From the IMG/VR virus record IMGVR_UViG_3300042887_003321, positions 1-64,000 of that record: a DNA stretch of 64,000 bases; one strand, given 5' to 3'. This document shows, one piece after another, positions 1 through 64,000 of this stretch. A program made the translations under genes and the position numbers. Positions within the stretch are counted from its first letter, which is position 1. Each line of letters starts with the position of its first letter. This DNA is from a virus. The notes under the pieces are model-generated. The model saw nothing but the letters and a program-made list of their open reading frames with translations, made no database searches and had not been told where the DNA came from.

Positions 1-245
1 GAACCATCTTTGATGTAAGATTGGGTAGTTAAAATATCCTCTTCCTTTGCAGTCATATATTTTAATTCCACCTTACCTGATGATAGGGGGTTATCCTTAC
101 TATAAATTAAACCTCGTGAAGGTAATTCTATAATTTCAGTTGGAAAATTGTGCTCTTTTAGTTTTTGGGTTTCGTAGGCTTGTTTAATACTATCTACAAC
201 CTCTTTATTACTTTGTTGATAATCATCCGTTAGATTTTGGCTCAT
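1..245 (-). CDS. gp26: T4 gp26-like baseplate hub protein (partial, N-terminus)
   Basis: Only the first 81 codons lie in the window; the gene continues beyond position 1. The visible protein starts MSQNLTDDYQQ and contains ELPSRGLIYSKDNPLSSGKV followed by ELKYMTAKEEDILTTQSYI, the N-terminal signature of the T4 baseplate hub protein family (gp26, T4_baseplate family). In T4 this protein belongs to the central hub on which the baseplate and tail assemble. The ATG at 243-245 has an AAGGAGA ribosome site (GGAG complement at 253-256), which fixes the start. It lies downstream of the tail-tube gene and its terminator, with its own TATTTATA element. The family call is from recognised motifs; the hub role is by homology. 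Confidence 0.7.
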   Translation of the reverse strand, partial: MSQNLTDDYQQSNKEVVDSIKQAYETQKLKEHNFPTEIIELPSRGLIYSKDNPLSSGKVELKYMTAKEEDILTTQSYIKDG

Positions 246-262
246 AACTTTTCTCCTTTATA

Positions 263-270
263 TATAAATA
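263..270 (-). promoter_or_regulatory. TATTTATA boundary motif before gp26-like gene
   Basis: Coding strand reads TATTTATATATA, 17 nt before the ATG and just upstream of the GGAG site. It follows a terminator, as expected for a promoter restarting transcription. Promoter function is inferred from recurrence across the window. Confidence 0.45.
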
Positions 271-287
271 CAAAATTGAGATATTTT

Positions 288-322
288 TAATAAAACAAAA
301 ACCCCCCAAAATTGGGGGGTTC
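288..322 (-). terminator. Rho-independent terminator after tail tube gene
   Basis: On the minus strand AACCCCCC pairs with GGGGGGTT around an AAAATT-type centre (arms 300-309 and 312-321), followed by TTTGTTTT. It lies about 40 bases after the stop of the gp19 gene. The strong G-C stem plus T-tract is a textbook intrinsic terminator and closes the sheath-tube transcript. Confidence 0.85.
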
Positions 323-362
323 ACATTTTTCAATTTATATTTTTTACAATCCGAAAAATCAA

Positions 363-854
363 TTAATATTGTAGCACGGCGTAATCATAGGATAATCCCA
401 ATTCCACATTTGCTAATTCTGAATCTGATGTATAATCCATATCTGAAAATTTGGCTCTAGTAATAAAAGCCCCCTTCAATGTCCATTCTTCAACTTTATC
501 GCCAACCGGCCCTAATGAATTAAATGTAATCTCTTTTTTATAAAAATCAGAATAACCATCTCTACCTGTTACTGATTCGTGATGTAGGCGAACCCATTCC
601 ATAACGGCTTGTGCGCCAGATGGAACAATCGGGTCATAAAGTGTAATGGTTAATTCCTGCCATTCAGACCTACCCTTTACATATCTCCTAACATTGACAT
701 GGTCAACTGTTATTCTATTTTGTTGTAGTTCAGGCCTATTTGCTGCTTTAATTAAATACGCAGGAATTCCCTCAATATACATAATAAATCGATTAGCAAC
801 TTTGGGTTCAAAGTTGGTAAACATTATTTCTTGAGGTGTTAATAATTGTGCCAT
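363..854 (-). CDS. gp19: Tail tube protein (gp19-like)
   Basis: A 163-residue protein, the same length as T4 gp19, immediately downstream of the sheath gene. It resembles the myovirus tail-tube family: a start with FEPKVANRFIMYIEGIP, then a basic stretch (VRRYVKGRSEW) and the strand LTITLYDP. Hexamers of such proteins stack to form the inner tube through which DNA passes. The gene has a clean AGGAG site about 6 bases before the ATG and a TATTTATA motif in the short gap behind the sheath gene. It ends before a strong terminator. Gene order sheath-tube is that of T4-like phages, which supports the call. Confidence 0.88.
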   Translation of the reverse strand: MAQLLTPQEIMFTNFEPKVANRFIMYIEGIPAYLIKAANRPELQQNRITVDHVNVRRYVKGRSEWQELTITLYDPIVPSGAQAVMEWVRLHHESVTGRDGYSDFYKKEITFNSLGPVGDKVEEWTLKGAFITRAKFSDMDYTSDSELANVELGLSYDYAVLQY

Positions 855-872
855 TTATTTCTCCTAATTTAC

Positions 873-880
873 TATAAATA
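873..880 (-). promoter_or_regulatory. TATTTATA boundary motif before gp19
   Basis: Coding strand TATATTTATAG, 18 nt before the gp19 ATG with AGGAG between, and 14 nt after the sheath stop codon. No terminator separates the two genes, so it would be an extra promoter or a processing site. Confidence 0.4.
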
Positions 881-894
881 TACCCTATCCGAAA

Positions 895-3297
895 TTATCC
901 TTCAGGGAATGCTGCTCCAGTTGGTAATACACTAAAGTCTAATACAATGAATTCAGCAGTTTTCGCTGGTTGTAAGAAGATATCACCTTTTAAGATGTTT
1001 CTATCAATTACATCAGGCGTATTGTTTGATTCATCCATTATAACTCTGAATGCGTACAAACCATTTCTTTGTTGAATTGATTCCAAGTAAGGATTAACAA
1101 TGGATAAGAAACGATTTCGGGTTGCTGCTGTGTTATTTTCAAAAACCAAATATCTCGAAGAAGATGCGATAAACTTCTTAACTGCAATCAACAATCTTCT
1201 TACATTGATTCTATCCAACGCAGATGGTTTAGCTTGTAGGGTTTTCTGTCCAAATACAGTTGCTCCCTGACCAGGGAATGTTGCGATTGGATTCACTCTA
1301 CCAACATATAATTCATCTCTCTCATCGTGCGTTAATCTTGTCTTAACCTCAATTACATTTGATAATCCACCACGATTCAATCCAGCAGGTGCGTACCATT
1401 CGGCTGCAACCTGGTCATTGAATGCGATAACGCCAGGTAGAACTACGGATGGTGGGACCCAAACAGGCTTATTCTTATCCGTATCCAATATCTTAACCCA
1501 AGGGTGGTATGTTGCTACATAGTTGGAATCAAACGAAGAAAGTGAATTTACAACGGTTGATATATTATCACTCCAAGCACCACCATCCATTACAAAGAAT
1601 GTATCACCTCTATCTTCACAAAGGTCTTTTGCGTATGTGGTTACTGAAGAGTGTAATCTATTAATTACACCAGGAATAACAATCATATTCATATCAAACT
1701 CATCAGGATTTGATACTGCGTTTATTGCTTTTCTCAATGCAACAGTTCCTGCTGAGGTTGCTGATGTACAATCTAATCCCTGTGTGTTTCCTGTTACAAT
1801 ATCATTACCAACTAATACTTTTCTATTAGGTTGGAATCCATCAAAACCACCTTGAAATGGTATCATAAATTTCCTAGCATCCAATTGAGCGGTTGTGGCA
1901 CTATCAGTTAAAGAAATGGTAGTACTATTTGATTCACAAGTAGCCAAATCAAAATCAGAACCAACCGTAGTAGTGCTTGCATCGGGAAGTGGATTCAAAA
2001 AGTTTAAGTTATCAGTTGTAACAAAATCAAAAGAATAACCTAAATATACATTTTTATTGTATGAACCCGCCAATGATTGAGATGCTACATAAGTAGGGGA
2101 TGGAACAGTATAAGTTGATGGTATTGGTGATGTTAAAGCGCCAAATCCAAAAGGTAATAGCGACGAATCTATTGCTGCTGCGTCTACATCCGAATCAACT
2201 TCTACTCTAATGTAAACTGAATTGTTTGCATAATCACCATTTGTAGATAATTTTCCATTTGCATCTACAGTAATAAATCTATCACCAATTACTCTTTTGA
2301 TATAATTTGGTGAATTTGGGTCTAAGTTTACATTGTTGAATTCCTCTAAAGTATTAGGACGAGTGTCCGAATCTTGTACTCCTTGTCCAAAAATTGAATA
2401 AGGAATTTTAGAGGTATCTACTCTTCTTACTACAACAGTAAATGTACCATAGTCAGAACCTGGAACATCTGCCGCAGTTTTAATATCTCTGATACCCACT
2501 TTGATTTCATAGTTCGTTGAATTACCATGCGATAATGTATGGAACTTAAATAAGTTTACAGCAGTTCCACCAATCTTTTGTGATTTAATAAAAGGTGTTG
2601 ATGCTACTGAATATTCTTCTGAAAAATCAAATGTTGCAAATGATGCGGTTTGAACAAATACAATGTTACCACCAGTTTCTGCTGCAAAAGAAGCCGATTG
2701 GAATGTATTAAAGTTTAGGTATGTATATGCTTGTTTACTACTTTTCGGTAAGTATCCAAATGTTTTTGTAAAGTAATTTGCACTAGTTGGATTTAAGGAA
2801 GATGTTGTAGTGTTATTCCCCGTAAATGCCGAACCTGATAGAATTAATCCAAATGATGATGCGGTTACATTCGTTGTTGCACCACCTACCAAATTTCTAA
2901 CAAAAGATGTTTGAAACAAATCACCAGTAGCACTCGGAATAGAACCACTCAAAGATGGATAAAGAACCGCTGCTACTCTATTTCCTTGTGAAGAGGAAAT
3001 GTTTAAAACTAATGGTTTAGCAAATGTGTACCCATCAGTTCCTAATACCCTAACAATTGTTGCATTAGGAGCATCCTGCAAATAAGCTTGAGCGGTATAA
3101 GGAAGGTATGAATCCTCCGTTAAACCACCAAACTTTTGTTGGAACTCATTAAATGATTCAACCCGCGTTGGTACAAACGCAGGTCCTTTGATAGTTTGTC
3201 CGATAAGGACAGCACCTATTTCTGCTACCCCTTGAGGTAAAAACGATAAGTCCTTTTCTCGTGTAAAAACACCCGGACTAACAATTCTTTCAGCCAT
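895..3297 (-). CDS. gp18: Tail sheath protein (gp18-like)
   Basis: An 800-residue contractile-sheath protein (T4 gp18 is 659). The N-terminus (ERIVSPGVFTREKDLSFLP, then IGAVLIGQTIKGPAFVPT) and the C-terminal third (INVRRLLIAVKKFIASSSRY; GDIFLQPAKTAEFIVLDF) are the conserved sheath core that binds the tube and links subunits. The Ser/Thr-rich centre, about residues 130-450, is the variable outward-facing insertion and is longer than in T4. The start has a strong AGGAG site. It lies between a small coiled-coil gene and the tube gene. The protein polymerises around the tube and contracts to drive it through the host envelope. Confidence 0.93.
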   Translation of the reverse strand: MAERIVSPGVFTREKDLSFLPQGVAEIGAVLIGQTIKGPAFVPTRVESFNEFQQKFGGLTEDSYLPYTAQAYLQDAPNATIVRVLGTDGYTFAKPLVLNISSSQGNRVAAVLYPSLSGSIPSATGDLFQTSFVRNLVGGATTNVTASSFGLILSGSAFTGNNTTTSSLNPTSANYFTKTFGYLPKSSKQAYTYLNFNTFQSASFAAETGGNIVFVQTASFATFDFSEEYSVASTPFIKSQKIGGTAVNLFKFHTLSHGNSTNYEIKVGIRDIKTAADVPGSDYGTFTVVVRRVDTSKIPYSIFGQGVQDSDTRPNTLEEFNNVNLDPNSPNYIKRVIGDRFITVDANGKLSTNGDYANNSVYIRVEVDSDVDAAAIDSSLLPFGFGALTSPIPSTYTVPSPTYVASQSLAGSYNKNVYLGYSFDFVTTDNLNFLNPLPDASTTTVGSDFDLATCESNSTTISLTDSATTAQLDARKFMIPFQGGFDGFQPNRKVLVGNDIVTGNTQGLDCTSATSAGTVALRKAINAVSNPDEFDMNMIVIPGVINRLHSSVTTYAKDLCEDRGDTFFVMDGGAWSDNISTVVNSLSSFDSNYVATYHPWVKILDTDKNKPVWVPPSVVLPGVIAFNDQVAAEWYAPAGLNRGGLSNVIEVKTRLTHDERDELYVGRVNPIATFPGQGATVFGQKTLQAKPSALDRINVRRLLIAVKKFIASSSRYLVFENNTAATRNRFLSIVNPYLESIQQRNGLYAFRVIMDESNNTPDVIDRNILKGDIFLQPAKTAEFIVLDFSVLPTGAAFPEG

Positions 3298-3329
3298 TAC
3301 ATTCTCCTAATAGTTTTTGTTTCTATATA

Positions 3330-3336
3330 ATAAATA
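3330..3336 (-). promoter_or_regulatory. TATTTAT core motif before gp18
   Basis: Coding strand GTATTTATTATATAG, 32 nt upstream of the sheath ATG and 24 nt beyond the preceding stop. Same core as the other boundary sites, with T instead of A after the core. Confidence 0.4.
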
Positions 3337-3360
3337 CAAAAAAATTAGGGAAACCTATAC

Positions 3361-3642
3361 TTATTGAACTGATGTGAAAGTGTTTGTATCAATATCGTAA
3401 GAACCTACACCATACTTTTGTGTCAATTCTTTACCAAATTCGTTTTGTGACTTAACTAATTCTTTATAAGTTGATATTAACTCTTCTTTTTCAGCTCTTA
3501 AATTAGCGAAAATTTCCTCTAACTCTTTGGATTGTATTTCAATTTCTCCAAGCCGTGCCGTAACTGCAATACTTTTTTGACGAAATTCTAAAAGCTTTTC
3601 TCTTTCAGTTTCTTCAAATTGTTTTACTACTTTTTCTTCCAT
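3361..3642 (-). CDS. Small coiled-coil protein of unknown function
   Basis: A 93-residue, highly charged protein. Residues 1-70 form a long predicted coiled coil with heptad-spaced Leu/Ile and many Glu/Lys (KLLEFRQKSIAVTARLGEIE). A short polar tail with YGVGSYDIDTNTF follows. No family was recognised. Similar small helical proteins often lie between neck and sheath genes in T4-like marine phages; an assembly factor or chaperone is possible but unproven. It is preceded by a gap carrying the TATTTATA motif. Confidence 0.7.
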   Translation of the reverse strand: MEEKVVKQFEETEREKLLEFRQKSIAVTARLGEIEIQSKELEEIFANLRAEKEELISTYKELVKSQNEFGKELTQKYGVGSYDIDTNTFTSVQ

Positions 3643-3676
3643 AGATTTTGTTTTTAAGTTGTTTAACTAATGTATA

Positions 3677-3684
3677 TATAAATA
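3677..3684 (-). promoter_or_regulatory. TATTTATA boundary motif before coiled-coil gene
   Basis: Coding strand TAGATATTTATATATAC, 34 nt before the ATG at 3642 and 9 nt past the gp15-like stop. Same extended form as at 7555. Confidence 0.4.
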
Positions 3685-3693
3685 TCTAAAAAA

Positions 3694-4530
3694 TTATATA
3701 AAATCGTTTTGTGGGTTTGTTTGACCACTTAATTGTGGGTTTTCCGTAAAAGAAATTTTTCCAACTGAATAAACTTTTCTATTGTTTGGATTCATTCCCG
3801 CAAACTCAGGCACAATGTACGCTTTTGATACCAAAGTAATACTTGCTCTTACTATTCTATCATCTCCCGCATCGGTTATTGTTTCAAAGTTGTATCCATC
3901 ACCTTTTATTTGGAATTTGAATCTATCACCAAATGACCTACCTTGAAAGAAAATGATTTGTTCAACTACTTTGTTTAGTTGTTCCATATAATCACACCAT
4001 ATGTTCATTTCATATTGAACATCTAAGTAATCAGGTCTTTCAACAGCAATATATTCTTTTACAGGAGTTTGTCCAGTCAATATAGAAAATTGGTCATATC
4101 TATTTGCTTTTGTGTATTTCCGCTCAAATGGTTGGTGTGCATCTTCGGAATTTAAAACCTTTAACTTTGCAGCCTGTTGATTGGTTGATAAGGAGGTTCT
4201 TTTAAATACAATTACAGGTGTTTGTATTTTCCCGTTTGCATCTCGCATAAACCCATCTCTTTGAGCCGATACCCATTTTTCGGGATTTGCATAAATTACT
4301 GGGATAGGTATGATTTGCCCATCATCCACTACAAATGGTTTTACATCTTTTACTAAAAAATCTTTGAAAGCCAAGTCAATATCATAGATACCAATGGATA
4401 TATTTTGTGTATTATCCGTGTCCCGTCTAACCTGCTTTGCCTTATTTAACTTAGGATTTTCCGATGTAGATGACATCGTCTGCTTTAAATCAGGCTTTTC
4501 AGAGTTTATATCTCTATATGTGTTACCCAT
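3694..4530 (-). CDS. gp15: Tail sheath stabiliser / tail terminator (gp15-like)
   Basis: A 278-residue protein. The stretch IGIYDIDLAFKDFLVKDVKP, followed by IIPIPVIYANPEKWVSAQRD, is characteristic of the T4 gp15 family, which caps the tail and joins it to the neck. Other visible features are VVEQIIFFQGRSFG and a Pro/Asn-rich C-terminus. It starts one base after the gp14-like stop codon, so the two are translationally linked. Its place between neck and sheath genes is as expected. The first 45 residues are polar and probably disordered. Confidence 0.75.
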   Translation of the reverse strand: MGNTYRDINSEKPDLKQTMSSTSENPKLNKAKQVRRDTDNTQNISIGIYDIDLAFKDFLVKDVKPFVVDDGQIIPIPVIYANPEKWVSAQRDGFMRDANGKIQTPVIVFKRTSLSTNQQAAKLKVLNSEDAHQPFERKYTKANRYDQFSILTGQTPVKEYIAVERPDYLDVQYEMNIWCDYMEQLNKVVEQIIFFQGRSFGDRFKFQIKGDGYNFETITDAGDDRIVRASITLVSKAYIVPEFAGMNPNNRKVYSVGKISFTENPQLSGQTNPQNDFI

Positions 4531-4531
4531 C

Positions 4532-5062
4532 TTATAATCCTACTGGTAAATAACTATCATTTGTTGTAGAGTTTCCATATCTTACATCAATCAACTTAAT
4601 GGATGTTTGGCGGGTAACATGCGTAAGGCATGATATGGAAATTGATGTTCCGTGTCCATCACCACCATCCCAAGTTTCAGGATTCTTACCTACAAACAAT
4701 CGGTTTTCATTTACATTATCAACCATATAATATTCATTATCCCATTGTATGATATCACCAACATCTGGTTTAACATCTTTATCATCTTTTAAAGTATCCC
4801 TTAAAAAGTTGAATGTAGCTGTATGTGCGTATGATTGTCCAAAATCATCTGAAACCGCTTCAGTATCCTGTCTATCAATTAAGCAGGGGATTTTAACAGG
4901 ATTATAAAAAACTTTATCTTTTGATTCCCCATAAAGATTTACCAACGATTCATCCAATACAGGCTTATAATAATACACTTCTGTATCAATTATTTCATTG
5001 ATGAGTTCTTTGTTTAACCTTCTGATTAAACTAATATCTCTTGCCGAACCAAATAATGCCAT
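4532..5062 (-). CDS. gp14: Neck / head completion protein (gp14-like)
   Basis: A 176-residue protein beginning MALFGSARDISLIRRLNKEL followed by INEIIDTEVYYYKP, an N-terminus typical of the T4 gp14 neck family. The middle holds a compact beta-rich domain (VKPDVGDIIQWDNEYYMVD). Gp14 with gp13 forms the collar that seals the filled head and accepts the tail. The gene sits directly downstream of the gp13-like gene with a four-base gap. It is shorter than T4 gp14 (256 residues), mostly in the C-terminal half, as in related marine phages. Confidence 0.75.
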   Translation of the reverse strand: MALFGSARDISLIRRLNKELINEIIDTEVYYYKPVLDESLVNLYGESKDKVFYNPVKIPCLIDRQDTEAVSDDFGQSYAHTATFNFLRDTLKDDKDVKPDVGDIIQWDNEYYMVDNVNENRLFVGKNPETWDGGDGHGTSISISCLTHVTRQTSIKLIDVRYGNSTTNDSYLPVGL

Positions 5063-5066
5063 TGGA

Positions 5067-6230
5067 TTATCCTATATAAATTGGCATTGGGACACGATTA
5101 AGTGTTGATTCTAAAAATTCAGTTTCATCCTTTTTGGCTTCTAAAAGCGACCTTCTGCTTGTTGCTTCTAACATCTCTTTAATTTGTGTTATTAACTGCT
5201 CTTTTTCAGTTGCGGCTTGGGTTCTTAAATCTGAACCATCCAATGTAACTTCAGCGCCAGGGATTGGAATTGAACTAAATTTAGAACGAACTGTCCCCAA
5301 TACCTCTTTTACCAATACCAATGTATATTTAAATATCCACTGTCTACCATGCGCATTTATATCACAATAATCTAATCTACCAAATGGAGCATTTGAAAAA
5401 TCGGATACAACATTTTCTTTAGCCACTGGATTATTTCTCTCCGAATCCAATGTATATTCAAAGTGAATTTTTAACCCATCGTATAAATCCGTTGGAAATG
5501 GAAATATACGAATCCTTTTACCATACAACTTAAACCCATATTGAGATTTTCTAATCAAGTCGTTAAATTCAATCGCCTGTAAACGAAGAAGGTCATCATA
5601 CATAGGTTGCATCATAAACGATACACCCGGTGAGTAATTACCCCAACCAAAGGTTTCCATCATTTGTTGCGAACCTAAGCCTGTTCCAATGAACGGGTCA
5701 AAGTAACGAACAATCGCAGGTGGGTTCTCGTGGTGCATTTTACGAATAGTTATAGAATCGGTTGATAAATTACCTGCTTCTAAACTTGCCACCGAGCTAT
5801 CACCCAAATCATAAATTTGTACTCCGGTTACCATTGTAAATGAGCCTGTATAGTGAGTTAATCTACCACCACTCCCCGCTTCAGTTCCATAATCAGATGC
5901 GATATTTACTACCCCACCAAAGTTATTGTTCAACAATTTTTTGGTAAAGTTGCTGGTTAGCGATGAACCCTGAATACTTAATAAGTTTTCTTTGGTTCGG
6001 TATTGGTTTAATTGGGATGAAAATTCATCTACTGCTTCTTCAAAGCACGCATAAAAATCTATATCTTGCAGTTCTATATCCACAATAGGATAACCAAGCC
6101 TCAGAGAACACCACTTTGTTACTGAGTCTGCATCAACTTGGAAATCATAATCATTATCAAACCATCCAAAGGGTGTTTTACCAGGAAAGAATGATGATGA
6201 ACCAGGATATATTGGAATATTAACTGCCAT
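5067..6230 (-). CDS. gp13: Neck protein (gp13-like)
   Basis: A 387-residue protein. The C-terminal part carries the gp13 family signature: HGRQWIFKYTLVLVKEVLG, then KFSSIPIPGAEVTLDGSDL and a long helix ending near EFLESTLNR. The first 60 residues hold a helix with WCSLRLGYPIVDIELQDIDF. The central segment (GVQIYDLGD; VRYFDPFIGTG) is beta-rich. Gp13 binds the portal vertex after packaging and forms the neck with gp14. It is followed closely by gp14 and gp15 homologues, reproducing the T4 order 13-14-15. Confidence 0.8.
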   Translation of the reverse strand: MAVNIPIYPGSSSFFPGKTPFGWFDNDYDFQVDADSVTKWCSLRLGYPIVDIELQDIDFYACFEEAVDEFSSQLNQYRTKENLLSIQGSSLTSNFTKKLLNNNFGGVVNIASDYGTEAGSGGRLTHYTGSFTMVTGVQIYDLGDSSVASLEAGNLSTDSITIRKMHHENPPAIVRYFDPFIGTGLGSQQMMETFGWGNYSPGVSFMMQPMYDDLLRLQAIEFNDLIRKSQYGFKLYGKRIRIFPFPTDLYDGLKIHFEYTLDSERNNPVAKENVVSDFSNAPFGRLDYCDINAHGRQWIFKYTLVLVKEVLGTVRSKFSSIPIPGAEVTLDGSDLRTQAATEKEQLITQIKEMLEATSRRSLLEAKKDETEFLESTLNRVPMPIYIG

Positions 6231-6235
6231 TTTTG

Positions 6236-6583
6236 TTATTCTCCGCTACCGTCGGTTGTTGGTTCGGTTGGTTCTACAACCACAGGTTTTACATAATGTT
6301 CAAATATTGCCGCAGCGTTTACATCGTTTGCGGTTTTAAGGTTATTAATAACATAGGTTTCTAACGCATCAATTAGTTTTGAATAACCATCCGTAATTTC
6401 GGAGTTATACACTAATTCATTTTTATCAATTGAATGATATGCTACCGTTCCACCTCCGCTGATATGAACATCCATCTGTAATTGTCCTGCGTATTGTAAA
6501 TGCGGAACAAGTGTTAGTAGTGGTGATTCGTGAATCAGGCCTGTTGTTGGGTTTTTGAAATACCCTGTTACTTTTATTGCCAT
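6236..6583 (-). CDS. Small structural protein of unknown function
   Basis: A 115-residue protein starting MAIKVTGYFKNPTTGLIHES. It is mainly beta-strand in character, with one helix (KLIDALETYVINNL) and an acidic Pro/Thr-rich tail (EPTEPTTDGSGE). It was not assigned to a named family. The position between a collagen-like fibre gene and gp13 suggests a minor virion component. The start has a GGAG site and an upstream TATTTATA motif. Confidence 0.7.
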   Translation of the reverse strand: MAIKVTGYFKNPTTGLIHESPLLTLVPHLQYAGQLQMDVHISGGGTVAYHSIDKNELVYNSEITDGYSKLIDALETYVINNLKTANDVNAAAIFEHYVKPVVVEPTEPTTDGSGE

Positions 6584-6602
6584 AATACTTTTCTCCGTTT
6601 TA

Positions 6603-6610
6603 TATAAATA
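6603..6610 (-). promoter_or_regulatory. TATTTATA boundary motif before 115-aa gene
   Basis: Coding strand ACTATTTATATAAAACGGAG, 19 nt before the ATG at 6583, with the ribosome site directly downstream. Confidence 0.4.
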
Positions 6611-6633
6611 GTTTTATTTTTGATTATGTGGTT

Positions 6634-7146
6634 TTAATATAATGCGTTCCAAGAAGAACCATTCCAAAAATAAGGTTTTAAATTTGCACCACTACCACTC
6701 GTTGCGAATGATGCGGATGGAACATTACTTGTTGGTAGGGGATGGAGTGGTGATAGGGTAAATAATGCGTTTGCTCCTGTAATGTGTAACTGAGATTGTG
6801 GGGTAGTAGTTCCTATACCTACATTACCACTCGAACTTACAAATAAAAATGTAGATGAACCACTTTGTACTTTAAAAGTATCTGTTCCTATATTTACAGA
6901 AGCAGTTATACTGCCTGTAGTTATTTGATTAGTAATTGCAGTTCCTGCATTGCCCATATCCCCTTTATCACCCTTATCACCTTTAGGGCCTTTAGATGCT
7001 ACAGTAACAACTGTTGTTTCTTTTTGTGTTACATTAACAGATGTATCTCGGTTCTTATCAGAGATTACAATCGTGTTTTCGTTTTTGGTTAATTCTACTG
7101 AATTTTGATTTGGTACAACTTTTACATTTAGTCTATCATTATTCAC
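6634..7146 (-). CDS. Collagen-like short fibre protein
   Basis: A 170-residue protein in three parts. Residues 1-50 are a polar beta-rich head. A Gly-X-Y collagen-like run (GPKGDKGDKGDMGNAG) follows at about residues 53-68. The C-terminal half has the fibre cassette SSSGNVGIGTTTPQSQLHIT and a small terminal domain ending in FWNGSSWNALY. Collagen-like runs and GIGTTTP cassettes point to a trimeric fibre or whisker attached to the neck or capsid. The ATG overlaps the stop of the upstream gene by four bases, so the pair is translationally coupled. Confidence 0.75.
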   Translation of the reverse strand: MNNDRLNVKVVPNQNSVELTKNENTIVISDKNRDTSVNVTQKETTVVTVASKGPKGDKGDKGDMGNAGTAITNQITTGSITASVNIGTDTFKVQSGSSTFLFVSSSGNVGIGTTTPQSQLHITGANALFTLSPLHPLPTSNVPSASFATSGSGANLKPYFWNGSSWNALY

Positions 7147-7532
7147 CTAGTTACCTCTTTTGAAAGTTTTACTATACCTTCCAATAATCTTGTAACCACA
7201 CCTGTAGAGGATTCTAATTCTATATCGTAAACCCCCTCCGTAAAACTTAATCCAGATGATGTTGCTGCAGAAATAAATAAACCAACACTACCTGATGTTC
7301 TTGGTAATGTTAGTGATGCGGAGGTTGGTGTTAAGTTTAAACCCGTACCATCGGATGCGGTAACACTTGTTATTGATAGATGTGTTGTAGATGAATCTAT
7401 CGTTGGTCTTATTTGCATCCTTGCCGTATATCCACTTAAATCAACAGGATTTCCATTAGAATCTTTATATTCCAACAATAAATCAGTAGTTGCTCCCTGC
7501 TCTATGGTTAATAAGTATCTTCCTGCTGCCAT
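7143..7532 (-). CDS. Small beta-sandwich structural protein
   Basis: A 129-residue beta-rich protein. The opening (YLLTIEQGATTDLLLEYKDS) and the segments VDLSGYTARMQIRP and GVYDIELESSTGVVTRLLEG resemble phage baseplate-upper-protein-like or neck decoration domains that precede a fibre gene. It is coupled by a four-base overlap to the collagen-like gene and probably forms its adaptor; that role is inferred. The gene has a strong GAGGAG ribosome site. Confidence 0.7.
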   Translation of the reverse strand: MAAGRYLLTIEQGATTDLLLEYKDSNGNPVDLSGYTARMQIRPTIDSSTTHLSITSVTASDGTGLNLTPTSASLTLPRTSGSVGLFISAATSSGLSFTEGVYDIELESSTGVVTRLLEGIVKLSKEVTR

Positions 7533-7554
7533 TTTTTTACTCCTCTATTATTAA

Positions 7555-7562
7555 TATAAATA
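7555..7562 (-). promoter_or_regulatory. TATTTATA boundary motif before 129-aa gene
   Basis: Coding strand AGATATTTATATTAATAATAG, 22 nt before the ATG at 7532 and one base after the PhoH-like stop codon. Confidence 0.4.
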
Positions 7563-7563
7563 T

Positions 7564-8223
7564 CTAATATTCGTATAATAGTTTAAATATTTCATCCAAC
7601 GCTGGGTGTCTATGATTATCTTTTAAAGTTACAGTGTAAACATACCCACTTGGTTTTAATTTTGCTACCTCATGAATAGCAGAATCGTTTGCGGATTTTA
7701 AATCTATCTGTTGTGGGTCTCCACATAATATCATCTTTGAATTCTTACCCAATCTCCCCAATACCATCGCAAGTTGGGATTTTGTAAGATTCTGAAACTC
7801 ATCAACAATACAAACACAATCATCAAAGGTTCTACCTCTAAAGTGTGTAAGCGATACCAACTCTACTTTTTCATCCTGCTCCATCTTATCTAATACAGAA
7901 GATTTATCATACACCTTTCGCATATTAGAACGAATAGGGACTAACCACGGCTCTAATTTTTCTTCTAAAGAACCAGGTAAAAATCCATTATCTTCATTGG
8001 ATACCGTTGGTCTTGTAACAACAATTTTGTTATAATCCCTTTTAAAAAAAGAATCTAATGCGATTTGGCAGGCAAGAAGTGTTTTACCACTACCCGCTTT
8101 TCCCATTACAAAATTAAATGGGTGTTGAAGAATATTTTGTTTTGCCTGCTTTTGTTCATCAGAAAGTGTGATTGAGAACTTTATATCTCCCTTTGGGACT
8201 CGTTTTTCTATGTTTTCAGTCAT
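7564..8223 (-). CDS. phoH: PhoH-like ATPase
   Basis: A 219-residue P-loop ATPase of the PhoH family. Walker A is GKAGSGKT at residues 41-48. The family motifs VVTRPTVSNEDNGFLPG and Walker B CIVDEFQNLT follow, then MILCGDPQQIDL (sensor/SF1-like region) and LKDNHRHPALDEIFKLL at the end. PhoH homologues are very common in marine T4-like phages; a role in RNA metabolism has been proposed but is not settled. The gene follows the major capsid terminator and has its own TATTTATA element, so it probably starts a new transcript. Confidence 0.92.
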   Translation of the reverse strand: MTENIEKRVPKGDIKFSITLSDEQKQAKQNILQHPFNFVMGKAGSGKTLLACQIALDSFFKRDYNKIVVTRPTVSNEDNGFLPGSLEEKLEPWLVPIRSNMRKVYDKSSVLDKMEQDEKVELVSLTHFRGRTFDDCVCIVDEFQNLTKSQLAMVLGRLGKNSKMILCGDPQQIDLKSANDSAIHEVAKLKPSGYVYTVTLKDNHRHPALDEIFKLLYEY

Positions 8224-8246
8224 AATTGTAACCCATTTAAGTTTAC

Positions 8247-8254
8247 TATAAATA
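8247..8254 (-). promoter_or_regulatory. TATTTATA motif directly after gp23 terminator
   Basis: Coding strand GGGATATTTATAGTAAAC lies between the gp23 terminator and the phoH ATG, 23 nt from the latter. This terminator-then-motif arrangement is the best positional argument that the motif is promoter-related. Confidence 0.5.
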
Positions 8255-8261
8255 TCCCCAT

Positions 8262-8299
8262 AAAAAACAAAAGGGGAAGGTTTTCACCCTCCCCCTTTG
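8262..8299 (-). terminator. Rho-independent terminator after major capsid gene
   Basis: Minus strand forms an imperfect hairpin CAAAGGGGGAGGG / CCTTCCCCTTTTG around a short GTGAAAA loop, followed by TTTTTTA. It begins about 20 bases after the gp23 stop. It probably stops transcription of the head operon before phoH. Confidence 0.8.
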
Positions 8300-8321
8300 A
8301 ATTTATAATCCTTCAATCAGA

Positions 8322-9989
8322 TTATTGACCGGAGATAGTCTCCAATCCGTTCACATACACTTTACCATAGAACTCACCTCTCACCATTTCTTTGGCGTAG
8401 CGGGTCATAACACCCTTACGAGGAGTAAAGTTCTTATAGTCATACACAAGCGGAGTCATAATTAATGGAATGTATGGAGCGTAAACAGCACCAGTTTCCA
8501 AGAATTGTGTTCCTTTGTAACCCAACAACACAAGGTTTTCTTGCATATATGGATTCTTATACACTTTGTAACGCTGAGCGAAAGAACCTACACGGGTTAA
8601 ACCGAATGCGAATTCTCTCTCAGCACCAGTTCCATCAGCTACATAGCCAGGAATTGATTCTAACACAGTTGCAACATCAGGAGATACTACTAAGAAGTTT
8701 GCACCACCACGCATTGTCTTAGCGTGAATTTGGTTAGAAACTCTTTGTAATACAGTTCCGAATGTAGCGAACCAAGTTCCCTGAATGTAAGCTTGTCCGT
8801 TCAAGTTAGTATCTTGTACGAATGCACTACCATTCCAAACTTGTCCGATTTTTGCAGACCAGTAACCTGTAGTCAATGCGTTTTGAATTAACATATCCAA
8901 GATTTCAAAATCAATCTCTTGTGATACATATTCAGATAACATTGAAGTTAATTCTGCTTCTGCATCAATAGAGTGATATGCGTTCAAGTCCTGCGCAAAT
9001 TCAGGTGTCCATTGTGCTTTCAACTTACGAGTCTTAGCAACAATCGGAATTGAACGCATCTCAATGTTCAATTCTGGCACATTCAAATCGGTTTCAGGAT
9101 TTACTTCCATTGCAGATTTAGTTGTTTCAAAATCACCACGAGTATCAGATGTTGGTTGTTTTTGGTATTTTACAATAAGGTTTTGTTGAGCACCTGCTGC
9201 TGTCAACGAACCACTTACAATAAACGAAATGGTTGTATCGTTTACAATTTTTGTAAATTGTGGGAAGAACGCAGATACACCAGTACCTTCAATTGTAAAG
9301 GCACGAACACCTTCCAAATCAGGTCTTGTCAAACCAGCAACTGCAAGTGTTACTTTGTTAAACGCGGCTGAGGCACTGTAAGTAGTAGTAAATGCTGAAT
9401 CCCAATTAAACTCATCATCATCAGATGCTTTAGCAGGAATTACTGATGTGATAGAACCCGTTGTGGTTGCTGGTGCGAATGAACCAGAAACTCTAATAGT
9501 TGCTGAATCATCATTGATGGTGTAACCGAAACGGCCAGCACCATATAGACCACCTGAAGACTGGTTAGCAGTTTCGGTGATACCAAATACTGAGTCGGCT
9601 TGTGAATCTTTACCTGAACCAGTTGTGAAACCTGGCTGACCTGTTCCATACTTAAAATCTAAGTAGAAAATAAGACCGGAAGGAAGGTTCATTGGTTGTA
9701 CTGAAACGAACTCTTTCGCAGCGATTTCAGAGAAAATACGACGAACAAGCGGAAGAGCTACACCATTCCACTCTTCACCATTTGCACCAAACATATTGGT
9801 TGCAGTTGCTTCAGTTACTAATTGTTTTGCTTGGTTTTCCAAAAGTTGTGCCATATTGGAAATTTCAGTCTCATTAGAAATTCCTTCTAAAAGACCTGTT
9901 TTTTTCCACTTAGCAACTAAACCTTTGGCTTCTTTACGAAGCACTCTTTCAAATCCAGCGCTTTCGTTTAAAATGCTTTTTATATTCAT
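8322..9989 (-). CDS. gp23: Major capsid protein (gp23-like)
   Basis: A 555-residue T4-type major capsid protein (T4 gp23 is 521). Residues 1-60 form a helical N-terminal propeptide (MNIKSILNESAGFERVLRKE). A candidate prohead-protease site follows: V58-T59-E60 before A61 (QLVTEATATN), matching the hydrophobic-x-Glu rule of T4 gp21 and close to the T4 cut at residue 65. After it comes VALPLVRRIFSEIAAKEFVS, then VQPMNLPSGLIFYLDFKYG, hallmarks of the family. The C-terminal part holds PELNIEMRSIPIVAKTRKLK and TPRKGVMTRYAKEMVRGEFY. The gene follows the scaffold gp22 and is closed by a terminator, as expected for a highly expressed late gene. Confidence 0.95.
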   Translation of the reverse strand: MNIKSILNESAGFERVLRKEAKGLVAKWKKTGLLEGISNETEISNMAQLLENQAKQLVTEATATNMFGANGEEWNGVALPLVRRIFSEIAAKEFVSVQPMNLPSGLIFYLDFKYGTGQPGFTTGSGKDSQADSVFGITETANQSSGGLYGAGRFGYTINDDSATIRVSGSFAPATTTGSITSVIPAKASDDDEFNWDSAFTTTYSASAAFNKVTLAVAGLTRPDLEGVRAFTIEGTGVSAFFPQFTKIVNDTTISFIVSGSLTAAGAQQNLIVKYQKQPTSDTRGDFETTKSAMEVNPETDLNVPELNIEMRSIPIVAKTRKLKAQWTPEFAQDLNAYHSIDAEAELTSMLSEYVSQEIDFEILDMLIQNALTTGYWSAKIGQVWNGSAFVQDTNLNGQAYIQGTWFATFGTVLQRVSNQIHAKTMRGGANFLVVSPDVATVLESIPGYVADGTGAEREFAFGLTRVGSFAQRYKVYKNPYMQENLVLLGYKGTQFLETGAVYAPYIPLIMTPLVYDYKNFTPRKGVMTRYAKEMVRGEFYGKVYVNGLETISGQ

Positions 9990-10015
9990 TTTTATCCTTT
10001 ATTTTGGTTATACGA

Positions 10016-11155
10016 TTATTTTTTGATATTAGCGAGTTTTTGGAATCTCATTGCCAATGAAGAACCTTCGGTAATGATACCAGCAGGCTTTGTTCCTTTA
10101 GTTGGTCTTGATGCAAATGATTCTTTTACAACTCTATTTTGTGTTTTTCTTGCAACATTAAGATTTTCACCCAATGTAGCGAAAACTAATTTTACTTCTC
10201 TCAAAGATGAAGCACGGTCAAAGTTTTCAACAACTTTAACTTTTTGCTTTTCATTCAAATCAAAGTTTCTGAAAAGTTTGTTAGTGTATAAAAGTTTTGC
10301 ATTTAAAAGGTTTACCTCATTGATGGTATTCTTCAATGATTTGATAACTTTATATGCTTCTTCTAAATCACTCTTCATTTCATCAGCTTCTTCTTCGGTC
10401 ATACCAGCAGTATCTTCTTCATCTTCAGCAGGTACATCACCATTCATTTCTCTAAGGGCTCTGATAACCTCATCTAAATTAACTTCTTCATCACCATCTT
10501 CTTCTTCTGCAACAAAATCACCTTCTTCAGGATATTCAGTACCACCAGTTAAATCATCTACTTTGTTATCACCAGTTCCAATTGCAGAAGATTCCAATTC
10601 AGTTAATCTCTTACTGATTCTTTCACGAATTCTTTTTAATTCGGTGATTTCAGGATTTTCCATTTCTTCCTCTTCTTCAGTTGTGATGGTTTCATCTTCT
10701 TCACCACCCATTTCAGCTTCCAATTCTTTGATAATTGATTCTAAATCCAAATCCGACATATCCTCTTCTTCACCACCCATTTCATCCTCATCATCTTCTT
10801 CTTCGGCTTCTTCACCACCCATAGTACCCATCATCATTTCATCTTCTTCTTCAGTTGTCATAGTGTCATCTTCTTCACTACCCATTTCATCTTCTTCAGT
10901 TGTCATGGTTTCATCTTCTTCACCTTCGTAGCCTTCACCATATCCTTCTTCAGTACCCATCATCATCTCATCTTCTTCGGTTGCAAGAGTTTCATCATCT
11001 TCTAACTCTTCGGCCAATTTGTGAGACAACATAGACTGTAGTCTTGGTGTGAATGCTTCCTCAAGGGCGATTTTTGCATTTGCTAATGCGGTTTCCTTAA
11101 CGGCTTTAGCATCGGCGATTGCTTCTTTAAGCAAATCTTTTTTGCCTGTTTTCAT
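10016..11155 (-). CDS. gp22: Prohead core scaffold protein (gp22-like)
   Basis: A 379-residue, extremely acidic protein. The centre, about residues 50-165, is a low-complexity run of Glu/Asp with repeated EEDE, MTTEE and MMMGT units. The conserved C-terminal part, LLNAKLLYTNKLFRNFDLNE followed by KQKVKVVENFDRASS, is the signature of T4-like gp22 scaffolds. The N-terminus is a basic helix with LLKEA, a possible protease or targeting site. It forms the internal core around which capsid protein assembles and is degraded by gp21. It has an AGGAG site and lies directly before gp23. The acidic repeats create long false frames on the other strand. Confidence 0.88.
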   Translation of the reverse strand: MKTGKKDLLKEAIADAKAVKETALANAKIALEEAFTPRLQSMLSHKLAEELEDDETLATEEDEMMMGTEEGYGEGYEGEEDETMTTEEDEMGSEEDDTMTTEEEDEMMMGTMGGEEAEEEDDEDEMGGEEEDMSDLDLESIIKELEAEMGGEEDETITTEEEEEMENPEITELKRIRERISKRLTELESSAIGTGDNKVDDLTGGTEYPEEGDFVAEEEDGDEEVNLDEVIRALREMNGDVPAEDEEDTAGMTEEEADEMKSDLEEAYKVIKSLKNTINEVNLLNAKLLYTNKLFRNFDLNEKQKVKVVENFDRASSLREVKLVFATLGENLNVARKTQNRVVKESFASRPTKGTKPAGIITEGSSLAMRFQKLANIKK

Positions 11156-11294
11156 TTAATCTCCTAAATTTTTTGGAAAAATAAGATTATTAAAAATCTT
11201 AATAAGTGTTATAATAATGTTAGCCCCACAATTAGTATTAGGGCATTAATTTAACAATAAATATAGTAATTTTTTTGAAAACACTAAAAAGTTG
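11156..11294 (-). promoter_or_regulatory. 139-base leader region of the gp22-gp23 unit
   Basis: Untranslated gap between bS21 and gp22. It contains a TATTTAT core at 11257-11263, an AT hairpin (AAGATT..AATCTT near 11191-11208) and a good AGGAG site before gp22. No open frame of useful size was seen. It probably controls the abundant scaffold and capsid transcript. Confidence 0.4.
11257..11263 (-). promoter_or_regulatory. TATTTAT core motif upstream of gp22
   Basis: Coding strand ACTATATTTATTGTTAAA, 101 nt before the gp22 ATG and 31 nt past the bS21 stop; one of only two copies with a long leader. Confidence 0.4.
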
Positions 11295-11552
11295 TTATTT
11301 TTCTAAACTTTTTAAATATTGTTTTCTTTTTGCTAATTCTAATTGTTTTCTTTTTGAAATAGATTTAGGAACAAATTCAGTTCTTTCCCTTAATTCATCC
11401 ATTATTCCACTATCTTTAACCATTTTTTTAAAAAGCCTCATTGCAGCATCTACATTGTTTTCTACTACTTTTACTGCAATTCCCCCACCGGGTTTATACA
11501 TTAATTCTCTTCTGACTTTTTTCTTTTTTGGTCTTTCTTCGTTTTCACTCAT
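11295..11552 (-). CDS. rpsU: Ribosomal protein bS21 homologue
   Basis: An 85-residue basic protein matching bacterial ribosomal protein S21. After a Lys-rich N-terminal extension (residues 1-22) comes GIAVKVVENNVDAAMRLFKK followed by MVKDSGIMDELRERTEFVPK, then a basic helix (SISKRKQLELAKRKQYLKSL). This corresponds to the V-x-x-x-E-N ... A-x-x-x-F-K-K ... E-x-R-x-R-x-x-F-x-P pattern of bS21. The protein binds the 30S platform near the anti-Shine-Dalgarno end of 16S rRNA and affects mRNA recruitment. Phage copies are known and can replace the host protein. No Shine-Dalgarno is visible before its ATG (ACAAAGTTACG), unlike many neighbours. It sits inside the head gene cluster. Confidence 0.85.
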   Translation of the reverse strand: MSENEERPKKKKVRRELMYKPGGGIAVKVVENNVDAAMRLFKKMVKDSGIMDELRERTEFVPKSISKRKQLELAKRKQYLKSLEK

Positions 11553-11572
11553 CGTAACTTTGTTTAAATTGT

Positions 11573-11893
11573 TTATTGTATAACTTCTAAGTTTTGAATG
11601 GATTCTTCTATTAATCCACCTTTTGTTCTTACTATTGCAGTTTTATTGTTTATTTCCATTACAACCCCACCCGTATTTTTGCCCTTAACAAAAACAGGTG
11701 AACCAACTTCAACAGTTGGACCAGCTACTTTTACATTTTCAGATATATCATCCAATACAACTTTAAATGCACGGATTGCTTTAGAAATACCCTGTTGTTG
11801 TTTTCTTGGTAATTTACCAATATCTTTTAGATTATCTTTTATAAAGTCAGAAAACTTTAAAGATATGTTTTGTATAATGTCTATTGCTGGCAT
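11573..11893 (-). CDS. Small protein with KOW/Tudor-like C-terminal domain
   Basis: A 106-residue protein. Residues 1-60 are helical (IIQNISLKFSDFIKDNLKDI, then RKQQQGISKAIRAFKVVLDD). Residues 62-105 form a small beta-barrel-like module (VGSPVFVKGKNTGGVVMEIN; KTAIVRTKGGLIEESIQNLE) similar to KOW/SH3-like nucleic-acid-binding folds. A related module occurs in the 484-aa protein at 22564-24018 (VGDFVHFKSKNKTGMVLKIQ). It lies between a predicted head polyprotein and bS21. A nucleic-acid-binding head or internal protein is the most natural guess, not shown. Confidence 0.7.
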   Translation of the reverse strand: MPAIDIIQNISLKFSDFIKDNLKDIGKLPRKQQQGISKAIRAFKVVLDDISENVKVAGPTVEVGSPVFVKGKNTGGVVMEINNKTAIVRTKGGLIEESIQNLEVIQ

Positions 11894-11908
11894 AGTATGT
11901 GTTACCTT

Positions 11909-13399
11909 TTATTTTTTGTGTGATTGATATCCCTTACCCTTCATCCACCAAGCCAATGCCCAAGGATTATCAATACCCGGTTCATCTTTCATTGCTTTTA
12001 CTGTCTTTTCCCATCCTTCGGGTGCAACTTCATTTTTTAGTTTGTTATTCTCCATAAATGGTTTAAATGCCGATGTAACTTTATCTATACTCATTCCATC
12101 AAATTTGTTCTGCATCTTAACATCACCTGAATTATATAGTTTTAACAACTTCTCTGCGGTTTTCTTATCAACTTTGGTAGAACCAATACGAGAGGTTGAA
12201 CCATTAGCCACCTGCTTTAATAAATCAGATAATCTTGCGGTTGCCTCACTTAACGACTTTTTTTTTAAAAGACTTGTTAATCTCATAGATTCATTGGTAA
12301 ATTCCTCTGCATTCTTTTTATCGGCTGGGTCTACATCAGTTACTTTGTAAGTTTTCCCATCAACAGTAAAACTATCTTTGCCTGCTGCTATTGCCTTTGC
12401 TCTTTCTGCACCAAACTCATTACCTTCTTCTATTTCAACATCGTTTAATGATTCTTTAATAGAATACTTCATATGAGATGGCGCTGAACTTTGCAATGCT
12501 TTCATAGCAATTAACAAATCACCCTTACCTTTACCAGATAATACTTCGTATCTCTCACCGGTCTTTTCATTGTAAACAATTACTTTTGCTTCATTCACAT
12601 TCTCTTTTAACTTTTTTGCTAAAACATCATCGGTATAGTATTGAGTTCTACCACCACCTTGAAACTTATAGCTGTATTTATCTTCTTTTGGTAAATAATC
12701 AATTGATACCAATTTCATTTTTACAGGTTTTACCATCCCAGAACCATCCCCACCTACCATCATAGTAGCTCCAACTTTCATTAGTTTATCATTTGCTTCA
12801 TTAACTCTTTTTTTGTTTTTGAGGAATGAACCCAATTTCATATTACTCATATTTTCTCCTACGAACTCTTCTGCGTTCTTTTTATCTTCTGAATCTACAC
12901 CTGTTACTTTGAAACTTTTACCACCTACATTAAAGGTATCATCACCCGATGCTATTGCTTTTGCTCTTTCTGCACCAAACTCATTACCTTCTTTAATTTC
13001 ATAATATTTACCTAACACCTCACCAATCTCATCATACGATGATTCTAATCTTTGTTGAAGAGTTGCTACTTCTTTAATTGTGCTTGAAAAAATCTTAAAT
13101 GATTCATTCATTGATTTCATATGGCGATTAACCGTTACTTTATCAAACCAATCACCAGTTTCTTTTAAGGTTAATTTTTCAGCGGTTTCTACGATGTTTT
13201 TAATATTCTCATAGGCCTCCATCAAATTACCATTGTGATAAATTGCTTCACCGATTTTTCTATAAGATGCCACCGCTTCAATAAAAGCACGCTTTTCATC
13301 AGGTGTCATTGATGTATCATCTAAATCTTCCTCACCTATGTTTAATCTACGATAATCTAAGTGTTGAGATTCTTTAAGTAAATTTAATAATTTTTTCAT
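11909..13399 (-). CDS. Multi-domain head (poly)protein with duplicated EGNEF domain
   Basis: A 496-residue modular protein. It opens with a basic helix (MKKLLNLLKESQHLDYRRLN). A helical domain follows, to about residue 135 (NLMEAYENIKNIVETAEKLT; LQQRLESSYDEIGEVLGKYY). Next comes a small domain EGNEFGAERAKAIASG...FNVGGKSFKVTGVD, a beta module, a second EGNEFGAERAKAIAAG...FTVDGKTYKVTDVD copy, a helical domain, and a C-terminal APEGWEKTVKAMKDEPGIDN / PWALAWWMKGKGYQSH module common in marine phages. Several domain boundaries carry VNEA or similar Glu sites (RVNEAN, ENVNEAK, SLSEATA), as in the 462-aa neighbour. I infer an internal head polyprotein cut by gp21. No enzymatic motif was seen. Confidence 0.7.
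   Translation of the reverse strand: MKKLLNLLKESQHLDYRRLNIGEEDLDDTSMTPDEKRAFIEAVASYRKIGEAIYHNGNLMEAYENIKNIVETAEKLTLKETGDWFDKVTVNRHMKSMNESFKIFSSTIKEVATLQQRLESSYDEIGEVLGKYYEIKEGNEFGAERAKAIASGDDTFNVGGKSFKVTGVDSEDKKNAEEFVGENMSNMKLGSFLKNKKRVNEANDKLMKVGATMMVGGDGSGMVKPVKMKLVSIDYLPKEDKYSYKFQGGGRTQYYTDDVLAKKLKENVNEAKVIVYNEKTGERYEVLSGKGKGDLLIAMKALQSSAPSHMKYSIKESLNDVEIEEGNEFGAERAKAIAAGKDSFTVDGKTYKVTDVDPADKKNAEEFTNESMRLTSLLKKKSLSEATARLSDLLKQVANGSTSRIGSTKVDKKTAEKLLKLYNSGDVKMQNKFDGMSIDKVTSAFKPFMENNKLKNEVAPEGWEKTVKAMKDEPGIDNPWALAWWMKGKGYQSHKK
12287..12427 (-). repeat. EGNEF domain copy 2 (internal duplication)
   Basis: Encodes EGNEFGAERAKAIAAGKDSF through NAEEFTNES. It is nearly identical to the copy at 12851-12991 over the first 14 residues and clearly paralogous to its end; the DNA is close to identical around the EGNEFGAERAKAIA stretch. 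Confidence 0.85.
12851..12991 (-). repeat. EGNEF domain copy 1 (internal duplication)
   Basis: Encodes EGNEFGAERAKAIASGDDTF through NAEEFVGEN. A more distant third version (EGNAFTGALYNARKEGLKEF) lies in the 484-aa gene at about 23578-23673. Confidence 0.85.
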
Positions 13400-13425
13400 T
13401 GTAGTGACCTTTTTTATTTCAGTTA

Positions 13426-14814
13426 TTAATAAATATCTAATTTTCCATTATTAGATATGCGGGCAACTTTGATAAATGTAGATTTTTTTGCCGATTCTTT
13501 GATTACAACAATTCCATTCTCATCACCTCTTTTAGCAGTTTTAATACCACCCTCAATTGAATCTAATTTATGTCTTACTTTGTTTGAGCCTTTTACATTA
13601 CCATTTTTATCCGATGGAACTAATGTTGCCGAAAAATCATCCATATCCACAATTTTATAATATCGGCCACCTTCAATTCCTTTTAACATAGTAAATCCCT
13701 GTCCCAATATTACCGAACCTATTTTTAAGTCAGTTGGATATTTGGCTTCGTTTACTGATTCAGTTGTTATCTTTTTTGATTTAAAATATGCAATTACATC
13801 TTTACCAGTATCAAATGCTTTTTGACCTCTCCAAGAAGAATGATACATCCAATATGAATTGCTTCCATCTTCCCAATCAAAATCACCCGAAGATATTTCT
13901 CTACCATCATAGGTTAAATACCCAACACCTTGTTTAGAATAAAAACGATATTTACCATCTCTAAAATTAACATCTTCGTTTACCGATTCGGTTTTACGCT
14001 TACTAACTACAACTCTTTGATGTCTAATTTCATCTTTAATTGTATTAATCAATGAGTTCATATCTTTGTGGTCCGATACTTTAGTTTCTTCGTAATTACT
14101 TTTACCATCATCACCTTTCCAGTTAAACCCAACATAGTCTTTATTTTTTCCAACATATTTTATTTCAACTCTAGTATTACCAACTTTAATAGTAGAACCA
14201 TCCTTTGGTAATTCTGCTTCGTTTACTGATTCACTCATCTTAAAATAGAAATATTTTCTCATATAGTCCAATGACTTTATGATATCTTGTAATTCTCTTT
14301 TACCCTTTGGTCCAAGTTCCGCATCTTTCAAATATGCACTTAAAACTGCATATGCTCCATTTACAAATTGGTATGGGTTTTCAGCTTTTACAGTATATGA
14401 AGCCTCATTTACTGATTCTAAATTCAAACTTCTTTGTGCGTTAGTCAAACCACTAATGATAGATTTTAATCCACCCTTAACACCTTCAGTATCTTTAGCT
14501 TGAACTTTTTTGTCCAAAATTTTGGTGTTCATTTTTAAAAAGTTGATGATTGCGTTTTGAACTGCGTTCCAATTTAAATCAGCTTCGTTTACTGATTCGG
14601 ATACATTAGAATCCCTAAGAATAGACTGAGCCATAGTTGAAACAAAGTTTATTTTAGCTTTAGATAGTGTTTCTAAATCATCTTTTGATAACTTCTTTAA
14701 AGCCATCATAAGTTTTTTAACGGCCGGAGAATTTGGGTTTATTTTTTTAATATCACCGTAAGTTGCTTTTAACAAATTTATTTGATTCTGATTAATAGAT
14801 TCTTTTAATCTCAT
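13426..14814 (-). CDS. Putative head polyprotein with five ESVNEA/D junctions
   Basis: A 462-residue protein made of small unrelated domains separated by the same hexapeptide. ESVNEA occurs at residues 73-78, 133-138, 195-200 and 352-357, and ESVNED at 276-281. The pieces are about 77, 60, 62, 81, 76 and 106 residues: two helical, one helical with Tyr/Phe-rich end, then three beta-rich ones (TRVEIKYVGKNKDYVGFNWK; VGYLTYDGREISSGDFDWED; LKIGSVILGQGFTMLKGIEG). V-N-E before A fits the hydrophobic-x-Glu cleavage rule of T4-like prohead proteases and resembles the VTE/A site of this phage's own capsid protein. The gene starts with a four-base overlap on gp21, so protease and presumed substrate are co-translated. 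Function of the released domains is unknown. Confidence 0.75.
   Translation of the reverse strand: MRLKESINQNQINLLKATYGDIKKINPNSPAVKKLMMALKKLSKDDLETLSKAKINFVSTMAQSILRDSNVSESVNEADLNWNAVQNAIINFLKMNTKILDKKVQAKDTEGVKGGLKSIISGLTNAQRSLNLESVNEASYTVKAENPYQFVNGAYAVLSAYLKDAELGPKGKRELQDIIKSLDYMRKYFYFKMSESVNEAELPKDGSTIKVGNTRVEIKYVGKNKDYVGFNWKGDDGKSNYEETKVSDHKDMNSLINTIKDEIRHQRVVVSKRKTESVNEDVNFRDGKYRFYSKQGVGYLTYDGREISSGDFDWEDGSNSYWMYHSSWRGQKAFDTGKDVIAYFKSKKITTESVNEAKYPTDLKIGSVILGQGFTMLKGIEGGRYYKIVDMDDFSATLVPSDKNGNVKGSNKVRHKLDSIEGGIKTAKRGDENGIVVIKESAKKSTFIKVARISNNGKLDIY
13429..13435 (-). promoter_or_regulatory. TATTTAT core motif at end of the 462-aa gene
   Basis: Coding strand AGATATTTATTAATAACTG. The motif forms the last codons of the 462-aa gene (..DIY stop) and lies 29 nt before the ATG of the 496-aa gene. 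Confidence 0.4.
13745..14598 (-). repeat. Five dispersed copies of the ESVNEA-coding 17-mer
   Basis: Plus-strand GCTTCGTTTACTGATTC is exact at 13745-13761, 14216-14232 and 14582-14598. Variants lie at 13973-13989 (TCTTCGTTTACCGATTC) and 14402-14418 (GCCTCATTTACTGATTC). Spacing is 180-243 bases and always a multiple of three. Near-identical DNA between dissimilar domains suggests recent module insertion at the linker. Confidence 0.9.
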
Positions 14815-15449
14815 TTTATTTCTCCAAAATTACATTCGCAATATCCACCAATTTCACAAATAATATCTCTCATAATATCGTTTGCCTTTTGATATTTATT
14901 AACATTATTAACATTACGATTAACACCTTCATTAACAGGCTTTAAAAACGCACCATAGGTTGATGGGTTACTTACAAAATCCCAACATATTAAATCAAAA
15001 TCACCCTCAACTGCAACTGTCCCATCTTCTTTGATTTGGCGAACCGAACCCATACCCCGTGATGATATACCAACTGTACACCCTGCTTCTACTAGCTCTT
15101 TAAGTATTCTACCCGCTGGGGTATTAAGTATTTCTACTTTCCCAACTACATCTGTACCATCCCACCAAATATCTCTAATAATGTGCGATGTGTTCTTTAA
15201 TTCAACTACAGAAGATTCTGGGTGGTCTAATTCTCCATAAGCACGATTTTCTTTGATTTCCCTACCTTTGTATTTTAAAACTTCACGCTTTAATATACTT
15301 TCGGGATATACTCTACCATTTTGGTTTTTTTCGTTTGCTCTTTGTAGAACACCACTTACGATAAGTCTACCATCACCCTTCATCGCAGCTTCTTTGAGCT
15401 GCTGGGGTTTTACATCAAATACAATAGTATCAACTAATAGCTGTTTCAT
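14811..15449 (-). CDS. gp21: Prohead core protease (gp21-like)
   Basis: A 212-residue serine protease of the T4 gp21 type, the same length as T4 gp21. The catalytic His lies in GELDHPESS (H76) and the Ser in VGISSRGMGS (S129/S130). NGRVYPESILKREV and LICWDFVSNPSTYGAF are further family signatures. It cuts scaffold, capsid and internal head proteins after hydrophobic-x-Glu during maturation. Its own tail has a candidate self-cleavage site (LKPVNEGVN) and its front LKEAA. The tail has a short Cys-containing segment (ICEIGGYCECNFG). It overlaps the putative polyprotein gene by four bases. Confidence 0.92.
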   Translation of the reverse strand: MKQLLVDTIVFDVKPQQLKEAAMKGDGRLIVSGVLQRANEKNQNGRVYPESILKREVLKYKGREIKENRAYGELDHPESSVVELKNTSHIIRDIWWDGTDVVGKVEILNTPAGRILKELVEAGCTVGISSRGMGSVRQIKEDGTVAVEGDFDLICWDFVSNPSTYGAFLKPVNEGVNRNVNNVNKYQKANDIMRDIICEIGGYCECNFGEIK

Positions 15450-15452
15450 TTT

Positions 15453-15977
15453 CTATGCACCCAATTGTTTAATCTTATATGAAATACGATTTAATCTTTC
15501 TGATATTTTGGAAAAATTGTTTCTTGTCTTTTTCCAATATGCGTTGGATGAAACACCCATTTCGGTTTTTAATTTTATATTTTGATTTACCAAGTGCTCT
15601 ACTTCGTAAATTTTTCTATTAATTTCTTTGATTGCTTTATTGATTTTTAACTGGGGAGAACCCATTTCATCTTTTCGGTATTGGCGATAATTTAATTCAT
15701 TAATAGCATCTTCAATACCCTGCTCCCATCTCTCCAAAAAATTTCTTTTTACACTTTTTATTTTTTTATACCCCAATACTTCAATATGGTCATCATCCAT
15801 ATCCTTTTCACTTTTCGCAAAAGCGTATGGAGTTTTGGGTGGGCCAGCCCCACCATCCAAATTAGAGGTAACATTTTGTTCTTCCAGCTCTGCATCTTTT
15901 TCATCCTGCGGCTGTTCATCAATTTCTTCTAGCTGCTTGAATTTTTTATCAAGCTCCTCAATTAGAAATCTACTCAT
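15453..15977 (-). CDS. Conserved head-region protein of unknown function
   Basis: A 174-residue protein. The N-terminus is a charged helix (FLIEELDKKFKQLEEIDEQ) and an acidic, disordered stretch. GAGPPKTPYAFAKSEKDMDD follows, then a helical C-terminal half rich in Lys/Asn (ERWEQGIEDAINELNYRQYR; AIKEINRKIYEVEHLVNQNI). It lies between the 276-aa protein and gp21, where T4 has small core proteins gp67 and gp68; a minor prohead core role is plausible from position and composition only. It starts one base after the upstream stop codon. Confidence 0.7.
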   Translation of the reverse strand: MSRFLIEELDKKFKQLEEIDEQPQDEKDAELEEQNVTSNLDGGAGPPKTPYAFAKSEKDMDDDHIEVLGYKKIKSVKRNFLERWEQGIEDAINELNYRQYRKDEMGSPQLKINKAIKEINRKIYEVEHLVNQNIKLKTEMGVSSNAYWKKTRNNFSKISERLNRISYKIKQLGA

Positions 15978-15978
15978 A

Positions 15979-16809
15979 TTAAATACCTTTTAATTCGTTT
16001 AATAATTGGTGATATCTTAAAAGACCTAATGCCTGATTTTCAGATACAATTTTAGAATTTGATAAGCCATCAATTAAATTGACAACTTCTTTAAGTTTTA
16101 TAGTGGAAACTTTATCTGAAATTTTTATTTTGGAAAATTCTTTTTTAAGCTTTTCACTTTCTCTTAAAATAAACCTTTTTAGGTTATCTGAATTATCAAC
16201 ATTGTTAATATAGTTTCTAAGTACCGATTTTTGCTCGGTAGTTAAACCCTTATATTTTTCATTAAATTTATCAACTAAAAATTTGTATGCTAATAATCTT
16301 ACATCTTTTGATTCATTTACATATTCACTATTTATCTCAAGCTCAGCTTTGGGTTTTTTTGTTACATTTTCTAATATAACATTTTTACATTCAACCCATT
16401 CTTTTGGAGATGTACCTTCACCATTTTCAAACAATTTGTAAATAGATGCAAGGGATTTGTAATTGGATACTCTATATTTGAAAAAATCGTTTGTAGTAAA
16501 GCGTTCATTAATTGTTTTAATTAAATTATACTTCTCACGCTTCAATACACCATCATTTAATTTTTTTCTTTCCGATAAAACAATATTTAAAAACTCTTGT
16601 GCTTTATAAGAATTATCAAAGTTTTCTTTTACTAAATACTGATATAGTTTTAGTTCTTTATTTAGTTCACTTCCAGTTTTAAAGTGTTTTTTAATGATAG
16701 AAAGGGCAGGTGAGTTCTTTTCGTTCAATGTATCAGATGCGATTTGTCTGACCAATAGTTCAAACAAAACGCCTGTATTTTTAAATTTTGAATGCCTAAG
16801 TTTATTCAT
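15979..16809 (-). CDS. Conserved T4-like head-region protein of unknown function
   Basis: A 276-residue, helix-rich, Lys/Asn-rich protein. The opening LRHSKFKNTGVLFELLVRQI followed by ASDTLNEKNSPALSIIKKHF is an arrangement I recognise from proteins beside the portal gene in marine T4-like phages, but no function is established. The C-terminal half (YKFLVDKFNEKYKGLTTEQK) is also helical. Its constant place between gp20 and gp21 suggests a role in prohead core or portal assembly. The start is 47 bases after the portal stop with a TATTTAT core between. Confidence 0.75.
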   Translation of the reverse strand: MNKLRHSKFKNTGVLFELLVRQIASDTLNEKNSPALSIIKKHFKTGSELNKELKLYQYLVKENFDNSYKAQEFLNIVLSERKKLNDGVLKREKYNLIKTINERFTTNDFFKYRVSNYKSLASIYKLFENGEGTSPKEWVECKNVILENVTKKPKAELEINSEYVNESKDVRLLAYKFLVDKFNEKYKGLTTEQKSVLRNYINNVDNSDNLKRFILRESEKLKKEFSKIKISDKVSTIKLKEVVNLIDGLSNSKIVSENQALGLLRYHQLLNELKGI

Positions 16810-16837
16810 TTTTGTTTTTACCCCTATATATCATTTA

Positions 16838-16844
16838 ATAAATA
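16838..16844 (-). promoter_or_regulatory. TATTTAT core motif before 276-aa gene
   Basis: Coding strand AGTATATTTATTAAATGATA, 28 nt before the ATG at 16809 and 12 nt past the portal stop. Confidence 0.4.
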
Positions 16845-16856
16845 TACTAAAATTGA

Positions 16857-18770
16857 TTAAACCATATCATTTAGTATGTTTTTCTCATCTAACATACCAA
16901 CTTCATTAACTTCATCATCAGTTGAAAGCGATTCAATTATCATTTTTTTGGTTTTAATTTTTGATTTTTGCAAACTTGCTTTCAATTGTACACCTTCAAT
17001 TGATAATGGCGATTTTCTATAATTGTGATATGTTGATTCAGGTGATATATTTTTTTCATATCCCAATGGGTTTCTTCCAAAGTTACTTTCATCCGTTCCA
17101 GTTGTACTTCCCTTTTGTGGAGCACCTGCGCCAGGAAACCCACCTTCAGGTGAACCACCCTCAGGTCCTACTTCACCATTTGTTGGAGCGGGTGCTTGTT
17201 GCCCACCACCTTCAGCGGATTGTTGAGATACAACAGCCATATCATGTGGTGTTCCAAATGATTCACCTGTTTTGACTGGGTCATTACCTTCATTTTCAAT
17301 TTGATTCTGTCTAAACCCTAACTTCAAATCATCAATAACTTTTTGTTGTTCAGCTTTCCACTCATCATCGGACATATTAAATATATTCTTATATATCCAC
17401 TCTTGTGATAGTAATTTTGATGTTTTAATATCGCTTGCCAATCTAACATTCTCAACCCATAATGCAACTTTTTCTTGCTGATAAACAATTGATGGTGGGG
17501 TTAGTTCTAACCAAAAGTTTGCTAAATCCTCATTCTCATACCCTTGAGCGTAAAGATGGATAATTGCTATTTTGGTTAATTCCGATAAAACGATTTTTTG
17601 TACTCTTTCAATACTTCGTGCAAAACGAATATCTTGTTGTGCAAGTGTTGCTTTACCGTCCACACCCTCTTCATATCCAATAAATGCTTTTGGAACTTTA
17701 AGAGCGGCCATCATTCGGTTTTTTAAATAATTTATATCTTCAATCCCCGTAAATTCCATACCACTTAAAGTATCAATTTGAGTACCAGACTGACCACCTC
17801 TGACGGGTAAGTAATAATCTTCTAACATATTTTGAATGTTGAATTTAAGATTATAATCTCCAGTTTGTTGGTCTACATAAGGAATTTTTTTCATTTGGTC
17901 AATAATATTTCTAATGTGCTGGTCAACCTCATTTGGTGGAATATTACCAACATCAATTTTAAAGACCCTCTTTTCAGGTGCTCTCATAATACGATGAATT
18001 AACATCGCATCTTCCATAAGGGTTAATTGCTTCCAAGTTTTTCTTGCAGGCTCTAAAAGTGAACGGCCGTATGGTAAAAAGTTTGTATCTGAAAATAATC
18101 TAAAATGTGCTATTTTATAAAACGGAATATAATTATGAAAATCATTTTGAGATTTTTGGTAATTAAATCCTGTAGCACCACCACCAAAGGTTGTCATTTT
18201 AAAACGAACTTCAAATGGATTATCTTCGTTAAACCCTTCTTCTCTCTCAACCTCATATGCTGATATGGGTGATACATTTACAATTCCAACACCCTCTTCT
18301 ATATCCAAATTTAAATAATAATCACCATATTTGTTCATCCCCCTAATCCATGCCCATAAATTAAATTCAATATTTAAAACATCGTAAAAAAGGTTGTGTA
18401 GTATTTTTTTGATATTTTCATCATCGGAGTTAATTCGTAAAACATCGCCTACATCGTTTTTAAGAGTGCACTCATCCGAATATATATCTAACACCGATGC
18501 GATAATTGAATCTTTATCCATTGCTTCATAATCGGTATATAGCTCTAATCTATTGGATGAATAATTGTATTGGTTATTGTATGTTTCCCAATTTTGACGG
18601 GTACTATGCAATCTACCAAATCTATCGTAGTAAGATGTTCCTTTTATGTTACCTTGTGATTGTAATCTTTGTGTGTCAATTGCACGGGTCTTACCCTTAC
18701 CAATTCTCCTTATAACAACTTGCGTTGAAAAAAGTCTTTGCAATCTACCGAATAATGATTTATCTGCCAT
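16857..18770 (-). CDS. gp20: Portal protein (gp20-like)
   Basis: A 637-residue portal protein (T4 gp20 is 524). Family signatures are YEAMDKDSIIASVLDIYSDE, then MNKYGDYYLNLDIEEGVGIV, FLPYGRSLLEPARKTWKQLT, LMEDAMLIHRIMRAPEKRVF and VPKAFIGYEEGVDGKATLAQ. Twelve copies form the ring at one capsid vertex through which DNA enters and leaves. The C-terminal 130 residues are a Gly/Pro/Gln-rich extension (about 505-560) plus a basic tail, longer than in T4. Only 19 bases, almost wholly two overlapping TATTTAT motifs, separate it from the terminase gene. Confidence 0.93.
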   Translation of the reverse strand: MADKSLFGRLQRLFSTQVVIRRIGKGKTRAIDTQRLQSQGNIKGTSYYDRFGRLHSTRQNWETYNNQYNYSSNRLELYTDYEAMDKDSIIASVLDIYSDECTLKNDVGDVLRINSDDENIKKILHNLFYDVLNIEFNLWAWIRGMNKYGDYYLNLDIEEGVGIVNVSPISAYEVEREEGFNEDNPFEVRFKMTTFGGGATGFNYQKSQNDFHNYIPFYKIAHFRLFSDTNFLPYGRSLLEPARKTWKQLTLMEDAMLIHRIMRAPEKRVFKIDVGNIPPNEVDQHIRNIIDQMKKIPYVDQQTGDYNLKFNIQNMLEDYYLPVRGGQSGTQIDTLSGMEFTGIEDINYLKNRMMAALKVPKAFIGYEEGVDGKATLAQQDIRFARSIERVQKIVLSELTKIAIIHLYAQGYENEDLANFWLELTPPSIVYQQEKVALWVENVRLASDIKTSKLLSQEWIYKNIFNMSDDEWKAEQQKVIDDLKLGFRQNQIENEGNDPVKTGESFGTPHDMAVVSQQSAEGGGQQAPAPTNGEVGPEGGSPEGGFPGAGAPQKGSTTGTDESNFGRNPLGYEKNISPESTYHNYRKSPLSIEGVQLKASLQKSKIKTKKMIIESLSTDDEVNEVGMLDEKNILNDMV

Positions 18771-18773
18771 AAA

Positions 18774-18786
18774 TATAAATATAAAT
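18774..18786 (-). promoter_or_regulatory. Overlapping TATTTATA motifs abutting the portal ATG
   Basis: The 19-base gap between gp17 and gp20 reads, on the coding strand, AAAATTTATATTTATATTT followed directly by ATG. The downstream copy (18774-18781) ends three bases from the start codon. A promoter here would give a leaderless or internally started portal mRNA, so another role such as RNA processing must be considered. Confidence 0.4.
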
Positions 18787-18789
18787 TTT

Positions 18790-20376
18790 TTACAATAACC
18801 AACTCAAGTCAACATCGTTACCACGAACATCCTTCATCAAGTACGGGTTTTGTGTTTGATTTCTGCTTGAAAATACTCCTGTCTGAGTTGAAGATATTTT
18901 AGTAATATGTGTTAATGCACTTCGGGTTAAATCCATCCCCTGCTGTCTTAATTTAAGAGCCGTATCTCTCACCCAAAGACCTGTAGAAAAGGATATAACC
19001 AAGTCATCATTGTAACCTCGTTGTGCTTCTGCTTTTGGCCCATTCCAAATAAACACAAACAATTCATCTAATAACCTTTTAGAACGAATTATGGGAGATT
19101 TCTCTCTCATATAAGTATCTAACTTTGATATAATTAATGGACGGGTTTTTTGTGTTATTGAAAACCCTGGCACCATATCTTCTTTTTGTTTTAAATCCCA
19201 CCCACGCCTTAAGTGGATGTCCTCATCTACATACCCCAACTCTCTATACGAATAGTAAAGGTTTTGATAATTACGGTCAATGGCTTCTTGAATTACCGCC
19301 CACCCAATGTTTGCGTTTTCAATTACCAAAAGAGCGTTGTTCCACTCCGTTGCAACTGATGTTAGAAAAGCCCCATATTGTTTTGTTTCTATCTTACCCC
19401 TATACTCTGCTACCTGTTCAATTCTTTCAACATCTATGACATGAAATGCGGAATAGTCTGCACCATCACCCCTAGCAACGTCGGCAACAACAATATAGTT
19501 TTTTTCATAGTTTGGGTAATCCCATATCCAATAATTCGCATCAAACCCGCGCTTTTCAACGGGTTCGGTAATATGGGTTTCACTATACCACTCTAACACA
19601 CTACCATCAACAACGGTGTAACCTGATGATATAAAGTCGGTATCACATTCTTGTGCAGCACCTTTCTCACCCAATAATCGGGTTTGTTCATCTCTCCATC
19701 GTTGATTTCTTTCGGGGTGAACTGTCCAATGTAATCTTGTTGGATGCCATTTATCACCTTGCTCACCCTGCAACCAAACTTTATGAAAGAAATTACCTAC
19801 ACCATTTGGTGTTGAAAGAACGATAGCACCACCACCAGTTGAAAGTGTTGATTGTGCTGATAACCATATCTCTTCAATACCTTTGATAAATGCAGCCTCA
19901 TCAATAATCAATAATGAAAGTGCTTCAGAACGGCCTGCTGTTTCAGTTGCAGAAACTGCTTTAATCTGAGAACCATTCTTTAATCTAAGTGATAATTTGT
20001 TATCTTCTGCCGCAGGGACTTTTAACCAACTTGGTAGGTTATCATACATAAACCTAACTTTGGTTACAAGGTTTTTTGCTACATCCTGTGTGGTGGCAAT
20101 TACAAGTATGTTCTTATCTCTATGAAACAACATTAACCAAGTAGCATATCCAGCACTAATAGTGGATATACCTAATTGGCGTGATTTAAGAATAACATTG
20201 AAACGATGTTCTTTAAAACTATCAATCAATCCCTCTTGGAAATCATAAAGATTAAATAGTATTTTCCCTCTATGGGGATGTTGTATGTAACAGTATTTTT
20301 TAAAAAAATATACCGGGTCTTTTGCACACTTTACATACTCATCGGATATTAATTCCTTTAAAGTTTTAGTAGCCAT
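18790..20376 (-). CDS. gp17: Terminase large subunit (gp17-like)
   Basis: A 528-residue packaging motor. The ATPase half has the adenine-binding YDFQ region, a Walker A-like SRQLGIST (residues 65-72), Walker B LLIIDEAAF (D159, E160) and the coupling motif STPNGVGNFF. The nuclease half has VVADVARGDGADYSAFHVID, LVIENANIG and GYNDDLVISFS, giving the acidic metal-binding residues. In T4 the P-loop is SRQLGKTT; here Ile replaces the Lys, a variation tolerated in some T4-like terminases. No small terminase subunit was recognised nearby. It precedes the portal gene, its docking partner. Confidence 0.94.
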   Translation of the reverse strand: MATKTLKELISDEYVKCAKDPVYFFKKYCYIQHPHRGKILFNLYDFQEGLIDSFKEHRFNVILKSRQLGISTISAGYATWLMLFHRDKNILVIATTQDVAKNLVTKVRFMYDNLPSWLKVPAAEDNKLSLRLKNGSQIKAVSATETAGRSEALSLLIIDEAAFIKGIEEIWLSAQSTLSTGGGAIVLSTPNGVGNFFHKVWLQGEQGDKWHPTRLHWTVHPERNQRWRDEQTRLLGEKGAAQECDTDFISSGYTVVDGSVLEWYSETHITEPVEKRGFDANYWIWDYPNYEKNYIVVADVARGDGADYSAFHVIDVERIEQVAEYRGKIETKQYGAFLTSVATEWNNALLVIENANIGWAVIQEAIDRNYQNLYYSYRELGYVDEDIHLRRGWDLKQKEDMVPGFSITQKTRPLIISKLDTYMREKSPIIRSKRLLDELFVFIWNGPKAEAQRGYNDDLVISFSTGLWVRDTALKLRQQGMDLTRSALTHITKISSTQTGVFSSRNQTQNPYLMKDVRGNDVDLSWLL

Positions 20377-20380
20377 TAGT

Positions 20381-20983
20381 TTATTTACTTATTTGCCAAT
20401 AAATCTTTCCCGTAAAGTTTGGACTTAGTTGATTATCTATCCCAGCACCGATTGCAAATGCCTTTCTTTTTTTGGTTCTGATTAATAATTCACCATTAGC
20501 AATCATATAATTTCTACTCCCCACGAAACCACCACCCAAATAGATTTCTCTTTTGTTTATTAAAATACTATGAGTAACAGTCTTAGTAGGAATAACAACA
20601 TTTGTTATAGATTGGCGTGATTGAATTTGATTTTGTGAAATTGTATCTTTTAATACTACATATCCAAATGTATCTACTGCAATGGTGTCCTGATAATAAT
20701 ATTTTGAATAGTAATCTGTTAAAAGAGCCATTGTATCAATTGGTTCGGTTTGATTTACTATAAAACTATCAATATCAATTACAACTCTATCTTGCCATTT
20801 CGGCACATAAACTTTTGATTCATTGGTAATAGTATCGTATTTGTATGCCACCGTTGTTATGGTGTCTATGGTAGGTTCGTTGTTAAAAATTCCTTTAACA
20901 AAGCCCATAGGTAATTTATCCCTAAGTAAAAATAGGGCAATTAATACTACTATTACTAGTCCAAAAATTTTAGATATTTTCAT
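20381..20983 (-). CDS. Single-span membrane protein with beta-rich exported domain
   Basis: A 200-residue protein if started at the ATG at 20981-20983; a longer in-frame extension back to 21082 is possible but would overlap most of the upstream C-terminus. It begins with a basic stretch and one membrane segment (IFGLVIVVLIALFLLRDKLP). A polar exported domain follows. The end (IYLGGGFVGSRNYMIANGEL; AFAIGAGIDNQLSPNFTGKI) has the alternating pattern of outer-membrane beta strands. Its ATG lies 14 bases inside the upstream gene. A function in the cell envelope or lysis is possible; no spanin or holin signature was confirmed. Confidence 0.65.
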   Translation of the reverse strand: MKISKIFGLVIVVLIALFLLRDKLPMGFVKGIFNNEPTIDTITTVAYKYDTITNESKVYVPKWQDRVVIDIDSFIVNQTEPIDTMALLTDYYSKYYYQDTIAVDTFGYVVLKDTISQNQIQSRQSITNVVIPTKTVTHSILINKREIYLGGGFVGSRNYMIANGELLIRTKKRKAFAIGAGIDNQLSPNFTGKIYWQISK

Positions 20984-21278
20984 TGTTCTTCTTCTGCTTT
21001 TTTTGTTTCGCTCTGTAGTTATTTCTTCTTTTTGGTTTTGGTTTTTGTTCAACAACAGCTTCGGCTTTAGGTTCTTCGGCAACAGGTGTTGCTTTTTTAG
21101 CTTCAGCTTTTAGCTCCTCAGCGATTGCTCCTACCCCCGTTGGTGATAATGCACCAACATATCTTACCGATGATGAAAAAATTGATTCTTCTGGATATGG
21201 ATGTATCACTGTTTCAACCTTCTTTGGTTCGGTTTTTTGACCAAAAATTAAACGAAATAATCTTTTTAAAATGTTCAT
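20970..21278 (-). CDS. Small Ala/Lys-rich protein with hydrophobic N-terminus
   Basis: A 102-residue protein: short hydrophobic N-terminus (MNILKRLFRLIFGQK), a middle HPYPEESIFSSSVRYVGALS, then an Ala/Glu/Pro-rich stretch and a strongly basic tail (KPKPKRRNNYRAKQKKQKK). It has a strong AGGAGG ribosome site. No family was recognised. The basic low-complexity end suggests nucleic-acid or membrane-surface binding. It is overlapped by and probably co-expressed with the membrane protein that follows. Confidence 0.6.
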   Translation of the reverse strand: MNILKRLFRLIFGQKTEPKKVETVIHPYPEESIFSSSVRYVGALSPTGVGAIAEELKAEAKKATPVAEEPKAEAVVEQKPKPKRRNNYRAKQKKQKKNNENI

Positions 21279-21296
21279 AACTTTTCCTCCTATTTT

Positions 21297-21304
21297 TATA
21301 AATA
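21297..21304 (-). promoter_or_regulatory. TATTTATA boundary motif before 102-aa gene
   Basis: Coding strand CAATATTTATAAAAATAGGAGG, 18 nt before the ATG at 21278, abutting the ribosome site. Confidence 0.4.
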
Positions 21305-21319
21305 TTGATTTTAATTTTA

Positions 21320-22255
21320 TTAAAGTAATTTTGATATTAAATACGATGCTTTATCAATTAACAACCGATTGTATGGGCTGGATGTTATTATTGGTAATGC
21401 GTTTACAATATCCATTTTTGATTTTATATACATCTTTGATTTAGGGTCATTTTCAAACTTTTTAGCACCCCAAAGGTGATATATTGATTGATTCAATAGT
21501 TTATGAGCATCTTCTGATTCGGAATCTAAATCAAATGTATAAAAAGATTGATTGGTATAAACTACAGGCACCAATGCTTTTGTTTTAATTTTTTTTAATT
21601 GTTTTGAAAGTGCTGCCAAAAACCATTGCTCCATTATTATTTGCGGCGATGAGTCAGCATACAATAACTCTTTTTCTTTTGTCATATTTTTTACTTCACC
21701 ACTTGCCCCCAATACAAATTCAAAGTATTGAGTTACATATTCTGTCTTAAATTTTTCATCGAACATTCCAACAACAGCACAATTCATTGGAAAAGAATCT
21801 TTAAAAGAAATTATTCGTTTTTTATCCCATTTCCAATTATCTGAATGTTCTATATCCAATGGATTACCATATGTGGTTGGTGATTCTCTATGAAGATATA
21901 ATAAATCACATCCAACCGATTCTTTCTTTAAATTTTTATACAAAACCAAATCAGTATCATAGACAACAAATGGAGTTTTTAATTTTGACATTGCCCATAT
22001 TTTTGGAGATGCCCAAAAGTTGGGTGATACTTTATCGTATGGATAATCATCAAAATAATCAGTAATAACCCCATCGTAAAGTGGAGTTATATTCCAACTA
22101 TCGTAAAATTCTTTTGATTTTTTATCGGTTATTAAATAAAGTGGTGTATCAGCATTATGAGTTTTGTGAACAATACACGAATACATCTGAACTAATAACT
22201 CAAAAGAGCCGGGCGGTCTATTTTCATTAACCAAAAAGACATGGTATGAATTCAT
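21320..22255 (-). CDS. Putative glycosyltransferase (GT-A-like)
   Basis: A 311-residue protein. The N-terminal part resembles GT-A glycosyltransferases: strand and helix around VQMYSCIVHKTHNADTPLYL, then WASPKIWAMSKLKTPFVVYD and a D-T-D at residues 100-102 followed by LVL, in the place of the metal-binding DxD. QIIMEQWFLAALSKQLKKIK and IYHLWGAKKF near the end fit the family. The likely reaction is sugar transfer from a nucleotide sugar to a phage protein, modified DNA base or host surface; the acceptor is unknown. No ribosome site is obvious. Assignment is from motif pattern only. Confidence 0.6.
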   Translation of the reverse strand: MNSYHVFLVNENRPPGSFELLVQMYSCIVHKTHNADTPLYLITDKKSKEFYDSWNITPLYDGVITDYFDDYPYDKVSPNFWASPKIWAMSKLKTPFVVYDTDLVLYKNLKKESVGCDLLYLHRESPTTYGNPLDIEHSDNWKWDKKRIISFKDSFPMNCAVVGMFDEKFKTEYVTQYFEFVLGASGEVKNMTKEKELLYADSSPQIIMEQWFLAALSKQLKKIKTKALVPVVYTNQSFYTFDLDSESEDAHKLLNQSIYHLWGAKKFENDPKSKMYIKSKMDIVNALPIITSSPYNRLLIDKASYLISKLL

Positions 22256-22270
22256 CGTAACTTATTTATA

Positions 22271-22277
22271 ATAAATA
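22271..22277 (-). promoter_or_regulatory. TATTTAT core motif before glycosyltransferase-like gene
   Basis: Coding strand TCTATATTTATTATAAATAAG, 15 nt before the ATG at 22255 and 15 nt past the cupin stop. Confidence 0.4.
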
Positions 22278-22292
22278 TAGAATTGATATCTA

Positions 22293-22562
22293 TTAATTCA
22301 ATAATTTGATATTTACTTCAAGTGGCGTATTTCCACGTATGATTCTATGATAAGTTTCTTTTTTAATTTTAAATTTATCACCAGGCTTTAATTCAATTGG
22401 TAGTTGATTATCAGATTGAAACATCCACCCATTACCACTTACAACTTCTACTAACCTATCTTCCCTATCTCTATGCCACACCAATTCTGAATTATCTACA
22501 TTTGGTTTAAATACCCTACGAAGATTATTTTGTGACCTGACTTCAGAATAAGGTCTTTTCAT
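22293..22562 (-). CDS. Small cupin-like protein
   Basis: An 89-residue protein with a one-barrel cupin pattern: VWHRDREDRLVEVVSGNGW (residues 28-46) as motif 1, and ELKPGDKFKIKKETYHRIIR (57-76) as motif 2, with His30 and His73 as possible metal ligands. Similar tiny cupins occur in T4-like marine phages. Reaction and ligand are unknown; a non-enzymatic sugar- or metal-binding role is as likely as catalysis. It begins one base after the stop of the 484-aa gene, so it is translated with it. Confidence 0.75.
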   Translation of the reverse strand: MKRPYSEVRSQNNLRRVFKPNVDNSELVWHRDREDRLVEVVSGNGWMFQSDNQLPIELKPGDKFKIKKETYHRIIRGNTPLEVNIKLLN

Positions 22563-22563
22563 A

Positions 22564-24018
22564 TTACCAATATGAGTTTATATCCTCACCACCACCGATT
22601 TTAGACCAATGACGGGGTAGGTTGCAAGACCAATAACCTGGCGATGTTTTATCGGTTTTTTCAGGACAGTTATGTCTATCTGAAAACGCTTTCCTTGCCT
22701 CTGGGTCATTTATTTTCGCAGTTAATCCACCCTTTACATCCCCAAAGGTTACTTTTCTGATGTTATCACTTGATGGGTCTTTTACATATACCACATACTT
22801 TTTACCTTCATCTGGATTTCTTTTTGGTGAATTTAATTCTACTTCCCTTTCCTGATACTCTGCTTCAGCCAACATTGGGAAATCTAATAAAACTTTCTTA
22901 CCCTCATACACTGCAACCTTACCCAAATCAGAATCTAAAAACCATTCATCACTTTCGTTCATCGGCATGAACTGACCTTTTCTCCACAAGTTCCTACACT
23001 CATTTACTAACTTAAAAAATTTGGGAGAACCATATCTAAACACATTTTCAGAAAGTGGTTTTTTATTTTTCAAATGCCATTCCAACCCTTCACTAATTCT
23101 TTTCTTACTCTCACCCAAAGGATTACCATTTACATTCAACTCACCATTCAAATAATGTTTTGCATTTACCATCAACTCTTTTGCACGAACAATATCAGAT
23201 TGCCACCAATGAGGAAAATCAATCTCTTCATCGGATTTATCAAATTGATTTAACATTTCATAAAGTTCTTTTGCGTATTTTGCAATACGAAACAAATCAG
23301 CTTTTAACATATTAGGTTCATCATCCTGGTGCCCTACATCAATATCTTCAGTTAAACTTTTTAACTTTTTTAATTTAGTTGTTAAATCGGCCATATTTTT
23401 TAAATGGGCCTTTTGTGCGGCAGTTCTTTTATTTTGAGGTATCTTACTATAAGCAGCAGTATCTTTAGCATTATCTTTTAATGTTTTCTGAATACTTAAC
23501 ATTTCCTTTTTTTGTGCTGCTTGTTCTTTACCAGCTTTTTTAACGGATGATGTACCAGGTTCATCATCATCATCAACTTCGGTTATTACAGGATATTTTT
23601 TTCCGTTGAATTCAAACTCTTTTAATCCTTCTTTTCTTGCATTATAAAGCGCTCCAGTGAATGCATTACCTTCATTTATATTATCTTGTGCAAGAATTTG
23701 AATATCTTTTATATCACCCACAAATGGGCCTTGAAGGGTTCTGATGGTTACTTTATTACCCTGAATTTTTAGAACCATCCCAGTTTTATTTTTTGATTTA
23801 AAGTGAACAAAATCACCAACTTCAAATCCTAAATTTTGTTTGGCTTCATCTACAGATTCTTCGGTTTTCCAACCACCACCTGCTGCTTTATATTGTTTTG
23901 CAGCCCAACCGTTGGCGTAGGCACTTGGGTAAACGTCAAACTTTTTCTTTGCTTGAGATTTATAATAAGACCATTTTGCTGGGTCTGTTGGAACATTCTT
24001 TTCTACTATTAATTTCAT
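22564..24018 (-). CDS. Modular head-associated (poly)protein
   Basis: A 484-residue chain of small modules. After MKLIVEKNVPTDPAKWSYYK comes a DUF5872-like piece (KFDVYPSAYANGWAAKQYKA) ending at EESVDEA. A KOW-like barrel follows (VGDFVHFKSKNKTGMVLKIQ), then an EGNAF domain after INEG and a Lys/Ala-rich linker. Next is a helical domain (NMLKADLFRIAKYAKELYEM; EIDFPHWWQSDIVRAKELMV), an EGLEWHLKNKKPLSENVFRY module and a terminal domain with KKYVVYVKDPSSDNIRKVTF and DKTSPGYWSCNLPRHW. Several borders have hydrophobic-x-Glu sites (ESVDEA, NINEG, RISEG, MLAEAE). It shares modules with the 496- and 106-aa proteins, so all may be processed head proteins. No catalytic motif was seen. Confidence 0.7.
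   Translation of the reverse strand: MKLIVEKNVPTDPAKWSYYKSQAKKKFDVYPSAYANGWAAKQYKAAGGGWKTEESVDEAKQNLGFEVGDFVHFKSKNKTGMVLKIQGNKVTIRTLQGPFVGDIKDIQILAQDNINEGNAFTGALYNARKEGLKEFEFNGKKYPVITEVDDDDEPGTSSVKKAGKEQAAQKKEMLSIQKTLKDNAKDTAAYSKIPQNKRTAAQKAHLKNMADLTTKLKKLKSLTEDIDVGHQDDEPNMLKADLFRIAKYAKELYEMLNQFDKSDEEIDFPHWWQSDIVRAKELMVNAKHYLNGELNVNGNPLGESKKRISEGLEWHLKNKKPLSENVFRYGSPKFFKLVNECRNLWRKGQFMPMNESDEWFLDSDLGKVAVYEGKKVLLDFPMLAEAEYQEREVELNSPKRNPDEGKKYVVYVKDPSSDNIRKVTFGDVKGGLTAKINDPEARKAFSDRHNCPEKTDKTSPGYWSCNLPRHWSKIGGGEDINSYW
23578..23673 (-). repeat. EGNAF domain, third diverged copy
   Basis: Encodes EGNAFTGALYNARKEGLKEF followed by EFNGKKYPVI, aligning with the two EGNEF copies of the 496-aa protein (same Gly, Phe, Ala and GK-Y positions). 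Confidence 0.65.
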
Positions 24019-24031
24019 TTCTTACCTCAAA

Positions 24032-24550
24032 TTATGGAACATATTTTGGAATATTCATCTTAACAAATTGTTCAAAATCCTTTGGGTCCGGTCCATTTGC
24101 ACGAATTTCAAATCCTGTAAGGTTTTTGTTTCCTAAAATTAAATAACCTTTTGATGTTTCCCAATTTTCAGGTTTATCATCATCCATATTATCAAATTGA
24201 TTTGGTAGATAGGTAACTAACACATTAAATATAACATGATGTCCACCAACAATCGAACTCATTGTTGGTTTAACTGGGGTGTTCCCAACTCTGAATTTTC
24301 TAATCATTATCCCGTATCCTTTGCCGGGATTTTCGTATCTTCTAAACCAATTATCGGTTTCTAAACGATATATTGCGGTGTTGCTTGTAACTTTTCTCAT
24401 CAGGATTAACCTAACAGCTGTATCGTTATAAGAATCTCCTGGCTTATTTCTTAACTCTTTAACTGTAATATCAGTTGAATAAACCCCTTCGTTGGTTAAT
24501 TCGGATTTTACAGCTTTATTAATTAACTGCTTTAATTCGTTTAGTTTCAT
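24032..24550 (-). CDS. Unknown protein with N-terminal basic helix (possible capsid cargo)
   Basis: A 172-residue protein. Residues 1-22 form a basic amphipathic helix ending in an Asn-Glu-Gly site (MKLNELKQLINKAVKSELTN then EG). The remainder is a compact beta-rich domain (AVRLILMRKVTSNTAIYRLE; VGGHHVIFNVLVTYLPN; GYLILGNKNLTGFEIRANGP). No family was recognised. The same N-terminal design occurs in the next three upstream genes. By analogy with T4 internal proteins the helix could be a capsid-targeting sequence removed by gp21. Confidence 0.65.
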   Translation of the reverse strand: MKLNELKQLINKAVKSELTNEGVYSTDITVKELRNKPGDSYNDTAVRLILMRKVTSNTAIYRLETDNWFRRYENPGKGYGIMIRKFRVGNTPVKPTMSSIVGGHHVIFNVLVTYLPNQFDNMDDDKPENWETSKGYLILGNKNLTGFEIRANGPDPKDFEQFVKMNIPKYVP

Positions 24551-24576
24551 TGTTTGATTCCTTTTTGATTTACATT

Positions 24577-24828
24577 TTAATAGTGTTTATCATCGTATCC
24601 GCCTAGCATTCTTGCCTCATGAATAATATCAGCAACTAGACTACCCAAGTTCTTCCAATCCCAATTTATATTTTTTTGCTTACCAATTTTCATTAAGTAA
24701 GTTTCTAAGTTAGCAACCGAATCTTTAAGATCTTTTTCATTTATGTGTGTTGTGGTTACAAGTGGCCCTTCATTTAAAGCCTTTTTGGCTTCCTCTCTGA
24801 TTAACTTTCTTAGTTGTGATACTTTCAT
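24577..24828 (-). CDS. Small protein with N-terminal basic helix (possible capsid cargo)
   Basis: An 83-residue protein. It starts MKVSQLRKLIREEAKKALNE followed by G, the same pattern as its neighbours, then a helical body (LKDSVANLETYLMKIGKQKN; SLVADIIHEARMLGG). No family was recognised. It could be a small internal head protein. A GGAAA-type ribosome site and a TATTTATA motif lie upstream. Confidence 0.65.
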   Translation of the reverse strand: MKVSQLRKLIREEAKKALNEGPLVTTTHINEKDLKDSVANLETYLMKIGKQKNINWDWKNLGSLVADIIHEARMLGGYDDKHY

Positions 24829-24857
24829 TGTTTGTTTCCTTTTTGTGATTTATATTA

Positions 24858-24865
24858 TATAAATA
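24858..24865 (-). promoter_or_regulatory. TATTTATA boundary motif before 83-aa gene
   Basis: Coding strand ACTATATTTATATAATATAA, 29 nt before the ATG at 24828 and 30 nt past the preceding stop. Confidence 0.4.
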
Positions 24866-24895
24866 TAGTGTTTGTTTATTTCCAATATCGATGTA

Positions 24896-25246
24896 CTAAG
24901 CACCAGTCTTAACAAAAACCGGCTTTTGACCTTTTGATTGTTCACCACCCTTTTTAGCATCTCCAGCTTTCTTTTGGGCTGCTCTTTTCCTTTTTACAAA
25001 TGATGCTCTTCCTTCAGGCCCTAACTTATTAGCCTTTTCTTTAGAAAGACATGCTGAATAAGATTCTCCCTCTTCAGCATCACCACACTTTCCCAATTTT
25101 TCACCTGTAGTTGAATATCTATCCCAACCACCGCCTGTGGTTGAACCGGTCTTACCCTTACCAAACCACCCTCTTAAATCTTCGTTGATAATCTCTCTTA
25201 CCACACTTCGGATTAATTCTCTAAGCTGTTGTTGTTTGTTCTTCAA
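24896..25246 (-). CDS. Basic Gly/Lys-rich protein, probable TTG start (possible capsid cargo)
   Basis: With the TTG at 25244-25246 as start the protein has 117 residues: MKNKQQQLRELIRSVVREII then NED, a basic helix and Glu site like its neighbours. The rest is a Gly/Lys-rich, Cys-containing body (TGGGWDRYSTTGEKLGKCGD; SYSACLSKEKANKLGPEGRA; KPVFVKTGA) of a type seen in many marine phages but without known function. The TTG has a GGAG site seven bases upstream (complement at 25254-25257), inside the end of the preceding gene. The nearest ATG, at 25289-25291, would extend the overlap to 71 bases and break the shared N-terminal pattern. The two Cys could bind metal. Confidence 0.65.
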   Translation of the reverse strand: MKNKQQQLRELIRSVVREIINEDLRGWFGKGKTGSTTGGGWDRYSTTGEKLGKCGDAEEGESYSACLSKEKANKLGPEGRASFVKRKRAAQKKAGDAKKGGEQSKGQKPVFVKTGA

Positions 25247-25829
25247 GTTCTTGCTCCAATTTTTGGATATAATCTTTACGCAACTTTTCAAAATCAGAAT
25301 CTACTTTTGATAAAAGTTCATCCATATTAAACCCATTCCATTCTTCAACCGAACCATTCTCGTTGATGAACTTCATTTTTAACGCAACTTTAAGGGCTTC
25401 TTTTTCAAATTCAGCCTGCTTTAACCATGCTTTCGCATTCTCAAGCATTTTCTTTTTTTCATATCTATCATACTCCCCACTCATTCGTAATTTTGATTCC
25501 ATACTTAATACACAATCAAAACACATCCCGTGAAAAGCACGCATTTTTTCATCCAACCTTTTTGGGTTTTTACAGTCGCAAGTTTCCTTCACACAATTAG
25601 GGAACTTTTTCAAGTCCTGCCTAAGTTGGTGAAGCTTACCGAGTTTTACTTTATACCCAGCTTTCTGCTCCCACATATCCCCATTTTCATCCTGCCATTG
25701 TTCACCGATTTCTCTGCGAACATAAGTAGGATTTTCTTCAAAACCAATGGTTGTTCGTGTTTGGGTTTTATGTGTACCCGCCAACATTTCAGTAACCGCT
25801 TTTGTGTTTTTTAATTTACTACTTTTCAT
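25221..25829 (-). CDS. Cys-rich protein with C-terminal coiled coil, function unknown
   Basis: A 202-residue protein. Residues 80-110 contain a possible zinc site, CVKETCDCKNP and then MRAFHGMCFDCVLSME, giving C-x4-C-x-C and C-x2-C. The C-terminal half is a long charged helix (KAWLKQAEFEKEALKVALKM; LRKDYIQKLEQELEEQTTTA) likely to form a coiled coil. The N-terminus has AGTHKTQTRTTIGFE. No named family was recognised. It lies between the NMNAT-ligase-like gene and the cargo-like cluster, and its last 26 bases overlap the next gene. Confidence 0.7.
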   Translation of the reverse strand: MKSSKLKNTKAVTEMLAGTHKTQTRTTIGFEENPTYVRREIGEQWQDENGDMWEQKAGYKVKLGKLHQLRQDLKKFPNCVKETCDCKNPKRLDEKMRAFHGMCFDCVLSMESKLRMSGEYDRYEKKKMLENAKAWLKQAEFEKEALKVALKMKFINENGSVEEWNGFNMDELLSKVDSDFEKLRKDYIQKLEQELEEQTTTA

Positions 25830-25841
25830 AACTTATTTTAA

Positions 25842-25849
25842 TATAAATA
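25842..25849 (-). promoter_or_regulatory. TATTTATA boundary motif before Cys-rich gene
   Basis: Coding strand TTTAGATATTTATATTAAAA, 12 nt before the ATG at 25829 and 6 nt past the upstream stop. Confidence 0.4.
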
Positions 25850-25855
25850 TCTAAA

Positions 25856-28261
25856 TCAATAGAATAAACCCAATATCTGATTTAATGGTGCGAAACTTCC
25901 AGTTAATTTTAAAGTCATACCCTTAAATACAAAAACGATTCCCTCATTGGGAACAATTTTATCAACACCACCCAATGCAGCCATTCTCTCAAGCTCTAAT
26001 TGTAATTTCTTTATCTTTTTTTCATCCCCACCGGCTTTAACATCTTTAATGGTTTGGTCCAATCGTTGCTTCATATTACGAACTGCTTCATCAGGATTTG
26101 CAGTCAGTACTGAACTCATAAGCGATAACACTTCCGCACCTACGCCCAAGAATATATCTTCAAATGGGCGGATATTATCCTTTGATATTTTTTGATGGTC
26201 GTTTTTATCTACACCCATCGCCCAATCTAATACTTTTTGGGATTTGATGTTATTTTTATTCAATGTAAAACTTTTATCAAAAAATGCCCATCTTTTTATC
26301 AAACCTTCTCGTGTTGATTTATCCAATTTTTCAGGAGTATTTTTATCTACATAATCACCCCACCAAGCTTGATGATACTCTGCCATTCCATCACTATCTT
26401 TTAAACCAAATTTAGATTGTAAGTTTTTTAACATACCCAAGTATTTTGGTTGTAATTTTTCTAAATTTACATCTTTTGGTAATTGTGTAATTGGTGGTCC
26501 TTGTATCTTATACTTTTCTTGTACATCCTGGTTGATTTGTTTAATCATTCCCGCCAATATCTTTGCATCGGATTGTTCTGCTCCAACAGCTACACCCGAT
26601 TCATCGTATTCAGTTGTGTTATGAAACACCAAAAGTGCCTGTCCATAAGGTATCACATTTACGGAGGTTGGATAGATAACTTCCAAATTCATAAACTTTT
26701 TACCTTGCGCAAATATCTTATCCCTCTGTGCTTTTGATAACCCCTTTATTGCCACTTCTAAGTCCCTCATAGCAAAGTTGTAAGCATCGGTTAGTCCACC
26801 CCTACCTCCAAACTTTGAAGCAACATCAGCGATTGACATTGCTTTCTCACCCATGTTGGCGAGGTGCCCTTTGTTCCTTGCAGCAATTAACCCTCTATCA
26901 TCTCGCCAACTAATAGCAATCGCTTGCCCATCGGTCTTTTCGCGTGTCAATTCTAAATCACCTTTTAAGGCTTTTGTTATTATGTTTTTTAAATCACCAA
27001 AAGTTAAATCCAATTCCATATCAAATGGGTGATTCATGTGTCCGTATGCCCCTCCGCATAAAAGTAATATACGATTATCTGATGTGTGTTGTAAATTATG
27101 ATCACCCAACAAAAACTTAGAAAACTTTCTACCAATTTTTTCTAATAATCTAAATTGTCTATCGTTAATTCTCTTTACTTTAGTGTTGGTAGACCACTCA
27201 ACTATTTCATATCCTAATTTTGCGTAAGCTTCCTGTAACTCTTCATCCTTTACCCCAGTAATATCTACAGTGTTATCAAGTGGAGCATCAGGCGGCGCTG
27301 CATCTAATGGTGAGGTCGCTGTATCAGCCGTTACAAAATCTTCGGTTTCAGGAATATCTAAAAGGTCATCCATTGTGAAAACTTTTCTAGTGCTACTATA
27401 TTGATAGAAATCTCCCGTACCTTTTGCGGATTTGCTGACCATTACATCTGCTTTTGGAAAATCTACTTGTACATATCCACCACTAACAAACCAATAATCT
27501 CTTTTTTGTGCCTGCGACCCTAACCCCAAAACTCTTCGTTTATTGGGAACTACATACATTGCATCAGGTTCACCTGAGTCTGCTCCGTATCCACCACTTA
27601 ATGTTGATTCAGTCAGTGCTTTTATATCAAATGTCTTAAAGAAATGTTCCATCAAAGATTCTACCGCTATCAATTTCTTTGTTATCAGATTGTATATTTG
27701 TGGGTTGAATTTTGGATATGCTTTTTTAAATCCTGCTTTTCTTTTAGATTCATCTCCCACCGATAACCACTTTCTTACATCCGTTCCACTTATCGCATTT
27801 GGTTGTGCGGGTGATGCGTAAACATAGCCATTTTCTTCATACCCAGTAGCAGGTTTGAATCCTGCTCCATTGTGAAACTTTTTGAAATATTTACCACCCA
27901 ATCTTGCAGCATCCTTTTCTCCAACCACAGTTACAAATGCGGTTGTTTTTGGTGAGAATCCACTTAATACTTCAGTTGGATTGTATGGGTTTTTTACTTG
28001 AACTACTTTATTTGCTGGGATACCAAACATTGTAGTCATTATTTTTTTCTTCTCTAAAAAGTTAAAAGGGTCTTTCGGCCCACCACTTTTGTTGGATGTT
28101 CCAATCCAAACATTATTTTCGCCAAACTTTTGAACTAAATGTGAATAAGTTGTGTAATGTCCTTTGTGAAAAGGTTGAAATCTTCCAGCATATACAACCA
28201 CTATATCTTTTATTTCTTCGGTTAATACACCTTTAATCCATTCTTTTATTAAATTTCCCAT
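25856..28261 (-). CDS. NMN adenylyltransferase-like / KTDG nucleotidyltransferase fusion
   Basis: An 801-residue two-enzyme chain. Residues 20-190 are an NMNAT/cytidylyltransferase fold: GRFQPFHKGH (26-35) is the nucleotide-binding HxGH motif and ISGTDVR (157-163) matches the ISxTxxR motif. Such enzymes join NMN and ATP to make NAD. After a linker, about residues 390-801 resemble covalent nucleotidyltransferases of the ligase type: KTDG (442-445) as motif I, FMNLEVIYP as motif III, NEGIVFVFKG and LKLTG near the end as motifs IV-V. The first 16 residues (MGNLIKEWIKGVLTEE) look like a capsid-targeting helix with a VLTE site. Related chains exist in marine T4-like phages. Substrates are unknown; NAD repair and nucleic-acid end joining are the obvious candidates. 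Confidence 0.75.
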   Translation of the reverse strand: MGNLIKEWIKGVLTEEIKDIVVVYAGRFQPFHKGHYTTYSHLVQKFGENNVWIGTSNKSGGPKDPFNFLEKKKIMTTMFGIPANKVVQVKNPYNPTEVLSGFSPKTTAFVTVVGEKDAARLGGKYFKKFHNGAGFKPATGYEENGYVYASPAQPNAISGTDVRKWLSVGDESKRKAGFKKAYPKFNPQIYNLITKKLIAVESLMEHFFKTFDIKALTESTLSGGYGADSGEPDAMYVVPNKRRVLGLGSQAQKRDYWFVSGGYVQVDFPKADVMVSKSAKGTGDFYQYSSTRKVFTMDDLLDIPETEDFVTADTATSPLDAAPPDAPLDNTVDITGVKDEELQEAYAKLGYEIVEWSTNTKVKRINDRQFRLLEKIGRKFSKFLLGDHNLQHTSDNRILLLCGGAYGHMNHPFDMELDLTFGDLKNIITKALKGDLELTREKTDGQAIAISWRDDRGLIAARNKGHLANMGEKAMSIADVASKFGGRGGLTDAYNFAMRDLEVAIKGLSKAQRDKIFAQGKKFMNLEVIYPTSVNVIPYGQALLVFHNTTEYDESGVAVGAEQSDAKILAGMIKQINQDVQEKYKIQGPPITQLPKDVNLEKLQPKYLGMLKNLQSKFGLKDSDGMAEYHQAWWGDYVDKNTPEKLDKSTREGLIKRWAFFDKSFTLNKNNIKSQKVLDWAMGVDKNDHQKISKDNIRPFEDIFLGVGAEVLSLMSSVLTANPDEAVRNMKQRLDQTIKDVKAGGDEKKIKKLQLELERMAALGGVDKIVPNEGIVFVFKGMTLKLTGSFAPLNQILGLFY

Positions 28262-28265
28262 ATAG

Positions 28266-28272
28266 ATAAATA
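28266..28272 (-). promoter_or_regulatory. TATTTAT core motif abutting NMNAT-ligase ATG
   Basis: Coding strand TTCTATATTTATCTATATG; the core ends four bases before the ATG at 28261, as at the portal gene. Confidence 0.35.
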
Positions 28273-28303
28273 TAGAATTTATTTTTGATTATGTAGTTTT
28301 AAT

Positions 28304-28870
28304 TTAGATTACTTTTGTATGTTGTCTTAAACTCCAATATTCTTCTCCGCCATAATAGGTGCATATTTCTTCGCCTTCTTCTATATCTCTAATAGATACA
28401 AAATTAAATGCTTTCCATTCGGGATGATCTACCCAATCTGCATTTGGTGTATTTGAATGATTATAAATACACCCCAATCCTAATGGAATAACAAACTCTG
28501 AGCCTGTATTTTTGGGGTACATAAATCTATAATCTTCCAATGTATTAGAATCGGAAGAAACATTTAGTGTTATCAAATGACAAGTTTCTATTACTTCCCC
28601 TTTTAATATTTTTTCAGTAGCAAATACACCTAAACCTTTACCAATAGATTCATACACTCTAACTTTAGTAGGTGGTAAGAAATTAGCGGGTGGTAATTTT
28701 TTACTAATATTAGAAGGTGTTATTGAATTTACTTTTAACACTACATCTTCTTTTTTTAATAATTTACCATCAGATGCTATTTTCTGAAATTCATCCATAC
28801 TTAATTTGATAAGGGGTTTACCACTATCTTTGATTTGTTGTAGGAGTTGGGGTGTGGGTTTAAGAAACAT
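28304..28870 (-). CDS. SET-domain protein (putative lysine methyltransferase)
   Basis: A 188-residue protein whose residues 70-180 follow the SET pattern: GKGLGVFATEKILKGEVIE (78-96), YNHSNTPNADW (136-146; the NHS motif that forms the SAM-binding knot) and IRDIEEGEEICTYYGGEEYW (160-179). The N-terminal 65 residues are unrelated. No pre-SET or post-SET cysteines are visible, like bacterial and viral single-domain SET proteins. The expected reaction is SAM-dependent lysine methylation of a protein, target unknown. It is located between a fibre gene and the NMNAT fusion. Four bases separate it from the fibre gene stop. Confidence 0.85.
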   Translation of the reverse strand: MFLKPTPQLLQQIKDSGKPLIKLSMDEFQKIASDGKLLKKEDVVLKVNSITPSNISKKLPPANFLPPTKVRVYESIGKGLGVFATEKILKGEVIETCHLITLNVSSDSNTLEDYRFMYPKNTGSEFVIPLGLGCIYNHSNTPNADWVDHPEWKAFNFVSIRDIEEGEEICTYYGGEEYWSLRQHTKVI

Positions 28871-28874
28871 AGTA

Positions 28875-30767
28875 TTATGCAGGTAAGTAACAAGGAACTA
28901 AAACAATAACCCCATCTAATTTTATTTCCATCCAATAATCAGGTTCTGCTAAATAATAAGAATTAGTTGTAATACCGTAACCGGTTTTGGCGGAGGCTGC
29001 TGTAAGAGGTGGAGGATTACTAGTTTGTGTTGCGTCAATATTAATATAGTGCCCTCCACCAGGTTCGGAATGTAAATGTATAGTATCAGATGGGGTAGCT
29101 TGTAATCCAACACGACCGGTAGCATCATCTATTTGGATTTGATTATTTTCTCCTAATGTAGAAGTTCCGGCTGAAATAAAACTAAATAAAGGGCCGCTAA
29201 ATGAACCTTGATTGTTGTTGTATAAATTAAGAGAGTGAGAAGCGGCGGCATTCCTTTTAGAAAGGTGCCAATAATTATTTTGAGTACCACTACCACTAGT
29301 TCCTATATTAAAAGCTGCAAATTTATCACCCACAGTAACAATTGATAATTGAGCTTGAGCACTTGTACTACTACCACTATTAACAATCTGCAGCCCAGTA
29401 GAAGGTGTTAAACCATCTCCTGAGCCGGAGTTTTGGAATATAGTAAATGTTGAAATATTACCACCAAGAAAACCAGCAGATGATGTAGTGTTTATTCCAA
29501 CTCTACCACTACCTGTTACAAATAATATGTTAGCGTTTGTTGGTGAACCTACTCGTAATAAGGTAATATTACTAGCACCACTTATATGTAGTTCTGCGGT
29601 TGGTGTTGTAGTTCCTATACCCACCTCAGTTGTTGGAGTTATTTTAACATTATTTGTAAATGTAGAGCCATTCCAACTTCTTAGTAACATACCACCATCC
29701 GCACTATCACGATGAATGTTAGGGAATGTAGCGCCACCTGCATTTATACTAACACCAGTGTTTCCATCAACAACTAAATTATGAACAGGCGTTGCTGTGC
29801 CTATACCAACATTACCACTACCTGATACGAATAAAGCAGAAGGTGCGGTGGATGAAGATACTATTAATAATGCTTCATTATTAGCACCCGATATATGTAA
29901 TCTTGCGTTTGGGGATGTGGTATTTATACCTATAAGACCTGATGTGTTGTTTATTTGAAATCGCACCGTACTATATGAGACATCTTCGATTGTAAAGTTA
30001 GAATTAGGAACAACGCCCATTCTCCAACTATAACTGCTACCTCTATTAAATCTAATTGCACTTCCCTGCGATGCATCCCCTATCAAATGCACTAACTCAT
30101 TTGTAGCGGATGTTCCACTTATATGCAATCTTACAGTTGGTGTTGTCGTACCTATACCTACATTACCACTACTACTTACATAAAGATGTGATGTATTAAA
30201 TGCAGATGTACCATCATTCAGCATAGTTAGCAATGCTGTTGCTGCGGAATTTTCTACTCTAAGTGCGGTTGTTACAGAGGTTGCTCCACTACCCCTAATT
30301 TCTAATTTTGCCGATGGAGATGTTTCACCAATACCCACAAACCCAGTAGAACCTACCATCCTCATTATTTCAGATGGGGCTGCAATACCATTTGTGGATG
30401 TAAAAAATCTTAAATCATTTGTACCCCCTCCAAAAATATCGGGATAAGCAATTGAATCCATATAAGCAGAGCCTCTAAATCCAAAACTTGCGCTTTGTAA
30501 AAACCCTAACCCATCATTATGATATGTTATGAATGATGTATATGTACCTACAAAATTACCACCTATACCACGACCGGCGCCAATGTTTATATTCCCACCT
30601 TCTACAGTAAGTGTGGATAGTGGTGATGTAGTACCTATACCGACCCTACCACTACCACTAATAAAAAAAGCCGATGCGGCTGAAGGTGAAGATACTTGTA
30701 ACAAACTGGCGTTATTTGAGCCAGTTATTATAGCATTATCTATTATGGTGGGTGAAAATATATCCAT
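28875..30767 (-). CDS. Tail fibre protein with eight GIGTTTP-type cassettes
   Basis: A 630-residue fibre protein built almost wholly of repeats. About eight segments follow the form SGNVGIGTTTPTVRLHISG, each spaced by a 40-90-residue beta-rich unit (ALLIVSSSTAPSALFVSGSG). Variants include VGIGETSPSAKLEIRG, IGINTTSPNARLHISG and VGLQATPSDTIHLH. The last 60 residues (TAASAKTGYGITTNSYYLAE; PDYWMEIKLDGVIVLVPCYL) form a distinct tip. No S74 chaperone domain was found at the end. Trimeric fibre and receptor-binding roles are inferred. It starts three bases after the 933-aa gene stop. Confidence 0.8.
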   Translation of the reverse strand: MDIFSPTIIDNAIITGSNNASLLQVSSPSAASAFFISGSGRVGIGTTSPLSTLTVEGGNINIGAGRGIGGNFVGTYTSFITYHNDGLGFLQSASFGFRGSAYMDSIAYPDIFGGGTNDLRFFTSTNGIAAPSEIMRMVGSTGFVGIGETSPSAKLEIRGSGATSVTTALRVENSAATALLTMLNDGTSAFNTSHLYVSSSGNVGIGTTTPTVRLHISGTSATNELVHLIGDASQGSAIRFNRGSSYSWRMGVVPNSNFTIEDVSYSTVRFQINNTSGLIGINTTSPNARLHISGANNEALLIVSSSTAPSALFVSGSGNVGIGTATPVHNLVVDGNTGVSINAGGATFPNIHRDSADGGMLLRSWNGSTFTNNVKITPTTEVGIGTTTPTAELHISGASNITLLRVGSPTNANILFVTGSGRVGINTTSSAGFLGGNISTFTIFQNSGSGDGLTPSTGLQIVNSGSSTSAQAQLSIVTVGDKFAAFNIGTSGSGTQNNYWHLSKRNAAASHSLNLYNNNQGSFSGPLFSFISAGTSTLGENNQIQIDDATGRVGLQATPSDTIHLHSEPGGGHYINIDATQTSNPPPLTAASAKTGYGITTNSYYLAEPDYWMEIKLDGVIVLVPCYLPA

Positions 30768-30770
30768 TTA

Positions 30771-33572
30771 TTAATAGAATATTAGGGTTCTAAAATGTGG
30801 TGTATCGTTACTCCTCAAATAGTATAAATAATCTAATCCATCCTCACTCGTTTTTAATATCATTCTCTGAGATTGTCTTGCGGTTGAGTTACCTGCGGGC
30901 AATGTAGTTGCACCATTTTCCATAATATCTCTATCAGTATCTATGTAAACGAACTGAGCAGAAACGTTAGGTTGGATATAAATACGATTTTTACCATCGT
31001 AACTTATATTTGTTCCATCGGTTAAGTTAAAGTTGGTAGCGTGATGCCAAGATGGTATAAACGAATACTCATACATCATCGTTGCTATGTTGTATTTTAC
31101 AAATCTCAATGTGGAGTTTGCTTCAAACATATAAATGTATTTTCCCAATGAGCTAGTAGGAGTTAAGTTACTACCACTTTCTCTACCATATATCCATTTC
31201 ATATCAGCCCCCCCAGCACCTGATGTTGTTGAAGTTGTATTTCTTCTACCAGTTGGTAAAATACTATATACAGTTGTTGTATCAGGAGTTGCCGTTGTAC
31301 CAGCAGCAGTATTTGTAGTACTAAATGTTATTGTATTATTGGTATTTGATGAAATTGTTGTTTCTTGCCCCACACCCGTTCCTGCTAAAAATCTAATTTG
31401 TGCACCCACCCAAAAGTTGGTAGGCCAGTTTTTAGTTGCATCAACAAGAGTAGATGCAGTACCACCTGTCGCAGTACCAAAACCACGAGATGATGATAAT
31501 TCAAATGCTATTATAACATTGTTTTGGGTTGAGGCTGCGTTTGCTGAAAGTGATGCGGTTATAAATCCTCCCGATGCGGTTTGAAATGAACGGAATTGTG
31601 ATGCAGCAGTAATACCACTACCCGTTATAGGTGAACCAATGGGAACTTGTGATAATGTACCAAATTGAGATGCACTTATATAAAGGAATGGTTGTCCACT
31701 AACAGTACTACCAGTTAAGTAAAAGCTACTTGTACCAGTTGTTATACCAGTATCTAATCCATAACTTGCTCCAAATGCTTGGTCACTTAATATGTTATAT
31801 CCCCATACGGCTGTATTACCTGTTAAGGTGGTAGCGGATGCTTGTGCTGTTGCCAATGTTAGAGATTGTGAGGTATTTGCTGTAATTCTTGAATAGTTAG
31901 TCGTAGGTCCGGTTGGTGAACTACTCCATACTTGCACTATATCACCTACCCACTCATTTGTTACCCAGTTTTTAGATGTATCAAATAATAGTGTAGTTGT
32001 ATGTGTGTTTAACACCGCGTTTGCTGAAGGTGTACTACCCATTGCATAAGTGAATGCGGTTGGTTGTGAAGTACCCGTTAAAGTAGCTGAAAGCGGGTAT
32101 GATGATGTTGCTATAAATGTTCCATTATAAATTGCTGCATCAGCACCAGTTGCACCGCTGATTGTTATTCTATCTCCCGTCTCAAATGGATGTCCTGTAA
32201 TTGTGGTTACAGTGGCTACATTGCCGGTTCTTGTAATTGCTGATATAGGAATCTGAAAACTAAAGGATGAAGAATATCTAACTGAAGCAACGTTTGCTAC
32301 ACCTTCATCTAATCTTTGTGATGGGTAAAATGAATTGTTTAAGTTGGAGAATTGCCCAACGGTAGCAAAATTACCACCATTTATATAAGATTTATCATCA
32401 TCTACTATAATTTGGTATTGATTTGAACCGCTTGGTGCTACATCTAAATCAGCTGCAAATTGTAGAGTATTAGGTGTATTAGATACTATTAATCTTTCAA
32501 TTCCATTTGTTTTATTTACAAACCTATAATTTCTCCATTGATTAACGCTCCAGTTTTGTGTTGTGTCTACTGCTGAACGAAGTGAACCACTTGTTAAAGA
32601 CCCCGTAACAAATGGTGAAGTTAATTCAGATGAAAGGGGTTCATATTGTAGGGTAGTTAAAGCTAAAAAGTTAGGCATTACACCTGTTTGACTATGTAAT
32701 GGAAACCAGTTAGAATATAATGGATCGTATCTATATGCTAAAAAGAATGCATTAGTAGATATATTTTGAACACTAACCAATGAACCAATGATTATTTCAA
32801 ATCTTGAACTCTTATCTAAATTAGTGGTCCAAGGGGTATCTACCGTAATAGTGCTTCGTTGAATAACACATCGGGTCGCAGTTCCTATTGAAATTGAGTT
32901 TGCATCATATACATGGTTATATGCCTGATTTGGGTCGGTTACATGCCACTCTGCATTAGCAAAGAATAGAGTATCATTGTTATTATATAATACCCTTCTA
33001 ACAAAGTATTGTTGCGCCGTTCCTAGATATGCTTTTACTTGATAACCTCTCCATTGATTAGGCACCCATTTTTTAGTGGTATCAGTTATTGAAGTTACAC
33101 CTGTTGAGGTGTTTGTATAAGTTGCAGTCGGAGTTAAATATTCCAAGTTTTCGGGTTGAGTACAAGCAGTAATAGTTCTTTCTTGCCCTCTACCCAATCC
33201 TGCTATTACTTTTATTTTCAACCCTACCACAGCACTTTCGTTGATAAATCCACCTGTTGCGGTTGAACTACCACTTGCCCCTGCTATAAAATTACCATAG
33301 TGCCCCTGACTTAAATCCCACGAACCATTTACAGTTGATGCTGGTGAGTTGGGTAGTAAACCACCTAATGTTGTCCAAGAATCACCATAAGTGTCATATA
33401 GGTACATTGTTGTGGCCGAAGTGTGGAATGTATATCTATTATACCTACTACCCGTTGCTGCTGCTGGGAAATTGTAAACACATGCGGCTGCTGCGGTAGT
33501 ATAAGGTGAATACCTCATCCATTCCCATACGGGTTGGTCTACCATTGTTTTTAATCGTTTTGTTAGTGCCAT
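30771..33572 (-). CDS. Large structural protein with W-x2-N-x-W repeats
   Basis: A 933-residue protein. It opens MALTKRLKTMVDQPVWEWMR. At least four modules carry a shared core: TKKWVPNQWRGYQVK, TQNWSVNQWRNYRFV, SKNWVTNEWVGDIVQV and TKNWPTNFWVGAQIRF, each followed by a beta strand and a short ...(L/I)...A motif, spaced about 110-210 residues. The C-terminal 150 residues (KYIYMFEANSTLRFVKYNIA; KNRIYIQPNVSAQFVYIDTD) look like beta-propeller or sandwich repeats. It is flanked by fibre genes and probably part of the tail or a fibre. No enzyme motif was seen. Confidence 0.75.
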   Translation of the reverse strand: MALTKRLKTMVDQPVWEWMRYSPYTTAAAACVYNFPAAATGSRYNRYTFHTSATTMYLYDTYGDSWTTLGGLLPNSPASTVNGSWDLSQGHYGNFIAGASGSSTATGGFINESAVVGLKIKVIAGLGRGQERTITACTQPENLEYLTPTATYTNTSTGVTSITDTTKKWVPNQWRGYQVKAYLGTAQQYFVRRVLYNNNDTLFFANAEWHVTDPNQAYNHVYDANSISIGTATRCVIQRSTITVDTPWTTNLDKSSRFEIIIGSLVSVQNISTNAFFLAYRYDPLYSNWFPLHSQTGVMPNFLALTTLQYEPLSSELTSPFVTGSLTSGSLRSAVDTTQNWSVNQWRNYRFVNKTNGIERLIVSNTPNTLQFAADLDVAPSGSNQYQIIVDDDKSYINGGNFATVGQFSNLNNSFYPSQRLDEGVANVASVRYSSSFSFQIPISAITRTGNVATVTTITGHPFETGDRITISGATGADAAIYNGTFIATSSYPLSATLTGTSQPTAFTYAMGSTPSANAVLNTHTTTLLFDTSKNWVTNEWVGDIVQVWSSSPTGPTTNYSRITANTSQSLTLATAQASATTLTGNTAVWGYNILSDQAFGASYGLDTGITTGTSSFYLTGSTVSGQPFLYISASQFGTLSQVPIGSPITGSGITAASQFRSFQTASGGFITASLSANAASTQNNVIIAFELSSSRGFGTATGGTASTLVDATKNWPTNFWVGAQIRFLAGTGVGQETTISSNTNNTITFSTTNTAAGTTATPDTTTVYSILPTGRRNTTSTTSGAGGADMKWIYGRESGSNLTPTSSLGKYIYMFEANSTLRFVKYNIATMMYEYSFIPSWHHATNFNLTDGTNISYDGKNRIYIQPNVSAQFVYIDTDRDIMENGATTLPAGNSTARQSQRMILKTSEDGLDYLYYLRSNDTPHFRTLIFY

Positions 33573-33575
33573 AAT

Positions 33576-34094
33576 TTAACTGAATTCTAATTGGTTTCTT
33601 AAAGTTGCGTATGCTATTCTGGATTGTAGCACGAATACTGATTCGGGTGCTGATATAGTTGAAACTCCTGAAGGCCCATTTATAAATGTTTCTCCACGAG
33701 TTAGTACGGTTCCTGAACTGCCCCCAATATCTACTTGTTGTCTACCAACAGAGTCTTGTCTTGATATTGGTTCTAATAATTTAACCATTCTACCTAACAA
33801 TGCCGTTTGGTCACTCAAGTATTGAAGAGTTTCTTGTGATGCGGGGGTGTATTGGTTTTCTAAAAATATCTGTAAACTATCACTATCACTCATTAGTGAT
33901 GTATTATATGTTAATGTTAATACATTATTTGTTATAGTCCCCCCATAATTAGGGTCTGCAAAATTGTAGACAATAAGATTATCCGTTACATTTGTTATTA
34001 GTAACAACTGCGGTAATGTTATCGTCTCCGATGTATTAAATGTAATTTGCTTTGCAGCTGCATTAAATGTGTAATCTTCAAATAGTATTTTCAT
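33576..34094 (-). CDS. Structural protein of unknown function
   Basis: A 172-residue beta-rich protein. The first 80 residues (FEDYTFNAAAKQITFNTSET; LLLITNVTDNLIVYNFADPN) form a strand-rich domain. A helix (LQYLSDQTALLGRMVKLLEP) and a tail with ESVFVLQSRIAYATLRNQLE follow. It starts next to the 933-aa protein, with three bases between. It is likely an adaptor or minor tail component; this is position-based. Confidence 0.7.
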   Translation of the reverse strand: MKILFEDYTFNAAAKQITFNTSETITLPQLLLITNVTDNLIVYNFADPNYGGTITNNVLTLTYNTSLMSDSDSLQIFLENQYTPASQETLQYLSDQTALLGRMVKLLEPISRQDSVGRQQVDIGGSSGTVLTRGETFINGPSGVSTISAPESVFVLQSRIAYATLRNQLEFS

Positions 34095-34103
34095 AACCCC
34101 TTC

Positions 34104-34286
34104 CTATTTTTTTATAATTCTACATAATTTTGGATAATTTTCAATTTGTAGTTTTTCCATATATCTCTCAGCCTCATCATACGAAGGAAAAAGATGTATT
34201 GGGTTATTTTCCGCATCAACTAATGAAGCCCACATAGAGCTGTTACCCTCTAAAAATTGTATTTGTATTTCGTATAGTTCGTTCAT
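34104..34286 (-). CDS. Small unknown protein
   Basis: A 60-residue protein (MNELYEIQIQFLEGNSSMWA; FPSYDEAERYMEKLQIENYP). The pattern of an N-terminal strand pair and a helix with basic end resembles small phage proteins that modify host functions, but no family was recognised. It is followed nine bases later by the 172-aa gene. Its start abuts a TATTTATA motif, three bases away. Confidence 0.6.
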   Translation of the reverse strand: MNELYEIQIQFLEGNSSMWASLVDAENNPIHLFPSYDEAERYMEKLQIENYPKLCRIIKK

Positions 34287-34289
34287 AGA

Positions 34290-34297
34290 TATAAATA
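34290..34297 (-). promoter_or_regulatory. TATTTATA motif abutting the 60-aa ORF
   Basis: Coding strand TTAATATTTATATCTATG, three bases from the ATG at 34286 and ten past the fibre stop. Confidence 0.4.
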
Positions 34298-34307
34298 TTA
34301 AAAAATG

Positions 34308-36083
34308 TTAAAGAACAATTGCATACGCAAGTGACAGTGCCAATGAGTTATTTTGTGCTATACTACCAATTGTAGCACTTGCAAAACCCGATTTTGGTGT
34401 TGAAAATGTTATAACTGATTGATTTGTGGATGTTCCTTGAATTGAATCCGGTATAACAACCTCATAATTATTATCATAAACAGTAATTACAGGTGTTCTG
34501 AAATCAAGATTATGATTAAATGTCCAAGTGGTTGATGCGGCCGATTGTGTAAATGTAGCAAAATTTTGTCCAGAGAAATATGATGCTGTTAATGCAAACG
34601 ATGATGTTTTTGAGTTTTCCGCCCAACTCGATGTTCCAAAAAGAGAACCAGTAAATGATGTTGCAGTTACACCCCCGTTTACTTGAAGAGTATTTGTTGG
34701 GGTTGTTGTACCTATACCTACATTACCCGATGAGGAAATGAATACTCGTGTTGTATTGTTAGTTTCTAATTGTAAATTATTGGTATCGGTTGTACCAATA
34801 GTCATAGTAGTACCTAATGTGTTACCATCGTTTAGGATTACTGCGCTTGAACTATAAAATAACCTATTAGATGAATTTGTCCATAGGAATGTAGAACCGG
34901 GAGCAGTGGTTTGTTCTGATAATGAAAAGTTAATTCCTCTATGGTCAAACCCCGCCGAAGCTTTAAGAACATTCTCAAAAACAACCGGTCCACCACCAGG
35001 TGCGACTTGACTCCTATAAAAATTACTTGTAAAAGAACCTGTTGTTATTATCCCCAATATCGGGTCTTGAACCGTTTTGGTATCTACGCCAATGGCATTA
35101 AAGTTAGACCCAGTAACATTCCCATTAAATGTTGTATTTCCGTATATTGAAAATCCCTGAGGAGGAGCAGAAGTTTGTGTAAATGTAGAACCTACATCTA
35201 TTTTTACTGCTTTATATGTTGACCCTATACCTCCATATACTTCTAATAAATTGCCCCTGCTGCTAAGAGGTGTATTAGCTGTACCTCCACCTACTACAAA
35301 TAAATGGTCAGGACTATTTAATGGAAAATTAAAATGGCCTATTGTGACTTGACCTGAAGCTGAAGCAATAGTACCTATACCCATTGCTACTGATGAATCT
35401 CCTCTTGCCCACGAACCCGACCCTGCTGCAAACGAAGCCATACCATCTGCATCGGTTTCTATACCCATACTGAATGCTGCCTGTCCACTTGCGGTTGTAT
35501 TGATACCTGCGGCGTGTGAAGCAAGTCCTGAAGCAAGTGTACCAATGCCTTCTGCTATGGAAGCCGTTCCCAATGTTCTACTACCCGAACCAAAAACGGA
35601 TGAGTTTGGAGCACCAACAGCGGTTATTGAAGGATTTACACCTGATAAGATTGATACTGCTTCCAATGTTGTTGATACACTCGCATAAGGTGATGCGAGA
35701 GATGGTATCTTAATAGCAAAATCCGTAAAGGGTTCTGCGCTACTACTTGCTATTTCACAATACCAATCTTCATCCGTATTTAAACTAAATGAACCAGTGG
35801 ACATTCCACTTGCGGTGATGCTTAATATAACATCGTTTGTGTTTACTACCCAATTGGATAGTGTGTACATACCAATGTTTAGGTTTCCATCCTGTTGTAG
35901 AAAAACTAAACTATCTACAGATGATGTTCCTGCATTTACATTTTTTATAGTACATCCACCAGGAACAACAAGTTTTAAAGAAACTGCTCCAAGTTGAACG
36001 GATGAAGTATTACTTAATATGGAAAAAGCATAATTATCAACTGTTGTATTTAGTGAGCCGGATGTGGTTAATGTTAATGCCAT
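34308..36083 (-). CDS. Tail fibre with YadA-head-like repeats
   Basis: A 591-residue fibre protein. The N-terminal 150 residues are a beta-rich adhesin-like domain. Residues 165-260 form about seven short repeats of the YadA-head type (GLASHAAGINTTASGQAAFS; DSSVAMGIGTIASASGQVTI), expected to make a left-handed trimeric beta roll. One GIGTTTP cassette follows at about residue 455 (SSSGNVGIGTTTPTNTLQVN). The end has SWAENSKTSSFALTASYFSG and a beta domain ending TIGSIAQNNSLALSLAYAIV. The architecture is that of a trimeric adhesin fibre. It lies next to the giant SHAEG fibre. Confidence 0.8.
   Translation of the reverse strand: MALTLTTSGSLNTTVDNYAFSILSNTSSVQLGAVSLKLVVPGGCTIKNVNAGTSSVDSLVFLQQDGNLNIGMYTLSNWVVNTNDVILSITASGMSTGSFSLNTDEDWYCEIASSSAEPFTDFAIKIPSLASPYASVSTTLEAVSILSGVNPSITAVGAPNSSVFGSGSRTLGTASIAEGIGTLASGLASHAAGINTTASGQAAFSMGIETDADGMASFAAGSGSWARGDSSVAMGIGTIASASGQVTIGHFNFPLNSPDHLFVVGGGTANTPLSSRGNLLEVYGGIGSTYKAVKIDVGSTFTQTSAPPQGFSIYGNTTFNGNVTGSNFNAIGVDTKTVQDPILGIITTGSFTSNFYRSQVAPGGGPVVFENVLKASAGFDHRGINFSLSEQTTAPGSTFLWTNSSNRLFYSSSAVILNDGNTLGTTMTIGTTDTNNLQLETNNTTRVFISSSGNVGIGTTTPTNTLQVNGGVTATSFTGSLFGTSSWAENSKTSSFALTASYFSGQNFATFTQSAASTTWTFNHNLDFRTPVITVYDNNYEVVIPDSIQGTSTNQSVITFSTPKSGFASATIGSIAQNNSLALSLAYAIVL
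34680..34727 (-). repeat. 48-bp identical fibre repeat, copy A
   Basis: Identical over 48 bases to 44633-44680, in a different fibre gene; it codes for the GIGTTTPTNTLQV cassette. Other cassettes near 43985 and 40258 are similar but diverged. Confidence 0.95.
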
Positions 36084-36117
36084 ATTTTATTTCTCGTTCT
36101 TTTTGTATAGGGGTGGT

Positions 36118-36480
36118 TTATAATGTAGATGGTGTATAAGAACCGTTGACATCCCCATAAGCAAGAGCTTTTAGGTTTTTATTAATAGGTGTGCCATTCC
36201 ACACAACAGATTGTGTTTCATATACCCAGTTCCCCACATTAAATGAAGATATTCCACCGCTAAAACGACGGTTGGCTGTCAAAGCATCCAAAGAATTGAT
36301 GGTGTTGGAGCCGTTTACATCAGCTGCTTTAAGTCGGAGCCCCGTCAAAGGAGTCGCACCGGTGAAGTGTCTCGTAATAGCCAATGCATCCGACCCATTC
36401 ACACCACCCCATGGTTTGGTGGTGCGACCAACCAAATAGTATTCTCCAATCGGTAGTGGAACTGGGTTCATACCGGGGGT
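36118..36480 (-). other. Higher-G+C dockerin-like coding segment
   Basis: By direct count, 34/60, 31/60 and 31/60 bases are G or C in 36301-36360, 36361-36420 and 36421-36480, against 21/60 in 38341-38400 of the same gene. It codes for the dockerin-like repeats, two with V-N-G-S and a D-A-L-x-x-x-R-x-F core. The change in composition suggests recent acquisition, probably from a Bacteroidota genome. Confidence 0.75.
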
Positions 36481-39400
36481 GACCAAAACATTCTGAACAT
36501 CCATTGTATAATTACCAGCACTATTGGTTTGTACGCTTATAAGCGGAATAGTACTACCAGTTGGATAAAGGCGAACTTCACTAAAAGTCATTGGTGTTCC
36601 TGCAGTATTATCATATTTAAAACTGCCGCTAATTATGTATGTTGATGTAGATAGAACCTCTATAGTACCTGATACTGTACACCCATCTGTATTTGAAATT
36701 GTGTATGTGTATGTTTGTGCGTTTGCGTTAGCATCGATAGTACCACCAATTGTTATTGTATGTGGTGAGGTTGGGGCAACTGAATAAGTAATCCCTGCAG
36801 GTAACCCAGACACAGTTATTATCGGGTCATCGTTATTATAAACTATATTTGTGATAGGGGATGATTGTAATACTGATTGGTTATCATATCCTGATGATAG
36901 GAATAGTCTGGTATTGCATGGTGGTGGTGGTGCGGTCCCTTCTAAGCTAGATGAAAAATAATAAATTTGACCTGTAGCTTCATCATATGTTAAAACATGA
37001 TTTCTATAGCTTTGAGATAAATACTGAAATTTTACATCAGCGAATAGAAATGAATTGTTATAATTAGGATTGGGTGTAACACTAAAACTACCCGTTATTT
37101 GAACTTGAGGAGCGATACCTGCCATAGCACCACCATAGGCTACTAATGTGTTACTTCGATTGCCAGGATCAGAACCATTACCAATTACAAAAGAGTAATT
37201 TTGGTTTAGTTGTTGATTATATGAACCAATAGCATGTTGGTGTGAGGACGAAACAATTAATCCTTCTCCCTGTGCAAACCCATTTAATAAATAAACTTCG
37301 TTTAATTGACCGTGTGCAAACCCATAACTTTGCCTAAATAGAGTATTATTATTTCTTGGTGGTGAGGTAGTAGATACACCTGGTCCACCATACTCATTTG
37401 GTCCTCCAAAATTACTTTCACCATATACATCTAAAGAGTATGATGGTGGTGCGCCTATACCAAGCCCAATACCCTCAAAATCACCAGGATTTTCATTTTC
37501 GTAAAATTTATTTCTTACATATATCCAATTTTTATATGCGTTAGAATCATACGGCCCATTTATAGTAAAAATAACATCACCATCAAAACTTGCAGAATGA
37601 ACCTGTGCAGTTGTTATTTCATCTAAAGTAGTGTTACCTGTGGGAGCTGTGATTTTATCCGAAGAAATGTTTCCAGATATGTTTGTTGCTGCTATAGTTC
37701 CTTGTACTAATAATGAGCCTGTAATTTGAACAGATGAACCTGTTAAATCTACAAACATAATATTACTTCTATTTGCAGCACTCGTTCCATTACCAATTAT
37801 AAATGAACCTGTCCCACCAAGAGGTATATTATATCTTCCAATTACATGTTGAAAACTTCCAGATGATATAGTTCCTTCTCCGGCTACATATGAACCAATC
37901 GCAAGAGGTGATGCGAATGAACCCGAACCTGCGGTATGCGACCACTTTGCCCAAGCTTTTGTAAAATAACCTTCCGCATGCGCCCCATCAGCACCTTTTA
38001 CTTCACTTTCTATACCTTCTACATGAGAGTAGTTTGAGGACTGAATTAAGTTATTGTTTCCTTCAGCATGCGAACCAGTTGCACTTGTTATCGTATTAAA
38101 AGAACCCTCCGCGTGCGAACTATATGAACCACCATCAATTGTGGCATGGTCCCCCTCCGCATGAGAATATAATGAATCTTCTATGGTATTTCTACTCCCT
38201 TCAGTATGAGAGTAATGTGAATTTTTAATTTCAGGGGAATTCGTGTCTCCTTCACCTTCACCTTCTGCATGAGAATATTCTGAACCAGCAATTACATTTC
38301 TATAACCTTCAGCATGAGAACCATCTGAATCTTGTTTTATTAGGTTTGCAACACCTTCAGCATGCGAATATGGTGAGTTTGTTTCAATTTCATTATCATA
38401 ACCTTCTGTGTGAGAAGCCACAGAATATGTTCGGGTTGATTGACCTTCTGTGTGTGCATATATTGCCGATGAATGGGCTACAGTAGCATAACCCTCTGCG
38501 TGAGAACTATCAGCATTGGCCTCACTATCATTTCCTTCCGCGTGAGAATATAATCCAGATGCTAATGTTGAAAACCCCTCTGCATGAGAATATTCTCCCA
38601 AAGCAGTTGTAACAGCCCCTTCTGCGTGCGAACCAACACCACCTGCGTTTGTAGAACCACCTTCCGCATGAGAGTTTGAGCCTGATGCGATTGTAAGATA
38701 ACCTTCGGCGTGAGAGTAATCACCATATGCTCTCGTATCACGCCCTTCAGCGTGAGAGTAATCTCCCGCAGCCCACGAAAAATAACCTTCAGCATGAGCA
38801 GCTTGTCCAGAAGCTGTTGTATAATAACCTTCAGCGTGAGCGTAACTGCCTGATTTTGCCCATGGAAAAACATCAATTATACCCACATATGTTTTATAAC
38901 CTTCCGCGTGCCCAGCTATACCCCTAACAATTGTATCGTGCCCTTCAGCATGTCCTGCTGAACCCTCAGCTTTAACAATAGAACCACTTCCCTCTGCGTG
39001 TGAATAAAAAGCACCATTTTCGGTTATTGTATAAAATCCATGTGCATGAGATTGAGAGCCGGATGGTGAAACTCCAACACCTTGTCCAAATCCACCATTG
39101 TTATAGTCGTAAAAAAATGTTTGTGGTGCACCAGTTCCACCAAATGTACTATTAGAATTATATTGTATATCGAAATTTATACCACCAGGAGTACCGCCAC
39201 CACCAGCAACCAAAGATGATGTGGACATATAGGTGAGTTCTTTAGTACTTGCATTAAATACAACTACCTGTGTTTGAGTGGATGATTGTAACTCAGCGGA
39301 AAATCTTCCACCAACATGCAAAAGAGTTTGGGGGTTGTTAGTTCCAATACCTATAAAGGAATTATTATTTTGAAAAATATTTGATGATGATAAAAAGTTT

Positions 39401-40665
39401 GAACCACTATATAATGCAATATATGTCGGAGTCCCACTTCCAGACAATAAATTAGATGGTAGTGTTACTCCACCCCCGCCACCATAAGAGCCGGTGAGTT
39501 TTATTTGTCCTGTTGTATTATCTCTAACCAATACTGAATTTGATACATTCCCCGCAGATGATGCGGAAAAGTACAAACTACCACTTAAATGAACATTACT
39601 ACCCGATACTAAAACATTTCGATTGCTTACTTCTATAAATGTATTAGTTGAACCCTCAACTTTTAGTAAAGATTCAGTATCACTATTTCCTTTAACTTGT
39701 AATCTATATGTTGGTTCAGTTACATTTAATCCTACATTACCACCAAAATAAGATCTTGTAGAACCTGATGTAAATATTGCCCAATTATTACTTCCCGAAT
39801 TCAATAAATTTATGTGAACCCCATACAAATTTGATATAGCTCCCTCTGAACCAGAACTATTTAGTATGTTAATATTATATGCGTTGGTAATTACACTAGG
39901 TTGAACAGTAGAGTCAATTTTAGTTTGAATCGCTGATGCGGATACAATTGTTGTACCACTGGTATTTTCTACTCTACTAAAAAGACCAATATAAGGAGAT
40001 TCGTTGGTATAAATATGTAATTTTGCTGATGGTAATGATACACCCGTACCGATACCTATTCTACTACCACTTTCATATATAGATGATGTAGTAATTGTAT
40101 TAGGACCACTCCACCTAGTTATATAATTTGTTGTTCCACTACCACCAACAAAAGATGATGTTGAAAAATAAGTGAATCTGCCTGATGCGGTATCATACCC
40201 TATAATATTAGGTTGAGATACATTTGGTAGTGAACTTGCGGTTATAGTTGTTGTCCATAAAGAACCACTTACTTGAAGGGTGTTTGTAGGTGTTCCTGTT
40301 CCGATGCCTACATTACCACTACCTGATACATAAATTATATTATTAACCGCAGGTGAATCTATTTCAAATAGTCCACTATTACTTGCGCCTGATATGTGTA
40401 GTTTTGCCTGAGGTGTTGCTAATCCCATCCCCGTTCTACTGCCGGAAACAATTATGGCTTCTTGGTTGAATGTTCCCATTTTAATGGTATTGTCTGAAAA
40501 GACTTCCATAATGGGTATCCCCGAAATATCGTTTACGGAGAATAGTGAACCTGATAACGAATCGGTTATTGAGAACAATTGTCCTTGCGAACCCTGAACA
40601 TCAAATATGTTAGAGCCTGAACCTTGTACTATGAGCCCTTTACGGACTTTGAATTCGTTTGCCAT
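36118..40665 (-). CDS. Giant tail fibre/adhesin with SHAEG array and dockerin-like tail
   Basis: A 1515-residue protein, the longest in the window. Residues 1-530 are fibre stalk with five GIGTTTP-type cassettes and the module ASSLPNVSQPNIIGYDTASG / SGGSGTTNYITRWSG. About residues 535-920 are some 23 tandem units with [S/A]H[A/T/V]EG, expected to form a trimeric beta roll. More stalk follows. The last 270 residues differ: an Ig-like domain (PAGITYSVAPTSPHTITIGG), a carboxypeptidase-regulatory-like domain (FSEVRLYPTGSTIPLISVQT) and dockerin-like Ca-binding repeats (GGVNGSDALAITRHF; ADVNGSNTINSLDALTANRR; YGDVNGS). The latter are typical of Bacteroidota surface proteins. The gene is in a region of shared cassettes and probably determines host binding. 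Confidence 0.85.
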   Translation of the reverse strand: MANEFKVRKGLIVQGSGSNIFDVQGSQGQLFSITDSLSGSLFSVNDISGIPIMEVFSDNTIKMGTFNQEAIIVSGSRTGMGLATPQAKLHISGASNSGLFEIDSPAVNNIIYVSGSGNVGIGTGTPTNTLQVSGSLWTTTITASSLPNVSQPNIIGYDTASGRFTYFSTSSFVGGSGTTNYITRWSGPNTITTSSIYESGSRIGIGTGVSLPSAKLHIYTNESPYIGLFSRVENTSGTTIVSASAIQTKIDSTVQPSVITNAYNINILNSSGSEGAISNLYGVHINLLNSGSNNWAIFTSGSTRSYFGGNVGLNVTEPTYRLQVKGNSDTESLLKVEGSTNTFIEVSNRNVLVSGSNVHLSGSLYFSASSAGNVSNSVLVRDNTTGQIKLTGSYGGGGGVTLPSNLLSGSGTPTYIALYSGSNFLSSSNIFQNNNSFIGIGTNNPQTLLHVGGRFSAELQSSTQTQVVVFNASTKELTYMSTSSLVAGGGGTPGGINFDIQYNSNSTFGGTGAPQTFFYDYNNGGFGQGVGVSPSGSQSHAHGFYTITENGAFYSHAEGSGSIVKAEGSAGHAEGHDTIVRGIAGHAEGYKTYVGIIDVFPWAKSGSYAHAEGYYTTASGQAAHAEGYFSWAAGDYSHAEGRDTRAYGDYSHAEGYLTIASGSNSHAEGGSTNAGGVGSHAEGAVTTALGEYSHAEGFSTLASGLYSHAEGNDSEANADSSHAEGYATVAHSSAIYAHTEGQSTRTYSVASHTEGYDNEIETNSPYSHAEGVANLIKQDSDGSHAEGYRNVIAGSEYSHAEGEGEGDTNSPEIKNSHYSHTEGSRNTIEDSLYSHAEGDHATIDGGSYSSHAEGSFNTITSATGSHAEGNNNLIQSSNYSHVEGIESEVKGADGAHAEGYFTKAWAKWSHTAGSGSFASPLAIGSYVAGEGTISSGSFQHVIGRYNIPLGGTGSFIIGNGTSAANRSNIMFVDLTGSSVQITGSLLVQGTIAATNISGNISSDKITAPTGNTTLDEITTAQVHSASFDGDVIFTINGPYDSNAYKNWIYVRNKFYENENPGDFEGIGLGIGAPPSYSLDVYGESNFGGPNEYGGPGVSTTSPPRNNNTLFRQSYGFAHGQLNEVYLLNGFAQGEGLIVSSSHQHAIGSYNQQLNQNYSFVIGNGSDPGNRSNTLVAYGGAMAGIAPQVQITGSFSVTPNPNYNNSFLFADVKFQYLSQSYRNHVLTYDEATGQIYYFSSSLEGTAPPPPCNTRLFLSSGYDNQSVLQSSPITNIVYNNDDPIITVSGLPAGITYSVAPTSPHTITIGGTIDANANAQTYTYTISNTDGCTVSGTIEVLSTSTYIISGSFKYDNTAGTPMTFSEVRLYPTGSTIPLISVQTNSAGNYTMDVQNVLVTPGMNPVPLPIGEYYLVGRTTKPWGGVNGSDALAITRHFTGATPLTGLRLKAADVNGSNTINSLDALTANRRFSGGISSFNVGNWVYETQSVVWNGTPINKNLKALAYGDVNGSYTPSTL
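37930..39070 (-). repeat. SHAEG beta-roll repeat array
   Basis: About 23 tandem units with [S/A]H[A/T/V]EG, mostly 14-18 residues apart, for example GDYSHAEGRDTRAYGDYSHA. Plus strand shows the recurrent CCTTCNGCRTGNGA. The number of units is likely variable through slippage or recombination. Confidence 0.9.
40207..40245 (-). repeat. 39-bp identical fibre repeat, copy A
   Basis: Identical to 42793-42831; codes for ITASSLPNVSQPN. It links the giant fibre to the 256-aa fibre. Confidence 0.9.
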
Positions 40666-40709
40666 GTTTTATTTCCTTTTTTCATTGTCCAAAAGGGATG
40701 TGTGATGTA

Positions 40710-40717
40710 TATAAATA
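40710..40717 (-). promoter_or_regulatory. TATTTATA boundary motif before giant fibre
   Basis: Coding strand CAACATATTTATATACATCA, 44 nt before the ATG at 40665 and 19 nt past the LamG stop. Confidence 0.4.
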
Positions 40718-40736
40718 TGTTGAAATAGTTTTTTGT

Positions 40737-41429
40737 TTATATCCCAAAACGTCCTCTCATTGCATTGAAGTTTTGTTGGATTTGTGGTAATGTTAGAGCA
40801 GCATTGTACATTTTGTAACTTGCTATACTACCAGTAAAAAATTGAGTTGAATTATTGTTATCTCTTCCTAAATTCCAAGTATTTGTGGGCCATATTGTAT
40901 CCCCTAACCAAGTCAAACTTCGAGATGCTTTTAATTCACCATTTAAGTAAATGTATGAATTTGTTGGGGTAGCTTGAAATACTATATTATTCCAAGAACC
41001 ATCATCTCTAATATTAGTATTATGGGTATATGTTAAATTTTGAGATGATGATCCTGAACTTATTGAGAGTACTACACGATTAGTTAAGTCAAAGTATGCT
41101 CTAATACCATAAGTAAAACCAAATAAACCAGGTGTTGTTCCTGTTGTTGGTACAGTACCTTTACTTTGGGTCCATAAATCTATTGTAAAACTAGTTAATG
41201 GAAAAAATGTGTTTCCTGTTCCAAATGAAATAGTATCGTTTATACCATCAAAGTTAAATACCCCACCATTTTGTGAACCGTATGTTGCTCCTGATGTAGT
41301 TCCATTTTTGCTATTTCCACTTAAATCTCTCCAAGTAGTACCTGAGCCGGGGTATGATGTAGGATTAGCAGCATCTACTGATATTACTAATCCTGTTTCT
41401 ATTGTGTTAGGTCCACCAAAAGTTGCCAT
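40737..41429 (-). CDS. LamG/concanavalin-like protein, paralogue 2
   Basis: A 230-residue single-domain jelly-roll protein. It opens MATFGGPNTIETGLVISVDA, then SYPGSGTTWRDLSGNSKNG, and continues with GGVFNFDGINDTISFG, SFTIDLWTQSKG, SYIYLNGELKASR and TGSIASYKMYNAALTLPQIQ. This is the LamG (concanavalin-like lectin) pattern seen in many phage and bacterial adhesins. It is a tandem paralogue of the next upstream protein, sharing the start, the ANPTSY..S.TTW.DLSGNS core and the IQQNFNA..RFG end. It probably binds glycans as part of the tail fibre complex. Confidence 0.8.
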   Translation of the reverse strand: MATFGGPNTIETGLVISVDAANPTSYPGSGTTWRDLSGNSKNGTTSGATYGSQNGGVFNFDGINDTISFGTGNTFFPLTSFTIDLWTQSKGTVPTTGTTPGLFGFTYGIRAYFDLTNRVVLSISSGSSSQNLTYTHNTNIRDDGSWNNIVFQATPTNSYIYLNGELKASRSLTWLGDTIWPTNTWNLGRDNNNSTQFFTGSIASYKMYNAALTLPQIQQNFNAMRGRFGI

Positions 41430-41432
41430 ATC

Positions 41433-42110
41433 TTATAATCCAAATCGGGTTTTAGTTGCATTATAGTTTTGTTGGATTTCACTTGCGGATAATAACCTAT
41501 TATATTGTCTTGTAATTGAAACATCGCAATTTAGATAATAAAATTCACCACTAAAATCTCTATTTTGCCTTCCAATAGACCAAGTAGTTATCTGCCCAGA
41601 ACCTATATCATTGGTTTGAAATTCGGATGTATCTAAAGCACCGTTTACATAGTAAGTACAATAATAACTGTTTCTTAATACTGTTGTAATTTGATACCAT
41701 CCTCCCAATGATAATGTTGTAGATGATTGGACGGCTGAACTATCATCCCAATACCAAGAAAACTTTCCATTAGATAAAACCATAAGAGCACCAGTGGTGT
41801 TTTTTTGTCCTGCTAATAATCCACCTTGAGTTACAGGGTAAGAGTTTATTCGTGTCCATATTTCCAATGTTCTATCGGCTGTGGGTAATAAATACAACCC
41901 AGTATTTGTTATGGTGGCGTATTGGTCAGTTCCATTAAATCCTAAATAATTACTATCAGCGGTTGGTGTATTAATTAAAGACCAATTATAAGAATTCCCA
42001 CTTAAATCCTGCCAAGTAGTACTGCCACTTATATAGGATGTAGGATTAGCAGCATCCAATGCTAAAACTAACCCGTCAGTAACTACATTTGGTCCTCTAT
42101 AAAATCCCAT
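41433..42110 (-). CDS. LamG/concanavalin-like protein, paralogue 1
   Basis: A 225-residue single-domain jelly-roll protein: MGFYRGPNVVTDGLVLALDA, then GSTTWQDLSGNSYNW, LGFNGTDQYATI, DRTLEIWTRI, YYCTYYVNGALDTSE and FYYLNCDVSITRQYNRLLSA. The features fit a LamG/concanavalin-like fold, with carbohydrate binding inferred. It lies four bases after the 256-aa fibre protein and three before its paralogue, so the three are probably translated together. Divergence from the paralogue is large outside the core, which suggests different ligands. Confidence 0.8.
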   Translation of the reverse strand: MGFYRGPNVVTDGLVLALDAANPTSYISGSTTWQDLSGNSYNWSLINTPTADSNYLGFNGTDQYATITNTGLYLLPTADRTLEIWTRINSYPVTQGGLLAGQKNTTGALMVLSNGKFSWYWDDSSAVQSSTTLSLGGWYQITTVLRNSYYCTYYVNGALDTSEFQTNDIGSGQITTWSIGRQNRDFSGEFYYLNCDVSITRQYNRLLSASEIQQNYNATKTRFGL

Positions 42111-42114
42111 AATA

Positions 42115-42885
42115 TTATATCATTCTTGATAATGCTTTTACAGACCAGTCGTTGGTGGATGAAGATGCATATAATATAATATTTGAACCACTTAATGCAA
42201 CTGAAAGGTTTATTTCTGCGGTATTTCCTATATCGTTTGTTGATACATCGTTCCATTCCACCGAAGTTCCGTTCCAAACCGAAAATACAGTGCCCGCTCT
42301 TGCATTAGTTGATTTATTCAATACATAATCAAAGAATGCTGCCCGGTATGAACCCGTAGATACACTCATCACAGTTCTGATCGAACCACTATCTATATCG
42401 GTATTTTGTCCATAAGTGTATAGTGAGCCTGTTGATATTTGAAAATTACCTTCAACATGCAATGATGCGGATGGGGTAGTTGTGCCTATGCCTACATTAC
42501 CGTTATCTAAAACTACTAAACTTGCACTTGCATTGCTGTTTTCAACTCTAAGTGCTGTCGTTGCGGATGTTGCTCCGCTGCCTCTGACCTGTAAACGCGA
42601 TGTTGGGGAAGTTGTCCCAATACCTATGTTTCCACTACTTTCATATATTGATGATGTGGTGATTGTTGTACCACCACTCCAACGAGTTATGTAATTTGCT
42701 GTTCCACTTCCACCAATAAGTGAACCACCACTTACTAACGAAGAGGTTGAAAAATAAGTGAATGTTCCTGATGTGGTGTTATAACCTATTACATTAGGTT
42801 GAGATACATTTGGTAGTGAACTTGCGGTTATGTTTAGGACATGAACTGCACTACCAGATTGTAATATCTTTTTCCATGAAGGCAT
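42115..42885 (-). CDS. Short tail fibre protein
   Basis: A 256-residue fibre protein. The N-terminus MPSWKKILQSGSAVHVLNIT matches that of the 778-aa neighbour (MATWKKVIVSGSQAHLQGIT), probably the attachment domain. The next 70 residues (ASSLPNVSQPNVIGYNTTSG; GGSGTANYITRWSGG) are shared with the giant fibre. Two GIGTTTP-type cassettes (NIGIGTTSPTSRLQVRG, NVGIGTTTPSASLHVEG) follow. A distinct C-terminal beta domain (FSVWNGTSVEWNDVSTNDIG; LSGSNIILYASSSTNDWSVK) resembles phage fibre tip domains. It is placed directly before two LamG genes. Confidence 0.8.
   Translation of the reverse strand: MPSWKKILQSGSAVHVLNITASSLPNVSQPNVIGYNTTSGTFTYFSTSSLVSGGSLIGGSGTANYITRWSGGTTITTSSIYESSGNIGIGTTSPTSRLQVRGSGATSATTALRVENSNASASLVVLDNGNVGIGTTTPSASLHVEGNFQISTGSLYTYGQNTDIDSGSIRTVMSVSTGSYRAAFFDYVLNKSTNARAGTVFSVWNGTSVEWNDVSTNDIGNTAEINLSVALSGSNIILYASSSTNDWSVKALSRMI
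42793..42831 (-). repeat. 39-bp identical fibre repeat, copy B
   Basis: Same 39 bases as 40207-40245, inside the 256-aa fibre gene. Confidence 0.9.
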
Positions 42886-43045
42886 ACACTCACTCTTTTT
42901 TTAACTATACAATATGGTTGGATACACATACTAAGTGAGTAGTATATGGGCCCACTTCCTTGTTCAGGCCAATATTGTACTTTTTGGTTTATACTCTAAT
43001 ATAGTATAAATATATAAAAAAAATTAATTAGTGTTTATTTCCAAA
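42886..43045 (-). promoter_or_regulatory. 160-base intergenic region before 256-aa fibre gene
   Basis: Largest gap in the window. It holds a TATTTATA motif at 43006-43013 far from the ATG (120 nt). An inverted repeat (TACAATAT at 42908-42915 and ATATTGTA at 42973-42980) encloses a smaller AAGTG..CACTT pair with a GGGCCC centre. No reading frame was seen. A structured leader or transcription attenuator for the fibre operon is possible. Confidence 0.4.
43006..43013 (-). promoter_or_regulatory. TATTTATA motif in long fibre leader
   Basis: Coding strand TATATATTTATACTATATTAG, 120 nt before the ATG at 42885 and 32 nt past the 778-aa stop. Confidence 0.4.
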
Positions 43046-45382
43046 TTAAACATATATCCAAATTTCACCATCGGTAGTGTTTATATGCATATTACCATAT
43101 CCAAAAGAAGAACTACCAAAAGTTGGTGCGTTTGAATCGGTTGGAGATACTCCTGATGATGAAACCGTTACCATAAAATCAGTTGGGGTTACATTCATTG
43201 AAGCCGTTCCTACACCCAATGCTACACCCCATCTGTTTGCTAAACCATTCGCTCCACCACTACCACTATTGAATACGAAAGCAGAGCCACTACCAGCAGC
43301 ACCTTCAATAATTATACCACCTTCGGATGCGGGTGCTTGAGAACCTGAACTTCTTCCTAAAACGATAAACTTATCTTCTATTGATAAGGTAGATGTGTTG
43401 ATTATTGTTGTTTCTCCATTTACTGTTAGGTCACCACCAACGACAACATTTCCTGTTGTGGTTATAGCAGCAGCCCCAACTGTTCCCGTAAATGTTGGTG
43501 AAGATGAGAATACCAAATTACCTGTTCCAGTTTCATCCGTTACTGCGGCTGCTAAGTTGGCTGATGATGGTATGTTTAAGAATGTTGCTACACCCGTACC
43601 TAATGTTTGAGTTGCCACCCTATTTGAAGATGTGATAACCAGCATGGTGCTTGAAAGTGCAGTTGCGGGTAATTGGTTAGCTAACGTAATGGTTTGTGCG
43701 TTTACAGTTACACTATCACCAATTGCATCCCCTAATGTAGTATTACCTGCTATTGCAACAGTTCCATTGGTAGCACCCATATTAATACTAGCTGCTCCAC
43801 CAAAGTTAATTGTAGTTGTAGTTCCGTTTAATAAGTTAACGGTAGTGTTAGTTGATGTTATATCACCACCATTTGCTGCTAAAGTACCGCCAACAGTAGC
43901 ATTCCCACTCGTTGTAAGTGCTTGACCAAATAACCCAGCAGAAGAACTTATATTAGATGATGCGGTTATATTTACTGCGGTTATACCACCACCTACTTGA
44001 AGAGTGTTTGTTGGGGTAGCCGTATTTATACCGACTAAAGTAGCACCATTACTTGCGGATATTTTTAAATCGGGTCTATTAGAACCACTATAACTAAATA
44101 AAATACCTCCACTTAAAACATGAGACCCTGTTGTAAAAGCTTCAAACCTTAAAGCCTGGTTATAAGCGCCTATTTGGGCCCAACTTGCGGATAATGGTGT
44201 TGTTGTTGCACCTGTGGTATAAGAACCGAATCCAATTTTAGGTCCTTCGGTATCGGAAAATACATAAGTCCCGTATGAGTTTACATCGGTACTTACTCTA
44301 CTTCCAACAACTATACCTTCATTCCCACCCGAACCAGAAACATTTAATCTTCCCGCAAATATTGGTGATGATCCTGTATCTGTATATCCAACTATAAATC
44401 TAGGATTAGCTTCGGTGGTCATAACAATTGAAGAGGTTGTTATTGTATTATTATCAGACCACATGGTTAAACGTTGGCCTACACCAACACCATCTATTGT
44501 TGTTGGTAGTGCAATAGATGATGTATTGAATTTAGTGATGTTACCACTAGAATCAATACCAAGAACTTGTACTTGTGCAAGTGTTGGTAATGCACTCGCG
44601 GTTAGATTTGTTGTTGAAATACCAGTCCCGCCTACTTGAAGAGTATTTGTTGGGGTTGTTGTACCTATACCTACATTACCTGTAGATGTTATTCTCATTC
44701 GTTCAGTAACTAACGAACCACTTTGATTTGTTCCAAATGCAAGGAAAGCATCGGGAGTAGCATCTTCAGAAACGGCTTCTATAAAAGCTTTGGTTGTACC
44801 AGAGCCAGTAGTATCCGTATCATTGGAACTAAATATAATTCTTCCAATAGGTTGATCGGTAGTCGAGGTGGTGTCTGCGTCTAATAGCTGTATAAAATTA
44901 AGAGAATCACTACCCCCAACCGAATTGTAGGTTTTTTGATTACCACCTGCACCACCGTTACTTGATCTTACAATTATAGATGCAGTAGTACCTACATTAG
45001 ATGCATTAATATATAAACTGGGATTTGTTATTGTATTTGATGAATTAAGTTGGAGTAGCCCTAATGTTGGAGTTGTTGTACCTATGCCTATAGCACCACT
45101 ACTACTAATAGTCATTGCTACCGAGCCACTTGTTTCAAATTGTAAATTTTGGTTATCGTTAGTACCTAAAACAGCAGCAGCACCAAATGAGTTGCCACCT
45201 TGTACAAATGCATTTGGGTTTACTATGGAAGATGTATTAAAATATGATAACACACCCGTTGTTGGGTCATAACCAACAATTTGCCCTGTGGGTACAGCAG
45301 TATTATTTGTTAGATTACTAGCAGTTATACCTTGTAAATGGGCCTGCGAACCAGATACTATTACTTTTTTCCATGTTGCCAT
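43046..45382 (-). CDS. Tail fibre protein (778 aa)
   Basis: A 778-residue fibre protein. N-terminal domain MATWKKVIVSGSQAHLQGIT, then the cassette GQIVGYDPTTGVLSYFNTSS. Three GIGTTTP-type repeats (GAIGIGTTTPT; GNVGIGTTTPTNTLQVGG; VGINTATPTNTLQVGG) sit in beta-rich stalk. The C-terminal 330 residues change to TSGNATVGGTLAANGGDITS, NATLGDAIGDSVTVNAQT-like repeats, and SIEDKFIVLGRSSGSQAPAS, features of phage fibre shafts, with a short tip ending TTDGEIWIYV. No S74 domain is present. It has an AGGAG ribosome site. The likely role is receptor binding. Confidence 0.8.
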   Translation of the reverse strand: MATWKKVIVSGSQAHLQGITASNLTNNTAVPTGQIVGYDPTTGVLSYFNTSSIVNPNAFVQGGNSFGAAAVLGTNDNQNLQFETSGSVAMTISSSGAIGIGTTTPTLGLLQLNSSNTITNPSLYINASNVGTTASIIVRSSNGGAGGNQKTYNSVGGSDSLNFIQLLDADTTSTTDQPIGRIIFSSNDTDTTGSGTTKAFIEAVSEDATPDAFLAFGTNQSGSLVTERMRITSTGNVGIGTTTPTNTLQVGGTGISTTNLTASALPTLAQVQVLGIDSSGNITKFNTSSIALPTTIDGVGVGQRLTMWSDNNTITTSSIVMTTEANPRFIVGYTDTGSSPIFAGRLNVSGSGGNEGIVVGSRVSTDVNSYGTYVFSDTEGPKIGFGSYTTGATTTPLSASWAQIGAYNQALRFEAFTTGSHVLSGGILFSYSGSNRPDLKISASNGATLVGINTATPTNTLQVGGGITAVNITASSNISSSAGLFGQALTTSGNATVGGTLAANGGDITSTNTTVNLLNGTTTTINFGGAASINMGATNGTVAIAGNTTLGDAIGDSVTVNAQTITLANQLPATALSSTMLVITSSNRVATQTLGTGVATFLNIPSSANLAAAVTDETGTGNLVFSSSPTFTGTVGAAAITTTGNVVVGGDLTVNGETTIINTSTLSIEDKFIVLGRSSGSQAPASEGGIIIEGAAGSGSAFVFNSGSGGANGLANRWGVALGVGTASMNVTPTDFMVTVSSSGVSPTDSNAPTFGSSSFGYGNMHINTTDGEIWIYV
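44633..44680 (-). repeat. 48-bp identical fibre repeat, copy B
   Basis: Same 48 bases as 34680-34727, coding for GIGTTTPTNTLQV in the 778-aa fibre. Confidence 0.95.
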
Positions 45383-45408
45383 ATTACTCTCCTAATGTAA
45401 TTAAATTA

Positions 45409-45648
45409 TTATTTTTTTTGGTTTTGGTTTTCTTTCAGTTGTAAAAATTGGTTTTGAAGTTTAATGATTGTATTATAAACTAATTCAACATCACCAACAG
45501 TAAAAGTTAAATCTTTTAATGATGTCAATAAAAAAGTTATTTCATCAAAATTTAAATCATTTTTATCTCCACTTTTTATATATTCAACAGTCTCAGGTTG
45601 ATTAGAATCTGGTTGTTGTTTTACTCTTAGTTTGTCAAGTATGGACAT
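45409..45648 (-). CDS. Small helical protein of unknown function
   Basis: A 79-residue protein. The N-terminus MSILDKLRVKQQPDSNQPET is polar. The rest is helical (FDEITFLLTSLKDLTFTVGD; VELVYNTIIKLQNQFLQLKE) with a Lys/Asn/Gln-rich end. No family was recognised. Its place between two fibre genes suggests a fibre assembly factor; this is a guess from position. Confidence 0.65.
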   Translation of the reverse strand: MSILDKLRVKQQPDSNQPETVEYIKSGDKNDLNFDEITFLLTSLKDLTFTVGDVELVYNTIIKLQNQFLQLKENQNQKK

Positions 45649-45679
45649 TTTGAAACCTCATATTATAGTTTAACTTATT

Positions 45680-45687
45680 TATAAATA
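45680..45687 (-). promoter_or_regulatory. TATTTATA boundary motif before 79-aa gene
   Basis: Coding strand ATACTATTTATAAATAAGTT, 31 nt before the ATG at 45648. It also reads TATAAATA on the coding strand three bases later, so it is partly palindromic. Confidence 0.4.
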
Positions 45688-45707
45688 GTATTTATTTTTT
45701 TTATGTG

Positions 45708-46346
45708 TTACATTCCCAAGTAAAAATTTCCATCCGATGAATAATACATCCCACCAGTTATAGGGGTTGGTGGTGTATCAAATTTACCCAATACCATAAC
45801 ACCCTCTGAATTGATTTGTGCTGCAACGAAACTTCCCGATTTAATGATAAAGAAATCAGGCATTTCCGATGATATCTTTGTTTGGATTTGATTTGATTGA
45901 TTATATATTACTACACTTGATGTGTTTATTCTTACATTTCCCAATTGGATGTATTCATCTCCCCCAAAAACTTCTGCAACTACACCAGTACTATCTACAA
46001 AACTCAAACTCCGACTCACATAAACATCACTCCAAGCAGCGGTGGCGCTACCAACGGAGTGTATAGATGTATTTCCCGAAACAACATGTGGAATTAAAGA
46101 ACCTGAAAAGTTTACTGAGCCTGAAAATGAACTTCTACCAATTATTAGGAGATTTCCTAAAAGGTTTACCGAACCAGTTGTGGTTGTATTGGTAGTAACA
46201 GCCGCTTCAATTGATTGACCCGAACTACCTGATTTTTTTAGGAATATTTTACCATCAGCAGTATTTACAGCTAACTCACCCAATTCTAATGAGGATGTGG
46301 TTGGTACATTTCCACTTCCAAGGTTTCTTCTAAGTAAAATTGACAT
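45708..46346 (-). CDS. Tail fibre-like protein
   Basis: A 212-residue protein. The N-terminus ILLRRNLGSGNVPTTSSLEL, then GELAVNTADGKIFLKKSG, is the fibre-hinge motif (ELA.N..DGK.F.K) found in many phage tail fibres. The body is beta-rich with SGSVNFSGSLIPHVVSGNTS, and the end has PPTPITGGMYYSSDGNFYLG. Its ATG shares one base with the stop of the preceding gene (TAATG), so they are coupled. It is probably a short fibre or a stalk adaptor. Confidence 0.75.
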   Translation of the reverse strand: MSILLRRNLGSGNVPTTSSLELGELAVNTADGKIFLKKSGSSGQSIEAAVTTNTTTTGSVNLLGNLLIIGRSSFSGSVNFSGSLIPHVVSGNTSIHSVGSATAAWSDVYVSRSLSFVDSTGVVAEVFGGDEYIQLGNVRINTSSVVIYNQSNQIQTKISSEMPDFFIIKSGSFVAAQINSEGVMVLGKFDTPPTPITGGMYYSSDGNFYLGM

Positions 46347-47800
46347 TAGTAAAATCCCCCATCAACATTTAACGCAAAGGATGCGGTTATAGAATACGAA
46401 CTACTTATAGGTGTTCCATTTTCCCATACACCTGCATTATATACCAACGCCTGCCCATTTGTGGGGGATGTAATAGTTACATTTGTTAAATCATCCAAAG
46501 TAGTTACAGCGCTTCCACCACCACCAGCTGCACCAACATTATTATAGCCAGCAAGAAAAGCATCTTTTTCTTCAATAAAATATGGCGATTCATCATTTAG
46601 TGAATTTACAAATTCTACTTTTATATCATTTAAATCATTTTCCTTTTCTGCTTGATACACAAAGGTATGTGTAGACTGTGTAAAATTTGTTGCAATGTTT
46701 GAGTAAATATCTGTTATAGATGAACTAATTCTAGAACTTAAAATTTTTGTACCAACAAATTTATATTGGTTAGTTGTCTCAAATGATTTTGGTCTAATAT
46801 AAACATTTATTTTATCAACATTACCAATTATTGGATTAACATCTTTTAAGGTGATGTGTAAAAGTGATTGTAAAAATTGTGTTTGCGAACCTGTTGTAGG
46901 AACTTCTATTGTAAAACTACCTGTTGAAAATGATGTAAATGTTTTTAATATAGATTCAAGTTTCGTTGTTACCGATGCGGTTAGTGGATTTGAAACACGC
47001 GCTGTTTTACCATCTATCAAAGATTGTACAGAAGCGGTATAATTTATAGGTTTTAATAATCCAGCCGAAGCTTCTGCGGATGTTATCGTTGGTGATAAAG
47101 TTATATTCTGTAAATTAAAATATACTTTATTTCCAGCCAAATTAGAACCAAAGTTATATGATGATGTTGTTGGTAATCTTAAAAATACATTTTCACCACT
47201 AAAATCTGAAGAATATACGATGGTTTCATTTATAGATTCACTAACCAATAATAGCTGACCGTTTTCGTCTGCGAAATTTAAATAAGATGAAATAGATTCT
47301 GATATTGATATTGTAGGTAATTCATTATTGGAGAATAGAATAGGAGATTCCGACCTATAATTTCTAGTTATTGGTATTTTTCTTCTCCACCGTATGTTTA
47401 TAGTATTTTTAAACTCATCAGGTATTTCTTCACCATTTTCAGTTCTATCCGCAATACCACATATTATTACCTCACCAACCCCATTTGGGGTATTGTACAT
47501 ATCATTTCTTTGACCATACACCCACACCGAAATATAGCGTGATAAATCGCCCGGCTCATAATCAGGTATTTCATAATAAACCGATTGACCGTTTACATCT
47601 AAAATTTCAATAAATAGTTCAGAACCTGGCTGTAGTGTTACTCTGCTTGGTTTTACCCTAACGCCATTTTTTCCTCTACCAAAAAATTTAGGAAATTCGG
47701 TTATACCAAAATATGCTTCAGAAGTTAATGAAGTATCTTCAATATAAACTGGTACTGATTCTAAATTTTGTTTAAACCGTCTTTTAAGTTCTAATGACAT
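46346..47800 (-). CDS. Structural protein with fibre-like C-terminus
   Basis: A 484-residue protein. The first 150 residues are distinctive (YFGITEFPKFFGRGKNGVRV; LQPGSELFIEILDVNGQSVY; GEVIICGIADRTENGEEIPD) and look like a beta-sandwich baseplate or fibre-root domain. The middle is Ser/Thr-rich. The last 70 residues contain AAGGGGSAVTTLDDLTNVTI and NGQALVYNAGVWENGTP, a motif common at the ends of phage tail-fibre proteins. It follows the nuclease gene and is coupled with the next. It may connect fibres to the baseplate (gp10-like position), which is inference. Confidence 0.7.
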   Translation of the reverse strand: MSLELKRRFKQNLESVPVYIEDTSLTSEAYFGITEFPKFFGRGKNGVRVKPSRVTLQPGSELFIEILDVNGQSVYYEIPDYEPGDLSRYISVWVYGQRNDMYNTPNGVGEVIICGIADRTENGEEIPDEFKNTINIRWRRKIPITRNYRSESPILFSNNELPTISISESISSYLNFADENGQLLLVSESINETIVYSSDFSGENVFLRLPTTSSYNFGSNLAGNKVYFNLQNITLSPTITSAEASAGLLKPINYTASVQSLIDGKTARVSNPLTASVTTKLESILKTFTSFSTGSFTIEVPTTGSQTQFLQSLLHITLKDVNPIIGNVDKINVYIRPKSFETTNQYKFVGTKILSSRISSSITDIYSNIATNFTQSTHTFVYQAEKENDLNDIKVEFVNSLNDESPYFIEEKDAFLAGYNNVGAAGGGGSAVTTLDDLTNVTITSPTNGQALVYNAGVWENGTPISSSYSITASFALNVDGGFY

Positions 47801-47815
47801 TCATTTCTCCCATAA

Positions 47816-50800
47816 CTATAAGTATTTTATTGAAGAAAAAGAGTTTATTTTATTTATATCAATTATCTGGTCTACCATATCCCTCGTTTTATCTATGTGG
47901 GATATCGTAATAATAAAATCAAATTGAGTTTTTAAATAATCAAATAGCAAATACAAAGAATTAAAATTATCAGTATCCAGTGAACCAAACCCCTCATCAA
48001 TAGCGATAAAGTTTGGACGGGGTAGGTTGGATATACTAATTAATGCGGTTCTGATTGCGATTGAACTCACAAACTTTTCCATACCACTTGTCAACTCTAA
48101 TGGCCAATACTTATCATCTCCATAGCAAATATATGAGTTGATGTTTTTACCATCGGTATCTAATATGATTTGGAAATCCACTATAGGTTGAAGAATATTG
48201 TTAATTTCAATCTCCAACGTTGGTAATATTTCTGCTATCAATCCATATGGAATACCATCCCGCTTAACTGCTGATAAGTAGTGTTCGTATCCATTATACT
48301 TTAATTCCATTTGATTTAATTTTTTTACAGATTCATTTACAGACTCAATTGTATTTTTTTGAACACGTAACTCACCCAACAAATCTATTAAATCGGTTGT
48401 AACCTTATTTAATTCGGATTGAGTTTCCAATCTTTTTTGTTTTAGTGAATTAATTTCTTCATTAAGTTTGATGTTGAATTCAACCGATTTTTCTTGCTTT
48501 TTGGCTTTTTCAATGTTCGCAGATATTTTTTCGTATTGAGATTCGTATTGGTTATAATCGGATTTAGAATCATTTAATTCAGATAAAAGATTGTAGTATT
48601 TGCGGTTTACCTCTTGCTCTTTTTCTTTGACCTGATTTACCTTATCCAACTCCGTTTTTACATCACACCCCTTTTGTGTTTGAACTTTTTCTGATAGTTC
48701 GGTTTCTAATACGGATATCTTTTTAGTTAGTGTTACTATTTTAGTTTCCAATTCCAAACTTTGCTTTGCAAATGGAGTGTTTTTATTTTTAACACAATGT
48801 TCACAATTATCATCGTATGTAAAAGAACCAATACCATCCAAATGCTTTTTGGTATGTGATAGTTCAATCTGATACTTTGATATGGTTTGTTTTATTAATG
48901 CGATATCCCGCTCTAAAACACGCCATTCATTATCTTTTGCTTTTAATTCATCTAAATCATACTCTTTATAGAACTCGCCAATTCTTTCAAGCTTTTCCTC
49001 TAATGGTTTTACTTGGGATTGTAACTCCCTTATATTGGATGATATTGTTCCTATAGAATTCCTACAATCTTTTAATTCGGCATTTAATAACTCTAAGTTC
49101 AGATTACCATCCACCACAATTAACTTTGCAGACTTATCCTCAATTTGGTTGTGTATATTGTTAAGATTAGTTTCAAAATTTATTTTTTTGTTTTCCAAAT
49201 CAGAAATAGAACCTGTTATAGATTGAGATACTAATTCGGCCTTAGCCAACTTTGTTGGAAAATCTTGCCCCTTATAATCTTTCAGTAAGGTTGATAACTC
49301 CTTTATTTCTTCACTTGCTACTGAATACAATTGCTCAAACACATCCATATCCAAAAATTGAGCAAGTAACTCTTTTCGTTCTTTTTGTGATTTATCAATA
49401 AAACCACTATTGTTAAATTGAGTTGAGAGAGCAGTCAATATGAAATCATCATATGTTCCTACATACTGCCTAATAACTGAATTTGTATCTCTTCTTTCAT
49501 CACCATTCAAACTTTCAATATCACCCATATCATTGAATGTGTAAAATTGAGTATCAACTTTTACAGTTCCCTTTTTGGTGGATTTATTTGCGGTTCTCTC
49601 AATTACATAATCCCTGCCATTTAGTTCAAAGATAAACTTACAATAAAAATTGTTTTTAGAATAATTCATCACATCAACTGCTTTTGATGTTCGGGAGCAC
49701 TTATCAAAAATACAAAAGGATAAAGCATCCCACAAAGAAGATTTACCACTTGCGTTGGGAGCAAATACACCATACGCCCCTTTCATATTTTGAAAGTTTA
49801 TATAGTTATCTTCCCCATAAGAAAACATATTTGAGAATTGAAATTCTTTTGGAATCCAAACCGAACTCCGAATTGCATGAGGATTTACAATCTTTGAGTT
49901 TATATCAGCGTTTATACCTTTGACAACTTCTAAAGCTTCTGAATCAATACCAAACTTTTGGGTCAAATAATCTTCCAATAGTTTATTTTGAAATCCAACA
50001 TCCCTTACATTATGTAGAGTTATATGTTCTCGTTTTCCAACTTCGTTTGTAGATAAAACTTTCTGAATACTTAACTCTTCTATTTCATATTTCTTTTTTA
50101 AAGAAGATACAATTTTATTCAACTGTGATGTGGTTGTATCTTTAACCCTTAATCTTAATCTTGGCTTTGGGCAAATGTAATTATTTGATACGATTTTACC
50201 ATCTTCAATATCAATAGTTCCATACCCATACGCATTCTCAATATGAACGAATGTGGAGGACTTTGTTGGTACATCCCATACCAATATCCCATGCTCAGGA
50301 TAAATTGATTCTGAGTGGTTCTGTGTAATCAGGGAGCCTGGGTACTTTATAGTATCCACACCTGATACTGAATTATTGGGAACATGGATATCTCCCAAAA
50401 GAACAATATCATATCCTTTAAAAGAATCCACCGTAACTTTTTTGTTATCAATCTTAAATCCATGCTCAGTTTGTATTCCATCAACGGGTCCGTGATAAAG
50501 AGCGATTTTAAAATCCCCATCAACGCCCGAACTATTTGTAAATCCATCCGATGAATCGAATACTGATTTGTGTGCGAATACGATGCCACCAAACTCAAAG
50601 GTTGTAGTGTTTTTGTAGTAATATAAGTTTGGGTGATTTAAAGCATCAACAATTGGTGATAACGCATCTAACCGAGAAGGGTTATTTAGATTTGCATCGT
50701 GGTTGCCAGGAATTAAAATGGTGGGCATGATATCCGATAAATTTCTCAAAAAGTTTTGAGTCATATGTACCACCTCCGGCGTCATATCGGTTTTAGCGTG

Positions 50801-50956
50801 AACTATATCCCCAGCTAATACAATAGCAGAGTCTTCAGTTACAACTGATTTTAAGTAATCATATAAACGATTAAAAACTAAAGAATACTCTTTATGTCTT
50901 TTTAAGTTTCGTATATGAACATCAGCAATATGATAAATCTTATTTAACTTTTTCAT
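47816..50956 (-). CDS. gp47-gp46: Fused SbcD-SbcC (gp47-gp46, Mre11-Rad50-like) recombination nuclease
   Basis: A 1046-residue fusion of two proteins that are separate in T4 and bacteria. Residues 1-350 are an SbcD/Mre11 phosphodiesterase: IADVHIR (D12, H14), VLAGDIVH, PGNHDAN (84-87) and later LLGDIHVPN. Residues 365-1046 are the SbcC/Rad50 ATPase: Walker A APNASGKSS (399-407), long coiled coil, a zinc hook CEHC (718-721), signature LELTSGMEKFVSSIAIR and Walker B FIAIDEGFGSLD (about 983-994). The complex resects DNA ends for recombination-dependent replication. No internal stop or second ribosome site needed for two proteins is evident. It overlaps the primase stop by four bases. Confidence 0.93.
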   Translation of the reverse strand: MKKLNKIYHIADVHIRNLKRHKEYSLVFNRLYDYLKSVVTEDSAIVLAGDIVHAKTDMTPEVVHMTQNFLRNLSDIMPTILIPGNHDANLNNPSRLDALSPIVDALNHPNLYYYKNTTTFEFGGIVFAHKSVFDSSDGFTNSSGVDGDFKIALYHGPVDGIQTEHGFKIDNKKVTVDSFKGYDIVLLGDIHVPNNSVSGVDTIKYPGSLITQNHSESIYPEHGILVWDVPTKSSTFVHIENAYGYGTIDIEDGKIVSNNYICPKPRLRLRVKDTTTSQLNKIVSSLKKKYEIEELSIQKVLSTNEVGKREHITLHNVRDVGFQNKLLEDYLTQKFGIDSEALEVVKGINADINSKIVNPHAIRSSVWIPKEFQFSNMFSYGEDNYINFQNMKGAYGVFAPNASGKSSLWDALSFCIFDKCSRTSKAVDVMNYSKNNFYCKFIFELNGRDYVIERTANKSTKKGTVKVDTQFYTFNDMGDIESLNGDERRDTNSVIRQYVGTYDDFILTALSTQFNNSGFIDKSQKERKELLAQFLDMDVFEQLYSVASEEIKELSTLLKDYKGQDFPTKLAKAELVSQSITGSISDLENKKINFETNLNNIHNQIEDKSAKLIVVDGNLNLELLNAELKDCRNSIGTISSNIRELQSQVKPLEEKLERIGEFYKEYDLDELKAKDNEWRVLERDIALIKQTISKYQIELSHTKKHLDGIGSFTYDDNCEHCVKNKNTPFAKQSLELETKIVTLTKKISVLETELSEKVQTQKGCDVKTELDKVNQVKEKEQEVNRKYYNLLSELNDSKSDYNQYESQYEKISANIEKAKKQEKSVEFNIKLNEEINSLKQKRLETQSELNKVTTDLIDLLGELRVQKNTIESVNESVKKLNQMELKYNGYEHYLSAVKRDGIPYGLIAEILPTLEIEINNILQPIVDFQIILDTDGKNINSYICYGDDKYWPLELTSGMEKFVSSIAIRTALISISNLPRPNFIAIDEGFGSLDTDNFNSLYLLFDYLKTQFDFIITISHIDKTRDMVDQIIDINKINSFSSIKYL

Positions 50957-51897
50957 TTTCTCCTAAACATTTTATACTCCACTAAACTTAACAAATTCAA
51001 TTCAGGTGTATTGTATATTTTTGTGTTTATCTTATCGTAACCTAATTCAGATGCGTCCTCCGAACCCAACTGAACTAAGTGAACTTTAATCCCCCAACCC
51101 ATTAGTTTTTCGCATAGTTGGATAGAGTTATTAATAGCATCGGAATCTAAGCAAACATAGATACGGGACACTTTTTTATCTAAAATTTTCTTTTCTAATT
51201 TAGGTGGAATGGTTTTACCAAAAATAGGAATTGCGTTTCTACGAATTGCGATTGCATCAAAAACACCCTCACAAATAACAATTGGTTCATTCCAATTCAC
51301 ATACAAATCAAACCCAATAATATCTTTGGATACTTTTGGATTTTTATGCTTTTGTGGTGTATCATAAAAAGCCCTACTAACAAAGTAATTTAACATACCA
51401 TCTGAATCGTATGAGGGAATAATAATTTTATTACTATATTCACCCTCAACACAATACCCCATTCCATACTTAACAATATCACCAGGTCGGATTCCCCTAC
51501 CTAAAATGTAATTTAAGGCGTGCGAATAAATAACGGACTTGGATGATTCCCAAAGAGGAGTAAACTCTTTTGGTAGTTGAACAAATGTTTGTTGTTGTGT
51601 TAATTGTTCAGTCGGTTGTGTGTATTTTCCAATGTTTCTGAAAATAGAATTGTATTCATCCCATATTTGCGAAGATACATTTAGTTTTTTAAAGAGAGAA
51701 CGAATCGTTTTTCCCTTTTCATCCGATATCCAACAATGCCAAGGGTTATCACCAGCAGCCGTTGTTTTTATGTTTATTTCAAGCTTTGGTTTGTAATGTT
51801 CGGCAAATGGTGAATAAAAAGCATAGTTATCCCCAGTGGTTTTTTTACTTTTACCCAAAACCCGTTCTAATAACTCAATCAATCTTTCTTCTACCAT
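50953..51897 (-). CDS. gp61: DNA primase (Toprim, gp61-like) with degenerate zinc-binding domain
   Basis: A 314-residue primase. The Toprim domain is clear: IVICEGVFDAIAI with the catalytic Glu at residue 210, IYVCLDSDA with the acidic D251 and D253. The N-terminal part aligns to the CHC2-type zinc ribbon by its surroundings (YAFYSPFAEHYKPKLEIN; NPWHCWISDEKGKTIRSLFK), but most cysteines are gone (YSPFA in place of CPFC), leaving one HCW. It should synthesise RNA primers on the lagging strand with a helicase not in the window. It starts inside the last codons of the Mom-like gene. A TATTTATA motif lies 15 nt upstream. Confidence 0.85.
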   Translation of the reverse strand: MVEERLIELLERVLGKSKKTTGDNYAFYSPFAEHYKPKLEINIKTTAAGDNPWHCWISDEKGKTIRSLFKKLNVSSQIWDEYNSIFRNIGKYTQPTEQLTQQQTFVQLPKEFTPLWESSKSVIYSHALNYILGRGIRPGDIVKYGMGYCVEGEYSNKIIIPSYDSDGMLNYFVSRAFYDTPQKHKNPKVSKDIIGFDLYVNWNEPIVICEGVFDAIAIRRNAIPIFGKTIPPKLEKKILDKKVSRIYVCLDSDAINNSIQLCEKLMGWGIKVHLVQLGSEDASELGYDKINTKIYNTPELNLLSLVEYKMFRRK

Positions 51898-52498
51898 TTC
51901 TTAAATCGTAAGTATAAATATACTTTGGTAAGTTAGTAATTATTTTTACATTCTCATCACCCGCTTTGTATCTCCTATTTATTTCAACCCCATAAGGTCT
52001 ATCCAACATAGAAAGGGTTCTAATGTGAAATGATTTACCATCCACCTCCAATGATTTTGATGGAGATGTTTCACCTAAATAATTAAAATTAGAAGCACGA
52101 TAGATAACCCCCTTATGCCCCTGATTTTGGTCTGCGTAACTTATTATATATTCCCAATCGGTATTTTTTTGTAACCACTTGATTGTTTTAGATATAAAAT
52201 AGGATTCAGCGTTTTTTGGTGTATCATCTACCAAACACAACCTCCGTAACTCCAAAACCTTATCGGGACGGGATGGGTGATATGTCTGCCCAGCAGATGG
52301 ACCTGCGGGGCGTGTGTAAATACAAACCCCAATTATTTGGGGCATACCAAAATTTCCTTCCCTAAGTAGAATAAATGCGTGTTTTGTTTGTATATTTACA
52401 TAATCAGAGTAGTGCCACTTTTTCAAAAAGGCACGAATGTTCTCATTAAATGTAGTATGTTCTACTGTGTATGTTTTTACTAAACCCATTCTACACAA
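51875..52498 (-). CDS. mom: Mom-like DNA modification protein (GNAT fold)
   Basis: A 207-residue protein similar to the phage Mu Mom family. Visible motifs are KKWHYSDYVNIQTKHAFILL, then IIGVCIYTRPAGPSAGQ, LELRRLCLVDDTPKNAESYF and IISYADQNQGHKGVIYRASN. These match the acyltransferase-like Mom core, in which an Arg-Arg-Leu-x-Leu strand and an ADxxxGHxGxxYxASxF motif are conserved. Mu Mom converts adenine in DNA to N6-carbamoylmethyladenine and protects against restriction; the chemistry here is inferred. It lies in a small DNA-metabolism block with primase, SbcCD and a resolvase. Start could be Met1 or Met4. Confidence 0.7.
   Translation of the reverse strand: MCRMGLVKTYTVEHTTFNENIRAFLKKWHYSDYVNIQTKHAFILLREGNFGMPQIIGVCIYTRPAGPSAGQTYHPSRPDKVLELRRLCLVDDTPKNAESYFISKTIKWLQKNTDWEYIISYADQNQGHKGVIYRASNFNYLGETSPSKSLEVDGKSFHIRTLSMLDRPYGVEINRRYKAGDENVKIITNLPKYIYTYDLRNGRRKID
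51913..51920 (-). promoter_or_regulatory. TATTTATA motif inside mom end, before primase
   Basis: Coding strand AAGTATATTTATACTTACGA, 15 nt upstream of the primase ATG; it is inside the Mom-like coding region (codons for VYLRF). The only clear boundary copy located wholly in a coding sequence. Confidence 0.35.
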
Positions 52499-52517
52499 TA
52501 TACAACATAAAAGTTAA

Positions 52518-52937
52518 TTATCCAAATAAAAATGTTTTGGGTTCTTCATTTACCCATTCTATTGGAACTTGCTTCGTAGCCCACTTAAAACCATTTTTAT
52601 CTGCCCACATACCATATGTAGTTTTTGACCTTTTATTTAATTTTGCGTTTGGGTTCTGAAATACAATTCGTATATCCAAATCAGGCTTTTGGGCTTTTAT
52701 TAGTAGATGTTTTTTTCTATCCTCTAAAGTAAACCTACCTTTTGTTTCTATGAAAATACCATTCGGTAATCTGAAATCAGGTTTGTATGTATGATTTGTT
52801 GCGGGTTTAGTGTATTGTATTTGGTGTTTTTCGTATTCACCATCAATACCTATTTGTTTTAATTCTTCCGAAACTTTATCCTCTAAACCCGAGCGATGCC
52901 CTTTGGTTCTTTGGATGTGACCCCAATTTTTTGGCAT
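52518..52937 (-). CDS. T7 endonuclease I-like Holliday junction resolvase
   Basis: A 139-residue nuclease closely similar to phage T7 gene 3 endonuclease I (149 residues). Motifs are GHRSGLEDKVSEELKQIGI, then NHTYKPDFRLPNGIFIETKG and FTLEDRKKHLLIKAQKPDLD, IRIVFQNPNAKL. The catalytic set E19, D54, E64 and K66 sits one position from T7 E20, D55, E65 and K67. It should resolve branched DNA before packaging and cut host DNA. T4 uses a different resolvase (gp49), so this is a swap of non-homologous function. It is the first gene of the DNA-metabolism block. Confidence 0.93.
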   Translation of the reverse strand: MPKNWGHIQRTKGHRSGLEDKVSEELKQIGIDGEYEKHQIQYTKPATNHTYKPDFRLPNGIFIETKGRFTLEDRKKHLLIKAQKPDLDIRIVFQNPNAKLNKRSKTTYGMWADKNGFKWATKQVPIEWVNEEPKTFLFG

Positions 52938-52939
52938 AA

Positions 52940-53824
52940 TTAATCTATATCAAATTTTACATTTATAAATAAATCCGTAATTGTACTTTTCTTTAACGGA
53001 ACTCCCAACTTTGCAACAGCCATCATTTCTTCATCATCATTATATAACCCAATGGTTGTTATGTAAGGTGAAAATGTAGAAGAGGTTGTAAATCCAGCTC
53101 TCGTTCCATATGAGCCGCTGATAATTGATGTTGGGTGGATAGATACATTAAATTCATCTTTTCCAATATGACAAAGTAAGCTAACTTCTTCTATTGCTTT
53201 AGTTGCTTTATAGTTTACAGTAAACCCTTTATTGGATGTATAATCCCAATTACCATTACCCAAAAAGGTGTGTTGATTATTAGAACCAGTATTTGTCATA
53301 ACAATCAACCCCTGTTTATAAAAAACATAACCATATGTCGCAGATGATGAAACTATAGTTCCCCATTCATCTTCTACTTTTACATCCGTATAGTATCTAT
53401 AATTTGTAGTTGAGCCTGAATAGTTTGTTATGTTTACGGATGATGGTTTTATTTCAAACCCGTATCTATAAACAGGAATAGATAAAACTGATGCAGTATC
53501 ATATAATTTTATCCTAACATCATCTGCAAAGTACAATTGATTAAGGCTTTTCCATAAACTTTTTTGATAAACACCACTTAACCCATCGTATGTAGAACTT
53601 TGTGTTAAATCGGTGGATGTAAATTCAAACGCGCCACTAACAGCAGGTTTTATCGCTCTTAATGTGGATACTCCAAATGATGTATAATGGTTTGAATCCG
53701 TTACCTCATAGCTTTTATGGGTAATAAACTTACGTTCTTGTGAAAATAATTGGTCTATTCTTTTAAACCCAATACTAATAGTTTCGGAATCACCACCCCT
53801 TAATACAATTTTTTTTTCTGCCAT
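52940..53824 (-). CDS. Tail/virion structural protein, paralogue B
   Basis: A 294-residue beta-rich protein. The C-terminus, SPYITTIGLYNDDEEMMAVA then KLGVPLKKS, is clearly related to the end of the preceding 357-aa protein. The middle has YRYGFEIKPSSVNITNYSGS and EDEWGTIVSSSATYGYVFYK. It starts with VLRGGDSETISIGFKRID. No named family was confirmed. Its position after a series of baseplate proteins suggests a tail or baseplate component. The stop is two bases before the resolvase start. Confidence 0.7.
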   Translation of the reverse strand: MAEKKIVLRGGDSETISIGFKRIDQLFSQERKFITHKSYEVTDSNHYTSFGVSTLRAIKPAVSGAFEFTSTDLTQSSTYDGLSGVYQKSLWKSLNQLYFADDVRIKLYDTASVLSIPVYRYGFEIKPSSVNITNYSGSTTNYRYYTDVKVEDEWGTIVSSSATYGYVFYKQGLIVMTNTGSNNQHTFLGNGNWDYTSNKGFTVNYKATKAIEEVSLLCHIGKDEFNVSIHPTSIISGSYGTRAGFTTSSTFSPYITTIGLYNDDEEMMAVAKLGVPLKKSTITDLFINVKFDID

Positions 53825-53837
53825 TAATCATTACGAT

Positions 53838-54911
53838 TTAAAAATCTAATTTTACTTTTAAAAGAATCTCATTAGCAAACGATTTCAAAATAGGTTGCGA
53901 TAGTTTTGCAACTGCTAATAATTCATTTGGGTCATTATATAATCCAATTGTAGTAATATATGATTTTGGGTCACTAACAAATGTTGGTTGAGATAATGTG
54001 TAAACACCATTTGCCGAAGATGTTACATAAGATGGGTTGTTACTAAAGTTAAACTTACTGTTTCTAACTCTTAAAAAGTAATAAGTAGATTTAACTTCTT
54101 CTTCATTTCTGGCTTTAAATGCGTTATTGGTTGAATCAACTGCCGCTGACCTACTAATAGCAGAAAATAACTTAAATGAGTTGTTCCCATTTGCATTTGA
54201 TGCAGTTGCGGTAGTCATTGATGCGGATACATCTAATGCGGTACCTGATAATACAATTACACCTCGTTGTGGGTAAACACGCCCATAAGTTAAAGTAGTA
54301 GAAGGAACACTTACACCAGATGATAATGAACCTGAAACAACATTATAGTATTCTTGTTCAGCGGAATTTAATTGTGCTGTATCATCGGAATCATCTATTA
54401 ATTTTATTTGCTTACCAGAACCACTCAATGTCAATTCCCAGTTTCCTCTATCTAATTTATCCTTTAATCTACTTCTTTTGAAATTGATAACATAAATTGA
54501 GTTTTCTTCACCCACACCTGTGAAATTGAATTTTGTGGTTGATGATGGTAAAAGTGTTTGTTGATATTGTGCATAAATTGCACGAGATGGTGAATCGGCA
54601 AATCCAATACCCGCAGCAGTAGAACCAATAGAACCACTACCCAAAGCATGTCCATAGGCTACTGAAAACTGAACTTCTCTTGTTGAATCACTACCAACTT
54701 TATCGTAAACATCATAATAATATTGACCCGATGAAGCGCTTTGTGCGGATGATGTAAAGAATGTAGCCAATGATGCGGCATTACCGCTAAATAAACCACG
54801 TGTTATTCTTTGTGAACTAGATGCGGTATCATCGGTTGTTATTCGTTCAAATGTAAAAAGCGAACTTATTGGGACCACCCCACTTCCCAATTGTATTGTT
54901 TTAGTTGCCAT
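53838..54911 (-). CDS. Tail/virion structural protein, paralogue A
   Basis: A 357-residue beta-rich protein. TIQLGSGVVPISSLFTFERI is the start; SGQYYYDVYDKVGSDSTREV, then QFSVAYGHALGSGSIGSTAA, SPSRAIYAQYQQTLLPSSTT and EENSIYVINFKRSRLKDKLD are core signatures of a virion protein conserved in marine T4-like phages. The end SYITTIGLYNDPNELLAVAK is shared with the 294-aa neighbour. It is likely part of the baseplate periphery (gp8-like position), but I could not confirm gp8 homology. Confidence 0.7.
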   Translation of the reverse strand: MATKTIQLGSGVVPISSLFTFERITTDDTASSSQRITRGLFSGNAASLATFFTSSAQSASSGQYYYDVYDKVGSDSTREVQFSVAYGHALGSGSIGSTAAGIGFADSPSRAIYAQYQQTLLPSSTTKFNFTGVGEENSIYVINFKRSRLKDKLDRGNWELTLSGSGKQIKLIDDSDDTAQLNSAEQEYYNVVSGSLSSGVSVPSTTLTYGRVYPQRGVIVLSGTALDVSASMTTATASNANGNNSFKLFSAISRSAAVDSTNNAFKARNEEEVKSTYYFLRVRNSKFNFSNNPSYVTSSANGVYTLSQPTFVSDPKSYITTIGLYNDPNELLAVAKLSQPILKSFANEILLKVKLDF

Positions 54912-54937
54912 CTATTTTATTCCTATTTTTTTATGTA

Positions 54938-55540
54938 TTAAAAACCTCTTACTGTTGTAGCTTGTGTTGTTGTAGTGGTTACATTAGGTGTAACTGTTAC
55001 ATTGATATCTACTCTACCGCCAGTTGTATTACCAACCACAATTATTTTTGTAGATTGGGTTATTTCGGGAACTAACCCGGTTGTAGCCTCAAATTCAAAA
55101 GTGTTAGCATTGATTACATTGATTGTTCCCAATCTATCATCCAAAAGAGTTACAGTATATTGTTGTGTAGTATCACTAATTTTAAATATAACAGAACCAG
55201 CGCCCGTAGGTAACACACTTCGTTGCGGAACACTAATACTTGCAGGAGTAACAGAGAAAATTGGAACTGATGTTGTGTTTTTAGGTAAGGTTAATAATTT
55301 ATACCTTAAAGCAAAATTTTCATCGGTAATAGCCTCTAAAACAGGCATATTTTCAATTATTTCACCATAATAATCTGAACCTAATGAGTGTGCTGTGTTC
55401 CAAAGTGTGTAATCCACCTCATCATCACCCAAAGCAAATTGAGTAATTTCAAAGTTACCACGACCTGATGCTAAATACTCTCTGCCTTTTTTGGTTAAAA
55501 TAGCATCAACTGTAACAGATGTATTATCTAAATATCCCAT
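54938..55540 (-). CDS. Conserved virion structural protein
   Basis: A 200-residue protein. It begins MGYLDNTSVTVDAILTKKGR, then EYLASGRGNFEITQFALGDD, an N-terminal domain widespread in marine T4-like phages. The middle contains SDYYGEIIENMPVLEAITDE. The C-terminal half is beta-rich and ends with many Thr (NVTTTTTQATTVRGF). The role is unknown; probably a tail or baseplate subunit. It lies right after the 1320-aa protein with a TATTTATA motif and an AGGAA ribosome site. Confidence 0.75.
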   Translation of the reverse strand: MGYLDNTSVTVDAILTKKGREYLASGRGNFEITQFALGDDEVDYTLWNTAHSLGSDYYGEIIENMPVLEAITDENFALRYKLLTLPKNTTSVPIFSVTPASISVPQRSVLPTGAGSVIFKISDTTQQYTVTLLDDRLGTINVINANTFEFEATTGLVPEITQSTKIIVVGNTTGGRVDINVTVTPNVTTTTTQATTVRGF

Positions 55541-55562
55541 ATAATTTCCTAATTTTGTTTCT

Positions 55563-55570
55563 TATAAATA
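55563..55570 (-). promoter_or_regulatory. TATTTATA boundary motif before 200-aa gene
   Basis: Coding strand AATCTATATTTATAAGAAAC, 22 nt before the ATG at 55540 and 20 nt past the 1320-aa stop. Confidence 0.4.
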
Positions 55571-55590
55571 TAGATTTTTAAAATTAAATT

Positions 55591-58500
55591 TTAAACCCGT
55601 AATCGTCCCGACGAAGCTGCCCCACTTCCAATTCGAGGAGATGTTGTTGGTGTTGATACTATTGTATCTTGAACGGATACATTTTGAGGTGCGACTCTTA
55701 ATACAAATGGGTCTGCTACAAATGTTTCAACGCTTGGTAAACCATCAATTGATGTAACACCACTATTACAACCATTAAATCTCAAATTTGCTAAACTTAA
55801 TGGTAATTCATCGGTTTGTGTTGCTACAGGTGTTAATGATGATGAATAGAATTTACCCAATGAAGCAGAGAGAGATGATGAATAAAAATAATTAACTATG
55901 CTGGCATATGGTGAGAGTCTTTGACCCATAATAGAACTCGTTGGATTGTATTGCCATTGCGGGTTACTAACATTTGTGTATAACCCCGTACTCCCACTTA
56001 AAATTGGGTAGGTATATTTGTAAATTGAACTCTCATGATAATCTTTTGTATCCACTGTAGCCAAGTAATCATTTTTTGTGGCCGTTACACTTTCGGGTAA
56101 CATAGATATTGTAGTTAAATAATCCACTCTACTATAAGACCATTTATCACCCCGCTTGTATTTGTTTCTTTCCAAAATATGCGGTTCTAACAATACACCA
56201 CCAACATACTCACTTCTCGCAGGTATTAATTGTTTTACTTGTTGGAATATGCTATGGTCATACAATGATAACATATCCAATAAAAGTCCAATCGCAGTTC
56301 CACGCTTTTGAGCAGAACCAGAGGGGGCTGTTAAATTAACATACTTTTGAAAATATACATTTGCCCTATATCTTAATTTAGAATAATCTTCATTGAATCT
56401 ATCGTCCGGGTCGCCAATTAAATCATCAACTTCAAAGTATCCTTCTGAATTGTATATATCATTATTTACAACATCCGTTGGTGAGAAATACAATCCAACT
56501 AAATTTGAATCGGTTTGGGTATAATCATATTGAGATACTTCAGCGGTTTTTTCAACATCCAATGAACCACTTAAAACTGAAGATTCTATTCTTACTTTAT
56601 TGTTATTTAGGTTTAACGCGCCCACCGATGGAACTCTTATAAATTGAGTATCCACTTCACCAACCAAATCGGCCGATGTGTGGTTTGGTAATGATGCGGT
56701 TAATGGTGCTCCACCCAATGTGGTTTTGAAAAATTGGTTTGGGTGAGATGATGAAATAGCTGTTGATATGGTATTAAACCCACTATCAGGAAATATTCTA
56801 TAAACCAAATCGGTATATGATGATATACTATTTAAATCAGTTGTGTTATCATCCGAAAAATACGCTTCAGTATTCAATGCGTGCTCTTTGAATATTTCTT
56901 CAGAAAGGGATGATGAATAATATCTAATCTCTTGAATTGATGCAGTTGATGAATAGTTACCAACACCATCACCAACAATGAATTGAGTTGAACTACCAAG
57001 TATACTATTTGGTGCGGAACTTTGAGCGGATAATGAAGATAGGATATTTCCAAAATCATCTTTGAATGCCGCTCTAATTGTGGTTGAACTACCAGATATA
57101 ATACCAAACGCACCATCTCTTGCTACTAAGTAGCTCATATAAGATGAACTCATAACTGTTGTAGAACCTGTCTTTGCCAATATCCTAGCTTGTCCGCCTG
57201 AATAATTCCATTCAAAGTTTAAATCAGTTCCACCCCCCGTTAATCTACCAATAGTAAAATCACCCAATGGCATTTTACCAATTACCTCAATGGTGTTTGG
57301 CCTACTACCATTAATAGTTCCAAAAGGGTTTCTTATTGGTTTAGAATCCGTTGTTTCTACTTTATAGATAAATCTTTCATCTTCGTATTTGTTTGGTGAA
57401 TCAACGATTGTAGGCCCGCCGTATTCTCTTATTTTTAAAAATGTTTCAGGTATACCATAACAAGCCAAAAGGGCTTTGATTGAACGAGGCGTACCTTTTG
57501 ATTTATAGATATATGGTAAGTTGTTCAATACCCTACGCCAAACTTCGGCTCGTATTTTTTCTTTTGATTTAGTTTCTAATCCACCAGTTGTTACTGACCT
57601 GTTTCCCAATGAATCAGTTCCTAAAACATACTCCCAAAGGTTTGATTCACCCCAACCATTGGATAAATTCCACCCCATTGATTTTGCTACATCGTACAAC
57701 AAATCATCCGACATACCATCTTCAGGATGCTCTTCTCTTTTATTTACATCTGTCAGCCCTTTTGTATAAGTCCACAAAATATCAAAATGATGTCCTATCA
57801 TATTAATGAATAATATGTAATCTTCATTAAGCGGGTCTTCTCTTAAAGCAAATGGGATTAGGTTAATTAAAGCTGATTGGTTTTGTGCATCATAAAGTGA
57901 TGCCGAACTATAGACACCTTCATACCAACTTTCGGCTTGAGAGCTTGTTGTTGCATAAAATACTGTTGGATATGATGATATTTTTGGATATGGTACAATT
58001 GGATTATCAGTTGTTGAGTAATGGGTATATAAAGAACCTGTTACTTTGTTATACATCCATTGTTCAAAACCATCAAACCCACCAATTAAGGTGTCTCTTC
58101 GTGTGATTGATTGTGATATGTTTGTAAGAGCGTGCGAACCTGAAACCTGTTGTAGGGTTGCTATTCTACTATTATACCCCTCAATTGTTTGTAATTTACT
58201 AAAGAAATTATCAACTCTTTCAGTTGCGGATGAATAGTGAACAAAGTTACTAAAATCAGAATAATCAATGTTTAATTTTATATTTCCAAACGAACCGCTA
58301 AAATATTTATCTATAATTTGCTGAGAGGTAGATAGGTTTGCATCTAACAAATCGTTCCATGCTTTAAAATCAGTACCATCTGATTTACCATACTTATCCA
58401 ACTCAATATTAAAATTCGGCTCTAAAAGTTGTTTTGATGTAATCTCATCTAACTGATTATACGATACTATTTTTTCTATATACGATTTTTGCAATCTACC

Positions 58501-59553
58501 ATCAATTGATAAACTTTGCCCAACAGTCACACCACCATCTAAAGGTGATACTAATTTTATGTATAAATCAGTAATATCTACTAATGAACCATTAAGTTGA
58601 TTTTGTAATCTAACATTTGTAAAGTTTACACCACTTATGGGTGTGGTTGATGTAGTATCAGTTTGCGCTGGTATATATACACCCGTTCTAGTGTTGGGTG
58701 GTTGTGTACCACCATTCCATAAATAAAATGGTGCTTCTAAAAGATATGATGGAAATGCTGATGTATAACCAATTGTAAAATCGGTTTCAGTATATTTTTC
58801 TTGAACCCATTGTGGTTGGTTATTTTCATTCAGTTCTAATTTAAAGAAAGCCAGTCTTCCTGTAGTAGTGGTTTGGTTACTTGTAAAAAATTCTCTGAAT
58901 AAAACACCTCTATTTGATTCTGGAAAGTTTGTAGGTTTCCATATCGTAGATTGATTATTATAATTGCCTGTTGGTAATGAAATTGGTGTAATTCCCTCAC
59001 CAACAAAATTTATATAAGATATATCGGAAATAGTATCATTCCCAAAATTTAATAAAAACTCAGGCTTATTATCTACAAATAAAGAACTGGTGTTAAAATT
59101 AAACTCTTGAATACTTTTAATTAATTGTAAATTAAAATTATTTGGATTCTCGATTCGTACTTCAGTTCTATCCGAAGATATTTCCGATATTGTTAAGTCG
59201 TACCTCGTAGGTGATTCAATTTCAGTAGAGCCTGCAAAATTATATATAGGATTATATACCATTGTATATATCCCACTATCATAACCAAGTTGTCTTAAAT
59301 CACTTTCAGGAGAAAATCCAAATTTTGTTTTTTGGTTTTGAATGAAAATTCTTTTATACGATGATTTTACTAAATTATTTTCAGAATCGTATATGTGTAA
59401 TTCTAATAACGCAGGTCTAGATTTTATGGATATATCAGAATTTGATAGAGAGCCTGACTGAAATGTGTATCTATCTAATTCGGTAAAGGTTTCTCCATAC
59501 ACAGGCTCTGTGCTTAGTACATCGGTTATATTTGTAAATCTATCTAATGACAT
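55591..59553 (-). CDS. Very large baseplate wedge/tail protein (gp7-like)
   Basis: A 1320-residue protein. The N-terminal third is beta-rich. About residues 585-720 form a conserved tail-protein domain: DPLNEDYILFINMIGHHFDI, MSDDLLYDVAKSMGWNLSNG, then RAEVWRRVLNNLPYIYKSKG and TPRSIKALLACYGIPETFLK, as in phage tail protein I/gp7-like wedge proteins. A LamG-like insertion follows at about 760-900 (FEWNYSGGQARILAKTGSTT; SSTASIQEIRYYSSSLSEEI). The C-terminal part has IGLLLDMLSLYDHSIFQQVK and QLIPARSEYVGGVLLEPHIL. Size and position between gp6 and small baseplate genes fit gp7, which in T4 (1032 residues) is a wedge scaffold. Confidence 0.7.
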   Translation of the reverse strand: MSLDRFTNITDVLSTEPVYGETFTELDRYTFQSGSLSNSDISIKSRPALLELHIYDSENNLVKSSYKRIFIQNQKTKFGFSPESDLRQLGYDSGIYTMVYNPIYNFAGSTEIESPTRYDLTISEISSDRTEVRIENPNNFNLQLIKSIQEFNFNTSSLFVDNKPEFLLNFGNDTISDISYINFVGEGITPISLPTGNYNNQSTIWKPTNFPESNRGVLFREFFTSNQTTTTGRLAFFKLELNENNQPQWVQEKYTETDFTIGYTSAFPSYLLEAPFYLWNGGTQPPNTRTGVYIPAQTDTTSTTPISGVNFTNVRLQNQLNGSLVDITDLYIKLVSPLDGGVTVGQSLSIDGRLQKSYIEKIVSYNQLDEITSKQLLEPNFNIELDKYGKSDGTDFKAWNDLLDANLSTSQQIIDKYFSGSFGNIKLNIDYSDFSNFVHYSSATERVDNFFSKLQTIEGYNSRIATLQQVSGSHALTNISQSITRRDTLIGGFDGFEQWMYNKVTGSLYTHYSTTDNPIVPYPKISSYPTVFYATTSSQAESWYEGVYSSASLYDAQNQSALINLIPFALREDPLNEDYILFINMIGHHFDILWTYTKGLTDVNKREEHPEDGMSDDLLYDVAKSMGWNLSNGWGESNLWEYVLGTDSLGNRSVTTGGLETKSKEKIRAEVWRRVLNNLPYIYKSKGTPRSIKALLACYGIPETFLKIREYGGPTIVDSPNKYEDERFIYKVETTDSKPIRNPFGTINGSRPNTIEVIGKMPLGDFTIGRLTGGGTDLNFEWNYSGGQARILAKTGSTTVMSSSYMSYLVARDGAFGIISGSSTTIRAAFKDDFGNILSSLSAQSSAPNSILGSSTQFIVGDGVGNYSSTASIQEIRYYSSSLSEEIFKEHALNTEAYFSDDNTTDLNSISSYTDLVYRIFPDSGFNTISTAISSSHPNQFFKTTLGGAPLTASLPNHTSADLVGEVDTQFIRVPSVGALNLNNNKVRIESSVLSGSLDVEKTAEVSQYDYTQTDSNLVGLYFSPTDVVNNDIYNSEGYFEVDDLIGDPDDRFNEDYSKLRYRANVYFQKYVNLTAPSGSAQKRGTAIGLLLDMLSLYDHSIFQQVKQLIPARSEYVGGVLLEPHILERNKYKRGDKWSYSRVDYLTTISMLPESVTATKNDYLATVDTKDYHESSIYKYTYPILSGSTGLYTNVSNPQWQYNPTSSIMGQRLSPYASIVNYFYSSSLSASLGKFYSSSLTPVATQTDELPLSLANLRFNGCNSGVTSIDGLPSVETFVADPFVLRVAPQNVSVQDTIVSTPTTSPRIGSGAASSGRLRV

Positions 59554-59559
59554 ACTATT

Positions 59560-59778
59560 TTATATTACGAACCTATTAACATCGTTACTGTAACCGATTA
59601 TGGTTGGTGCTTCAATTTCTAACTCAGTTATTTCGGCACTCTGATTTATATAAAAAGATTGCGATGTAAATAATTTTACATTTTTTTCCAACGCAATTAC
59701 ACCATAAGTATCAGTTGAATTAACAATCTCATACGATAGTATTCTTCCCTGTCTATTTCTTTTTATTTCTCTTTCCAT
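59560..59778 (-). CDS. Small structural protein
   Basis: A 72-residue protein, MEREIKRNRQGRILSYEIVN then VIALEKNVKLFTSQSFYINQ, mostly beta-strand. It shares one base with the preceding stop and ends six bases before the 1320-aa gene, so all are co-translated. No family was recognised. A similarly placed small protein often occurs beside baseplate wedge genes. Confidence 0.65.
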   Translation of the reverse strand: MEREIKRNRQGRILSYEIVNSTDTYGVIALEKNVKLFTSQSFYINQSAEITELEIEAPTIIGYSNDVNRFVI

Positions 59779-60872
59779 TATCTAATCACCTTAAAGTAAT
59801 ATTCATTATCGTAATATTTTTCAAGCCCATCAGAATCAACTCTGAATACAAATCTATAATACCTTTCAGGTTGTAGTGTATTAAACCACATATCAAAATA
59901 GTTTCCATTTGAATCACATTCTATCTTTGTATAAGTAGTGTTAAATGGTATAATTTCTAAATTAGTTTCAACATCTCTAACCGACCAATATGATGATGTA
60001 GGTAAGTATTTAATGGTTGATAACGCCCCACTATTACTAAATGTTCTTTGCGGATATCGTTCCCTACCATACACTCTAACTCTATCCTTTGAATTTTGTT
60101 TGTATTCCGATTTAAGATTTTTGGTGTATATCAAAATATTTTCAACCGTTAGAGCTGATAACGAACCTGTCTGAAATTGCGAATCATCCCATCTAACTTC
60201 AAAAGTTGGTACATAAATCGTATGAGTTTCTGTTGAAAAGTATTTTGAAACTCCAAATTTAACCGAAGATGTTTCATCGGTATTAGACCTTTTAATGATA
60301 AATCCGTTATTTGTTCTATTACCACTAAAGATATCATTTACATATTGAGTTACTTCAATGTTTATATCAGAAACATTTCTACTGAAAGATTGTGAGTAGG
60401 ATACACCACTAACAGATGATGTGAACCAAGTTCCACCACCCTGATTAACTGCCCAATATGAGCCTGAGTTTATAGGTGATGCTACACTCCAACTTACATT
60501 TGTACTTCTATAAACCCAATTTGAATCATTTTCATTATGAGGTGTATCGGGCAAAGAACCCAATCCTTCATTCCAACTTTGCGATATTGGGTAAACATAA
60601 AGGTTGTATTCGGATGGAATTTCTCTTTCATCCGATGAAATAAGATTTAAATAGTATTTTACACTTCCTGATATTACTCCACTTGCAACCGATTGAGATA
60701 TAGCAGATAAATCAAACTGAATTAATATTCTACTATTACCAATCAATGTGGTATCATCGGTATCAAAAAACTTACCTACCTCCAATACTTCATCTTTTCC
60801 AACATTTTGAAATTTTCTTGTTGAATCTTCATATATGGTAGTATCTTTTTGAGGATATATTCTATAAATCAT
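59778..60872 (-). CDS. DNRLRE-like structural protein
   Basis: A 364-residue protein. The N-terminal 220 residues fit a DNRLRE-type beta domain: YPQKDTTIYEDSTRKFQNVG, then LEVGKFFDTDD, SRILIQFDLSAISQSVASGV, YYLNLISSDEREIPSEYNLY and PISQSWNEGLGSLPDTPHNE. The C-terminal 110 residues (PQRTFSNSGALSTIKYLPTS; YYRFVFRVDSDGLEKYYDNE) resemble a fibronectin-like or baseplate attachment domain. It lies between gp6 and gp7-like genes, suggesting a baseplate decoration. It has an AGGAG ribosome site. Confidence 0.7.
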   Translation of the reverse strand: MIYRIYPQKDTTIYEDSTRKFQNVGKDEVLEVGKFFDTDDTTLIGNSRILIQFDLSAISQSVASGVISGSVKYYLNLISSDEREIPSEYNLYVYPISQSWNEGLGSLPDTPHNENDSNWVYRSTNVSWSVASPINSGSYWAVNQGGGTWFTSSVSGVSYSQSFSRNVSDINIEVTQYVNDIFSGNRTNNGFIIKRSNTDETSSVKFGVSKYFSTETHTIYVPTFEVRWDDSQFQTGSLSALTVENILIYTKNLKSEYKQNSKDRVRVYGRERYPQRTFSNSGALSTIKYLPTSSYWSVRDVETNLEIIPFNTTYTKIECDSNGNYFDMWFNTLQPERYYRFVFRVDSDGLEKYYDNEYYFKVIR

Positions 60873-60881
60873 TTATTTCTC

Positions 60882-62789
60882 CTAAAATAACGGAACAACC
60901 CTGCCTCTAATATCTAAATCAGGAAACTTAACCTCAAAAATAGATGGGTCTTTTGCTGGGTATATGATACCATTTCGTGTTGCTTTTTTTATATCATAAA
61001 CATTTGATGAGTATATACCATTATACTTATTAACTATTTGTAATCCACCCTTACCATTTAAATCGGGTCTAACAACAGTCTGAACACCATCTATTCTATC
61101 TAATAAAACATATATATCCGATAATAATATAGGTCTATTTATTTGGCTGTTTTGTTTATTGAAATATGTTTTTAATTCATTTATACATTTTAATAAAACT
61201 TCGTTTGAATTATAGTTTGGTAATACAACTATTTCAAAATCAATACCAATGTTTATAATATACGCATCTTTGATGTACACCGCATCGGTCAACATTCTAT
61301 AATATGAAATGTAATTTTTAAGATTTTGTTTGGTTGCCGAATTTAATTGTGATATATTTCCACTACCATCATACCCAAGAACATATAAATTTATTGCGAG
61401 TGGATTTGGAACTTGGAGAGTTTCAGCCGATGAAGATTTTATTTGATAATCAGGCGCCACATATGCTTTTGCTACTGCACCAAATTGTGGTGGCATTGCG
61501 TACGCCCTTACAACATAATCTTCAGCAGTAACAGTTCGGTTTTGTGCTGCAAAAAATGCCATAGCACTATTTCTGATATCATCAACCTCTTCGTTTGATT
61601 TACCACCCGATGCGGCCTCTTCATTCGTAACTGCAACAGAATTTCTGACTGTATTTAATTGTTGGGTATTAGACGGGGTTGTTTGATTTTCAAATTCTAT
61701 ATTTGTAATTTGAGTTAAGTCTTTAGATATTACATTATCAATCACACCCTGCCCAACTCTATAGGTTACAGTTAAGGTTGTATTTGCAGGCGCTACCCCA
61801 TATGTTTTTGTATATAAAAAGTTTGAAGGGTCTATTGTTTGTGATAAATCACCTGTTGCTTTGTATAAATTAGAACCAACATTGTCTGGGTTGGGTAGTA
61901 TCTCTTCATCAGCATTTGATGATACACCTGCTCCAAATTGAATTGTTATAGAACCATCTTCATCAGTTCGTGTAATATATCTTTTAGGAACTTTTTTTAA
62001 TCTTAAAAGGTATGGTGTTTCCGAACCATATTGATTTAAGTTAAGTGTATAATCGGATGTATTTTGGATTTGTTCAAAAACAGTATCTTGTGCTAAATAA
62101 TCTACCTTTGTCCAAACATCTCCATCGGAATCAACTATTTTTACAACATCAATAATACCAACATCCTCAATCTTAATTTTATTGTATGGTGTTGGTGAAC
62201 CAAATATAAATTCAGATGTTTTATCTTCACCACTAACCACAGGAACGCTCTTTTTGAAAAGATAATAAACAGGTTCATCGGTATTTTCGTTTATTTGATA
62301 TACTGATATTTCGGTGGGGTCAAAAGATGATGAATATGCAAAATCAACTTTTCTAGTTGTAGAAAATACCACATTTGGGTTTTGTGTTGATGATACCTGC
62401 ATACCCTCTTTAATTTTTAGAGTGTAATCCAAGTCGGGTCTAACATTATTGCCGGAGCCAATAGCAGGGACTAATTGATATACTATTAAATTAGTTGTAG
62501 CCGGTGAGTATAATTTTGGGTTATATCCAAGCGATTGTGCTAACTGAAATAAGTTTGAATTTTCTTTTACTTGAGTAATAATTGATTCTCTTAACTGAGT
62601 ATCCGTATAATAGGATAGAACATCCCCAACATACGATGCCATTTCTATAAACATCATTCCAGGAGATGATTCGTTAAAATCATTATAGGTATTTGGGTAA
62701 TATTGTTTAGCAAAATCTACAAGATTTTTTCTGAAGCCAGAAAAATCTCTGCCAATTAAACTAACGTCTTTTTTTTCATCATTTAACAT
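60882..62789 (-). CDS. gp6: Baseplate wedge protein (gp6-like, J-like)
   Basis: A 635-residue wedge protein (T4 gp6 is 660). The N-terminal domain is characteristic: FRKNLVDFAKQYYPNTYNDF, then NESSPGMMFIEMASYVGDVL, SYYTDTQLRESIITQVKENS, LAQSLGYNPKLYSPATTNLI. The central and C-terminal parts carry the baseplate J-like core (AEDYVVRAYAMPPQFGAVAK; LPNYNSNEVLLKCINELKTY; ILLSDIYVLLDRIDGVQTVV). Gp6 dimers form the inner ring of the baseplate and control its opening. It follows gp25 with nine bases between, the T4-like order 25-6. Confidence 0.9.
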   Translation of the reverse strand: MLNDEKKDVSLIGRDFSGFRKNLVDFAKQYYPNTYNDFNESSPGMMFIEMASYVGDVLSYYTDTQLRESIITQVKENSNLFQLAQSLGYNPKLYSPATTNLIVYQLVPAIGSGNNVRPDLDYTLKIKEGMQVSSTQNPNVVFSTTRKVDFAYSSSFDPTEISVYQINENTDEPVYYLFKKSVPVVSGEDKTSEFIFGSPTPYNKIKIEDVGIIDVVKIVDSDGDVWTKVDYLAQDTVFEQIQNTSDYTLNLNQYGSETPYLLRLKKVPKRYITRTDEDGSITIQFGAGVSSNADEEILPNPDNVGSNLYKATGDLSQTIDPSNFLYTKTYGVAPANTTLTVTYRVGQGVIDNVISKDLTQITNIEFENQTTPSNTQQLNTVRNSVAVTNEEAASGGKSNEEVDDIRNSAMAFFAAQNRTVTAEDYVVRAYAMPPQFGAVAKAYVAPDYQIKSSSAETLQVPNPLAINLYVLGYDGSGNISQLNSATKQNLKNYISYYRMLTDAVYIKDAYIINIGIDFEIVVLPNYNSNEVLLKCINELKTYFNKQNSQINRPILLSDIYVLLDRIDGVQTVVRPDLNGKGGLQIVNKYNGIYSSNVYDIKKATRNGIIYPAKDPSIFEVKFPDLDIRGRVVPLF

Positions 62790-62798
62790 TTACTACTC

Positions 62799-63233
62799 CT
62801 AAACTATTGATAATCCACCCTGATTATCAACTTCTAAAATTATTGTTTGGTTAGCACCTTGAGATGTAACTCTAAAATTTATTTTTATACTAACTTTATT
62901 AAAATCCGGCTCCGAATTGACTTCTATCGCATTTAATAAAATATAAGGTAGCCAAAAACTAATATCGTTTGTAAGGGATTCTTCCAATAAAGAATCTAAC
63001 TCCGATTGAATATTTTCAAATAGTAATGAATAAATATCCGAACCAAAAAGTGGTTGAAAAGGCCTTTCACCTTTTGTTGTTAATAATAGGTTTTTAAGAT
63101 TAGATATAGCCTGTTGTTCGGTTGTGTAACTTGATTTAAACATAGGACTACCACCCAATGGCAGCATTACACCAACCGCTTTATTTGGTTTTAAATCAAT
63201 TGGATTAATCCTATATTGTAATCTCTGAGCCAT
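62799..63233 (-). CDS. gp25: Baseplate wedge protein (gp25-like)
   Basis: A 144-residue protein (T4 gp25 is 132). Signature segments are MFKSSYTTEQQAISNLKNLL, then LTTKGERPFQPLFGSDIYSL and LFENIQSELDSLLEESLTND, matching the gp25/GpW lysozyme-like fold in which the LLxTxxGERxxxPxFG motif is conserved. It forms the wedge core with gp6 and gp7 and contacts the sheath. It has no catalytic lysozyme residues that can be identified. It is followed directly by gp6. Confidence 0.93.
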   Translation of the reverse strand: MAQRLQYRINPIDLKPNKAVGVMLPLGGSPMFKSSYTTEQQAISNLKNLLLTTKGERPFQPLFGSDIYSLLFENIQSELDSLLEESLTNDISFWLPYILLNAIEVNSEPDFNKVSIKINFRVTSQGANQTIILEVDNQGGLSIV

Positions 63234-63236
63234 TCA

Positions 63237-63734
63237 TTACCTTTTCTTTTTATTATTCATTACCTGCATTAACGCAGAATAATCTTTTGTAAGTGCATCT
63301 ACAACTGCCGCACCTGCATCAGTTTTTGCTAAAGTTTCCATCGGTATTGCTCTGCCCTCTGAATCTTGAACAACGGATTCTTCCATCATTCCCATTCCCT
63401 TCATAGAACCAAATGATTGTGCCATATCAGATGTAAAAGACCTTCCACTATTTATATCTCTCCACTCACCGCTTTGATAAGTTTCATTAAGTATAGAAGA
63501 TATTGGCGAACTATTGTTAAATAGTTTTTTTTGAGTCTGTGGTTTCTTTGTTTCAAATAAGTGTTCTACATCCAATGGGTCTTTTTCCATCAGTTTTGTA
63601 GATTGCTTTATTGGTTGTTGTTTTAGTTCTTTAATAATAGATTCTTTTAAAAACTTCTTTTCTTCAGCGAATTTTCTTTTAACCTCGCTTTCAACCAACA
63701 GTTTAATAGCCTGAATTAGTTTTTTTGTATCCAT
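63237..63734 (-). CDS. Unknown helical protein near baseplate hub
   Basis: A 165-residue protein. The first 35 residues are a basic helix (MDTKKLIQAIKLLVESEVKR; KKFLKESIIKELKQQPIKQS). The rest is polar, with QSGEWRDINSGRSFTSDMAQ and MEESVVQDSEGRAIPMETLA, ending in a basic tail (MNNKKKR). It lies between the gp5-like hub gene and gp25, a position that in related marine phages holds a small hub-associated protein. The role is unknown. The ATG abuts a TATTTAT core. Confidence 0.65.
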   Translation of the reverse strand: MDTKKLIQAIKLLVESEVKRKFAEEKKFLKESIIKELKQQPIKQSTKLMEKDPLDVEHLFETKKPQTQKKLFNNSSPISSILNETYQSGEWRDINSGRSFTSDMAQSFGSMKGMGMMEESVVQDSEGRAIPMETLAKTDAGAAVVDALTKDYSALMQVMNNKKKR

Positions 63735-63738
63735 AGTA

Positions 63739-63745
63739 ATAAATA
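63739..63745 (-). promoter_or_regulatory. TATTTAT core motif before 165-aa gene
   Basis: Coding strand CATTATATTTATTACTATG; the core ends four bases before the ATG at 63734 and lies 16 nt past the hub gene stop. Confidence 0.35.
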
Positions 63746-63761
63746 TAATGTTTTGTAATAA

Positions 63762-64000
63762 TTAACCAATACCATTTTTAAGCTTTGATAGTATTGTAGC
63801 TAGTTGTGGATGTGGTCCGGTTGGCCCAACCGCAGTTGGAAATGTTCCCTGTGCTAAAGTTTCTATAGCAGAAATAATTAAATTAATTGTAGTTGTATAT
63901 TGTGATGTAGATATCGCTACATCCTTTTTTGATGATAGGATAATATTATCAGATTTACTATTAAATATTAACCTATCTGAGTTAATAATAACTTGTGGTT
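63762..64000 (-). CDS. Baseplate hub protein C-terminus (gp5-like, partial)
   Basis: Only the last 78 or so codons are in the window. They read PQVIINSDRLIFNSKSDNII, then LSSKKDVAISTSQYTTTINL and end GPTGPHPQLATILSKLKNGI-G. The D-R-L-I-x-N-S-K ... I-x-L-S-S-K-K-D pattern is the repeat type of gp5/VgrG-like hub needles and their C-terminal beta-helix. GPxGPHPQL is also seen at the ends of such proteins. The context (hub, then gp25, then gp6) agrees. The 5' end lies outside the window, so length and any lysozyme domain cannot be judged. Confidence 0.6.
   Translation of the reverse strand, partial: PQVIINSDRLIFNSKSDNIILSSKKDVAISTSQYTTTINLIISAIETLAQGTFPTAVGPTGPHPQLATILSKLKNGIG

Follow-up and report, generated by a model that had tools for sequence, protein, structure and literature searches.

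The window analysed here, a stretch of 64,000 nt taken from positions 1 to 64,000 of the 105-kb IMG/VR virus record IMGVR_UViG_3300042887_003321, contains a phage head operon. Its transcribed order is terminase, portal, a 276-aa gene, a gene at the T4 gp68 position (15453..15977, minus strand), a gp21-type prohead protease (14811..15449, minus strand), a 462-aa array gene (13426..14814, minus strand), a second array gene (11909..13399, minus strand), a 106-aa gene, an S21-like gene, an acidic scaffold-like gene and a Gp23-type MCP. The MCP matched PF07068 (Gp23) with an E value of 4e-75. The protease, which is the presumed processing enzyme, matched PF03420 (Peptidase_S77) at 111 bits against a cut-off of 27 (E 5e-32) and PHROG 207 at E 1e-54. 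Its gene lies upstream of the 462-aa array gene and overlaps it by four bases. The acidic gp22-like scaffold gene (10016..11155) is separate from the arrays, and the bS21-like ribosomal protein gene (11295..11552, minus strand; PF01165, E 2e-11) sits between the array genes and the scaffold, a place in the head operon that it also occupies in relatives, Microcystis phage Mel-JY01 among them.

The 462-aa protein comprises at least five unrelated segments and five linkers in one ORF. The pentapeptide ESVNE begins at residues 73, 133, 195, 276 and 352 and is followed by A, A, A, D and A, respectively. A conserved N-terminal anchor segment (residues 1-77, MRLKE↓SINQ to NVSE↓SVNE, the arrow marking the presumed cut; 14584..14814, minus strand, as for all parts of this gene) ends in linker 1 (residues 73-77; 14584..14598). 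It is followed by module A (residues 78-137, containing NAVQNAIINFLKMNTK; 14404..14583) with linker 2 at its end (133-137; 14404..14418), module B (residues 138-199, ASYTVKAENPYQFV; 14218..14403) with linker 3 (195-199; 14218..14232), module C (residues 200-280, AELPKDGSTIKV; 13975..14217) with linker 4 (276-280; 13975..13989), and module D (residues 281-356, DVNFRDGKYRFY; 13747..13974) with linker 5 (352-356; 13747..13761). Module E and a C-terminal anchor form the remainder (residues 357-462, AKYPTDLKIG to VIKE↓SAKKSTFIKVARISNNGKLDIY; 13429..13746). Tryptic peptides that span junctions of this protein are SLNLESVNEASYTVK, ITTESVNEAK and TESVNEDVNFR. No family in Pfam, PHROG or PADLOC rose above noise with the 462-aa protein, and 50,697 annotated phage records gave no match to it.

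Chance repetition of the pentapeptide was ruled out, with 0.00075 copies expected from composition against the five seen, and no 5-mer present in more than two copies in any of 2000 residue shuffles. Tandem duplication of one domain was also rejected, as the modules are unrelated and each recurs separately in other proteins. The original prediction, made from the letters of the window, had described five ESVNEA or ESVNED junctions at these residues, between unrelated domains, in a gene directly downstream of the prohead protease and overlapping it by four bases, and each of these points was confirmed.

The second array gene, downstream of the first, has a like organisation. Its product starts with a leader of full form, MKKLLNLLKE↓SQHLDY, and continues with modules bounded by VNE↓A and IKE↓G sites (KRVNE↓A, NVNE↓A and IKE↓GNEF); its orthologues have up to 9 ESVNE linkers (locus L037). 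In T4, the internal proteins carry leaders of 10-19 residues that are removed by gp21 (PMC9026906). The start of the 462-aa protein, MRLKE↓S, is short relative to the full leader form, and its homologue in L081 has the full leader MRLKKLITE↓S, which resembles the T4 capsid-targeting sequence (CTS). The MCP of this phage begins with the leader MNIKSILNE↓SAGF. The leader pattern (e.g., MKLKNLLNE↓S or MIKLKDILTE↓I) was present at 11.1% of distinct protein N-termini, compared with 0.43% internally. Several of the array modules are also encoded singly, immediately after a leader of this kind, as in L042 (MKLKSLLNE↓NASRTAMEIGG), L024 (MKLQDILNE↓VSLTPKAAKFLDAIQ), L188 (MIRLRKILNE↓ILLKEGG), L133 (MIKLKDILTE↓ISAIGG) and L101. 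An array module and a single leader-bearing gene are thus equivalent units by sequence, and the array linker stands at the place of the leader end.

The linker itself resembles a gp21-type cleavage site. T4 gp21 cleaves after L/I-x-E, with L or I and not V at the published P3 position (PMC9026906). All five linkers of the 462-aa protein read V-N-E, which fits the broader form hydrophobic-x-Glu. Across 132 linker contexts the sequence logo has V/I/L at P3 and mostly A/G/E/S at P1', the Glu at P1 being fixed by the search motif. Boundaries that have diverged from the strict motif retained hydrophobic-x-Glu in 165 of 172 cases (96%), against 30% of random windows, and did not keep the rest of ESVNE. 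The MCP propeptide site, presumed to be the reference gp21 site, is QLVTE↓ATATN, with VTE at residues 58-60 (9810..9818, minus strand), and every MCP orthologue found has the form L(V/L)(T/S/D/K)E↓A. The gp21 of this phage ends in PVNE↓GV, and its orthologues in (V/T/M)NE↓(G/S) or a close variant. Self-processing at the C-terminus is known or thought to occur in T4-like proteases (PMC5694885, PMC9026906), and PVNE↓GV is a probable autocleavage site of the linker-like type. The claims that V-N-E follows the gp21 rule and resembles the VTE/A site of the capsid protein thus hold, the former in its hydrophobic-x-Glu form, with V taking the P3 position in this MCP site as well. A minority of linkers have E, V or another residue at P1', and these may be cut poorly.

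The position of the linkers within proteins is also informative. Among 152 distinct proteins, a strict linker was found at the protein end once, in an ORF that is cut by the contig end; where a module family is located at the C-terminus, the protein stops directly after the module with no linker. Consecutive linkers were in frame in 392 of 408 pairs, and all 392 intervals were open. It could be argued that ESVNE is instead a flexible linker or docking peptide within an uncut multidomain protein, either of the core or of the injected polyvalent type. Multidomain injected "polyvalent" proteins are known (PMC5512222), and cleavage of the chain in our case is itself deduced from sequence. This reading nonetheless appears very improbable to us, as diverged linkers preserve hydrophobic-x-Glu and not the other motif positions, linkers are absent from the C-termini of complete proteins, and the MCP propeptide site and the gp21 C-terminus share the linker-like form.

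Searches for relatives indicate that the 462-aa protein is one of a large class and not a lone oddity. A first scan of viral contigs returned 67 loci, and after further scans the set comprised 48 dereplicated proteins, each with two or more ES(V/I/L)(N/D/T)E linkers. A DNA search for two linkers within a fixed distance range, performed without protein similarity, yielded over 200 more stretches; in the stretches fetched, head genes of this phage lineage were present at 177 of 204 new loci, although these had been found from the DNA linker alone. The full set holds approximately 200 dereplicated polyproteins with 2-9 linkers each. Rough clustering of 405 internal modules (median length 69 aa) gave approximately 200 families, a count to be read as approximate since single-linkage clustering over-merges some families and singletons may represent split ones. 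The interchangeable modules range from 50 to 140 aa, and the array proteins are mosaics in which modules recur in varying order with varying neighbours. Module A is the most mobile, with about 10 different left and 10 right neighbours in relatives. Module B recurs in other arrays, and module C is an orphan with no relative in the first loci set.

By MCP, the isolates closest to this phage are Mel-JY01 (58%) and immuto (51%), and the head regions read in them contained no ESVNE arrays. In Flavobacterium phage immuto, a cultured phage, the 360-aa protein QQO91879.1 (L073, 10668..11750) is encoded directly upstream of the prohead protease and has several I/L-x-E↓A or G sites without ESVNE. A scan of GTDB genomes with the second polyprotein gave no relatives. 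The same scan with the MCP gave five contigs, and since three of these are in Flavobacteriales bins, a Bacteroidota host may be guessed at, though only guessed.

Comparison of closely related phages shows where the arrays change. The window and locus L002 are 99.0% identical in DNA over the stretch that begins with the gp68-position gene, includes gp21 and reaches codon ~74 of the array gene, and 97.9% identical from codon ~276 onward. The intervening part measures 604 bp in the window and encodes three modules, whereas in L002 it measures 235 bp and encodes a single unrelated module. In the window gene, each breakpoint is located within an ESVNE linker, the 5' one (~14592) in linker 1 and the 3' one (~13988) in linker 4. 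Similarly, L008 and L037 have genes that are 97-99.6% identical and are distinguished by three cleanly inserted modules, with 17-21 nt common to the insertion ends. A set of 193 distinct indel or replacement events had 386 breakpoints, of which 216 (56%) were at strict linkers against ~14% expected, and in a linker-masked protein BLAST 257 of 681 homology ends were at linkers against 106 expected; these counts are effect sizes and not exact probabilities, because related genomes contribute events that are partly dependent on one another. At least five head genes have array insertions. Among these, the gp68-position gene, which has no insert in this phage, is also empty in L020 and L181 and in other relatives carries 1-4 modules at one internal site. 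In L170 and L175, the gp68-position proteins are otherwise similar but carry two shared modules in opposite order, which is a module permutation. Judged from these alignments, modules behave as cassettes, which can be gained, lost or exchanged at the linkers.

The DNA of the linker, the 15-nt GAATCAGTAAACGAA, is by these comparisons conserved beyond what the peptide needs. GTA is used at 95% of linker positions against 44% in the background of the same genes, AAC at 73% against 31%, and TCA/TCG at 85% against 41%. Given this codon skew, which exceeds the gene background, DNA exchange seems to be both the origin of the linkers and what keeps them similar. Each of the 183 distinct linker DNA matches in the first loci set was nevertheless in frame and in the sense orientation, which together with the codon skew points to a protein-level constraint and a DNA-level exchange acting on the same 15 nt. 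The notion that the conserved 15-mer does nothing more than promote shuffling, with the peptide incidental, would account for the skew and for the 17-21 nt common to insertion ends. We find it scarcely credible given that every one of these matches is in frame and sense and that hydrophobic-x-Glu is retained where the DNA has diverged. The role of the linker DNA seems additional to that of the peptide and not an alternative to it.

The tested modules appear to be under purifying selection. The dN/dS of three window modules against relatives was ~0.1-0.4, with values of ~0.1-0.4 for module A and ~0.14-0.26 for module B. Modelled alone, module E was predicted to form a small and compact domain rich in beta structure (pLDDT 84, pTM 0.76). 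Its predicted fold had no match at E <= 0.001 among the PDB and viral models, and its best structural matches were small uncharacterised phage proteins and KOW/SH3-like ribosomal or Spt5 domains. The AF2 model of the whole 462-aa protein was too weak (mean pLDDT 44) to establish that the linkers are exposed, and the dips in confidence at the junction blocks are a hint only. Pfam, PHROG and PADLOC found almost nothing in 57 module representatives, and no polyvalent domain (ART, PBECR, MuF, MPTase and others) was matched by Pfam among them. A pooled PADLOC scan gave weak matches to PD-T4-7, LmuA and MzaA (E 4e-4 to 5e-3), which did not recur in the modules rescanned individually, a subset of the 57. 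One module in L038 matched the RNA-polymerase-interacting domain CarD/TRCF-RID marginally, at 23.3 bits against a cut-off of 23; this would fit an injected host-takeover protein, but it is one marginal hit and no proof. As this is the only functional assignment of any weight, "effector" is used below for a presumed role.

The location of the arrays invites comparison with the proteins of the prohead core. T4 gp22, gp67 and gp68 share the operon neighbourhood and multi-site cutting by gp21, and the T4 core proteins are split into several fragments that mostly leave the head (PMC9026906). The array could accordingly be a sacrificial scaffold or core filler of this kind, shredded by gp21 into pieces that leave the head without a further job, and the site adjoining gp21, the insertion of arrays in the gp68-position gene and the fate of the T4 core fragments are all compatible with this. 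In T4 the pieces all derive from one core protein, whereas the array pieces are unrelated domains with independent histories. With approximately 200 unrelated module families, purifying selection on those tested, rapid turnover of modules between near-identical phages, a separate acidic gp22-like scaffold gene, and modules that also exist as individual leader-bearing genes, we regard the sacrificial role as unlikely. Module number, turnover and occurrence as separate genes appear to favour cargo over core filler.

We consider it probable that the array gene encodes a gp21-processed polyprotein of T4-type internal proteins, in which the linker is both a protease site and a recombination seam. 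The product would be a precursor polyprotein of the prohead core, brought into the assembling prohead by its conserved N-terminal segment, which in relatives is a CTS-like 10-residue leader. The neighbouring gp21-type protease would then cut C-terminal to the Glu of each hydrophobic-x-Glu linker, here VNE, freeing five or more modules of ~60-80 residues each. At least some of the freed modules may be retained in the head and delivered to the cell together with the DNA, as T4 internal proteins are, and there act on host defences or metabolism. Recombination at the linkers would lead to gain, loss and exchange of cassettes, with one 15-nt sequence serving as seam and protease site. A polyprotein with gp21-type sites at its junctions was already part of the original prediction, and it gains support from the junction swaps in near-identical phages, the strictly inter-domain linkers, the retained hydrophobic-x-Glu (165/172), the MCP and gp21 sites, the single-gene modules and the head-operon loci (177/204).

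We give roughly even chances to a broader proposal, in which phages of this lineage keep hundreds of small effectors, delivered by the virion, as an exchangeable library of polyproteins in several prohead-core genes, with the 15-nt element used for both exchange and proteolysis. In the delivery proposal, the linker would be comparable to an integron repeat in its role in cassette exchange, but exchange would take place by homology.

The closest known systems each differ in a defining feature. T4 IPI-III and Alt are similar in being small proteins of ~60-100 aa that vary among relatives, have a hydrophobic-x-Glu site for a gp21-type protease and carry a 10-residue N-terminal leader of a form similar to that in relatives of the array gene. 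However, each T4 internal protein has one gene and its own leader, whereas here many are joined in one ORF with internal sites and cassette exchange, and the 462-aa protein does not follow the T4 pattern of one small protein per gene. The small injected T4 proteins Ip1-3 inhibit GmrSD restriction enzymes and are strictly specific for their targets (PMC12373910), which shows why a phage might want many such proteins. Polyvalent proteins are likewise multidomain mosaics, often packaged in the virion, for which a role in host conflict was proposed by Iyer et al. in 2017 (PMC5512222). They differ in having large enzyme domains and proposed processing by a built-in metallopeptidase, without a standard inter-domain cleavage linker or gp21 (PMC5512222), and the module families of ESVNE arrays match none of their known domains. 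The head proteins of phiKZ and SPN3US are processed by a gp21-related protease that cuts after Glu (x-x-Glu), and ejection proteins are packaged, but this involves propeptide removal from single proteins, with multiple sites in propeptides and not between unrelated domains (PMC5694885).

With its several independent domains and consensus sites for a virus protease, the 462-aa protein has the makings of a viral polyprotein. The polyproteins of eukaryotic RNA viruses and retroviruses are made from one ORF and cut by a virus-encoded protease at repeated consensus sites. Array modules differ from these as interchangeable cassettes whose order and content vary between near-identical genomes. Text searches of the open literature on the ESVNE motif, polyproteins of phages and the isolate closest to this phage returned no earlier description, and no phage polyprotein of this type was found described there, a survey that is not exhaustive and mostly stops short of subscription journals. 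Within that scope, the view that this arrangement is not a described phage system is borne out, and there is a fair chance that the ESVNE array deserves a category of its own. If the interpretation is correct, a polyprotein solves the problem of carrying many injected proteins, a solution known from eukaryotic viruses and undescribed for tailed phages in the open literature searched, and the standard capsid protease is what releases the small proteins of an exchangeable set. The linker alone serves as a search handle that leads to approximately 200 families of small proteins with candidate anti-defence or host-takeover functions, and it could be a natural means of loading several proteins into a T4-like capsid.

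Other genes of the phage have related features. A third multi-site protein (22564..24018, minus strand), encoded outside the gp21-MCP block, contains ESVDE↓A, NINE↓G, SLTE↓D, PMNE↓S and MLAE↓A along with weak DUF5872 and MSSS-like segments. Clusters of small genes with a leader such as MKLSELRQLIREEAKKALNE↓S are found at 24032..24550 and 24577..24828 in the window and at 101.8-105.0 kb of the genome (L070, L071); by its sequence, this longer leader looks like a second class of the capsid-targeting type. An 801-aa cytidylyltransferase-like protein (PF01467; 25856..28261, minus strand) begins with the leader MGNLIKEWIKGVLTE↓E and has an ALTE↓S site in its interior. Its relatives in L183 and L191 have a large C-terminal domain attached through ESVNE-type linkers, and L188 has a version that stands alone behind MIRLRKILNE. 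HAD phosphatase-like genes (containing LRVFDFDDTLVKTTSF) with CTS-like N-termini are present in L024 (11497..12045), L014 (7219..7764) and L034 (7523..8050), their leader-like starts suggesting that enzymes may also be packaged.
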